Virus record (IMG/VR): IMGVR_UViG_3300029448_000160
Span: 1 to 35,832 of that record
DNA: 35,832 bases
Origin: a virus
Strand: one strand, 5' to 3'
The notes under the pieces: generated by a model
Told to the model about the DNA's origin: nothing
What the model saw: the letters and a program-made list of their open reading frames with translations, nothing else
The model's database searches: none
Shown: positions 1 to 35,832 of the stretch, one piece after another
Position numbering within the stretch: the stretch's first letter is position 1
Layout of the letters: each line of letters begins with the position of its first letter
Position numbers and translations under genes: made by a program

Positions 1-178
1 TTACGCTGCTCTTCAAGAGGGTACTGTGTACGATCAATGACGTTATCCATAGCACGTACAACGTGAGGGATATCCGCATTGAACTGTTCGTAATCAAACT
101 CAAAGTCGGGAGTGATGTACCGTGGCAGATTAAAGGAGCCCAGAAGACAGGCACCAAATGGAGGTAGAGGTTGCTCAC
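1..178. repeat. Left copy of the diverged terminal overlap
   Basis: Aligns with 35655-35832. Bases 1-65 are identical to 35655-35719. Bases 66-111 are strongly diverged, with a 3-nt length difference. Bases 112-155 are identical again, and 156-178 differ at five positions, all synonymous third positions in the reductase frame. It marks the point where the circular genome was opened, or a boundary between strain variants. Confidence 0.9.
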
Positions 179-965
179 CGCATGGATTGGTGGCATCAAT
201 GTCCTCACAGTACCATAGAGGATTGTCCTCATTAACACGGTCAATGAAGATAACCCCAGGCTCTGCCCAGTCCCAGTTGTTACGCATGATCTCGTCCCAC
301 AACATACGGGCGTTGATCGTGTTGTAGACCCTACCACCAAACTTAAGATCAAAGTCTCCGTCCTTCTCCACTGCCCTCATGAACTCATCAGTAACACCTA
401 CTGAGATGTTAAAGTTGGTTAAGTCCTTGTCGTTCTTCTTTGCTCGAATGAACTCCTCAATATCAGGGTGATCCACTCGAAGCACTGCCATCATTGCCCC
501 TCGTCTGTGTCCCGCTGAGACAATCGTTCGGCAAACTGCATCAAAGATGTGCATAAATGATACAGGCCCACTAGCGGAACTGTCAAGAGAAACAATACGA
601 TCACCACTAGGGCGAATAAGACTGAAATCATAGCCAATCCCACCTCCTCGACGCATAGTTTCAGCAGCTTCCCCGGCTCTCTGCATGATCGAGTCCATAG
701 AGTCTTCAACAGACCCACTAACAAAACAGTTAAGTGCCGTAACATTTCGAGGGCTTCCCATCGCGGATTGAACACGACCCGCAGGTAAGAACCGCATGTC
801 CATAGTAATTTCTTTATACGCTTTACGATGTTCTTCATCATCTGTCATTGCTCCTGCTTGTCTGTTGATGGCCTCCTCAAAGCTCTCGTTAGCCAACCGA
901 TACTTCATGGCATGGAGGTCGTCGCATGGTTTAACCTGTGGTCCTACTGAGTTTCTTCCGTACAT
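1..965 (-). CDS. nrdJ: Class II ribonucleotide reductase, N-terminal part (gene cut by window start)
   Basis: Reduces ribonucleotides to deoxyribonucleotides for phage DNA synthesis, using adenosylcobalamin rather than a second protein subunit. The visible 321 codons start at ATG 965, preceded by AAAGGAA. Seen: FLPAGR near residue 60, C80 in ALNCF, the finger-loop NPCGE at 260-264 and C273. By family analogy C262 is the thiyl radical site, N260 and E264 assist catalysis, and C80/C273 form the reducible disulfide. The reading frame is open to base 1 and continues in frame into 34919-35654 at the other end, giving 566 residues, the size of short phage monomeric class II enzymes. It is the last large gene of the leftward arm, directly after the 68-aa gene, close to thyX. 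No NrdB-like subunit is present, which supports class II. Confidence 0.93.
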   Translation of the reverse strand, partial: MYGRNSVGPQVKPCDDLHAMKYRLANESFEEAINRQAGAMTDDEEHRKAYKEITMDMRFLPAGRVQSAMGSPRNVTALNCFVSGSVEDSMDSIMQRAGEAAETMRRGGGIGYDFSLIRPSGDRIVSLDSSASGPVSFMHIFDAVCRTIVSAGHRRGAMMAVLRVDHPDIEEFIRAKKNDKDLTNFNISVGVTDEFMRAVEKDGDFDLKFGGRVYNTINARMLWDEIMRNNWDWAEPGVIFIDRVNEDNPLWYCEDIDATNPCGEQPLPPFGACLLGSFNLPRYITPDFEFDYEQFNADIPHVVRAMDNVIDRTQYPLEEQR

Positions 966-976
966 ATCTTATTCCT

Positions 977-1183
977 TTAATGTTTAATTATTGTTTTTAC
1001 TTCTGGAAAGTCTGGACCTTGAGTCATTCTTACATAGAAATCTTCAAGAGCAAGGGTCACAAAGAAGGACGATGTTCTGTCATTTAGTTTACTCATGTCC
1101 TTTAACCATGTATAAAAACCAGGGTCCAGTCCCTCTGTCTCTATTAGTTCGTCAAAATAGTTGTTCTCTATGTCCTTATCCAT
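977..1183 (-). CDS. Hypothetical protein, 68 aa
   Basis: Function not recognised. A 68-residue acidic protein (starts MDKDIENNYF, ends in KTIIKH). The start at 1183 has GAGAGG about 8 nt upstream and overlaps the stop of the DUF6378 gene by 8 nt, so translation is probably coupled. Its stop lies 11 nt before the reductase start, and it sits in the nucleotide-metabolism cluster (thyX, DUF6378, nrdJ). No membrane segment, cysteine pair or known motif is visible. The opposite-strand frame here looks like a shadow. Confidence 0.75.
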   Translation of the reverse strand: MDKDIENNYFDELIETEGLDPGFYTWLKDMSKLNDRTSSFFVTLALEDFYVRMTQGPDFPEVKTIIKH

Positions 1184-1457
1184 TACGATTTTCCTCTCTA
1201 ATTTCCTCGGCTATCGCTGAGTATCCTGCAATATCTACAAAACTGTCAGTCGTATGTGTATTGATCAACCTAGCTACCTTAAGAAGTATCATCATAATAG
1301 CTACATCCTCTGGAGTAACTGAGTTTTTTCCTTCAAGGTAAACATTCCAAAGGTTAGCTATACGTTGATGATTATCAAGAGCATCTCCGTAGTCACTGTC
1401 TCGCTCACCGTTGATTATCTCTACTGCCTTAGTCAGAACATCATTCCTGTTCATCAT
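1176..1457 (-). CDS. DUF6378-like phage protein, 93 aa
   Basis: The family is widespread in phages and has no known biochemical function. Seen: GERDSDYGDALDNHQRIA followed by LW, then VTPEDVAIMMILLKVARL and DSFVDIAGYSAIAEE, the characteristic order (R-x-x-DYG, NH-x-RIA-x-LW, DVA-x-MM-x-LLK-x-AR, D-x-x-xD-x-AGY). The helical pattern with conserved acidic residues resembles all-alpha nucleotide pyrophosphohydrolases, but that link is inference. The start at 1457 overlaps the thyX 3' end by 17 nt, with the Shine-Dalgarno (GAGGGAG) lying inside thyX. Its position between thyX and nrdJ fits a role in nucleotide supply or sanitation. Confidence 0.82.
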   Translation of the reverse strand: MMNRNDVLTKAVEIINGERDSDYGDALDNHQRIANLWNVYLEGKNSVTPEDVAIMMILLKVARLINTHTTDSFVDIAGYSAIAEEIREENRNG

Positions 1458-2166
1458 TGTACTCCCTCATCAATGCCATCCAACTATTAGGATACAGGTA
1501 TTTGCAGTGTTTGTCAATACTTTCCGCAATAAATCTTGTTTCTTTTTGGGTGTCATCCGCCATCCGTAGTTTACATATCCTAGCAAACGCATAGAGAGAG
1601 CCTGTCCAGTACCACTCTGTGTATGTAGACTGAGGCAGAACCATACGAGCTTGCTCAGGGCATACACCTCTACGAAGAAGGGTTTCATAGGTCCACTTAG
1701 CCTTAATCAAAGCTAACTCATAGTCATTACTGAAGGGGCGTAGGCCGTTGGGATGTACAGGGTTGATATCAATCTCTTTATCTGAGGACCCCTGCTTTTT
1801 ATCTTCAGCTACCCCTCTCCAAACATCGGGGGTATAGAACTCAGGTTCACTGCTTACGTACCTACGGCTGACCTCGTTCCACGCTAGTCCTACCTGATGC
1901 TTTCCTAACTGACGGGCTACAAACAAAGGAGCCTTGATACGGAACTGCAACTGAACGTGACTAAAGGGGGACCAGTGTTGATGTTTAGCTAGGTACTCAA
2001 GAAGTTTTTTATCCTTCTCTTTGAGGTCCAGGCTAGACAGTCTTCCTGTAACCCCCATCTCTCGTGTTCCTAAGTGTTCCCAAGAACTTTCCTTGTCAAA
2101 AGATACCCTTGCTGCATTGACTACAGTAAGGTCGTCTCCTAACTTATCTACTATATCAACATTCAT
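1441..2166 (-). CDS. thyX: Flavin-dependent thymidylate synthase ThyX
   Basis: Methylates dUMP to dTMP using FAD, NAD(P)H and methylene-tetrahydrofolate. It is 241 residues, normal for the family. Seen: HWSPFSH near 64-70, the signature region R85-Q86 to Y103 (RQLGKHQVGLAWNEVSRRY), and RMVLPQSTYTEWYWTGSL near 174-191 with the conserved Arg and WT. The usual RHR-x7-S signature reads KHQ followed by eight residues and S100, a variant form. ATG 2166 overlaps the upstream stop as ATGA, so translation is coupled to the 62-aa gene. Together with the class II reductase it forms the dNTP-synthesis module of the early arm. Confidence 0.95.
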   Translation of the reverse strand: MNVDIVDKLGDDLTVVNAARVSFDKESSWEHLGTREMGVTGRLSSLDLKEKDKKLLEYLAKHQHWSPFSHVQLQFRIKAPLFVARQLGKHQVGLAWNEVSRRYVSSEPEFYTPDVWRGVAEDKKQGSSDKEIDINPVHPNGLRPFSNDYELALIKAKWTYETLLRRGVCPEQARMVLPQSTYTEWYWTGSLYAFARICKLRMADDTQKETRFIAESIDKHCKYLYPNSWMALMREYNDEQE

Positions 2167-2351
2167 TGGTCTTCCTCTTCCCCTTCTATGTCAACGTCGA
2201 ACTCTTCACGCAGTTCATCAAGGTAACTTTCGACTATATCTTCAAACCTTTCAAGAATATCCTCACTAGTAATATCCAGAAAGTCACAAAGAAAATCGGG
2301 ATCAGTAATCTCCGCGAGTCTCCTTAAGAATTGTTCATTCGGTAAAGGCAT
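2163..2351 (-). CDS. Small acidic hypothetical protein, 62 aa
   Basis: Function unknown. The protein is strongly acidic, with Asp/Glu throughout and an EGEEEDQ end, and reads ITDPDFLCDFLDITSEDI in its centre, predicted helical. The start ATG 2351 follows GGAGG at good spacing (GGAGGACATAACCA then ATG), which is convincing. It overlaps the endonuclease I gene end by 17 nt and couples to thyX by an ATGA overlap. It could be a nucleic-acid mimic or an adaptor to a replication protein, but nothing in the sequence decides this. Confidence 0.75.
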   Translation of the reverse strand: MPLPNEQFLRRLAEITDPDFLCDFLDITSEDILERFEDIVESYLDELREEFDVDIEGEEEDQ

Positions 2352-2703
2352 TGGTTATGTCCTCCAATGTGTACCACTTGAACCCTTCCTTCTCACACCA
2401 TTCTGACATATTCATTTTACTTCCCTTCCTTAGTTTTTTATTTGGATTATACAGAAGAAAAACCAACTGTCTTTTCTTTGGTAAACTGTCCCGTATTGCT
2501 TTGTACTTCTGTGTGTCACCGACCCTGAAGTATCCCTTAGCCTCCACAAGAATATCTATTTTGTTTTTATTGTTTCTCCCTACAAAGTCAGGGATGTAAT
2601 TCTTGTGAATGACATAAGGGACCTTCTCTGATTCGTACTTACAGTACGACTTCAGTAAGAGACCGGCAGTCTCCTCGAACTTATTCCGATACTTTGGAGG
2701 CAC
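2335..2703 (-). CDS. T7 endonuclease I-like Holliday junction resolvase
   Basis: Resolves branched DNA before packaging and helps degrade host DNA. It is 122 residues, close to the T7 gp3 length. Seen: NKFEETAGLL near the N-terminus, with a Glu in the position of the first catalytic acid, and YIPDF followed about 12 residues later by ILVEAKGYF. This is the PD-x(n)-E-x-K metal-binding core of the family. The only plausible start is GTG at 2703; no ATG occurs before the core, and the Shine-Dalgarno is weak (AAGAAG). It overlaps the DUF1737-like gene by 23 nt, so expression may depend on coupling. The gene is AT-richer than the polymerase region. Confidence 0.9.
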   Translation of the reverse strand: MPPKYRNKFEETAGLLLKSYCKYESEKVPYVIHKNYIPDFVGRNNKNKIDILVEAKGYFRVGDTQKYKAIRDSLPKKRQLVFLLYNPNKKLRKGSKMNMSEWCEKEGFKWYTLEDITNAFTE

Positions 2704-2863
2704 TCTTCTTAGCCTTGGTTTCTTTAATCATAGCCTGGAGATACCCTCCACTTGGCGCTTGAGTAGGGGTGCCATACAACTCCCACCCCTCGTTGAGAAG
2801 ATCAGTTACCTGATGCTCAAGGCGGTCCTGACGTGGTGTATTTACTACTCGATATTGTTTCAT
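2681..2863 (-). CDS. DUF1737-like small protein, 60 aa
   Basis: Resembles the DUF1737 family: MKQYRVVNTPRQDRLEHQV, then LLNEGWELYG and GGYLQAMIKE, matching the family pattern of a basic start, a (V/L)N-x-x-(I/L)-x-x-GW core and a (F/Y)-x-QA-(M/L)-x-K end. Biochemical function is unknown. A short Lys/Ser tail follows. The start at 2863 has a strong Shine-Dalgarno (GAGGAGTAAAGCT then ATG). It lies 4 nt downstream of the nuclease gene and overlaps the endonuclease I start, placing it within the DNA-degradation genes. Confidence 0.82.
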   Translation of the reverse strand: MKQYRVVNTPRQDRLEHQVTDLLNEGWELYGTPTQAPSGGYLQAMIKETKAKKSASKVSE

Positions 2864-2867
2864 AGCT

Positions 2868-3758
2868 TTACTCCTCTAGGTTAATCTCAGGATAGGCTTT
2901 ACCCTGACGGTTCTTAGGTACGTTTACGACGGTGGTTAAAAACTTTGGACCAGATCCAGTATGAAAGGCGCGGACTTCTGGATAACAAATCTTCTTGTAT
3001 TGACAATACGAGCAGGTAGTAGATAGCTTTAAGTTGCCTGACTTTCCGTCCTCTATTGGAGAGTAACATCTTGAGGGTCGGTCTTCCTGCTTTACGGACT
3101 TTTTTACATGCTCAATCCTTTCCTCAATGTCACCTGAGAAGTGTTCATACATAGGGTCTTTAGTATTATCTAGGTCATACTCAAGAACAGCCAGCTTACC
3201 ACTGTCTCTGTCCATAGCAAGCCATGCCCACTTACGGTCTCCCTCCGCATGGGCATAGGCCTTGATCTGATCGACATAACCGAAGTCATCGTTGGCGGCT
3301 AAGGTCCTGTCATTAAACTTCATCAAGCCAAACTTAGTTGTGGACTTAACGTCAACTACAGTGCCATCAATCTTACAGTCCATGTGACCCCTCACTCCAC
3401 CAACTGACACTTCCTTCTGTTCGTCCGTTACCTCATGTCCGGTAAGACGCACAAGAAACAGGAGCATCTCCTCAATCATGTGGCCGTACATAAACTTGAT
3501 AAGAGTGTGAGGTTTGATACGCTCACCCCTGTAGCCGTTGTACGAAAACCACTGGATAAGATCATTCTTACCCACTGAGGAAAGGCGTAGTTTTCTACCG
3601 TCCCTACGTCCACCTGGAAGGAACTCCTTACGCATGATGTCCTTCATTGACTCACCAAATTTATCTATCTCTCCCTCTATGTCAACGTCCTTGTCAGTGT
3701 TTCTGTTGACCATGAGGGTATAGATATCTTCGACTAAGGTATTTAAATTCTTTTCCAT
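2868..3758 (-). CDS. PD-(D/E)XK nuclease (Cas4/RecB-like) with C-terminal Cys cluster
   Basis: Predicted exonuclease of the Cas4/RecB-like PD-(D/E)XK group, 296 residues. Seen: YGHMIEE at 91-97 (motif with catalytic Glu), GHMDCKIDG with D127, VVDVKS with D136 and K138, and Q164 in VDQIKAYAH (the QxxxY motif). Four cysteines follow: C231, C249, C252 and C258. The C-x2-C-x5-C group is the kind that holds an iron-sulfur cluster in Cas4 and AddB relatives, though here all four lie C-terminal. It probably fills the T7 gp6 role (host DNA degradation, primer removal, recombination). The start at 3758 has AAAGGA upstream. It lies between the polymerase block and endonuclease I. Confidence 0.88.
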   Translation of the reverse strand: MEKNLNTLVEDIYTLMVNRNTDKDVDIEGEIDKFGESMKDIMRKEFLPGGRRDGRKLRLSSVGKNDLIQWFSYNGYRGERIKPHTLIKFMYGHMIEEMLLFLVRLTGHEVTDEQKEVSVGGVRGHMDCKIDGTVVDVKSTTKFGLMKFNDRTLAANDDFGYVDQIKAYAHAEGDRKWAWLAMDRDSGKLAVLEYDLDNTKDPMYEHFSGDIEERIEHVKKSVKQEDRPSRCYSPIEDGKSGNLKLSTTCSYCQYKKICYPEVRAFHTGSGPKFLTTVVNVPKNRQGKAYPEINLEE

Positions 3759-3763
3759 TTTAA

Positions 3764-4078
3764 TTATCCTTTGTGTCCAAATTGTTCAACAGCATCACCC
3801 ATTCTGACAGAGCATCCTAGTGGATTTTCGTCACAAAAAGGATACCCAAAGCATCCTAGATGTTTAGTGTCTTCATTGAACCACTCGTCTAACTCATCTT
3901 TAATCTCTGACATATCTTTAAAATCATACCATTTATTCTCTTCTCCGACATAACACCACCTATTTTTATAGGGAGCCACTCGAAGATAATTTGCAACTAT
4001 AAAATTAGAATGACTCCACTCATAGTCGTATCCTAATTCTTTTAGCTCTGTCTCTCTGCTTAATGTGTCTCGCGCCAT
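3764..4078 (-). CDS. Hypothetical protein, 104 aa, Cys-containing
   Basis: Not recognised. It has many aromatic residues (WSHSNF, NKWYDF) and a C-terminal cluster GCFGYPFCDENPLGC, which could bind a metal ion. It overlaps the polymerase gene end by 19 nt and ends 5 nt before the nuclease start, so it is translated from the same message. The stretch is AT-rich (19 of 60 bases are G or C at 3961-4020, against 33 of 60 at 5401-5460 in the polymerase), suggesting it is an accessory gene inserted after the polymerase. Confidence 0.72.
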   Translation of the reverse strand: MARDTLSRETELKELGYDYEWSHSNFIVANYLRVAPYKNRWCYVGEENKWYDFKDMSEIKDELDEWFNEDTKHLGCFGYPFCDENPLGCSVRMGDAVEQFGHKG

Positions 4079-5805
4079 GTCTTACCTACCTTATACTCCC
4101 CGTTAAGGGGACATTTGAGTTTCATCCTGTCACCCGCAGCCTTGATACACTCTACAGCTAACCAGCCCATCTTCTCTGCTTGATCTTCCCTGACCTCCAC
4201 TTGAAACTCATCATGAATATTGCCTACAAAACTATACTCTATATTATGTATTGTAGCATACTCATCAAGTATCGTCAAGGACTTCTTCATTATTATTGCA
4301 CCGGCAGACTGAAGAAGTGTATTCAAGGCGGCGTGTTCACTCCGCAGGACTAGCTTTCTTCCGTCGAGTCCTTTGAGGTATCCTCGCTTGGCTGACTTGG
4401 CAACCCGTTCTCGTAAATGTCTAAGAGGCGGTGTGTTGTTAAGAAACTTTTCCTTAAGTTCTGCTCCGTCTCTTCGAGAACCTCCAACAATAGCTCCGAT
4501 TTTTTCGTCCCCTGCACCGTAGAGGAAAGCATAGATAAAAGTTTTAGCGAGGTCTCTTGTTGCAAGTCCAGCATTTTTTTGATTGGTTGTGTGTACGTCT
4601 CCATTGGTAACTTCATTTGTGTACTCCTCATCATTCATGTAGTGGGCTAACATTCTCAACTCCAGGCCAGCGGCATCAATACCCACGAGCCTGTAACCTT
4701 TTGGTACTGTCCAGCACTCACGGCATTCAGTACCGTATGGTGAGTAGGATGCGGGGACCTGAGCCATGTTGGGGCTACTGTGTGTCATACGCCCCGTCAC
4801 TGCACCGATAGAATTGACCCTACCGTGGACCCTACCGTCCTCCTCTACCGCTTCTATCCATGACTGTACCTGTGCCGTTCTCTTCTGTATCAGTAGATAC
4901 TCTGCGATTAGTTTGGCCTCAGGTATATCAACCCTAGATAAAACTCCTTCATCTACTATTGCCTGACCCTTCTCAGTAAACATCTTAGGTTTCCACCCGA
5001 AGAACTGTAGGTGTCTGGCAATCTGTTGTCTTGACCCTAAATTAAATTCGGGAAAAGAAACTCTACTAAATGGACCAGCCACATCAGTATGCCGATCCCC
5101 AAGAAACTTAAGGCCAACCACACTAAGACTTCCGTCCTTGTTAATCTTAGGCGTAACCTCTTTAACAAATAACGGCAGAGGCTTGAACCTCTTATGTACT
5201 TCTTGCTCCACTTCCATGCTACGTTGCTTAAGTTTTGCTTGTAAATTAAACGCTCGTTCAACATCTAGTTCCCATCCTTTGTTCTCTTGCTTAGTTATAA
5301 TACGCTGTACGTCATGCTCTAGCTCTATGGACTCACCGGGAAACTCCTTTAGTTTCTCAGTAAGTTCAGTATATAACTTAGCAGTAACGTCCAAGTCTCT
5401 CTCGCAGTACTCAATCATCTCATCCGACAGGGTAGACCAGTCGTCGTGATCTCCCTTCCGAAACCCCAGTCGTTCTCCCCATGCTCTGAGTGAATGCCCT
5501 CCCTCTATCTGAGGGTTATGCAAACGGGAGAGGAGAAGGGTATCAACTACGTTGGGGAGTGTAATTCCCAACAGGTCATTCATTACAGGACTGTCGAACC
5601 CAATAATATTATGACCAACCACAGTAGAATATCCATTGATGTACTCCTGTATCTCTGTTGCGTCACTAAACGAAGGCGTAAGGAAACTCTTCTTCGTCTT
5701 CGTCTCCAGGTCCATCGTTCCTATCATCCATATCCTCTCTATCGAAGAGGTCTGGATCCCTTTTAATTCGGTAGTTTCGATATCTAAGATAAGCATCCGG
5801 GTCAT
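4060..5805 (-). CDS. T7-like family A DNA polymerase with 3'-5' exonuclease
   Basis: Replicative polymerase, 581 residues against 704 in T7 gp5. Exonuclease domain (1-160): LDIETT with D8 and E10, HNIIGFD with D71, and YCERDLDVT with D137. Polymerase domain: motif A GIDAAGLELR with D377, motif B RDLAKTFIYAFLYG with K421, Y425 and Y429, and motif C HDE at 531-533. Y425 is the position equivalent to E. coli Phe762; Tyr there is typical of virulent phages. The thumb loop that binds thioredoxin in T7 (about 76 residues) is replaced by a shorter, unrelated-looking stretch (about 212-256). ATG 5805 is the right start, since the exonuclease motif begins within eight residues; AGAGGTGAG lies upstream, inside the HNH gene, which it overlaps by 140 nt. 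Confidence 0.97.
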   Translation of the reverse strand: MTRMLILDIETTELKGIQTSSIERIWMIGTMDLETKTKKSFLTPSFSDATEIQEYINGYSTVVGHNIIGFDSPVMNDLLGITLPNVVDTLLLSRLHNPQIEGGHSLRAWGERLGFRKGDHDDWSTLSDEMIEYCERDLDVTAKLYTELTEKLKEFPGESIELEHDVQRIITKQENKGWELDVERAFNLQAKLKQRSMEVEQEVHKRFKPLPLFVKEVTPKINKDGSLSVVGLKFLGDRHTDVAGPFSRVSFPEFNLGSRQQIARHLQFFGWKPKMFTEKGQAIVDEGVLSRVDIPEAKLIAEYLLIQKRTAQVQSWIEAVEEDGRVHGRVNSIGAVTGRMTHSSPNMAQVPASYSPYGTECRECWTVPKGYRLVGIDAAGLELRMLAHYMNDEEYTNEVTNGDVHTTNQKNAGLATRDLAKTFIYAFLYGAGDEKIGAIVGGSRRDGAELKEKFLNNTPPLRHLRERVAKSAKRGYLKGLDGRKLVLRSEHAALNTLLQSAGAIIMKKSLTILDEYATIHNIEYSFVGNIHDEFQVEVREDQAEKMGWLAVECIKAAGDRMKLKCPLNGEYKVGKTWRETH

Positions 5806-6109
5806 TGATTAAAGTCTCACCTCTGTCCAAAGCCTTGTGTTCTAAAGTATGGCAGTTCATACACAGTATAGCACACTTACGAGCCTCTTTCAATACTCTC
5901 TCCATTTTCATGTGCGACCATGCGTTTATTCCTAAATCAAGTTCTTTTTCATTAGGGTCTAGATGGTGAAAGGCCAAAACATCAGACGGCCAATGCTCTT
6001 TACATATCTCGCATTTCCCTCCAGTTTGCTGCATGATATAGGACTCTTTCCTTTTCCTTCCTCTTATGTATATTTTTAAACTTTTACTTGGGTTATCAAA
6101 ATTCTTCAT
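5666..6109 (-). CDS. HNH endonuclease, C-terminus overprinted on polymerase start
   Basis: Free-standing HNH endonuclease, 147 residues. Seen: a basic lead, GGKCEICKEHW (zinc Cys pair), LAFHHLDP (HH of the active site) and CAILCMNCHTLEHK (second Cys pair plus His). The domain is complete by about residue 100, which coincides with the polymerase start codon. The remaining 46 residues, an acidic Arg/Asp tail, are read in a different frame over the first 140 nt of the polymerase gene. ATG 6109 has a near-perfect AGGAGGTAGCCC leader and overlaps the primase end by 14 nt. It is AT-richer than both flanks (19 of 60 at 6061-6120), consistent with a mobile homing gene inserted between helicase and polymerase. 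Confidence 0.87.
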   Translation of the reverse strand: MKNFDNPSKSLKIYIRGRKRKESYIMQQTGGKCEICKEHWPSDVLAFHHLDPNEKELDLGINAWSHMKMERVLKEARKCAILCMNCHTLEHKALDRGETLINDPDAYLRYRNYRIKRDPDLFDREDMDDRNDGPGDEDEEEFPYAFV

Positions 6110-7529
6110 GGGCTACCTCCTGTATCTCAGGTGCCACACCCGCCACCATACGAGAGGTATCGTCCTCGTAGTACAGCCATCCAGCGTGTCCCGTGCGTCC
6201 CGTGCGGCGGCACTTCACTAGCTGCACCTTGGTACAGTTCCTAGCGTAGTCGTCCTCCGACATCTTGTCCCTACTTAGGAGTATGGTATTGAATGCGATC
6301 TGGTTGATCGAACCGGACCCCTTCATGTCGTACTCGTTGACATCGTGAGGGTCCTTAACGCTGGGCTTTCGTAGGTGTGACACGATGATGATGGCCGCAT
6401 TGGTTTCCTTGGCCAGCTTCAGGCACCTGTCCATGAACGAGTCAATCATCCCGTTCTCGTTGGACTGCACCGCTGCCTGTAGTGGATCAAGGATTACCAC
6501 ATCACAGTCCATCCCCTTGATCAGATACCTCATACGAGAGAACAAGTCCTCGATGTCTGAGGCTCCGGCATGGTCGTCAAGGTGTATCCTGTCGGTCTCC
6601 TGTAGTTCCTCATAGTGAGGACGGTAGGAACTGTAGTCCCGTTCCTCTTCAGGTATCACCTTGATATTAGTACCGGCAACCACCCCCACTACGTTCTCGG
6701 TAGTCTCGCCTATGGATGCCTCAAGAAACACCGCTCCGATCCTACGGTTGGTCTCCTTGTACATACCATAGAGTAGATTGGTGACGAAGGTAGTCTTACC
6801 TACGGAGGTCAAGGCACCAATCACCGTGACCTCACCAGCGGCCATGCCACCGTTCATCATCTTGTTGAGGGTGCCGAAGGTGGACGGGAAGGGTATGATC
6901 TCTGCCTTGCCACGGGTGACAAAGGCGTCCCAACATACCTCGTCGGACAGTGAGACCACCCCTGCTGGCTTATAGTCCTTAGCGTCCCACCAGCACTTGA
7001 CGAACTCCTGCACCTTACCGGCAGTCAGCATATCGGCGGCGTCCTTCATGGGCAGACGTACCACCTTGGCCTTGTTAGGTGAGAACAGGGGGACCACCTC
7101 ATCAGCGGCCTTCTGTCCAGCAGCATCGTTGTCAAAACAAACGACCACCTTATCGAATGTCTCTAGCCACTCAAGGTTCTCCTTGATGTCCTTGGATGCG
7201 GCGGCGGAACCTCGTTTGATACTGACTACTGGCCACTTGCCGTCGAACATCTCGGCCACTGCTAGACTATCAAGTTCGCCCTCGGTTATCGTAATAAACT
7301 TACCGCCACCTGACCACACGTTCTGTCCAAAGAGACCAGTGTTTTCCAGGGTGCCGGTAGAGTAGAAGTCTTTAGTAATGCAGTTACGGACCTTGGTTCC
7401 CACTAGTTTGCCAGTGTCCTTGTCGTGGTATGGGTAGTGATGTTTGTTGTCTTCTAAAGTTACCCCAAACTTCTCGACTATTCGCTGAGATATATTTCTG
7501 TCCTTGATGGGTCCTGATGTACCGGACAT
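6096..7529 (-). CDS. Predicted internal-start helicase form (gp4B-like)
   Basis: Same frame as the primase-helicase but beginning at Met68 (ATG 7529). It would be 477 residues, with TOPRIM linker and helicase but without the zinc-binding domain. T7 makes an equivalent short protein from Met64 of gene 4. Support here: AGAGG 7-11 nt before the ATG, and the palindrome CTGGGACGGTCCCAG ending 18 nt before it. The same arrangement precedes two ordinary gene starts at 9064 and 9752. Expression itself is inferred. Confidence 0.6.
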   Translation of the reverse strand: MSGTSGPIKDRNISQRIVEKFGVTLEDNKHHYPYHDKDTGKLVGTKVRNCITKDFYSTGTLENTGLFGQNVWSGGGKFITITEGELDSLAVAEMFDGKWPVVSIKRGSAAASKDIKENLEWLETFDKVVVCFDNDAAGQKAADEVVPLFSPNKAKVVRLPMKDAADMLTAGKVQEFVKCWWDAKDYKPAGVVSLSDEVCWDAFVTRGKAEIIPFPSTFGTLNKMMNGGMAAGEVTVIGALTSVGKTTFVTNLLYGMYKETNRRIGAVFLEASIGETTENVVGVVAGTNIKVIPEEERDYSSYRPHYEELQETDRIHLDDHAGASDIEDLFSRMRYLIKGMDCDVVILDPLQAAVQSNENGMIDSFMDRCLKLAKETNAAIIIVSHLRKPSVKDPHDVNEYDMKGSGSINQIAFNTILLSRDKMSEDDYARNCTKVQLVKCRRTGRTGHAGWLYYEDDTSRMVAGVAPEIQEVAHEEF

Positions 7530-7730
7530 TTCCAATCCTCTCGTTTTCTGGGACCGTCCCAGGTTTTCGATGGGAGGGGGAATTTCACCCCCTGCCCTCT
7601 CGATATGACCACACTTGAAGCAGTACCCATGCCCGTCATCGTACACTGCGAGGTTATCCCCCGTCTTATCTTCTCCGTCAGTACGACATGAGGGGCATGG
7701 TGCCTTGCTTATGAAGTTAGACTGGAGCAT
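6096..7730 (-). CDS. T7 gp4-like primase-helicase
   Basis: Bifunctional primase and DnaB-type hexameric helicase, 544 residues (T7 gp4 566). Zinc-binding domain: CPSC (C12, C15) and CFKC (C37, C40). TOPRIM: TEGELDSLAVAE with E150 and CFDNDAAG with D200/D202. Helicase: Walker A GALTSVGKTT at 305-314, Walker B VVILDP with D415, VSHLRK with H452, and the arginine-rich CRRTGRTGH near 507-515. The C-terminus ends HEEF, an acidic tail with terminal Phe as in T7, where it docks on the polymerase. An internal ATG at codon 68 has its own Shine-Dalgarno and palindrome, suggesting a second, zinc-finger-less product. The start at 7730 overlaps the SSB stop as TAATG. Confidence 0.97.
   Translation of the reverse strand: MLQSNFISKAPCPSCRTDGEDKTGDNLAVYDDGHGYCFKCGHIERAGGEIPPPIENLGRSQKTRGLEMSGTSGPIKDRNISQRIVEKFGVTLEDNKHHYPYHDKDTGKLVGTKVRNCITKDFYSTGTLENTGLFGQNVWSGGGKFITITEGELDSLAVAEMFDGKWPVVSIKRGSAAASKDIKENLEWLETFDKVVVCFDNDAAGQKAADEVVPLFSPNKAKVVRLPMKDAADMLTAGKVQEFVKCWWDAKDYKPAGVVSLSDEVCWDAFVTRGKAEIIPFPSTFGTLNKMMNGGMAAGEVTVIGALTSVGKTTFVTNLLYGMYKETNRRIGAVFLEASIGETTENVVGVVAGTNIKVIPEEERDYSSYRPHYEELQETDRIHLDDHAGASDIEDLFSRMRYLIKGMDCDVVILDPLQAAVQSNENGMIDSFMDRCLKLAKETNAAIIIVSHLRKPSVKDPHDVNEYDMKGSGSINQIAFNTILLSRDKMSEDDYARNCTKVQLVKCRRTGRTGHAGWLYYEDDTSRMVAGVAPEIQEVAHEEF
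7548..7562 (-). promoter_or_regulatory. Palindrome-SD cassette inside primase gene
   Basis: Minus strand reads CTGGGA-CGG-TCCCAG, a perfect 6-bp inverted repeat, followed by AAAACGAGAGG and ATG 7529 (gap 18 nt). It shares palindrome, AAAA run and spacing with the copies at 9083 and 9770. It may act as a DNA operator or, given the fixed distance to the Shine-Dalgarno, as an RNA stem-loop. There is no U-tract, so it is not a terminator. Confidence 0.7.
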
Positions 7731-8104
7731 TAAAAGTCCTCATCATCTGCGCCATCCATACCCTCGGCCATCTCCAGTACCTTGATCTTCTTGAAGTACG
7801 GAGCAACACCATGTGTAGGGTGCGGCTTACCGGGCTCCCACAGTACGCGAACACGGGAACCATACGGGATGTACTTGGCAATGGACTCACCTTCCGCATC
7901 AAGAACAGGGAACCCAGGAAACTTGGTTACGAACTTACGCTGGGGTTGGTTCTTGTACTCCTTCAGCTTCACCCCTGTCTCAGCCAGCTTTGCTGCCTCA
8001 TCAGGTTCCAGGGTGAGAACGATGGAATACTTGCCCGTGTCCTGTCCATTAAAACGCTCAGTCTCATTAAGGTTTGAGAACGCAACAGTACCTTCAGTAA
8101 TCAT
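7730..8104 (-). CDS. gp2.5-like single-stranded DNA-binding protein
   Basis: Predicted ssDNA-binding protein, 124 residues, much shorter than T7 gp2.5 (232). Seen: a beta-rich body (GTVAFSNLNETERFNG, KYSIVLTLEP, KFPGFPVLDAEG, YGSRVRVLWEPGKP, GVAPYFKKIKVLEM) compatible with an OB fold, and an acidic tail DGADDEDF ending in Phe. Such a tail with terminal Phe is the hallmark of gp2.5 and mediates contact with polymerase and helicase. The start at 8104 has AAGGAG at good spacing, and the stop overlaps the primase start (TAATG), tying their expression. Assignment rests on position, tail and fold pattern rather than a signature motif. Confidence 0.82.
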   Translation of the reverse strand: MITEGTVAFSNLNETERFNGQDTGKYSIVLTLEPDEAAKLAETGVKLKEYKNQPQRKFVTKFPGFPVLDAEGESIAKYIPYGSRVRVLWEPGKPHPTHGVAPYFKKIKVLEMAEGMDGADDEDF

Positions 8105-8121
8105 AGTATCTTCTCCTTCAG

Positions 8122-8349
8122 TTAGCTAGGGTAATTTTCACGATAGTTAGAGGTAGGCATAGAGTACCGTACATAACGCCTACCTGTAGGATCAACCTTC
8201 CGTTGGCGGGTGATGACAATGCCCATCTCTTCGAGGTCACTGATCCTACGGGGTAGACTGGCAATCCGATAGAGATCACGGGCCTCGTAGTTAGAGATCG
8301 AACGACCACCCTGGAAGTGATTAATCAAAAGTGTGGTTTGTGATTGCAT
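8122..8349 (-). CDS. Small winged-helix/HTH protein, 75 aa
   Basis: Predicted DNA-binding protein. Seen: LLINHFQGGRSISNYEARDL, then LPRRISDLEEMGIVITRQRK and TGRRYVRYSM, the helix-helix-recognition helix followed by a beta-wing pattern of the small phage HTH family related to pfam14090. It is a candidate transcriptional regulator of the phage and possibly the reader of the repeated palindromes, but nothing proves this. The start at 8349 has a strong AAAGGAG. It lies 17 nt upstream of the SSB gene. Confidence 0.75.
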   Translation of the reverse strand: MQSQTTLLINHFQGGRSISNYEARDLYRIASLPRRISDLEEMGIVITRQRKVDPTGRRYVRYSMPTSNYRENYPS

Positions 8350-8365
8350 GATAACTCCTTTCTGA

Positions 8366-8689
8366 TTATGTTAATATATTAATCTTTTTAGGTTCTTCTG
8401 TCAAGCGGAGATTTTTACCGTCCTTTCCATAGGCATCTATAAACTCCTGAGATGCTTCAATTAACAGCATGTTGTCCACTATTTCCTTTCGATATGTATC
8501 ACCGTATTCCCAGCTACCGTAGGTCATAGGAGACTTAGCCCCAGTAAACCAACGTGAATAAATATCTTTCTCCTCATTCTTAGGCATCTTGTATGTCTTT
8601 AAAACTCTCAATTCAAAATCTCCTGCCGCTCTAAAAATAGCATACGGTTCTTCGATATCTCTTGTCTTTCCCATTGGATTCTTAGCCAT
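8366..8689 (-). CDS. Conserved-looking hypothetical protein, 107 aa
   Basis: No function recognised. It resembles proteins I associate with marine phages: an N-terminal MAKN, then FELRVLKTYKMPKNEEKD, YSRWFTGAKSPMTYGSWEYG and a helical C-terminal half. It has no cysteine or membrane segment. ATG 8689 overlaps the previous stop and has GGAGGT upstream. It is AT-rich (21 of 60 at 8581-8640) compared with the primase region. A 16-nt gap separates it from the HTH gene. Confidence 0.75.
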   Translation of the reverse strand: MAKNPMGKTRDIEEPYAIFRAAGDFELRVLKTYKMPKNEEKDIYSRWFTGAKSPMTYGSWEYGDTYRKEIVDNMLLIEASQEFIDAYGKDGKNLRLTEEPKKINILT

Positions 8690-8907
8690 CAGTCAGTACC
8701 TCCTATCTTCAGTTGATGATCCGTTAATTGTTCGAGTCTCTCGAATACACTCTTTCGGAGTCTCGTATTTATCTTGTGACCCTGAGAACCTCCCGGCCAG
8801 TACTCAAGATGGACCCACTTACGACCCCTCTTCTTGACGTTGACTATCCTGTAGCCAGAGCCTATCCGCGGTGCCTCATCAGCAAACCATATAGACCTAT
8901 GCGTCAT
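8689..8907 (-). CDS. Basic hypothetical protein, 72 aa
   Basis: Unrecognised. Basic and aromatic (GYRIVNVKKRGRKWVHLEYW, then INTRLRKSVFERLEQL), so a nucleic-acid contact is possible. The start at 8907 overlaps the end of the 55-aa basic gene by 11 nt, with GGAG about 13 nt upstream. Its stop overlaps the next start, so it is part of a tightly coupled row of small genes. Confidence 0.7.
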   Translation of the reverse strand: MTHRSIWFADEAPRIGSGYRIVNVKKRGRKWVHLEYWPGGSQGHKINTRLRKSVFERLEQLTDHQLKIGGTD

Positions 8908-9064
8908 AGTCTAGATACTCCTTGATCTCCTTGTCCGCATCAGTCGCAGACAGGGTACGCTTACGGGACCTGAAGGCCTTGGGGTGGTAGTATTTATCCA
9001 TCACGACCTTCTCTGGGTTCCTCCGTTTCTTCGGAGCAGACCGCCTCTTGTTCTTGGTAGACAT
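8897..9064 (-). CDS. Small basic protein, 55 aa
   Basis: A short gene, MSTKNKRRSAPKKRR onward, with an Arg/Lys-rich N-terminal half and a DADKEIKEYLDYDA acidic end. No family recognised; a nucleic-acid-binding role is plausible from charge. Start at 9064 preceded by AAAGGAAAGG and, 18 nt upstream, by the palindrome at 9083-9097, so it is one of three starts with that cassette. Stop TAG at 8897 overlaps the next gene by 11 nt. Confidence 0.72.
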   Translation of the reverse strand: MSTKNKRRSAPKKRRNPEKVVMDKYYHPKAFRSRKRTLSATDADKEIKEYLDYDA

Positions 9065-9082
9065 AACCTTTCCTTTCTTTTT

Positions 9083-9097
9083 CTGGGACCATCCCAG
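9083..9097 (-). promoter_or_regulatory. Palindrome-SD cassette upstream of 55-aa gene
   Basis: Minus strand CTGGGA-TGG-TCCCAG, then AAAAAGAAAGGAAAGGTT and ATG 9064 (gap 18 nt). Perfect 6-bp arms. Same architecture as at 7548 and 9770. Confidence 0.75.
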
Positions 9098-9102
9098 GAA
9101 AT

Positions 9103-9167
9103 CTTAAGAACACCTAGGAAATAACTTTAATGAATATATAAAGGATTAATTCCCTAGGCTTCTTAAG
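9103..9167. repeat. Large inverted repeat with AT-rich centre
   Basis: Arm 1 (9103-9118) is CTTAAGAA-CA-CCTAGG; arm 2 (9153-9167) is CCTAGG-C-TTCTTAAG, its reverse complement apart from the 1-2 nt linker. The 34-bp centre is very AT-rich. It fills the non-coding gap between the 65-aa and 55-aa genes and lies immediately next to the 9083 palindrome. It could be an operator, an mRNA processing hairpin or a secondary initiation site. There is no U-tract for a terminator. Confidence 0.75.
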
Positions 9168-9171
9168 TATT

Positions 9172-9369
9172 CTATAGATCATTCTCTTCATTGTCAAGAG
9201 GAATTTTTGAGATGACGTTTAGGTCGTCAATATACTCGAAGTCCTCCGCTACCGCCTCACCTATTGAACCCATGCACGTACTGCATGTGTCAAGGGGTAA
9301 ACCTGTGAACAGATCACGCTTAAGTAGTTCTCCGTCTTTTAGTTTATTGTCGCAAATAATACAACGCAT
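9172..9369 (-). CDS. Zinc-ribbon-like small protein, 65 aa
   Basis: Short protein with two Cys pairs, CIIC at residues 3-6 and CSTC near 29-32, a typical zinc-ribbon spacing, followed by an acidic tail (EDFEYIDDL, DNEENDL). Function unknown; small zinc ribbons of this kind are frequent among early phage proteins. The start at 9369 has AAAGGAG. A 13-bp palindrome, ATCTCA-C-TGAGAT, lies at 9396-9408 upstream, within the end of the preceding tiny gene. Confidence 0.72.
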   Translation of the reverse strand: MRCIICDNKLKDGELLKRDLFTGLPLDTCSTCMGSIGEAVAEDFEYIDDLNVISKIPLDNEENDL

Positions 9370-9390
9370 TTTACTTCTCCTTTACTTGTC

Positions 9391-9480
9391 CTAAAATCTC
9401 ACTGAGATATAGATTAGGGTCCAGGTCACGATAAAATATACCCAGTGATCCGACAAAACTAATCTAATTTTCTCCCACAT
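9391..9480 (-). CDS. Tiny predicted membrane peptide, 29 aa
   Basis: MWEKIRLVLSDHWVYFIVTW and onward: one hydrophobic segment of about 15-18 residues with a positively charged end (SVRF). It begins 1 nt after the stop of the 61-aa gene. The Shine-Dalgarno is weak, so translation would rely on re-initiation. The longer frame reaching 9624 overlaps the 61-aa gene and lacks a good leader. Supported by the similar tiny membrane gene at 9654, but it could be chance. Confidence 0.45.
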   Translation of the reverse strand: MWEKIRLVLSDHWVYFIVTWTLIYISVRF

Positions 9481-9481
9481 A

Positions 9482-9667
9482 TCAAGAACCCCATGCACCA
9501 GTCGCAACATAATGCTTATACTTCTTGTCTTTCTCAATGGGGTTCCACCACCAGTCCGGCATAACATTATACCTGCACTCCATCGACCAGCACCACTCGT
9601 TGTATCCCATGCGTCTAACCGCACTCATACACTGGTCCACTAGTTTCTGTCTGCTATATGCCGCCAT
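9482..9667 (-). CDS. Trp-rich hypothetical protein, 61 aa
   Basis: Starts MAAYSRQKLVDQCMSAVRRM, continues NEWCWSMECRYNVMPDWWWN and ends in ATGAWGS; three Cys and six Trp in a short span. No family recognised. Start at 9667 has GAGGGG about 9 nt upstream and overlaps the preceding tiny membrane gene by 14 nt. The alternative frames here are much less protein-like. Confidence 0.65.
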   Translation of the reverse strand: MAAYSRQKLVDQCMSAVRRMGYNEWCWSMECRYNVMPDWWWNPIEKDKKYKHYVATGAWGS

Positions 9668-9752
9668 AGATAAACCCCTCTATAAAAAAGATTGCTGTTG
9701 CCAGTGCCATCGCTAGTGCGACTATATCGACCGTACCAAATTGCTTATTCAT
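9654..9752 (-). CDS. Tiny predicted membrane peptide, 32 aa
   Basis: MNKQFGTVDIVALAMALATA followed by IFFIEGFIYGGI: a single transmembrane segment covering most of the peptide. The start is chosen at ATG 9752 because GGAGG sits 8 nt upstream and the palindrome CTGGGATCATCCCAG ends 17 nt upstream, the same cassette as at 9064 and 7529. The longer frame to 9848 would run through the palindrome into the Gp88-like gene. Early location argues against a holin; a host membrane or superinfection function is conceivable. Confidence 0.65.
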   Translation of the reverse strand: MNKQFGTVDIVALAMALATAIFFIEGFIYGGI

Positions 9753-9769
9753 TGTCAACCTCCAATTTT

Positions 9770-9784
9770 CTGGGATGATCCCAG
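9770..9784 (-). promoter_or_regulatory. Palindrome-SD cassette upstream of 32-aa gene
   Basis: Minus strand CTGGGA-TCA-TCCCAG, then AAAATTGGAGGTTGACA and ATG 9752 (gap 17 nt). Perfect 6-bp arms; lies in the 34-nt gap after the Gp88-like gene. Confidence 0.75.
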
Positions 9785-9786
9785 GT

Positions 9787-10404
9787 TTAATGTTTCTTGT
9801 ACGATACGTTTTTAACGGACGGATTCCAACATGCCCGACAATCCCCACAATTATTCCCGCGAGTGTAGGCGAGGCATTCCTGTCCTATGGGCTCTCCGTG
9901 TTTGTCGAATACCGTGCTGGTATTGTCAGCACTAGGGGCGCGACCATTGACCTTGCTTCCAGATAGACGGATCACTAGGTTATCAGGGGTTTCCACGCCA
10001 TGTATGATATCCCGTTCCTGCGTAGGTAGCCAATGGTTTACATCGGGAGTGCGTTTGCACACCTCAATAATACTCTCCAGCATGGTCCGCGATTGCAAGT
10101 CTCCGCTGTCGAACCACCGATGGTATTTGGTTCCCGATCTATTGATCTGAAATACCATTGCTTCAATCCAGGTTTTTTGACTGGCGTTTTTCCATTTCTC
10201 CAGGTTAGCTTTGTAACCCTGGTTCACGCTAGGACGTAGCTTTTGTAGCTTCCGGGCATAGCAAGACGCGCACGGTGTCCCTTTGATTTCTGCTAACTTG
10301 CTTCCCGTTTTACACGCGAAAGCATCTATGGCGTAGGATGTCCCTGGCATCTTGCTATTGCCTTTGGATATCTTTCCAGACTGTATCGCTTCTTTAACTA
10401 ACAT
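9787..10404 (-). CDS. Gp88-like cysteine-rich phage protein, 205 aa
   Basis: Resembles the phage GP88 group (named after mycobacteriophage gene 88), function not established. Seen: FACKTGSK with C31, GTPCASCYARK with C45 and C48, NQGYKANLEKW, YHRWFDSGDLQS, HWLPTQERD and a C-terminal CGDCRACWNP with C186, C189 and C192. The CxxCYA motif followed by a (F/W)-x-x-x-GD motif is the shared feature; the Cys sets suggest an iron-sulfur or zinc site. It is in the early arm, after the first small gene. The leader AAAGGAACTAGAACC before ATG 10404 closely matches that of the gene upstream. Confidence 0.7.
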   Translation of the reverse strand: MLVKEAIQSGKISKGNSKMPGTSYAIDAFACKTGSKLAEIKGTPCASCYARKLQKLRPSVNQGYKANLEKWKNASQKTWIEAMVFQINRSGTKYHRWFDSGDLQSRTMLESIIEVCKRTPDVNHWLPTQERDIIHGVETPDNLVIRLSGSKVNGRAPSADNTSTVFDKHGEPIGQECLAYTRGNNCGDCRACWNPSVKNVSYKKH

Positions 10405-10429
10405 GGTTCTAGTTCCTTTGTTGAGGGTT

Positions 10430-10594
10430 TCAAGTATTTAGCCATTCATTAAAGCTTATAGGTGCTTCATCAGTATTCATTACATAAATGCTGTACCTAT
10501 CCCAACTAGTAAGTTTTTCCGTTGGGATACCTAATTTTTGTTCCTCAAAAGCAAGGAACCGGCGTCGTTCTGCGTTGGTTGTAAAAAATGACAT
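10430..10594 (-). CDS. Hypothetical protein, 54 aa
   Basis: MSFFTTNAERRRFLAFEEQK onward, ending in FNEWLNT. No family recognised. Start taken at ATG 10594, which has AAGGGA 8 nt upstream, rather than the ATG 18 nt earlier, which has no good leader. AT-rich (20 of 60 at 10441-10500). It is the second gene of the leftward early operon. Its leader AAGGGAATTAGAACT is nearly the same as that of the next gene. Confidence 0.65.
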   Translation of the reverse strand: MSFFTTNAERRRFLAFEEQKLGIPTEKLTSWDRYSIYVMNTDEAPISFNEWLNT

Positions 10595-10633
10595 AGTTCT
10601 AATTCCCTTCATCGGTTTCTAATATGTCCTATC

Positions 10634-10666
10634 ATATCCCCGAACCTATGTCAAGCCCGGGGATAT
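10634..10666. repeat. 9-bp inverted repeat between first two early genes
   Basis: ATATCCCCG (10634-10642) and CGGGGATAT (10658-10666), perfect arms with a 15-bp loop. On the minus strand the loop contains a consensus -35 hexamer, TTGACA (10654-10649), but no good -10 at normal spacing. The arms could be an operator or an mRNA hairpin at the end of the 327-aa gene. There is no U-tract. Confidence 0.65.
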
Positions 10667-10677
10667 TGTAGGAGACA

Positions 10678-11661
10678 CTAGCGACGGAGTGCCTCAGGGA
10701 TTTCCAGAGGGTCAGGGTCCGCTATCTCCGCGAGTGCGGCCTGTGCGATCCCGTGAGGATCGAAACCCGCTTCCTGAGCTTCCGCGAGTAGTGCGGCAAT
10801 CTCAGAGATGAACCGGGTATTTTCCAGTTCCGGTTCCTTCTCGGTTGCTTCCTCGGTTGTTTCCTCGGTCACTTCCTCCTCGGTTACTTCCTCAGCTTTC
10901 TGAGCTTTCTGGATAGCCTTTCGAATTGCTGAGAGTTTGCGCCATCCGTTCGCCAGGGCTTCATCTACTACAGCATCGAAATTCTCTTTAACAAATTTGC
11001 AATCCCTAGCGAATTCAGAACGCTGTTCCGGCGTGAGGAAAACAAATAGATCGGTTAATCTCTCACTGTTGGAAATCATCTTCTTGGTGAGTGACTTTCC
11101 TGGCCATGCACCTTCTGTTTCCTCGTTCAGAACTTCCCACATTGGAAGGTAGTGTTCCGTCACTAGGCTTTGTGTGTGGACCATCTCAGCTTCAGCGGCA
11201 CCACGTAAGGCGTGATTAATCGTTTCAACATTGTGTGTCATTGTCTTGGTTTCCTTTTCATCTGTGGTTGGTGGTGTAGTAGGTTTTGTGGGAGGATTGC
11301 GGAAGGCTATAGCTGCCTCCCGTGATTTCTCCCGCATCTCTTTGATCAAGTCGCTGTCAACTCCCCATGATGGAGTACGACCGCCACAATAGCTCAGAGC
11401 CTCTCGGCTGGATACATGGGTGCTATTCAACTCAGCTTTTGATACCCTACCTTGAAGAGTTTTCTGGATTTCTTTTTCGCTCATGTACCAATCTACGGCA
11501 CCCCACATGCATCGGTCATCAATGCCCCTGGATAGGTCATAAAAATAACAGAGATAATGTTCTTGAGTGTGTAGCGTAACCCATGCCACTCCGATTGTCT
11601 GCCCGTGTTTGTCGTACTTCCCACCGGCATCAAATGCGAATGTTTGAATTGTCTTGGTCAT
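10678..11661 (-). CDS. First leftward early protein, 327 aa
   Basis: Not recognised. N-terminal part is mixed (FAFDAGGKYDKHGQTIGVAW, then YLCYFYDLSRGIDDRCMWGA), followed by a Pro/Thr linker (near 123-135), a helical region and an acidic Glu/Thr low-complexity stretch near 266-286 (EEVTEEEVTEETTEEATEKE). It is the first gene after the leftward promoter and so likely an immediate-early protein. Start at 11661 has GGAG upstream. An internal ATG at codon 141 follows AAAAGGAAACCAAGACA, similar to the leaders of the next two genes, so a shorter product is possible. The two halves look unalike and may be a fusion. Confidence 0.75.
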   Translation of the reverse strand: MTKTIQTFAFDAGGKYDKHGQTIGVAWVTLHTQEHYLCYFYDLSRGIDDRCMWGAVDWYMSEKEIQKTLQGRVSKAELNSTHVSSREALSYCGGRTPSWGVDSDLIKEMREKSREAAIAFRNPPTKPTTPPTTDEKETKTMTHNVETINHALRGAAEAEMVHTQSLVTEHYLPMWEVLNEETEGAWPGKSLTKKMISNSERLTDLFVFLTPEQRSEFARDCKFVKENFDAVVDEALANGWRKLSAIRKAIQKAQKAEEVTEEEVTEETTEEATEKEPELENTRFISEIAALLAEAQEAGFDPHGIAQAALAEIADPDPLEIPEALRR

Positions 11662-11698
11662 TGTCGTTGCTCCATAGTTGTTGTCTGTCGTGCCGCGA

Positions 11699-11726
11699 AT
11701 TATAAGGATATATCTATAGTGGTCAA
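11699..11726 (-). promoter_or_regulatory. Leftward sigma70-like promoter
   Basis: Minus strand TTGACC (11726-11721), 16-bp spacer, TATAAT (11704-11699). The -10 is perfect and the -35 matches five of six. It lies 38 bp before ATG 11661 and is the only strong leftward promoter seen, so it likely drives the early arm with the host polymerase. A CTGGGA-type palindrome ends 8 bp upstream of the -35. Confidence 0.82.
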
Positions 11727-11733
11727 ATGAAAT

Positions 11734-11748
11734 ATGGGATCATCCCAG
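11734..11748. promoter_or_regulatory. Palindrome upstream of leftward promoter
   Basis: Plus strand ATGGGA-TCA-TCCCAG; one base off the CTGGGA-N3-TCCCAG consensus. It sits just upstream of the leftward -35 box, a position suited to an activator or repressor. Confidence 0.65.
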
Positions 11749-11845
11749 AAAAAACCTGTGTATAAGTTGCTTTATTTCCTAGTGTTGCATAAATACACCA
11801 GGTGGCACAAGAGTTGCATAAGCAATAACCATGCCAATTAAATTC

Positions 11846-11859
11846 CTGGGATGTCCCAG
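11846..11859. promoter_or_regulatory. Palindrome in control region, 2-nt spacer
   Basis: CTGGGA-TG-TCCCAG, extended to 7-bp arms by flanking C and G. Same arms as the other four copies but a 2-nt centre. No start codon follows at the 17-18 nt distance. Confidence 0.6.
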
Positions 11860-12136
11860 GAAATCCCCGAGAACCATACTCAGGTATTCTTTTTTTCTCA
11901 TTTCCACATGCATTCTCAGGTGGTCTCAAGAAATCCACACGCCTAATGTGGTCTTTTGTGGTCCTGAGAAGTACCGGGGGGACCCCTAGCAGCCACGTCT
12001 CTTTGTCTTTGTCCCTCATGCCCACATGGGAAGCAATTTGGACCCCTAAGAATTACATAAATAACTAAACCATAGTAAAATAACTCTTGACTTTTCAGGA
12101 CAGGCGGGGTACTTCCTAAGAAATCCTAAGAAGCTA

Positions 12137-12165
12137 TTGACTTTAGGTTCTAAATATGATATAAT
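12137..12165 (+). promoter_or_regulatory. Rightward sigma70-like promoter
   Basis: TTGACT (12137-12142), 17-bp spacer, TATAAT (12160-12165). Initiation expected near 12172, giving a leader of about 150 nt before ATG 12325. It is the evident start of the structural arm. A second TTGACT at 12087 lacks a -10 box. Confidence 0.82.
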
Positions 12166-12201
12166 AAAGCTATAAAGAGGTTGATACTTAAGAACATCAA
12201 A

Positions 12202-12231
12202 GTTAAACTTTAAGAAGTTAACCTTTAAGAA
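12202..12231. repeat. 15-bp tandem repeat in rightward leader
   Basis: GTTAAACTTTAAGAA (12202-12216) directly followed by GTTAACCTTTAAGAA (12217-12231), 14 of 15 identical. It lies downstream of the rightward promoter. It could bind an initiator or regulator, or arise from AT-rich slippage. Confidence 0.7.
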
Positions 12232-12276
12232 TTTAAACAAATAACTTATCTTCACATCTTAAGAATACTTAAGTTA

Positions 12277-12294
12277 CAAACCAGTTATGGTTTG
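12277..12294 (+). terminator. Hairpin in rightward leader, possible attenuator
   Basis: CAAACCA-GTTA-TGGTTTG, 7-bp stem and tetraloop, followed by GTCTTTTC. The stem is AT-rich and the T run short, so termination would be weak; attenuation or a translational role is equally possible. Confidence 0.4.
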
Positions 12295-12324
12295 GTCTTT
12301 TCAAAATAGTCGAGGAGTTGTCTT

Positions 12325-12420
12325 ATGCCTGGTTATGGTTATGGAAGTATGAAACCTAAGAAAAAGAAAAAGAAGGATGAGGAAAGTAAAAAGAAAAAGA
12401 AACCTCGTAAGAAAAAATGA
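12325..12420 (+). CDS. Lysine-rich mini-protein, 31 aa
   Basis: MPGYGYGSMKPKKKKKKDEE onward, ending in PRKKK: about half lysine. First gene of the right arm. GAGGAG lies about 8 nt before ATG 12325 and the stop overlaps the next start (ATGA), so translation is likely real. Such Lys-rich mini-proteins recur in marine phages without known function; DNA or RNA binding is plausible from charge. A second Lys-rich gene occurs at 18969. Confidence 0.65.
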   Translation: MPGYGYGSMKPKKKKKKDEESKKKKKPRKKK

Positions 12421-12665
12421 TAACCTATAGAGGTGAGAAGTTCTCTGGCTATAACAAACCTAAGCGTACTCCAGGCAAGTCTAAAAAGTTTGCTGTTCTT
12501 GCCAAAAAAGGCGACAAGACAAAGTTAGTTAGGTTTGGTGATCCCAATATGTCAATTAAAAAGGATCAACCCAAAAGACGAAAGAGCTTTCGAGCCAGAC
12601 ACAAATGTGATACATCTCCTCCAGATAAACTATCAGCAAGGTACTGGAGTTGTAAAAAGTGGTAA
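12417..12665 (+). CDS. Conserved marine-phage type basic protein, 82 aa
   Basis: Basic protein with a pattern I recognise as recurrent in phages: YRGEKFSGYNKPKRTPGKSK, then VRFGDPNMSIKKDQPKRRK, SFRARHKCD and a C-terminal SARYWSCKKW. Function unknown. The conserved His, Cys and Trp residues and positive charge suggest nucleic-acid or metal binding. ATG 12417 overlaps the preceding stop. Its place right before the terminase genes suggests a packaging or DNA-handling role, which is inference. Confidence 0.8.
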   Translation: MITYRGEKFSGYNKPKRTPGKSKKFAVLAKKGDKTKLVRFGDPNMSIKKDQPKRRKSFRARHKCDTSPPDKLSARYWSCKKW

Positions 12666-12704
12666 CTGCCTCCCTACGTAGTAGGAAAAAGTCAGGAGCA
12701 AAGA

Positions 12705-13094
12705 ATGTCAGAAACAGAAGACGGTCAACAAGAAGTAGTAAAAAAGAAACGAGGGAACCCCAACTTCAAGAAAGGGATGCCAGCGTTAAACCCAACGGGA
12801 AGACCAAAGGGATCACTTAATAAGTACACTAAACTCTCAAGAGAACTTATGTCCTCTAAAGGACCGGAGATTGTAAATAAGGTTATAGAACTAGCACTGG
12901 AGGGTGACAGGCACTGTCTTAAGATGTGCATGGACAGAATTATTCCCACCTCCAAAGCAGTAGAGATAACACACGAACATCAAGACCTTGGCGTTAATAT
13001 TATTATTGAAGGTGTTAAGGCAGTAGAAGCCAAGGAAGCTAAGGAACAAGAAGTATTTGAAGCTGAGTTTCAAGAAGTAGATAAGAATGACTGA
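12705..13094 (+). CDS. DUF5681-like protein, probable small terminase
   Basis: 129 residues. Seen: KKKRGNPNFKKGMPALNPTG and RPKGSLNKYTKLSRELM, the GNP-x-F-x-KG ... NP-x-GRPKGS-x-N signature of DUF5681 proteins, followed by helices (GPEIVNKVIELALEGD, CLKMCMDRIIP) and an acidic tail. The position directly before the large terminase, overlapping it by 8 nt, supports a small terminase role (DNA recognition for packaging). Start at 12705 has AGGAG. A 5-bp-stem hairpin, CCTAC-GTA-GTAGG, lies at 12673-12685 just upstream. Confidence 0.8.
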   Translation: MSETEDGQQEVVKKKRGNPNFKKGMPALNPTGRPKGSLNKYTKLSRELMSSKGPEIVNKVIELALEGDRHCLKMCMDRIIPTSKAVEITHEHQDLGVNIIIEGVKAVEAKEAKEQEVFEAEFQEVDKND

Positions 13095-14367
13095 ACTTAA
13101 AGTTACTCTTCACGATGCTCAGATGGAAATCTTTAAGTCGAGTAAAAGATTTAAAGTAGCTAGTTGCGGTAGAAGATTTGGTAAAAGTTATTTAGCTGCA
13201 TGGGTGTTAATTATTAAGGCACTCCAAAGTGAGGACAAGGATGTCTTCTATGTAGCACCAACATTCCAACAAGCTAAAGATATTCTCTGGTCTATTCTTA
13301 AGGACGTAGGTCAGAATGTAATTAAAAGCACACATGAGAACACCGCAACAATTACTCTGGTCAATGATAGAAAGATATATTTAAAGGGATCAGATAGGCC
13401 AGATACTTTAAGGGGTGTAGGTCTTGCATATGTCGTCATGGACGAGTATGCCTCTATGAAGCCAGAAGTATGGGAGATGATCCTAAGGCCCACACTGGCA
13501 GACGTAAAGGGTGAGGCGTTATTCATAGGAACTCCAGCAGGTAAGAACCACTTTCATAAGTTATGGGTAGATGCTCACCTACCAGAAAACGAGGAACAAT
13601 GGGAAGCATTTCAATTTAACTCTACTGATAATCCTTTTCTTGATCCAGACGAAATAGAAGCAGCAAAGAAAACAATGTCTACTCAGGCATTTCGACAGGA
13701 GTTTGAAGCTACCTTTGAAAGTTTCTCCGGTGGGGTGTTTTTTGAAAAATGGGTTAGGTACGAAGAAGATGAGGAGTTTGAGGAAGATACCGCTTCTAAG
13801 ACAGGCCATTATGTTGTATCGGTTGACCCGGCTGGCTTTGAGAAAGCGGATAAGGGTAGAGGTCTTAAATCTTCCAAACTTGACGAAACGGCAATATCTG
13901 TAGTTAAGATTGCAGGAGACGAGTGGTTAGTTAAAGACATACACCACGGACGTTGGAACATCAAAGAGACTGCCGAAAAGATTATTGATGTATCTGAGGA
14001 AGTCAATGCCACTACAGTAGGAATCGAATCGGGTGCGCTAAAGAATGCCATTATGCCCTACATCGAAGATGAGATGAGAACAAGAGGTAGGTGGATAAAC
14101 ATAACGGACGTAACGCACGGCGGTAAAAAGAAACAAGACAGAATAGTTTGGGCCTTACAAGGCCGTATGGAACATGGAAAAATTAAGTTTCGTAAGGCAG
14201 ACTGGAACCATGAGTTTATTTCACAGATGTTAGACTTTCCAAGTCCACTATCTCACGATGACTTACTAGATTCTTTGGCGTACATAGACCAAGTTTCTGT
14301 AGCTGACTATGCAAGTTCTATAGAGATAGACGAGTGGGAACCATTAGATACGGTATCGGGGTATTAA
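13087..14367 (+). CDS. terL: Terminase large subunit
   Basis: ATP-driven packaging motor and nuclease, 426 residues. ATPase: Walker A GRRFGKS at 28-34, Walker B VVMDEYASM with D119/E120, and the coupling motif IGTPAG at 148-152. Nuclease (RNase H-like): VVSVDPAGF with D247, TVGIESGA downstream, and a late HDDLLDSLAY acidic motif. All motor and nuclease residues are present, so it is intact. It overlaps the small-terminase gene by 8 nt and is followed 3 nt later by the portal gene. Confidence 0.96.
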   Translation: MTELKVTLHDAQMEIFKSSKRFKVASCGRRFGKSYLAAWVLIIKALQSEDKDVFYVAPTFQQAKDILWSILKDVGQNVIKSTHENTATITLVNDRKIYLKGSDRPDTLRGVGLAYVVMDEYASMKPEVWEMILRPTLADVKGEALFIGTPAGKNHFHKLWVDAHLPENEEQWEAFQFNSTDNPFLDPDEIEAAKKTMSTQAFRQEFEATFESFSGGVFFEKWVRYEEDEEFEEDTASKTGHYVVSVDPAGFEKADKGRGLKSSKLDETAISVVKIAGDEWLVKDIHHGRWNIKETAEKIIDVSEEVNATTVGIESGALKNAIMPYIEDEMRTRGRWINITDVTHGGKKKQDRIVWALQGRMEHGKIKFRKADWNHEFISQMLDFPSPLSHDDLLDSLAYIDQVSVADYASSIEIDEWEPLDTVSGY

Positions 14368-14370
14368 TTT

Positions 14371-16320
14371 ATGGATGATTTAGTATACAAAGACCCTCAA
14401 GCATCCCTAGCATCATGGGTAATGAATAAGGTCGAAGAGTGGGAAGACCACCGTAATACTAATTACATGGAAAAATGGGATGAGTACTATCGTATCTGGC
14501 GTGGTATTTGGGCCTACGAAGATAAAACAAGAGAGTCAGAAAACTCCAAACTTATTTCTCCCGCAACACAACAGGCCATTGAGTCCACTGTAGCGGAACT
14601 TGAAGAAGCTATCTTTGGTAGGGATATGTGGTTTGATATTCGTGATGACGTAATGGATCAGAACCCTACGGATATAGCAATTATACGTACTATGCTTCAG
14701 GAAGATATGCAACGGTGTAAAGTAAAGGACCCAATTGTAGAGTCTTTGCTTAACGCTGCTATTTATGGTACTGGCATTGCTAAGTTAAATGTTATAGATG
14801 AAATTGAAAAGGTTCCTACTGAAGCTCAAATACCTGGAACACTTACGACTAATGTTGCTTTACAGGAAAAAGTTATTACTTCTGTAAAGGTAGACGCTTT
14901 GACACCAAAAGAATTTGTAATTGATCCCTGCGTTACTTCAATTGATGATGCACTGGGCGTTGCTCAAATAGTCATTAAGCCAAAATGGGAAATAATGGAG
15001 GGTATGAAAGAAGGTGTATACGAAGATAAACCGCTTGGTGACTTTGACAAAATGGACTTGGGCTACGACGAAGAATATAGTAATGACTTGGGTAGCGAAG
15101 ATAAAGTCAAAATTGTAGAGTACTGGGGACAGGTTCCTAAGAAATACTTAAATGATCGTAGTAGCTCAATGGAAGAAGAGTTTGACTACGAAGATGATGA
15201 ACTAGTAGAATCAGTAGTTGTTATTGCTAATGACCATATTGTACTTAAGGCCGCAGAAAATCCTTATTTAATGGAAGATCGTCCTTTTGTGGCCTTTCAG
15301 CTTGATCGTGTTCCCAACAAGTTTTGGGGGCGAGGGGTGGCAGAAAAGGGGTATAATCCACAAAAGGCTCTTGATGCCGAGCTACGTGCTAGGATTGATG
15401 CTCTTGCCCTTACAACACATCCTATGATGGGTGTGGATGCTACTCGTCTCCCTAGGGGTGTCAAGTTCGAGGTCAAAGCCGGTAAGACAATTCTTACAAA
15501 CGGTGATCCTCGGTCAACCTTGTACCCCTTAAACTTTGGTACTGTCTCTAACACTACGTTTACCGAAGCCGGTGAGTTAGAGCGGATGGTTCAAATGGGT
15601 ACTGGAGCAATGGACAGTGCCAATAGTAACTTCTCGAACCCTAGGAACTCTACTGCTTCTGGAATGTCCATGATACAGGCAGCTTCGATTAAACGACAGA
15701 AGCGTACTATTATGAACTTCCAAGAAAACTTTTTAATTCCTTTAATTGAAAAGTCTGCTTATCGTTATATTCAGTTTTCTCCTGATCGTTATCCAGCAGG
15801 AGACTACAAGTTTAAATCTTATTCCTCAATGGGTATTATGGCTAAGGAACTGGAAATGACTCAAATGATCCAGTTAATGTCAATGACACAACCAGGTACT
15901 CCTCCTCATGCTATGCTCCTTATGTCTATCTTTGAAAACAGTTCTATGTCCAATAGAGATCAAATGAAGGCAGCTATTGCTCAGTCCCTGCAACCTAATC
16001 CTCAAGCACAACAAATGCAACAAATGGTACAACAGCTTGAGCTTATGAAGTTGCAGATGGAAATTGAAGAAATGAAGGCCGGAGCAATGAAGGACATGGC
16101 CCACGCAGCCAAGCTACAGTCCGATGCCCAGGACAAAAACTCTGAATCTGCTATGGCTAAAGTACAGGTTGATCTTGCAGAAAAAATGGCACGTATTGAA
16201 AAACTTAAAGTAGATGCACAAAATGTTCAGTCAGAAACAATGAGGAATATGCCAGAAGTAGAACACTTGCAGTCCGAAACTATTCTTAATTTAGCTAAAG
16301 CAGCCGAAACGGGTAGATAA
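14371..16320 (+). CDS. Portal protein
   Basis: Dodecameric head-to-tail portal, 649 residues, assigned from size, position after terL and sequence character. Seen: an N-terminal YMEKWDEYYRIWRGIWAYED, a central AFQLDRVPNKFWGRGVAEKG and a stem region with DAELRARIDAL, typical of podovirus portals, and a long Met/Gln/Ala-rich coiled-coil C-terminus (from about 520; QMQQMVQQLELMKLQMEIEE) that would project into the head as a barrel. The stop overlaps the next start as TAATG. Confidence 0.92.
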   Translation: MDDLVYKDPQASLASWVMNKVEEWEDHRNTNYMEKWDEYYRIWRGIWAYEDKTRESENSKLISPATQQAIESTVAELEEAIFGRDMWFDIRDDVMDQNPTDIAIIRTMLQEDMQRCKVKDPIVESLLNAAIYGTGIAKLNVIDEIEKVPTEAQIPGTLTTNVALQEKVITSVKVDALTPKEFVIDPCVTSIDDALGVAQIVIKPKWEIMEGMKEGVYEDKPLGDFDKMDLGYDEEYSNDLGSEDKVKIVEYWGQVPKKYLNDRSSSMEEEFDYEDDELVESVVVIANDHIVLKAAENPYLMEDRPFVAFQLDRVPNKFWGRGVAEKGYNPQKALDAELRARIDALALTTHPMMGVDATRLPRGVKFEVKAGKTILTNGDPRSTLYPLNFGTVSNTTFTEAGELERMVQMGTGAMDSANSNFSNPRNSTASGMSMIQAASIKRQKRTIMNFQENFLIPLIEKSAYRYIQFSPDRYPAGDYKFKSYSSMGIMAKELEMTQMIQLMSMTQPGTPPHAMLLMSIFENSSMSNRDQMKAAIAQSLQPNPQAQQMQQMVQQLELMKLQMEIEEMKAGAMKDMAHAAKLQSDAQDKNSESAMAKVQVDLAEKMARIEKLKVDAQNVQSETMRNMPEVEHLQSETILNLAKAAETGR

Positions 16321-16550
16321 TGACTGACAGAGAAATTCTTGAAAAACGTCTTGACTTGTTTAACAGTGATGCCTGGAGTATTTTTATAAAAGAATTAGAG
16401 GACATGGCTCAATCACTAGAAAACATACAGACGATAGAAGATGAGAAGACGCTTTTTCTAAGGAAAGGGCAGGTGGATATGCTAAATATGTTTATTAATT
16501 TAGAGGAAACCACCAAACTAGCGTTGGATCAATTAGAGTTAGACCTTTAA
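16320..16550 (+). CDS. Hypothetical protein, 76 aa
   Basis: Acidic, all-helical small protein (LEKRLDLFNSDAWSIFIKEL near the start, LDQLELDL at the end). No family recognised. Coupled to the portal gene by TAATG and followed by a 51-nt gap before the scaffold gene. Small helical proteins in this position occur in many podoviruses; a role in portal or scaffold assembly is conceivable. Confidence 0.72.
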   Translation: MTDREILEKRLDLFNSDAWSIFIKELEDMAQSLENIQTIEDEKTLFLRKGQVDMLNMFINLEETTKLALDQLELDL

Positions 16551-16601
16551 TCCCAACATATTTTAACTCCATAATCTTTATACAGGACGGAGGTTAGTAC
16601 T

Positions 16602-17390
16602 ATGGATAGTGTTGTTGTAGAACCAGAAGTAGAAGTACAAGAAGGCGAAGAGTATGCGAACATCGAAGAGGCTCCAGTCGTGGAACAACCTCAAGCGGAA
16701 CCGGAGATGGAACTGCCTGACAAGTTTAAGAACAAGTCGATGGAAGACATTATTTCTTCCTACGAAAACTTGGAAAAAGAACTTGGAAGAAAGGGACAAG
16801 AAATAGGGGAACTTCGCAAACTCACAGATGGTATTCTTCAACAACAGATTACCACTAGTCAAAGCGGAACAGAAGCGTTAGAAGAAGAGGATATTGATTT
16901 TTTTGATGACCCTGACAAAGCAGTCAGTAAAGCCATTGAAAATCATCCGAAGTTCCGTCAGTTTGAAGAGCAACAAAAGACACAGCATGTCCAAGTTACA
17001 ACTCAACGACTGAAAGAAGCGCATCCTGATTACGTTGATATCGTAAGTGATTCAAAGTTTCAGGAGTGGGTTCAAGAAAGCCCGATACGTAAACAACTTT
17101 TTGTAGCGGCACATAATTATAATTTAGACTCTGCTTTGGAACTTATAGGTAACTGGAAAGAACGAGCCTTAATTAGTAACACAAGCGAGGCCGAAGCAAA
17201 CAAAGCTGTTGAACGAGAACAAGCTATGAAGGCAGGGAAAGGCGTATCTAGGACTTCTTCAGAATCTACATCCGGTAAGAAAATCTACCGTAGGGCTGAT
17301 CTAATTCGGCTTAAAACAAATGATCCTGAGCGTTATGAAAGTTTACAAGATGAAATTCTTGCGGCTTACGCTGAGGGTCGCGTCAAATAA
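16602..17390 (+). CDS. Capsid scaffolding protein
   Basis: Predicted internal scaffold for head assembly, 262 residues. Seen: acidic Glu/Val/Pro N-terminus, DKFKNKSMEDIISSYENLEK with a coiled coil (ELGRKGQEIGELRKLTDGIL), an acidic mid region, and a basic C-terminus (KKIYRRADLIRLKTNDPERY) of the kind that contacts coat protein. Position between portal and capsid supports this. Start at 16602 follows GGAGG by about 9 nt. Confidence 0.87.
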   Translation: MDSVVVEPEVEVQEGEEYANIEEAPVVEQPQAEPEMELPDKFKNKSMEDIISSYENLEKELGRKGQEIGELRKLTDGILQQQITTSQSGTEALEEEDIDFFDDPDKAVSKAIENHPKFRQFEEQQKTQHVQVTTQRLKEAHPDYVDIVSDSKFQEWVQESPIRKQLFVAAHNYNLDSALELIGNWKERALISNTSEAEANKAVEREQAMKAGKGVSRTSSESTSGKKIYRRADLIRLKTNDPERYESLQDEILAAYAEGRVK

Positions 17391-17413
17391 CTTTATAAAG
17401 AAAGGAGCTAATT

Positions 17414-18337
17414 ATGGCTTTGGGTACTGGTCATCAGACGATTACGACAGCAGCGAATTTTATTCCTGAGTTGTGGTCGGATGAAGTGATTGCTGGGTAC
17501 AAGAAAAATCTTGTTCTCGGTGGTCTTGTCACTAAAATTAATCACGCAGGTAAAAAAGGGGATGCCATTAACATTCCTAAGCCTGTCCGTGGTTCTGCTA
17601 CTGCTAAAGCTGCAAATACTCAAGTAACGCTTCAGGGCGATACTCACGCTACGGTGCAGGTTAGCATTAACAAGCACTATGAATATTCCGTACTTATGGA
17701 AGACATTACGGAAGTTCAGGCTCTCCAGTCTCTTCGTCGTTTCTATACTGACGATGCTGGTTATGCACTTGCAACTCAAGTTGATACCGACTTGTTTGCT
17801 CTTACCGAAGGTTTCCAAGGCGGTGTTGTTGGAGGTACGGGTGCTTCGTTGTACGAAAAAGCTGTCATTGGCGGCGACGGTACGACACTGTACACGGGTA
17901 ACTCTACAAACGCTACGGACATTACGGATGCCGGTATTCGGGCTATGATCTTGAAACTCGACAACGCTGATGTTCCTTCGGATAGCCGTTGCATGGTTAT
18001 CCCTCCGATTGCCGCTAATGATATGCTGGCCATTAACCGTTTTACTGAACAACAGTTTATCGGTAATGGTGAAGCTATCAAGACCGGAAAAATCGGTAGC
18101 ATCTATGGCATGGACGTTTATGTTTCTTCTAACTGCCCGTCCATCAACTCTGACGCCCAGCGTGTCGGTGTCATGATGCACAAGGATGCCCTTTGCTTTG
18201 CGGAGCAGATGGGTGTTCGGTCTCAAACGCAGTACAAGCAAGAGTATCTTGGTGATCTGTTCACCGCCGATACGCTTTACGGCGTTGCGGAACTTCGTGA
18301 TGACGCTGGCGTAGCGTTCGTTGTTCCTGCTACCTAA
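17414..18337 (+). CDS. Major capsid protein
   Basis: Main coat protein, 307 residues, presumably HK97 fold. Seen: FIPELWSDEVIAGYKKNLVL near the N-terminus, INIPKPVRGSATAK, YALATQVDTDLFAL and a C-terminal LYGVAELRDDAGVAFVVPAT, all typical of podovirus-type capsids. A strong AAAGGAG precedes the ATG, and the gene is followed by a stable hairpin, fitting high expression. Long frames on the opposite strand and in other frames are shadows of this gene. Confidence 0.93.
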   Translation: MALGTGHQTITTAANFIPELWSDEVIAGYKKNLVLGGLVTKINHAGKKGDAINIPKPVRGSATAKAANTQVTLQGDTHATVQVSINKHYEYSVLMEDITEVQALQSLRRFYTDDAGYALATQVDTDLFALTEGFQGGVVGGTGASLYEKAVIGGDGTTLYTGNSTNATDITDAGIRAMILKLDNADVPSDSRCMVIPPIAANDMLAINRFTEQQFIGNGEAIKTGKIGSIYGMDVYVSSNCPSINSDAQRVGVMMHKDALCFAEQMGVRSQTQYKQEYLGDLFTADTLYGVAELRDDAGVAFVVPAT

Positions 18338-18346
18338 GTAGTCACA

Positions 18347-18372
18347 GGGAGGCTCTAGTCATAGGGCCTCCC
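18347..18372 (+). terminator. Strong hairpin after capsid gene
   Basis: GGGAGGC (18347-18353) pairs with GCCTCCC (18366-18372). Adding CTA/TAG and a T-G pair makes an 11-bp stem around the loop GTCA. No T run follows, so it is more likely a partial terminator, processing site or mRNA-stabilising element that sets capsid above downstream genes. Confidence 0.6.
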
Positions 18373-18396
18373 ACTACTACAACATAGGGCTAGATT

Positions 18397-18972
18397 ATGA
18401 TTACTTTAGAAGATGCTTTATCGGACACAAGTTATAACCTAGAGCTTGAACGTATTAAAAATAAAATAGCCCGTCTCTATAGCGAACTGCTACTTAAGTC
18501 TTTTAAACAGTCAAACCCCGGAGCTACTGAAGAGCAAATAAATTCTTTTCTAGAGGAAAATGAATTAGAGTTTAAAGGGGACGGGTTTGACGAAGAGGCA
18601 GAAGACCTGCAAAGTTTAATAGACTTACTTATGCACGAGAACGAAGAGCTTGACGAAGTTAAGGAAAAGGACTACGAAAAGCATGACGTTCAAAAAGGAA
18701 GTAAAGCTAAGGAAGTTTCCGAAGGAAGACCGGCTCCTAAAGCCTCAGATATTAAGATTGCAAAAGGGGGATTGTTTACTCCTTCCGATAAAAGAAAGAA
18801 ACCAAAAATTACAGAGATTTCCGTTCCGACACCTACAGGCCGCATTAAGCGAGTGGCGACGGATAATCCTAAAGTTAGCACTCAAAAGTTAAATGCTGTA
18901 TGGGAAAAAGAAAGAGAAAAACTACTTCAGTTAGTACGTGAACGAAACAAGGAATATGGTGTGGTACTATGA
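18397..18972 (+). CDS. Hypothetical structural-region protein, 191 aa
   Basis: Not recognised. Helical, charged N-terminal half (LELERIKNKIARLYSELLLK, then an acidic FKGDGFDEEAEDLQSLIDLL), a Lys/Pro-rich middle and a C-terminal helix (KLNAVWEKEREKLLQLVRER). The location between capsid and fibre genes suggests a head decoration, completion or assembly function, which is inference. The stop overlaps the next start (ATGA). Confidence 0.75.
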   Translation: MITLEDALSDTSYNLELERIKNKIARLYSELLLKSFKQSNPGATEEQINSFLEENELEFKGDGFDEEAEDLQSLIDLLMHENEELDEVKEKDYEKHDVQKGSKAKEVSEGRPAPKASDIKIAKGGLFTPSDKRKKPKITEISVPTPTGRIKRVATDNPKVSTQKLNAVWEKEREKLLQLVRERNKEYGVVL

Positions 18973-19088
18973 AACCAGTAAAAAATAGAACAGCCGGGAA
19001 AATTGTCAAAAAGAAAAAGAAAAAAATGACAGAAGAAAAGAAAAAGAAAAACTTAGCTCGTTGGGCTGGTGAACGGCTTAGGGGTTAG
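18969..19088 (+). CDS. Lysine-rich mini-protein, 39 aa
   Basis: MKPVKNRTAGKIVKKKKKKM, then TEEKKKKNLARWAGERLRG. Highly basic. Start coupled by ATGA to the previous gene; the next gene begins 2 nt after its stop. Function unknown; resembles in character the 31-aa gene at 12325. The dense packing argues it is translated. Confidence 0.62.
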   Translation: MKPVKNRTAGKIVKKKKKKMTEEKKKKNLARWAGERLRG

Positions 19089-19090
19089 TT

Positions 19091-19288
19091 ATGCCTCGTG
19101 GACGAACTAAATCTTTATTTAAACCTGTTCGTAAACCGCCTACGCCTAAATGGTCTCAACAGCAATTGTTTATAAAACTATCGAATCAAAGACAAGATGA
19201 ACGCTCTCCTTTTGATTCGGGAGATGCAGCATTATACGGTAGCGCAAAATCACTTTACGGGATAGCCCGGTATTCATCAAGGAGTTAA
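19091..19288 (+). CDS. Hypothetical basic protein, 65 aa
   Basis: MPRGRTKSLFKPVRKPPTPK start, then a Gln-rich centre and DSGDAALYGSAKSLYGIARY end. Unrecognised. AGGGG lies upstream of ATG 19091. It is AT-moderate and packed between the Lys-rich gene and the fibre genes. Overlapping opposite-strand frames look like shadows. Confidence 0.65.
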   Translation: MPRGRTKSLFKPVRKPPTPKWSQQQLFIKLSNQRQDERSPFDSGDAALYGSAKSLYGIARYSSRS

Positions 19289-19292
19289 ATAA

Positions 19293-19865
19293 ATGAGCGA
19301 TTATACAATCCAAGTTAGCTGGTCCGGTAAAGATGCTCTGGCTGATTCTGATGCAAATAAGATTATTTCTGGTGGAGACTTTAATACGGAGTTTACCGCT
19401 GTTCAAACAGCAGTTAATAGTAAGTATGATTCTAGCGACCTTGGTGTAACTCTTCAACAGTTTGATGCAGCTACGGTTAAAAACGATGAGGCAACTAACT
19501 TTAATGATAATACTGTTTCTCGTCTTAACCTTAAAGACTACGGTGAAGTTACTAATGCTATAGGAGCTACTGGTGGCGGTACTCAAGACATTGACCTGAC
19601 GCTTGGTAACTCAATCAGTGCAACAGTCGATACCAGTGCCAACACCTTCACCTTTAGTAACCCTACTGCCAGTGACGAACAGTGTGGATTTGTTTTGTAC
19701 CTAACCAACGGTGGAAGCCAAACCGTTAACTGGCCAGCAGCGGTAGATTTTGCTGGTGGAACAGCCCCGACTTTAACGACGGCAGGTGTCGATATACTTT
19801 GCTTCACATCGATAGATGCGGGAACTCGCTGGTATGGGTTTGCTGCTGGGCTGGACATGAAATAA
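19293..19865 (+). CDS. Tail fibre-type structural protein, 190 aa
   Basis: Seen: DSDANKIISGGDFNTEFTAV with QTAVNSKYD near the N-terminus and a beta-rich C-terminal half ending TVNWPAAVDFAGGTAPTLTT and GTRWYGFAAGLDMK. That ending is a recurrent fibre/receptor-module motif in marine phages (tryptophan-rich beta repeat, WP-x-x-V-x-(F/W)-x-GG-x-AP-x-LT). Likely a short fibre or fibre tip. AAGGAG precedes the ATG, and the stop is coupled to the LamG fibre gene (TAATG). Confidence 0.82.
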   Translation: MSDYTIQVSWSGKDALADSDANKIISGGDFNTEFTAVQTAVNSKYDSSDLGVTLQQFDAATVKNDEATNFNDNTVSRLNLKDYGEVTNAIGATGGGTQDIDLTLGNSISATVDTSANTFTFSNPTASDEQCGFVLYLTNGGSQTVNWPAAVDFAGGTAPTLTTAGVDILCFTSIDAGTRWYGFAAGLDMK

Positions 19866-21787
19866 TGACGGGCATCCATAATTTGCTCAAGGCCGCAGCC
19901 GGAGCTAGTAGCGCCTTTGCTGTCGATAACTCAGCACTGCTCGTAAAAGCAGACGCTGAATATCTTTCTGCTGACAGCGGTTTTGGAACGCCAATGAACG
20001 CTGACATTGGCACGTTGTCCCTGTGGTTTAAAAGAGCGAGCGTCGGGGGTTCAAACCTACGATTATTTACTCACGGCAGCGGAGGCTCCGTTCAGATCCA
20101 GGCTTATTTTACCAGCGCAAATAAACTGGTGGTTGGCAATGGAACTGAAGTAACCACAACGCAAACATTTACGTCTACAAGCGATTGGCAAAATCTGGTG
20201 ATGCGCGTGGACACCTCGCAAGGCACCGCCGCTGATCGAGTTCGACTTTATTTGAACGGCTCGCAAATTAACAGCTTTGATGCAGCTAGTTACCCTAGTC
20301 AAAATGGTGACGTGTTTACGTCAACTGGCTGGCGAATTGGAAGTTGGACAGGAGGTACTTCACATACCTTTGACGGCAGGATGGCCGAAGTAATTTACGT
20401 GGATGGTCGCAGTCTGGCTCCTACAGCCTTCGCAGAGAGTAGCGGAGGCAGTTGGGTTCCGATTGATCCGACAGACACTTTAACAGTGAGTTCAACTGCG
20501 GAGGAAATTACGAACGTCACAAGTGCTACGTCATCGGCTGACGCTACGTCCTATACTTTTAGTAGCGTGGCGCTAGGAGCGGCTGCTGATAATCGCGCAA
20601 TCTATGTTTTTATGACAGGCCAGGAGTCAACTGGCGCTGCGCCAACCATTACGCCTGTTACCGTAGGTGGTGTTTCAGCAACGAAAATTAGCGATGTAAA
20701 TAATTCTGTCGAGCCGCAGTATCCGGGCAGTTTATGGAGAGCTGATGTTCCATCGGGTACGACTGGAGACATTTCCGTTACGCTGAATAAAACAATGAGC
20801 CAGTTTGGCGTGATCGTTTGGGCTGTGACGGGCGACCATCAATTATTTGATTTGCAAGTAGATAGCTCAACTTCGACGGCCTCATTTAGTTTGTCCAATG
20901 TACCTGACAACAGTATTATCCTCGCGGGTCGTGGGGGTACTGGCAGTCGCACACACACTTGGTCGTCGGATGTCAACGAAAATATTGATCAGGTAATAGC
21001 AGACGGCGTGGTGATGTCGGGCGCGAGTAAAGAACATTCGACTGGAGGAAATTTCACCGTCACCTGCACACCAAATTCGACAGAGAGTCGTGCACGAACA
21101 TTCTGCCTTGTTTTGAGTCCAAATCAGGGTGTAGGCAATAATGGCTTTTATTTGGATTTTAGTGGAACAGGTGCAGCCCTTGGCAGCAACAGCGCACCGT
21201 CAAAGACGTTTACACCTGCGGCGGCAAATTACGAATACAATTCTACATATACGACGATTGGCAGCGGAACAATCGACAACAACGGCGCACCCGGCGTCAG
21301 CGGTCGCTTAAATAATCCATTCAGCGGCGACTTTACCTTTAGCTTCACGGCCACCGCCATCGCTGGATCAATTTTTGGGTGCTTCGACGCTGATGAACTC
21401 AGCACCTTTGCCACTGGCACCGACGATGGTGGTCTGGACAGCATGACTAAAAGTTGGTGGTACGATGACGGTGGAAACGGCTCCGGCGGTGCTGGCAGCG
21501 TAGGCGCTGGTAAAATCATGTACGGCAACGCAACTCAAGCCTCGTCAGCAATTGCAGCCGGGTCAGCCGTGACGATTACTCGCACCGGTTCGACTATTAA
21601 AATTACCGACGACGGGTCTGACCTTCACAGCTTTAGCCAAACACACGCAGGTCCAGTCTATATCATGATCGGACACCGCAACATCACTTCAAAGTCGATG
21701 AATTTTGACAGCGTAAGTATGACTGGGTCGCAAGCATTTGTTCCCGTCAATTCACCTACACAATCAACGGATACGCCGACTAGCTAA
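19865..21787 (+). CDS. LamG-domain tail fibre / receptor-binding protein, 640 aa
   Basis: Host-recognition fibre. An N-terminal concanavalin/LamG-like domain spans about 35-200 (LSLWFKRASVG, DWQNLVMRVDTS, DRVRLYLNGSQINSFDA, FDGRMAEVIYVDGRSLAPTA). A beta-rich middle (about 210-420) and a second carbohydrate-module-like region (FYLDFSGTGAALGSN to YIMIGHRN) follow, with a Ser/Thr/Pro tail. Start chosen at ATG 19865, which overlaps the previous stop as TAATG; the frame opens earlier at 19799, but that would overlap the 190-aa gene by 67 nt. It uses more GGC/AGC/ACC codons than neighbours (31 of 60 G+C at 21301-21360 against 16 of 60 at 33841-33900), suggesting recent acquisition. Confidence 0.87.
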   Translation: MTGIHNLLKAAAGASSAFAVDNSALLVKADAEYLSADSGFGTPMNADIGTLSLWFKRASVGGSNLRLFTHGSGGSVQIQAYFTSANKLVVGNGTEVTTTQTFTSTSDWQNLVMRVDTSQGTAADRVRLYLNGSQINSFDAASYPSQNGDVFTSTGWRIGSWTGGTSHTFDGRMAEVIYVDGRSLAPTAFAESSGGSWVPIDPTDTLTVSSTAEEITNVTSATSSADATSYTFSSVALGAAADNRAIYVFMTGQESTGAAPTITPVTVGGVSATKISDVNNSVEPQYPGSLWRADVPSGTTGDISVTLNKTMSQFGVIVWAVTGDHQLFDLQVDSSTSTASFSLSNVPDNSIILAGRGGTGSRTHTWSSDVNENIDQVIADGVVMSGASKEHSTGGNFTVTCTPNSTESRARTFCLVLSPNQGVGNNGFYLDFSGTGAALGSNSAPSKTFTPAAANYEYNSTYTTIGSGTIDNNGAPGVSGRLNNPFSGDFTFSFTATAIAGSIFGCFDADELSTFATGTDDGGLDSMTKSWWYDDGGNGSGGAGSVGAGKIMYGNATQASSAIAAGSAVTITRTGSTIKITDDGSDLHSFSQTHAGPVYIMIGHRNITSKSMNFDSVSMTGSQAFVPVNSPTQSTDTPTS

Positions 21788-21809
21788 TTTAGCAAGATAG
21801 GAGAAAATA

Positions 21810-22376
21810 ATGTATGTGATTAAAAACGAAAGTGACGCGATTGTTGCTGATGGCCAAGGGCGGCAGTCGTTTAGCTCTTTAGCAGTTGTTTTTAGACCTG
21901 ACGGTGGGCAAACGACCAATGCCAAACTAGATGAGCCTTTGTTTGACGAAGGTGGGCAGACATTGTTTGTTCGTGAGGTTGTTGAGCAACCTAAACCTGA
22001 TGCTAGGTTTTATTTGGTAAGCGGTCCTTCTGTGGATGGTTCTTGGACTTCGGAACCTAAAATTTTAGAGGACACCACCGTAACTAATGATTTCGGGGAA
22101 AAAATGACCACGTTAGGTTTAAAGTCACAGTGGATTCCCAGAATAAAAGAAACAGCCAATAGCCTTTTGGCTCCTACAGATTGGCAAGTGATTGCCAAGG
22201 CAGAACGTGATCGTGAGGTTGACTCTGATGTAGCAACTTATCGTGCAGCAGTTATTTCTAAGTGTGCAGCCATAGAAACAGCAATAACCAACGCCGCTGA
22301 TTTTGATGCGTTCAAGGCGTTGTTTGCTATACCTGAAAATGGCAATGCCCCAATTGACGACTGGCCTGTAATGTAA
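21810..22376 (+). CDS. Tail fibre assembly-like protein, 188 aa
   Basis: C-terminal part reads LLAPTDWQVIAKAERDREVD then VATYRAAVISKCAAIETAI, the pattern (TDW-x-VI-x-K ... V-x-x-YR-x-x-(V/I)) of proteins encoded beside tail fibres, often annotated as fibre assembly or tail proteins. The N-terminal half is beta-rich. Position right after the LamG fibre supports a chaperone or attached fibre subunit. Good AGGAGAAAATA leader; its stop is coupled to the next start by TAATG. Confidence 0.75.
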   Translation: MYVIKNESDAIVADGQGRQSFSSLAVVFRPDGGQTTNAKLDEPLFDEGGQTLFVREVVEQPKPDARFYLVSGPSVDGSWTSEPKILEDTTVTNDFGEKMTTLGLKSQWIPRIKETANSLLAPTDWQVIAKAERDREVDSDVATYRAAVISKCAAIETAITNAADFDAFKALFAIPENGNAPIDDWPVM

Positions 22377-22705
22377 TGGAATTTGGTATACGGGAAGGTG
22401 TACAGTTTTTAACTCTTGTTGCATCTTTAGCCGGAGCCTTTGCAGTTGTTAAGTCTCAATTAAGTAGAGCAATGAACGATCTTGAATCAATTTATAATAA
22501 GTTAAACAAGATAGATTCAAGAGTAGATGCGGTAGAATCTACAGAAGCAGTTATAAATAATCAAATGACAACATTTAAACAAATTCTTTCACCAGCTAAT
22601 TTAGCTAATCATAATAGAGAAATGGCAGAACTGAAAGAAAGTATTAAACATTTAAAGATTCAAATTGACAGGCAGTATAAAATGCACAATGGATCACACC
22701 CGTGA
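22376..22705 (+). CDS. Membrane-anchored coiled-coil protein, 109 aa
   Basis: One hydrophobic segment near residues 9-26 (VQFLTLVASLAGAFAVVK) followed by a coiled coil (LESIYNKLNKIDSRVDAVES, then MAELKESIKHLKIQID) and a basic end. Resembles small proteins encoded in podovirus lysis regions, possibly a spanin-like or holin-partner protein. Function is inferred from topology and place between fibre genes and holin. Coupled upstream by TAATG and downstream by GTGA. Confidence 0.72.
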   Translation: MEFGIREGVQFLTLVASLAGAFAVVKSQLSRAMNDLESIYNKLNKIDSRVDAVESTEAVINNQMTTFKQILSPANLANHNREMAELKESIKHLKIQIDRQYKMHNGSHP

Positions 22706-22935
22706 CAAAAATTATTCTTTTGGTACTTCTTTGGAATACTGATGATAGTATTACTCATAACATTGTTATGGTAGACGAGTGTCCTCCTATTGAAGTAGTG
22801 GCTGTTCAGTTCCAACCAATGCAAGATGCAGGTGTCATAAAAAGTTGGTCTGCTTTCTGTCAGGGTCTTTTCTTTGATTTTCCTGAAAACCCTAAAGAAG
22901 AAAAAGAAGAAAAGAAGGAAGAAATAAATGCTTAG
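22702..22935 (+). CDS. Hypothetical protein, 77 aa, hydrophobic start and Glu/Lys tail
   Basis: Starts with GTG at 22702 overlapping the previous stop. N-terminus MTKIILLVLLWNTDD has a short hydrophobic stretch that may be a signal or weak anchor; two Cys and a Lys/Glu-rich tail (EEKEEKKEEINA) follow. It lies in the lysis block and overlaps the holin start by 8 nt. It could be a small secreted or periplasmic protein (for example an o-spanin-like component), but no lipobox is visible. Confidence 0.6.
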   Translation: MTKIILLVLLWNTDDSITHNIVMVDECPPIEVVAVQFQPMQDAGVIKSWSAFCQGLFFDFPENPKEEKEEKKEEINA

Positions 22936-23362
22936 TCTTGTTGGATCAGTACTTGGGTTTGTTACTTCTACTGGACCTGGGTTGTTTAAAATGTTTATGG
23001 ACGCCAAACAAGATCAGCGAGATAAAGATCATGAGTTAAAACTTATGACTCAACAAGCTCAGGACAAACGAGACGAAGCTATTATTTCTAGTGTAGGTGA
23101 AGTAAACATAGCTGTTCATAAAAATGTAGATGAACAAACTAAAAGGTCAAGTCAATGGGTTGTAAACCTTTCTGCTACAGTAAGGCCAATCATTACATAC
23201 TTTTTTTTCTTGGAGTTTGTATTGCTTACTTTTCTTTCGGCATTCGATATGATCAGTCAGGAAGTTTTCAAAAGCCTGTGGTCAGACGAGATAGTAGGAA
23301 TCTTCAGTGTTATTATCAGTTTTTGGTTCGGTCAACGCTTAGTGTCAAAGTGGTCGAGATGA
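22928..23362 (+). CDS. Holin (GTA/3TM holin-like), 144 aa
   Basis: Predicted to permeabilise the inner membrane for lysis. Seen: weakly hydrophobic N-terminus (SLVGSVLGFVTSTGPGLF), a charged helix (DAKQDQRDKDHELKLMTQQA), then WVVNLSATVRPIITYFFFLE with two C-terminal membrane segments (ITYFFFLEFVLLTFLSAF and IVGIFSVIISFWFGQRLV). The VRP-(I/L)-IT-x-x-FF motif is typical of the gene-transfer-agent/3TM holin family. The stop overlaps the endolysin start (ATGA), the usual holin-endolysin coupling. Confidence 0.87.
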   Translation: MLSLVGSVLGFVTSTGPGLFKMFMDAKQDQRDKDHELKLMTQQAQDKRDEAIISSVGEVNIAVHKNVDEQTKRSSQWVVNLSATVRPIITYFFFLEFVLLTFLSAFDMISQEVFKSLWSDEIVGIFSVIISFWFGQRLVSKWSR

Positions 23363-23811
23363 TAAATGAGAAAGGTCTTCACTTACTAAAAGACTTTGAA
23401 GGATTTTCTAAAGAACCATATAAAGATGTAGCGGGAATATGGACGATAGGGTTTGGTTCTATATATGGATTAAATGGAAAAAGAGTTACTGCTGACCATT
23501 CTAACATTACTAAGGACCAAGCAGTAGGTTTAATGGAAAGAGATTTAAAAACTACAGAAAGTCGCATAGGTAGTTTAGTTAAAGTTCCTCTAACGGAAAA
23601 CCAATTTGCAGCCTTATGTAGTTTTGTGTACAACGTAGGTTCTGGAGCCTTCCAAAGAAGTACAGCCAGAATGAAGTTAAATCGTAAAGACTACTTAGGG
23701 TGTGCCGATGAGTTCTTAAGATGGAAGTACGCAGGGGGTAAACCAATAAAAGGACTTCTTCGTAGGCGAGTTGCAGAAAGAAAATTATTTTTAGATGAGG
23801 AAATAACATGA
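23359..23811 (+). CDS. Endolysin, GH24 lysozyme (T4/P22 type), 150 aa
   Basis: Cleaves the peptidoglycan glycan backbone at lysis. Seen: DFEGFSKEPYKDVAGIWTIG with the catalytic triad E14, D23 and T29 at the family spacing (E-x8-D-x5-T), then QFAALCSFVYNVGSGAFQRS and LRRRVAERKLF, all typical of GH24. No signal sequence, so release depends on the holin. The start at ATG 23359 gives the family length; the frame is open further upstream into the holin gene, but that region is a shadow. The stop overlaps the next start (ATGA). Confidence 0.95.
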   Translation: MINEKGLHLLKDFEGFSKEPYKDVAGIWTIGFGSIYGLNGKRVTADHSNITKDQAVGLMERDLKTTESRIGSLVKVPLTENQFAALCSFVYNVGSGAFQRSTARMKLNRKDYLGCADEFLRWKYAGGKPIKGLLRRRVAERKLFLDEEIT

Positions 23812-24464
23812 GTTATAGAACAGTTATTGACAAAGTACTGACAAGGTTACGTGAAGATACTGTAGGTTCAGACTGGTCAGGAGCAATTTCTTCTGCAAGT
23901 GAACTAGATGATTATCAAAAACTTATTGGTGAATTAGTTAATGAAGCTAAAGACATCGTAGAGGATGCTTGGAACTGGACTTCTTTACGATCTATAGAGA
24001 CTGTAACTACTTCGGCTTCTACGGCATCTTACGATATGTCCAATGTAACCAGTCGTTCTCGTATTCTTCAGGTCTTTGACAACACAAATGATGTGGTTTT
24101 AAAACAAATCAGTGATGCTCAGTTTCTTAACTACACCTATATAGGTACAACACAGACGGGCCAGCCTACTTACTTTCGTTTAAAGGACAATGACATACAC
24201 CTCTGGCCCACTCCAGCAGGAACTTACGATCTTAAAGTAAATGTAGTTATTCCTCAGTCAGATCGTACTCAAGCAGCAGATACTTTTACCGTACCTGAAA
24301 ACCTTATTGTTTTGGGGGCCTACTCTCTTGCACTAAACGAGCGTGGTGAAGACGGTGGTACATCTTCAGATACTGCTGGTCAACGATTTACCCTTTCATT
24401 AACTGATGCTATTTCTCAGGACTCCGACAGGACTGTAGACGAAAGCACTTGGTATGCCAGCTAA
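23808..24464 (+). CDS. Head-tail adaptor / tail tubular protein A-like, 218 aa
   Basis: Predicted adaptor ring between portal and tail nozzle. Seen: LIGELVNEAKDIVEDAWNWT (the N-terminal helical (V/L)NEA-x-x-x-V-x-x-A-x-(D/N)W motif), a beta-rich centre (YIGTTQTGQPTYFRLKDNDI, HLWPTPAGTYDLKVNVVI) and ENLIVLGAYSLALNERGEDG near the end. These are typical of T7 gp11-like tail tube A proteins. It precedes the nozzle gene, overlapping it by 11 nt, as expected. Confidence 0.85.
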   Translation: MSYRTVIDKVLTRLREDTVGSDWSGAISSASELDDYQKLIGELVNEAKDIVEDAWNWTSLRSIETVTTSASTASYDMSNVTSRSRILQVFDNTNDVVLKQISDAQFLNYTYIGTTQTGQPTYFRLKDNDIHLWPTPAGTYDLKVNVVIPQSDRTQAADTFTVPENLIVLGAYSLALNERGEDGGTSSDTAGQRFTLSLTDAISQDSDRTVDESTWYAS

Positions 24465-26106
24465 ACCTTTACAAGCTATTGTTCTTGATGGGTTAGGTTC
24501 TAAGGGACTTAATACTCAAGCACAAAGTTCAACTCTGGACTTAGGTTGGCTCACAGAAGCTAATAACGTAGTCTATGACCTTGAGGGTCGTATGGGTCCG
24601 AGGAAGGGTATCAAACAAATTAGTAAACCAGTAACGACTGGTTCTCTTAAGTCTATAGGTGAGTTTGTTAAGTCAGATCGTACCAGGGAATACTATGCAG
24701 GTACAGGAGCAAACATTGTTAAACTAGATATATCTACTGCTCCTGATTCTTTAACTGTTCAATCTTTTGCAGGATCACCACAGACTATTACAGACGGTAA
24801 CTGGCAGTGGATAAATTTTAATGATCAGTTCTGGGGTGTTCAAGCAGCACACAAAGCAATTAACTTCGATGGAACTACATGGAAAGATATAGATGACTTA
24901 TCTAATTATCATGCTCCTTCTGGCATAACTACTTTTGATCCTAACTGCGCTCTTGGTGAGTTCGGACGTATTTTTTATGGTGGTGTTAACGAAGCAAAAG
25001 GTACACTATTTTACTCAGATAACCTTATTGGTCAAAAATTAAATGGTGGTGCTGCTGGGTCAATAGACCTTAAGACTGTCTGGGGTAACGACGAGATTAT
25101 CCATTTGGCTTCTTTGGAAAACAAACTAATTATCTTTGGAAAACAAAACATTGTTATTTACAGCGGAGCCCTTAATCCCGCCACAATGGTTCTTGAAGAA
25201 ATCATTAGAGACGTAGGCCTTGCAGGTAGAGACAACGTAGTGTACGTCGGTGCCGACTTGTTTTTTCTAAGTTACGAAGGTTTAGTATCTGTACAACGTG
25301 TCACTCAAACAGACGGTAGGGCTCCGGTTGAGGGACTGTCCACTACAGTTCGTAATGATCTTACTCGTATACTTACAACGGCTACTGTAGCAAACATTAA
25401 AAGCATATACTATCAGAAAGAAGGTTTTATACTAACACTTATGCCGGACAATGATAAGGCCTATGTATTTGATTTTTCTGTAGGAAAGAAAGAATTTCCT
25501 AGAATTACTACATGGAGTTTTTCTTCTGAAGCAGTGCAGCCTTTGTCTTCTGTAAGTACTTTTGATGGTAAACTTTACATGGGTATTTCTAATGCAATTG
25601 CTGAGTATGATGGTTACTATGATATTGTGCTAACTGATTCCACTTCCACTAATGGAAATGAGTCTGCCTGTAATACTGCCGGTGGAACATGGGACGGATC
25701 AGCGTGTTGGTTAGAAACAACAGCAGATTACAACTGGACTTTTCAAACTCCTTGGTCAAACTTTGGAGATCCTACGTTTGCTAAGATTATTAAAACTGGG
25801 CTTATGACTGTTACAGGTGGACAAGACGCTGCCGCTACTATTCAACTTTCTAAGGACTACGAAGAGGACTCAACATATTCTAAAACATTTAATCTTGTTA
25901 GTGATTCAATAATCTTTTTATATGGAGCAGTTAATTCTCTTTACGGTAAAGCTAAGTATGCTCCAGCAGCGGGACCAAAAGAATATAAAGTTCCTTTGGC
26001 TAGAACAGGAAGAACCTTTAGAATTAAGATGATCTTTGAAGTCAAGGGTAATTACTCAAGTTTAATAACGTCAACTCTCCTTGCTAAAAAAGGAAAAGTT
26101 AGGTAA
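24454..26106 (+). CDS. Tail nozzle / tail tubular protein B-like, 550 aa
   Basis: Large beta-propeller-like tail protein following the adaptor. Seen: LTEANNVVYDLEGRMGPRKG near the N-terminus (the typical ANN-x-V-x-D-x-x-G-x-x-x-xR-x-G motif), NWQWINFNDQFWGVQAAHKA, IIFGKQNIVIYSGA and many propeller-like strands. Podovirus nozzle proteins begin in this way. Two Cys (CNTAGGTWDGSACW) lie near residue 410 in a loop resembling phage structural loops of unknown role. Assignment is from motif and position. Confidence 0.85.
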   Translation: MPAKPLQAIVLDGLGSKGLNTQAQSSTLDLGWLTEANNVVYDLEGRMGPRKGIKQISKPVTTGSLKSIGEFVKSDRTREYYAGTGANIVKLDISTAPDSLTVQSFAGSPQTITDGNWQWINFNDQFWGVQAAHKAINFDGTTWKDIDDLSNYHAPSGITTFDPNCALGEFGRIFYGGVNEAKGTLFYSDNLIGQKLNGGAAGSIDLKTVWGNDEIIHLASLENKLIIFGKQNIVIYSGALNPATMVLEEIIRDVGLAGRDNVVYVGADLFFLSYEGLVSVQRVTQTDGRAPVEGLSTTVRNDLTRILTTATVANIKSIYYQKEGFILTLMPDNDKAYVFDFSVGKKEFPRITTWSFSSEAVQPLSSVSTFDGKLYMGISNAIAEYDGYYDIVLTDSTSTNGNESACNTAGGTWDGSACWLETTADYNWTFQTPWSNFGDPTFAKIIKTGLMTVTGGQDAAATIQLSKDYEEDSTYSKTFNLVSDSIIFLYGAVNSLYGKAKYAPAAGPKEYKVPLARTGRTFRIKMIFEVKGNYSSLITSTLLAKKGKVR

Positions 26107-26121
26107 CACAGAGAGGATAAT

Positions 26122-26904
26122 ATGGCTATAGATTTTTTAGGAAGTTTAATTGGTGGAGGTCTTAGTTATCTAGGGCAACGACAGGCCTCTAAGGATGCTT
26201 TAGAAGCTGCTCAACAACAAGCCGCCGCAACTCAAGCCGCTGCTGCCGGGGCTATAGAACAAGCGCAACCCTACGGAGTAGGAGGTCTTGGAGGTACGGC
26301 ACAGTTTGATGCCGACAGTCGAACAGCCCTAATGAATTTATCTCCTGAACTTGCTAACATTTACGGAGGAGCCCTTACGCGAAGTGGGTTGTTTGGTGGA
26401 CAAGCAGGACAGTATGCAGGAATGGACCCCTTTGCTGCTGGGGAGTTATTTTACCAACAACAACAGCCCTACTTCCAAGAGGAAGAGGATAGGCAGAGGA
26501 CGAACTTAGAGACCCGTCTGTTGGCACAGGGACGTTTAGGTGGTACAGGGGGCGCACAAGAGCAGAGAGCCCTAGAGGAGGCTATAGGAGCCTCTCAAGC
26601 ACAACGTAGGACCGCTGGGTTTAACAGGGCTCAGGCTTTGATTGATACTCTTCTTGGGCGTGAACGAGGAGACTTAGCTACGGCTACTGGACTTCTTGAT
26701 ATTCCGCTACAGTATGCCAATGTAGGCCGTGGTATCGGAGGAACTTTGGGACAGGTAGCTGCTTCTGGGCTTGCTTCTCAGGCAGCTTCTCAGGGACTTC
26801 TTGCGGCAGTCCAGGGTACTGGTAATCCTCTGGCCTCTGGTCTAATGGGAGCGGGTGGATACATAACAAAGAACTTTGGATACCAACGTCCACAAGGAAC
26901 GTAA
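26122..26904 (+). CDS. Internal virion/ejection protein, small (gp14-like), 260 aa
   Basis: Predicted ejected core protein. Seen: short hydrophobic N-terminus (FLGSLIGGGLSYLGQRQASK), Gln/Ala-rich helix (AAQQQAAATQAAAAGAIEQA), Gly-rich middle, FYQQQQPYFQEEEDRQRTNL with ETRLLAQGRLGGTGG and a Gly/Ala-rich end (GLMGAGGYITKNFG). This composition and the RLLAQGR-x-G-x-TGG motif occur in podovirus DNA ejection proteins. AGAGGA precedes the ATG. Confidence 0.78.
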   Translation: MAIDFLGSLIGGGLSYLGQRQASKDALEAAQQQAAATQAAAAGAIEQAQPYGVGGLGGTAQFDADSRTALMNLSPELANIYGGALTRSGLFGGQAGQYAGMDPFAAGELFYQQQQPYFQEEEDRQRTNLETRLLAQGRLGGTGGAQEQRALEEAIGASQAQRRTAGFNRAQALIDTLLGRERGDLATATGLLDIPLQYANVGRGIGGTLGQVAASGLASQAASQGLLAAVQGTGNPLASGLMGAGGYITKNFGYQRPQGT

Positions 26905-26905
26905 C

Positions 26906-28462
26906 ATGGCTATAGTTGTAGATGATAATACCCCAGACTTTCTTAGAGAGTTTTTAATTTCTCAAGGGGTCATCAGTGTTAAGGATACTGAAACAGGTGA
27001 GACAGGTGTTGTACCTATCCAGCCTCGTAGACGAAGACTTAACACTGGAGAAGATTTAGGAGGAGAAGACTTTCAACAGGAATCTCCAGTAACTACGGCG
27101 GCATCAGGAGATATTTTTGATACCTTAAGAGGTTTGTTTTCTTCAGATGATACTGATCCTAATTTTCAAGCTATGTTAACTGACGTTGCTAATCAAGGTT
27201 CTCCCGTAGCTGCGTCGGTAGCGCAGGGCGAATATCTGGTGGAACCCAATCAGCCTAGTGATATGGGCTATGAGTTAACTACAATGCCGGACGACACGCC
27301 AAGTGAAATTGAGGCTTATCGCGGATTTGCTAACTCACCGCCAGGACCGACTTTCGTAGCAAGCGAAGGTCAAACGGCACCAAATTATGATAGGAGCATA
27401 AACGAAAAAACAGGCGAGATAAGTCCTGGCTTAGTAGATACAAGGGGCCAAGCCTTTTATGACAGCATGAGTCAACCTCAAACCTCAGGAAACTCTGTTC
27501 TTGACGGAGCCGCAAATTTATTTTCTGATTTTGGAAACTACGTAGATAATAGTCTTAGTAAACTTGGTGGTGGTAACTTTTCTAATCCATTTGACTTTGA
27601 TTACACTCCTTCTATTTCAGATCGTTATGGGCCTATGAATCCATTAAGTGGAGTAGCTACAGCCTTAAGTGATCGTTATTTATCTACAGATCGAAAGATA
27701 GGTCAGACTATTGGAGGTGTACTTGGAGCGGGAGCCAGTGCTGTTATTCCAGGAGCAAATATTTTAGGTTTATTTGGAGCAGCAATGGGGAGAATGGGAG
27801 CGCATCACGACTTTAACCCAAGCACTGACTATAACTTAAACTTTGATACTCGCAGTGGAAGAACTGACTGGGGCTCATTATCCCCTGGAGCCGGTGGTTC
27901 GCAGTATGGTTCCCTTAGTAATGAGAATATGATAGAGGACATTGCTAAAGACAACCCAAACTTTGAAATTAGTTTAAATGATGGAAGAGATGGGTATATC
28001 ACAGCGGAAAACTGGGTAGCAGCTAACGAAGGATTAAAAGCAGGAAACGCAGCATTTGGTTTTAATCTTGAAGATCCTTTTGAGGGTTATACACAGACAG
28101 ATTACTATGCTGCTGCTGCTGATTCTTCTGGAGATATGTTCCAAAGTTTCGGAGGAGGTACTTTAGGAGGAGCTCTAACAGAATATGGACAAACGGGTAC
28201 AGGTGCCTTTAGAAATGAAGCGGGTGCAATAGCAGATCAACTTGGATTAGGGTATAACCAAGAAACAGGTTTAGCCGATAGAATGGTTGACGCAGCAAAA
28301 CAAGGAGTTCCTTTGGGATTATTGGGTGAAGATGCTCTTAATTTAGACATGAGCATGGGAGATTTAGGTTTTGGTATGGATTTTGATGCTGATGATGGCA
28401 TGGGTAGTATGGGCGACATGGGCTTTGGCGAAGGTGACTTTGGCACTGACGGTATAATTTAA
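26906..28462 (+). CDS. Structural or ejected protein of unknown role, 518 aa
   Basis: Acidic, Gly/Asp/Ser-rich protein with no recognised domain. Start taken at ATG 26906, 1 nt after the previous stop with AAGGAA upstream; an earlier in-frame ATG at 26876 would overlap the previous gene by 29 nt. A hydrophobic Gly/Ala segment near 270-295 (IGGVLGAGASAVIPGANILG) could insert into membrane. The last 40 residues are Met/Gly/Asp repeats (GMGSMGDMGFGEGDFGTDG). Position within the internal-protein block suggests an ejectosome part. Confidence 0.75.
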   Translation: MAIVVDDNTPDFLREFLISQGVISVKDTETGETGVVPIQPRRRRLNTGEDLGGEDFQQESPVTTAASGDIFDTLRGLFSSDDTDPNFQAMLTDVANQGSPVAASVAQGEYLVEPNQPSDMGYELTTMPDDTPSEIEAYRGFANSPPGPTFVASEGQTAPNYDRSINEKTGEISPGLVDTRGQAFYDSMSQPQTSGNSVLDGAANLFSDFGNYVDNSLSKLGGGNFSNPFDFDYTPSISDRYGPMNPLSGVATALSDRYLSTDRKIGQTIGGVLGAGASAVIPGANILGLFGAAMGRMGAHHDFNPSTDYNLNFDTRSGRTDWGSLSPGAGGSQYGSLSNENMIEDIAKDNPNFEISLNDGRDGYITAENWVAANEGLKAGNAAFGFNLEDPFEGYTQTDYYAAAADSSGDMFQSFGGGTLGGALTEYGQTGTGAFRNEAGAIADQLGLGYNQETGLADRMVDAAKQGVPLGLLGEDALNLDMSMGDLGFGMDFDADDGMGSMGDMGFGEGDFGTDGII

Positions 28463-28475
28463 GAGGAATTTAAGA

Positions 28476-30194
28476 ATGGCTAATGGATTATTTGCAACTA
28501 AAAACATAGGCACTCCTGGAGAAATCCAGAGGCTTATGCAGTTAGAACAAGAAAAGCGTATTCGAGACGCTGGTGCTGGCTTTAGTAACCCTCTGGTAAG
28601 AGCCCGTGCTATGGCGGGACAGGGTATGCAGGAGGCCATAAGTGGCATGGGTGCTGGGCTTACTGGACTTCTTGGAGGTCAGGAAAGAATACGTATGGAC
28701 CCTAGGATGCAAGAGGCCGTTAAGAGAGATAGAATAAGATCAACTTTAATGCAAAAGTACAAAGACGCTGAATCTGATGGAGACGTATCTTATGAAGACC
28801 GTATGGATATCGCTGATTATTTAGAAAAAAATGGATTTCCCATTGAAGCTGAGAGAGCCCGTGCTTCTGCAAGAGCTACGGAACTACATCCTCTTAAAAA
28901 AGATTTAATTAAAGCGCAATCAATTAAGGCAAGAAAAGGAAAAAGTGTTCAACATAGAAGTTGGACAAAAGATGAAAAGAAAACCATTACAAATCTTTTA
29001 ATGAAGGACAAAAGGTTTCTAGCCAAATATAAAGAAAGGTTCCCTGATGACTGGACACAAGGGCTTGGGCAGGGACCCAACGAAGAAAACCTAGATAAGG
29101 TTTTATTAGAGCTTTCAGCAATAAATCAAACTTTTGGAAATAGACTTGGACCGGGTCGGGCTCTTGAGGCATGGCGTTCAGGAATAACCCCAGATGTTTC
29201 AGATACACCAGGCACAGCAGGTACACCAGGTAATAAGGGACCAGGAAGAGTACTTAAACCTACAGTTACCGGACAACAAATTTCTGGTGGTACTGGTGCC
29301 GGTACTGCTACTCCCCCCGCTCCTGCTGCTGCTGCTGGTACACCCACACCTGCTTCTACACCTGCACCTGCACCTCAGATAACTTTAGGACAAGCGATGC
29401 AAGGTCAAAGACCACCTCAAGTTGGAACAGGAACACCTCAGGTTTTACAAAACATTCAAGCAACAAACCGAGCACGACAAGCAGCCGCTCCTAATTATCC
29501 TATGTTTGCTCCTCAACCCTCTGCGGTTGTGCCAGCAGCTCCTATTGCTGCCCCTTCGGCTGGTACAATACGTCCAGCAGTACAAGGACAAAGCATGGCT
29601 ATACCTCCAGCAACAACCGCTACTCCTCCTTCTGCTGCTTCAGTTGCTCCTCCTGCTCCTGCTGCTGCTCCTCCAGGTACAATACGTCCAGCAACTCCAG
29701 GGCAAAGTATGGCTATACCTCCAAAGGATACTCCTGATACTCCCGATGCTTTTACTCTACCTGACCAAGACCGTAAAGTCTTTGCACGTATTGAATCATC
29801 AGGTAAACCAACGGCAGTTAATGGAAAGTCTATAGGATTATATCAGTTTAAATATGAAACTGCTAAGGAATTAATGCCCGGAATTAAAAAGAAAGATTTG
29901 CTTAAGCCAGATATTCAAGAGGAACTTCTTGATAGATATATCCAAAAAAATGCTAAACAACTAGGTACTACAGACCCCTATGAACTGTACATGGCACATC
30001 AACAGGGCGTAAGAGGTTATAAAGAGTTGTTAAATATGAGGGATGTTAAAATTAAAGACATCCGTAATCCTGATAGAAAAAGAAATGTTATGAAAAACAG
30101 ACGCCCTGAAACTAAAGCAGATAAAAACGCAACTGTAGGTGACTTTTTAGATCAGTGGAAGAGTCACTATTACAAAATAAGAGAAGACCTGTAA
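28476..30194 (+). CDS. Internal virion protein with C-terminal lytic transglycosylase domain, 572 aa
   Basis: Ejected protein that probably opens peptidoglycan during DNA entry. N-terminal 240 residues are helical and basic. A Pro/Ala/Thr/Gly linker covers about 240-425, including two copies of a GTIRPA-x2-GQSMAIPP module. The C-terminal domain (about 430-545) reads VFARIESSGKPTAVNGKSIG then LYQF, with the catalytic Glu at residue 440 and the ESSG ... GLYQF pattern of SLT transglycosylases, as in T7 gp16. Good AAGAGGAATTTAAGA leader. The Leu-rich frame at 29422-29835 is a shadow of the linker. Confidence 0.87.
   Translation: MANGLFATKNIGTPGEIQRLMQLEQEKRIRDAGAGFSNPLVRARAMAGQGMQEAISGMGAGLTGLLGGQERIRMDPRMQEAVKRDRIRSTLMQKYKDAESDGDVSYEDRMDIADYLEKNGFPIEAERARASARATELHPLKKDLIKAQSIKARKGKSVQHRSWTKDEKKTITNLLMKDKRFLAKYKERFPDDWTQGLGQGPNEENLDKVLLELSAINQTFGNRLGPGRALEAWRSGITPDVSDTPGTAGTPGNKGPGRVLKPTVTGQQISGGTGAGTATPPAPAAAAGTPTPASTPAPAPQITLGQAMQGQRPPQVGTGTPQVLQNIQATNRARQAAAPNYPMFAPQPSAVVPAAPIAAPSAGTIRPAVQGQSMAIPPATTATPPSAASVAPPAPAAAPPGTIRPATPGQSMAIPPKDTPDTPDAFTLPDQDRKVFARIESSGKPTAVNGKSIGLYQFKYETAKELMPGIKKKDLLKPDIQEELLDRYIQKNAKQLGTTDPYELYMAHQQGVRGYKELLNMRDVKIKDIRNPDRKRNVMKNRRPETKADKNATVGDFLDQWKSHYYKIREDL
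29562..29723 (+). repeat. Two copies of a 48-bp coding repeat
   Basis: Copies at 29562-29609 and 29676-29723, 114 bp apart and in the same frame, both encoding GTIRPA-x2-GQSMAIPP within the Pro/Ala linker. Differences are concentrated in the two variable codons and a few third positions. Probably a duplicated linker module. Confidence 0.85.
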
Positions 30195-30198
30195 AAGC

Positions 30199-33054
30199 AT
30201 GTCAGAAAATTTTGTTCTCACATTAGAAGATATCCGTAACGACGAAGAGTTACAAGCCTATGGGTTAAAACCAGGAGATGAGTTGACTCCTGACGGAACA
30301 ATGGTGCGTAAGTTTTCGGAAATACAGGAACGTCAAGACTTAGGTATTGAATTAACTCAAGACGATATAGATGTTAATCCCTGGATGCAAGAGCAGGAAG
30401 TAGAGCCCGGAGATAGGTACGTAGATGGTGAAATAAAAAAAGACTTATCGGGTTCTTCTTGGGAACAATTTAAGTACCACTACGAAAAGTCTGGAGGAAT
30501 GACTGGATACCTAAAAGACATAGGAACTATTTATACGGGCATGGATTTCTATATGGATACTTCAGGTAAAACAGCAGAGCAAAAGTACGGAGAGGGTTTT
30601 GAGGAGGCTGCTCCTGAAGTTCGTAGGGAGATGCTCTTCAGGGCTAAGGAAAGACAACTTCAAGCTGAGTTTGGATCAGACTTTGAACCAGACCCCGGTA
30701 GTTTTGCTGGTATGGCGGGAGCATTTGCTGGAGAAGTTGTAGACCCTACGTCTTTGATACCGTTTATGGGAGGCGTTAAGGGTGCCTTTGCTACGGGAGC
30801 AGTACTAGGTGGAGCCTACAGTGCTTCTCAGGACATTGCTGAAAAAGGTACAGTTGATCCAGGTAAGATGGCAGTGACGGCAGGGGTAAGTGCCGTTATT
30901 CCTGGGGGTATAACTTTTGGTGCCAAAAAACTAGGACAACGAGCAGCTAGGAAAACCGTAGACAGAGTACAGGAAGCAGTTAATAGAGAGCTTGCGTCTC
31001 CTTGGGGTACTGTAAACGTGGATAATATACCTAGGATTGCAGCAGCAGCAGGGGTATCCCCAAGACAACTAGGGAAGTCTCTTGAACAATTTAATATGAC
31101 TCCTGAAAATATAGTTAATTTAGCTGTTCCTCAGTTTTCTCCGACTAAAGCAGTAGCTAAGGATAGTTACTTTTCTCGTCTACTTTCCCCTGGTATGGAT
31201 AAGTACATGGGTGTTCTTTCAACCCAGTTAAAAAACATATCCCCGTTCTTAGCCGGTAGACTTAGAAGACATGAATTTGATTTGGGCGTGGCAAACAATA
31301 CAGCTATGGATATTATACGGCCCTTTCAAGAACAGCTAAAGGCTATGGGCAATAGCCCCCTTAAGGTTGCCCTGACAAGAGAGTTAGGAAACGCAGACAG
31401 GTATGGGTTTGCCAGGGCCGAAAGCATTATGAACCAAGTAGACCCTAGTATGGTTCAAAACTTTCAAGGAGTCAAAAAGTTATTGACTGACATTAAAGAT
31501 GACTACATTAGGCAGTACGGTAAAGAAGCCTTTGGAGAGTTAGAAGATTACTTTCCTCGTTTAGTTGATGACCTGGACACTTTAAAGAAGGCTCTAAATC
31601 CAAAAAATCCAAAACACTTTGCTCCTTTTGACGATGCACTAAAAGCATACGCAAAAGAAAAAGGAATTTCTGTAAAAGAAATCCCACTAAATAAACAAGA
31701 TGAAATTAGTAACAGGGTGTTACTTGGCCGTGCTGCCAGCATGGAAAAACCCGGACCTAATGTAGCTAAACAGAGAAAACTTGAACTAACAGATGACCTT
31801 ATTCAGTACTATGCGTCACCAGAGAGAGCATTAGAAAATTATGTAAGAAGAGGAATTAACACTACAAGGACTAATGATTTTCTTGGCGCAAAGAACCTTG
31901 TGTTCTCTAAAGATTTAGAAGAGTTAGACTTTTCAGGAACAGTAGGAAGTTATATTAACAGAGAGATAAATCTTAGAAAGTTAGACGGGAAACAACAGCA
32001 AGCTATAGAGGACTTGCTTAAGGCTAGGTTTATAGATGGCGAAACTCCTATGGGAAAACTAACGTCAGCCATTAAAGAATCTGGATATCTATATACCATT
32101 GCTAATCCTACCTCTGCTCTTGTTCAGTTAGGTGACATAGCAATTACAGCCGCACTTAAGGGTTCGTTTAACACCTTTACTTCTATGGTACTTCCAAAGA
32201 GAATTAAAATGTCTGACGTTATGGAGGCTCAGATATCCAAAGAGTTTAACGATCCGTCTATATTTGCAAAGGCATTAGAGAAGGCCTTTACTGTTAGTGG
32301 ATTTAGAGCAGTAGACCGTTTGGGTAAAGAGACAGTACTTAATGCCTCCTTTAAATTTAATTCTAGGCTGGCAAGAAAGTCTCCAGAAAAATTTAAAAAG
32401 AAATGGGAAGATACTTTTCCAGATAATATAGATCGAGTTATGGATGACTTTAGAAACAAAAGAGTAACAGACGATACGTTGTTTGTTTTGTTTAATGAGT
32501 TGTCTGACCAACAACCTATCTCGTTTTCAGAACTTCCTCCAGGTGCATTGGACTCTAAGTTAAGACTTCTGTATATGCTTAAGTCCTTTACATTAAAACA
32601 AATGGATGTTGTTCGTAGGGAAGTAGTGCAAGAGTACAAGAAAGGAAATAAAACACAAGCTGCTATGACTGCGTTTAGACTGGGAACCTATCTTTCTTTA
32701 GCTGGCTTAGGTATTAACCAAGTACGTATGATCCTACGTGGAGAAGAACTACTGGAGCCAGAAGAATTACCTACAGAAGCACTGTGGTCCTTGTTGGGTG
32801 TCTATGGGTTAAGTAAGTTTACTACTGACAAGTATCTTAAACGAGGAGAGATTGGTCAGGCTGCTGCTAATACTTTATTTCCTCCGCTTACTCTAGCAGA
32901 CAATATAGCCAAGGGAGTTATTGACGCTAACAACGAAGACTCAGAAACACTTAAGGGCCTCAAGACTATCCCTGTATTTGGAGACCTATTCTATATGTGG
33001 TTTGGAGGGGGTGCTGAGAAGGCCATAGAAAGACGTGAAGGGACCAGAGACTAA
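30199..33054 (+). CDS. Large internal virion/ejection protein (gp16-like size), 951 aa
   Basis: The largest protein, predicted to be ejected with the DNA. Seen: acidic N-terminus, a hydrophobic Gly/Ala region near 180-240 (FAGMAGAFAGEVVDPTSLIP, FATGAVLGGAYSASQDIAEK, AVTAGVSAVIPGGITFGAKK) that could span a membrane, and a long helical, basic C-terminal part. No catalytic motif was recognised; the transglycosylase lies in the preceding gene instead. Coupled by TAATG to the next gene. Weak ribosome-binding site at the start, so translation may depend on the upstream gene. Confidence 0.82.
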   Translation: MSENFVLTLEDIRNDEELQAYGLKPGDELTPDGTMVRKFSEIQERQDLGIELTQDDIDVNPWMQEQEVEPGDRYVDGEIKKDLSGSSWEQFKYHYEKSGGMTGYLKDIGTIYTGMDFYMDTSGKTAEQKYGEGFEEAAPEVRREMLFRAKERQLQAEFGSDFEPDPGSFAGMAGAFAGEVVDPTSLIPFMGGVKGAFATGAVLGGAYSASQDIAEKGTVDPGKMAVTAGVSAVIPGGITFGAKKLGQRAARKTVDRVQEAVNRELASPWGTVNVDNIPRIAAAAGVSPRQLGKSLEQFNMTPENIVNLAVPQFSPTKAVAKDSYFSRLLSPGMDKYMGVLSTQLKNISPFLAGRLRRHEFDLGVANNTAMDIIRPFQEQLKAMGNSPLKVALTRELGNADRYGFARAESIMNQVDPSMVQNFQGVKKLLTDIKDDYIRQYGKEAFGELEDYFPRLVDDLDTLKKALNPKNPKHFAPFDDALKAYAKEKGISVKEIPLNKQDEISNRVLLGRAASMEKPGPNVAKQRKLELTDDLIQYYASPERALENYVRRGINTTRTNDFLGAKNLVFSKDLEELDFSGTVGSYINREINLRKLDGKQQQAIEDLLKARFIDGETPMGKLTSAIKESGYLYTIANPTSALVQLGDIAITAALKGSFNTFTSMVLPKRIKMSDVMEAQISKEFNDPSIFAKALEKAFTVSGFRAVDRLGKETVLNASFKFNSRLARKSPEKFKKKWEDTFPDNIDRVMDDFRNKRVTDDTLFVLFNELSDQQPISFSELPPGALDSKLRLLYMLKSFTLKQMDVVRREVVQEYKKGNKTQAAMTAFRLGTYLSLAGLGINQVRMILRGEELLEPEELPTEALWSLLGVYGLSKFTTDKYLKRGEIGQAAANTLFPPLTLADNIAKGVIDANNEDSETLKGLKTIPVFGDLFYMWFGGGAEKAIERREGTRD

Positions 33055-34445
33055 TGGCTGAGAAAGGGTTATTTGATAAGGCCGCTGACGTATCTCAGGA
33101 TGTATGGGACAATATGTCTAATTTAGATCGTGCGGCTCTTTTATCCGCTCCTCTTCCTATAATTGGAGATATACTAGGAGCAGTTGCGGATGGTGTAGCT
33201 ATTGCTAAAGATCCCTCTGCTATGAACATAGCTCTTGGTGCTGCTGGTTTGTTACCTTTTGTACCTAGTGGAAGTGTTACTAGAACAATGCGTCAGGCTT
33301 TAGCTCAAGCCCCTAATGATTTACCTGGATTTTATGGAGGAAAATTTAAAAGAGCCGGAGCAGCAGGAGGAGGAGCATTAAGAGGAGCAAGAAATCTTGT
33401 AGAAGCTAGGTATTCTCCAACCGCCAGAGGATTGTTTCAAGAACAAGGAGTATCGGTAGCAGATACAAGAGCCGCCAGACAAGCTATGAAAGAGTTTAGC
33501 GATCCCAACGTAGGGACTGAGGCAGGGAAAAAAGTAATTGGACAATTTAGACAGTCTACGTTGTTTGGTCAACAGTATAAAGACCCCTCTAAATTTCAAA
33601 AGATTTCTGAGGGAGCATCAGAAGTAGCATTTGCAGATAGGTTTGGAGCAAAAGAATACTATGATATTATGGAGGGAGCAACTTCATTAACACGTAAAGA
33701 TTTAAACTCTGTTTTTAATGAAATAAAAAAGGTTCAGAAAGTTAATCCCAACAAAAAATATCAGATGACTGTGCGAAGAACTAATACTCAAGCCGCAGGA
33801 AACTTAGATAGATATGTTTATACAAGAAAAATTTTTGGGGGTGAATCTTTATCTGGGTTAAAAAAAATATTTAATGGGAAACCTTTTAAGACAAACAAAG
33901 AATTTTTAGATGCTTTAAAAAACAAAGGTATAGGCGTAAGAAATCCTGAAGAAGTTCTTAAGGGTAGGCCAGCCATAGTAACTGGAAATGTTAAATCAGA
34001 CGCAAGAGAATTAGGAGGAATAAACTACATGACGGCCATTAAAAAAGATGGCACTCTTTCAAGTTTTATGAATGACGAACATGATTTATTTATAATGAAA
34101 GCTCCTAAAGCAGATAGAATGTTAAATGTTTCTACTCCTATTGTCGTAGATATTTTACAAAAAGGTAAGAAATCAGATTCAATTAAAAAGTCTCAGGCAT
34201 CCTTAAAGGCCAGTAAACAAACAAGAGCAAAACAAATACAACAGAAGTTAGCAAAGTACCCTGGAGTAGATACCTCACTTAAAACTCCTTCAGGAATGAC
34301 AAGAGAACAATTTTATGCAGTTCAAGCAGTAGCAAAAATGAAACCTAGTAATCCAGATTACTCAAGAATTTTAAAAGAAGCAGGATTGTTTACACCTTTA
34401 AGAGCAGCTAAAGTAACAGTAAGGCAAGAAGAGGAGCAGCAGTAA
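33054..34445 (+). CDS. Late virion-region protein, 463 aa
   Basis: Unrecognised function. A hydrophobic N-terminal segment near 30-75 (LLSAPLPIIGDILGAVADGV, ALGAAGLLPFVPSG) resembles those of ejected internal proteins; the rest is very Lys/Arg-rich (for example NEIKKVQKVNPNKKYQMTVR). The gene is markedly AT-rich (16 of 60 G+C at 33841-33900) compared with the preceding genes, so it may be a later acquisition. It is coupled by TAATG at both ends. An ejected protein acting in the host is possible. Confidence 0.75.
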   Translation: MAEKGLFDKAADVSQDVWDNMSNLDRAALLSAPLPIIGDILGAVADGVAIAKDPSAMNIALGAAGLLPFVPSGSVTRTMRQALAQAPNDLPGFYGGKFKRAGAAGGGALRGARNLVEARYSPTARGLFQEQGVSVADTRAARQAMKEFSDPNVGTEAGKKVIGQFRQSTLFGQQYKDPSKFQKISEGASEVAFADRFGAKEYYDIMEGATSLTRKDLNSVFNEIKKVQKVNPNKKYQMTVRRTNTQAAGNLDRYVYTRKIFGGESLSGLKKIFNGKPFKTNKEFLDALKNKGIGVRNPEEVLKGRPAIVTGNVKSDARELGGINYMTAIKKDGTLSSFMNDEHDLFIMKAPKADRMLNVSTPIVVDILQKGKKSDSIKKSQASLKASKQTRAKQIQQKLAKYPGVDTSLKTPSGMTREQFYAVQAVAKMKPSNPDYSRILKEAGLFTPLRAAKVTVRQEEEQQ

Positions 34446-34621
34446 TGGCTAAAGGTGTAAAGCATTACTTCAAAGACGGGACTGAACACAAAGGCGGGAT
34501 GCACAAGATGCCCAACGGTCAGCTACACTCAGGTAAAACTCACGGCAAGACTAGCAAACGCCTGTATCACTTTGGAAACCTATCAAAGACGGCTAAGGTA
34601 AAGGCGAAGAAACGTGGCTAA
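34445..34621 (+). CDS. His/Lys-rich small protein, 58 aa
   Basis: MAKGVKHYFKDGTEHKGGMH, then KMPNGQLHSGKTHGKTSKRL and a Lys-rich end. Six His and many Gly/Lys. The HYF-x-DG-x-x-(H/Y)-x-GG-x-HKMP-(N/D)G pattern recurs in marine phages, function unknown; a metal-binding or DNA-contact role is possible. TAATG coupling with the preceding gene makes translation likely. Confidence 0.75.
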   Translation: MAKGVKHYFKDGTEHKGGMHKMPNGQLHSGKTHGKTSKRLYHFGNLSKTAKVKAKKRG

Positions 34622-34685
34622 GAAGACTGGTCCAGGTAGAGTTAAGTGGTCAGTGACCGCATCAGGAAAGAATAGGAAGGCATAA
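34614..34685 (+). CDS. Possible basic micro-protein, 23 aa
   Basis: GTG start at 34614 within the end of the previous gene, then AKKTGPGRVKWSVTASGKNR and a stop coupled by TAATG to the next gene. Compact arrangement and basic, protein-like sequence are the only support; it may be untranslated spacer. Confidence 0.4.
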   Translation: MAKKTGPGRVKWSVTASGKNRKA

Positions 34686-34801
34686 TGAAACAGAAGATTA
34701 TCAAACTTGTTTGTTTTGTGTTTGGTCATAAGAACCCAGGAAGCAACGAAAGCAGGTTCATCTGCTCCCGTTGCGACCTAGATATTATTACTATTCGTTA
34801 G
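34685..34801 (+). CDS. DUF1660-like small zinc-binding protein, 38 aa
   Basis: MKQKIIKLVCFVFGHKNPGS, then a CSRC pair near residues 27-30. The C-x3-GHK ... C-x-RC arrangement is the DUF1660 phage/prophage pattern and would bind zinc. Function unknown. Last gene of the rightward arm; its 3' end overlaps by 11 nt the end of the convergent 45-aa gene. Confidence 0.62.
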   Translation: MKQKIIKLVCFVFGHKNPGSNESRFICSRCDLDIITIR

Positions 34802-34928
34802 ATTTTCCAGAGAGATACTTAGGAATATTTTTGTTTTTACCATCCGCCCAATTTCTAAAGTGAACCGTGTGTCTCCACCAGCATCTCAAGCCCCACCTAA
34901 ACCAGTACTTAATTCTTTTTAACCGCAT
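34791..34928 (-). CDS. Possible Trp/Arg-rich small protein after nrdJ, 45 aa
   Basis: ATG 34928 overlaps the reductase stop by 10 nt. Reads MRLKRIKYWFRWGLRCWWRH, then TVHFRNWADGKNKNIPKYLS and GKSNE. Very basic and aromatic, as in some membrane-active or nucleic-acid-binding peptides. It fills the otherwise empty convergent gap, keeping the dense coding. The Shine-Dalgarno is weak (AAAAGA), so confidence is moderate. Confidence 0.45.
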   Translation of the reverse strand: MRLKRIKYWFRWGLRCWWRHTVHFRNWADGKNKNIPKYLSGKSNE

Positions 34929-35832
34929 TCTTTTGTACCAGTTTCGGGGTCAATGTAACAGGCAGCACCCTCTGTCTGTGGTTCATCGGCCACATTAAGA
35001 ATACCATAGCGTTTACCTGCCAGCCTGAAGGTAGTCACACCCTTTAGCTTACCCTTCCATCCCTTCATGTACACATCCTTGAACTCATCAAAGGTTACTG
35101 CGTCTCCTACGTTAATAGTCTTGGAACACGCGCTGTCTACGAAGGGCTGCACTGCAATCTGAATAGCAAGGTGGTCGTCTACTGACAGGTCGTTGGCTAC
35201 CTCACCCTGTAGATTATACTTATCATGTACGTAGTCCTTCATCTTCATAATGACGGGACCTTCTGGTAACTGCACAGTCCTGTCGTACTCCAAGGCAAAC
35301 ACAGGTTCAATCCCGCTGCTTACGTTGTCAGCGGTAAAGCTAATGGTTCCTGTGGGTGCTATGGAAATCAAGTGACTGTTCCTCATGCCCTGCTTCTTGA
35401 TCTTTGCCTTTAGTTCCTCGGGAAACTTGGATACGAACCCACTCTCCAGATACCCCGTCTCCTTGAACTTAGGAAATGATCCCTTCTCCACTGCAAGGTC
35501 TGAGCTTGCCTCGTAACAGGCATGGGTCAGCGTCTTCATAATCTTCTTGGTAAACTTAACGGACTCAGGAGAGCCATAGGAGAGATCCATAAGAGTGAAG
35601 GCGTTGGCTAGGCCAGTGATCCCTATGCCTATCCTACGGGTCCTCTGATGCTCCTTACGCTGCTCTTCAAGAGGGTACTGTGTACGATCAATGACGTTAT
35701 CCATAGCACGTACAACGTGGGCAATATCTGCCTTAAATTGTTGATAGTCAAACGCAAAATAGGTAGGCGTGATGTACCGTGGCAGATTAAAGGAGCCCAG
35801 AAGACAGGCACCGAAGGGAGGCAGGGGCTGCT
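34919..35832 (-). CDS. nrdJ: Class II ribonucleotide reductase, C-terminal part (gene cut by window end)
   Basis: Continuation of the gene whose start is at 965. Reads from the finger loop (QPLPPFGACLLGSFNL) through IGITGLANAF, SIAPTGTISFTADNVSSGIE, DSACSKTINV and a C-terminal ACYIDPETGTKECG, where the last cysteines would act as the thiol shuttle that reduces the active-site disulfide. Counting 965-1 plus 35654-34919 gives 1701 nt, exactly 567 codons, confirming the join. In the overlap this copy encodes TYFAFDYQQFKADIA where the left copy has DFEFDYEQFNADIP, so the two ends represent different alleles. Confidence 0.93.
   Translation of the reverse strand, partial: QPLPPFGACLLGSFNLPRYITPTYFAFDYQQFKADIAHVVRAMDNVIDRTQYPLEEQRKEHQRTRRIGIGITGLANAFTLMDLSYGSPESVKFTKKIMKTLTHACYEASSDLAVEKGSFPKFKETGYLESGFVSKFPEELKAKIKKQGMRNSHLISIAPTGTISFTADNVSSGIEPVFALEYDRTVQLPEGPVIMKMKDYVHDKYNLQGEVANDLSVDDHLAIQIAVQPFVDSACSKTINVGDAVTFDEFKDVYMKGWKGKLKGVTTFRLAGKRYGILNVADEPQTEGAACYIDPETGTKECG
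35655..35832. repeat. Right copy of the diverged terminal overlap
   Basis: Pairs with 1-178 (65 identical bases, a diverged block 35720-35768 with one extra codon, then 44 identical bases, then synonymous changes only). Lies within nrdJ. Confidence 0.9.

Follow-up and report, generated by a model that had tools for sequence, protein, structure and literature searches.

Several classes of short, repeated DNA element have been described in phages, of which two appear closest in layout to the element considered here. The stoperators of phage L5 are asymmetric sites oriented with transcription, bound by the immunity repressor as a monomer, which halts elongation. In cluster K mycobacteriophages the SAS, GGGATAGGAGCCC, contains the Shine-Dalgarno (SD) sequence and lies 3-7 bp before the start codon, and in the ESAS a SigA-like promoter is flanked by 17-bp repeats that match imperfectly (PMC3203893, PMC11373665). 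The authors of the cluster K work raised an objection to an operator reading of such elements, namely why operators should adjoin start codons (PMC3203893).

Here we describe a palindrome that recurs in uncultured marine podophages. Like the L5 stoperators, its copies are sites of ∼13 bp, many and near-identical (56 exact copies in nine genomes), located at promoters and in short intergenic gaps. Unlike them, the core is an inverted repeat that gains direction only from A-rich flanks, a promoter copy is reversed in the genome that we study, and there are 4-9 copies per genome; no repressor or lysogeny gene was recognised in the motif-bearing phages. As with SAS and ESAS, the repeats lie just before the starts of a subset of non-structural genes, mostly in one orientation, and are inverted repeats without RNA covariation, with sites that are lost wholly rather than decayed and with clade-specific versions (PMC3203893, PMC11373665). 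They differ from SAS in sequence, in having the SD outside and after the element and in a gap of 16-25 nt to the ATG, and from ESAS in that promoter-like hexamers lie beside the copy at 11735-11747, with none spanning the copies at 7548, 9083 and 9770 in the operon direction. Because sequence, SD placement, symmetry and the absence of an internal promoter all differ, we do not count the element as a member of the L5, SAS or ESAS groups. The initial annotation knew of no described element of this form, which is not wholly accurate, stoperators and SAS/ESAS being close analogues. A search of Rfam gave no match and a literature search with the palindrome sequence no relevant paper.

Genome and Copies of the Palindrome

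The window, by which we mean the whole stretch of DNA analysed (35,832 nucleotides), comprises positions 1-35,832 of IMG/VR record IMGVR_UViG_3300029448_000160. T7-like replication genes occupy the minus strand and structural genes the plus strand. We infer a near-complete circular genome of ∼35.7 kb, since the ends repeat one another and gene order in relatives is collinear with that of the window. The direct repeat (1-175 and 35655-35832, 175 nt) sits at a ribonucleotide reductase gene and is 88-91% rather than 100% identical, suggesting that two strain variants were joined when a circular genome was closed. For this marine lineage no isolate turned up, the nearest by DNA polymerase being 52% identical, and a terminase search in genome contigs matched four distant MAG contigs, from which nothing was concluded as to the host. 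The features needed first are as follows.

6096-7730, minus strand: T7 gp4-like primase-helicase (PHROG 239, E 1.6e-160)
7548-7562, minus strand: palindrome copy CTGGGACGGTCCCAG within the primase-helicase ORF, 18 nt before the internal ATG 7529, with SD AGAGGA at 7541-7536
8897-9064, minus strand: basic ORF of 55 aa behind the copy at 9083-9097
9083-9097, minus strand: palindrome copy CTGGGATGGTCCCAG; the 55-aa ORF has its ATG (9064) after a further 18 nt
9654-9752, minus strand: hydrophobic ORF of 32 aa, seen in the sequence, behind the copy at 9770-9784
9770-9784, minus strand: palindrome copy CTGGGATCATCCCAG, 17 nt before ATG 9752 of the 32-aa ORF, with SD GGAGG at 9763-9759
11735-11747, no strand assigned: proximal promoter copy TGGGATGATCCCA, a 13-bp core with a broken outer pair and with A-rich flanks that read on the plus strand
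11847-11858 (core), no strand assigned: distal promoter copy, the 12-bp form TGGGACATCCCA within TTCCTGGGACATCCCAGGAA (11843-11862)

An exact scan returned the three perfect minus-strand copies of CTGGGA-N3-TCCCAG that had been reported initially, each followed, as claimed, by AAAA, an SD and an ATG (7529, 9064 and 9752, after 18, 18 and 17 nt). The set was incomplete, however, as two more sites that precede the first leftward gene and its promoter had been missed. When up to two mismatches are allowed 5 matches are obtained in the window against 1.08 expected, a number reached in 0 of 100 shuffles. Four 6-bp hairpins in the window open with CTGGGA, corresponding to the three perfect copies and the one with a 2-nt centre; in Markov simulations with a 3-nt loop an arm was never repeated in 97 of 100 runs and reached a maximum of two in the other 3.

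The copy at 9770-9784 begins right behind the stop codon of a GP88-like gene (9787-10404), and in relatives unrelated small ORFs take the place of the 32-aa ORF with the element still there. Orthologues of the 9083-9097 site were found in G001, G003 and G016-G020. Just upstream of this site (9100-9170, minus strand) lies a long imperfect dyad, CTTAAGAA-CCTAGGGA ... TTCCTAGG-TTCTTAAG, that is kept in ten sequences, with two pairs changed on both sides according to RNAalifold.

Conservation in Related Phages

Relatives were gathered by pattern scan and by protein searches, yielding many sequences, all uncultured, and sites were counted in nine related genomes of ∼30-37 kb. These contain, besides the 56 exact core copies, a single copy with one mismatch, and simulations give zero exact copies; the palindrome is thus conserved in related phages, as the initial annotation had asked to be checked. 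An SD and start codon lie 12-30 nt from 37 of the 56 sites against a background of 10.4%, a closeness to start codons well above chance; the binomial p of ∼3e-23 is too small, because copies in related genomes are non-independent, although the direction is clear. Most of the other 19 sites are promoter-region copies upstream of the first early gene, one or two of which occur in every genome holding that region. Some copies lie past the last early gene and have no start codon (G002 11998, G016 25516, G017 6929), and the G002 site at 1879 has no start codon with SD within 30 nt. No copy was found in the rightward structural (late) operon of the nine genomes.

In a motif-independent sample of 80 loci, found by primase similarity, the motif is present in 10/10 loci of at least 77% primase identity and in 0/70 of at most 62%. 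These figures, together with the confinement of sites to the leftward unit, support the proposal that leftward genes, early and replicative, make up a regulon specific to the phage. A search with the family of the first leftward gene led to the same picture, as 24 of 24 newly fetched viral loci carry the motif, among them contigs that had not been brought in by the motif scan (L103, L108, L112, L113, L119). HTVC104P has no such repeated palindrome. Other palindromes were noted along the way. A similar one occurs in another phage group, where unrelated contigs (L008 2017-5614, L017 107-769, L026) carry up to five ATTCTGGGAWWWTCCCAGAAT-like palindromes, several of them intergenic. Two more distant primase relatives (L156 313-420, L171 2160-2280) have repeats with TTATCCACA, resembling a DnaA box, and GCACCAAAGTGGTGC palindromes, and these stretches may belong to an origin.

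The core, TGGGA-Y(N)R-TCCCA, is invariant and consists of two TGGGAY half-sites in inverted orientation, 0 or 1 bp apart. On the coding strand the consensus of collapsed sites reads AAA-Y-M-TGGGA-Y(N)R-TCCCA-K-AAAA. The flanks are directional on that strand, where positions -3 to -5 are AAA and positions +2 to +5 are AAAA in 25-29 of 29 collapsed sites. Several properties first ascribed to the element hold in part. The palindrome is perfect in the three window copies, but its outer C-G pair is frequently mismatched in relatives (C-G 26, C-T 20, A-G 5, A-T 2). The 3-nt centre does vary (CGG, TGG, TCA), but always as Y-N-R. The spacing to the start codon, 17-18 nt at the three window copies, widens to 16-25 nt across relatives, a range that owes something to crowding, since many sites touch the preceding stop codon and element, SD and start codon follow closely. 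Inner pairs (C-G 18, T-G 25, T-A 7, C-A 3) and outer pairs each vary independently (Fisher p 0.72 and 0.69). The arms are all-or-none, and the covariation that had been suggested as a check did not materialise: the arms are invariant across relatives, with no compensatory change.

Sites in the clade of the window are chiefly 13 bp long. In the G016-G019 clade every site outside the primase gene has the 12-bp form and the in-frame primase copy, in which one base fewer would shift the frame, still has 13 bp, a split that fits a single trans-acting factor being served. The proximal promoter site is the 12-bp TGGGATGTCCCA in L029 and the 13-bp TGGGATGATCCCA in G003, and both forms therefore appear usable.

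The Internal Start of the Primase-Helicase Gene

The T7 primase-helicase gene, 4A/4B, has a second start, internal and in frame, behind the part that encodes the zinc-binding domain; no operator-like palindrome is known at that start. The window gene is arranged in like manner, with a zinc motif, an in-frame internal start with SD and then primase and helicase domains. That one copy lies inside a coding gene, as first noted, is confirmed, ATG 7529 being codon 68 and following the zinc-binding part in the alignment; a short, 4B-like form of the protein is predicted to start there.

The copy at 7548-7562 is retained with altered amino acids in G002 and in the G016-G020 clade. Since in G002 the palindrome is kept even though amino acids differ, with one codon more before the ATG (NMGPSHKSTRKLEM vs NLGRSQKTRGLEM), selection on the nucleic acid is indicated. 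The internal SD and ATG are kept without the motif in G001 and in L132 (G030 contig); in G001 the palindrome is gone without trace and the SD and ATG stay, so that the internal start does not need it. In L181/L182, 43% identical, another palindrome, AACTAC-N4-GTAGTT, stands at the same spot of the primase gene, is repeated in the contigs and occurs in tandem in the putative promoter region, a pattern that is suggestive only, because a reversed control pattern also matched with one mismatch allowed.

The First Leftward Promoter Region

11699-11726, minus strand: sigma-70-like promoter TTGACC-N16-TATAAT of the leftward operon, 11/12 consensus matches

Between the copy at 11735-11747 and the -35 hexamer of this promoter, which lies downstream, are 8 nt; L028/G005 show the same arrangement. 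The leader RNA would not include the upstream copies, and no other promoter-like site stands out in the window that would transcribe them.

Other elements of the region deserve mention. Between the two promoter copies is a conserved dyad, GGCA-N6-TTGC-N4-GCAA-N6-TGCC (11801-11838, minus strand), whose outer arms change together (GGCA/TGCC in the window vs GGTA/TACC in L028); a close version lies beside the tandem palindromes of L181 (43% primase identity). Within it TTGGCATGGTTATTGC at 11838-11823 is conserved and fits a -24/-12 pattern, but we do not call it a sigma-54 promoter, as it is half of the dyad whose outer arms change together. Further along are a highly conserved intergenic stretch with repeated TTCTTARG (12060-12310) and a strong rightward sigma-70-like promoter, TTGACT-N17-TATAAT (12137-12165).

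Proposed DNA Operators and Alternative Readings

We favour, with moderate confidence, the view that the element forms a dispersed set of DNA operators for a putative dimeric regulator, comparable to the L5 stoperators and the cluster K SAS/ESAS. Half-sites in duplex DNA fit the presence of copies in the promoter region and of others that have no start codon, the freely varying inner and outer pairs and the 0/1-bp spacer; the all-or-none arms, the 16-25 nt spacing and the internal start of G001 and L132 without motif favour operators as well. The genomes show directly where the sites lie, that they are conserved and confined to the leftward unit, and that some of them stand in the promoter region. 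A dimeric DNA-binding protein would bind the two inverted TGGGAY half-sites with their A-rich flanks; the protein, its dimeric state and the sign of regulation are what we infer. At the first leftward promoter the upstream copies would govern initiation, and those in stop/SD/start gaps and in the primase linker would block or pause elongating host RNA polymerase in the manner of stoperators or, alternatively, adjust expression of the genes behind them. Against operators stand the directional A flanks, superfluous for a symmetric dimer site, the placement of the primase copy exactly at an internal start and the failure to find a DNA-binding protein shared by all motif phages. The objection raised for cluster K, why operators should adjoin start codons, applies here as well.

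Action at the RNA level, which the initial annotation put forward alongside a compact promoter-proximal operator, would have the palindrome form a hairpin of 4-6 bp before the SD that, protein-bound or alone, sets translation or mRNA stability. Its best points are the directional, A-rich coding-strand flanks and the closeness to start codons (the 37 of 56 sites noted above, against about 10% background), to which can be added the copy at an internal start inside a gene and a stable predicted hairpin (-7.3 kcal/mol for the window copies, -4.9 kcal/mol for 12-nt forms). However, the 12-nt forms close four pairs only, leader folds are ordinary relative to shuffles (z +0.2 to -1.8) with the SD largely open, the pairs vary independently and without covariation, the spacing is not constant, G001 keeps its internal start with no hairpin, and there are copies ahead of the first promoter and past the last gene. 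We thus regard RNA-level action as unlikely.

Promoter/stem-loop cassettes have been proposed as sites of gene exchange in T4-type phages, and the palindrome might similarly be a short shared sequence for the exchange of small early genes. The unrelated small ORFs behind the same element in relatives, the all-or-none presence and a contig, L039, that shares motif-bearing early genes with relatives and has different late genes would all be in keeping with such a recombination or mobility cassette. Orthologous sites are nevertheless kept over 75-80% protein identity, including those at the promoter and in the primase linker, where amino acids have changed, and this explanation strikes us as very improbable.

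The virion RNA polymerase promoters of phage N4 consist of a short hairpin with a 3-nt loop, then a homopolymer run, features that the present element resembles, with different arms and loop and no recognised virion RNA polymerase gene. That the copies are phage RNA polymerase promoters (N4 hairpin or T7-type) with very short leaders, as the 3-nt-centre palindrome, the near-constant distance to SD and ATG and the direction given by A-rich flanks might suggest, is hardly credible given that no RNA polymerase is found among PHROG matches of large ORFs in the window, that its largest ORF (951 aa) weakly matches a virion protein family, that a PF00940 search of five genomes gave no match, nor any from its control, and that such a role is at odds with copies placed immediately ahead of a sigma-70-like promoter.

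Candidates for the Regulator

8122-8349, minus strand: HTH_39 winged-helix protein of 75 aa, absent from several motif-bearing relatives
10678-11661, minus strand: first leftward gene product of 327 aa, with a conserved helical core of ∼95 aa from near 11241

The regulator that would bind the operators is most likely phage-encoded, though it may be a host protein. The 75-aa HTH protein, put forward initially as the binder, fails as a general answer, since its gene is missing in the motif-bearing G002, G005 and G016-G020. No single DNA-binding protein turned up that all motif phages share. The first leftward gene product is a candidate only: every viral locus found with its family, the otherwise different L039 among them, has the motif too, and the core of its AlphaFold model has a pLDDT of about 93, but no DNA-binding fold is recognisable in it. 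Foldseek found no fold match in PDB or BFVD, the best VIA-align Z was 2.7 and Pfam matches to the family are weak and inconsistent. The gene includes an acidic TEE-repeat region of variable length and, in the window and G005, an extra N-terminal ∼130 aa that is absent in relatives.

Implications

A further reading, bold and in our estimation improbable, is that a single factor recognises the element at ribosome-binding sites as well as at the early promoter, and that operator specificity switches between lineages, as L181/L182 would illustrate. If true, it would couple the transcription of early genes to how strongly chosen replication genes are translated and to how much full-length primase-helicase is made relative to the short form. 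The palindrome bears on how such small phages, in which no RNA polymerase of their own is evident, time their early genes. It also adds a second, independent example of elements associated with start codons, the role of which has yet to be settled for mycobacteriophages. The site set is exact, countable and clade-wide, and as such is a direct bait for the regulator.
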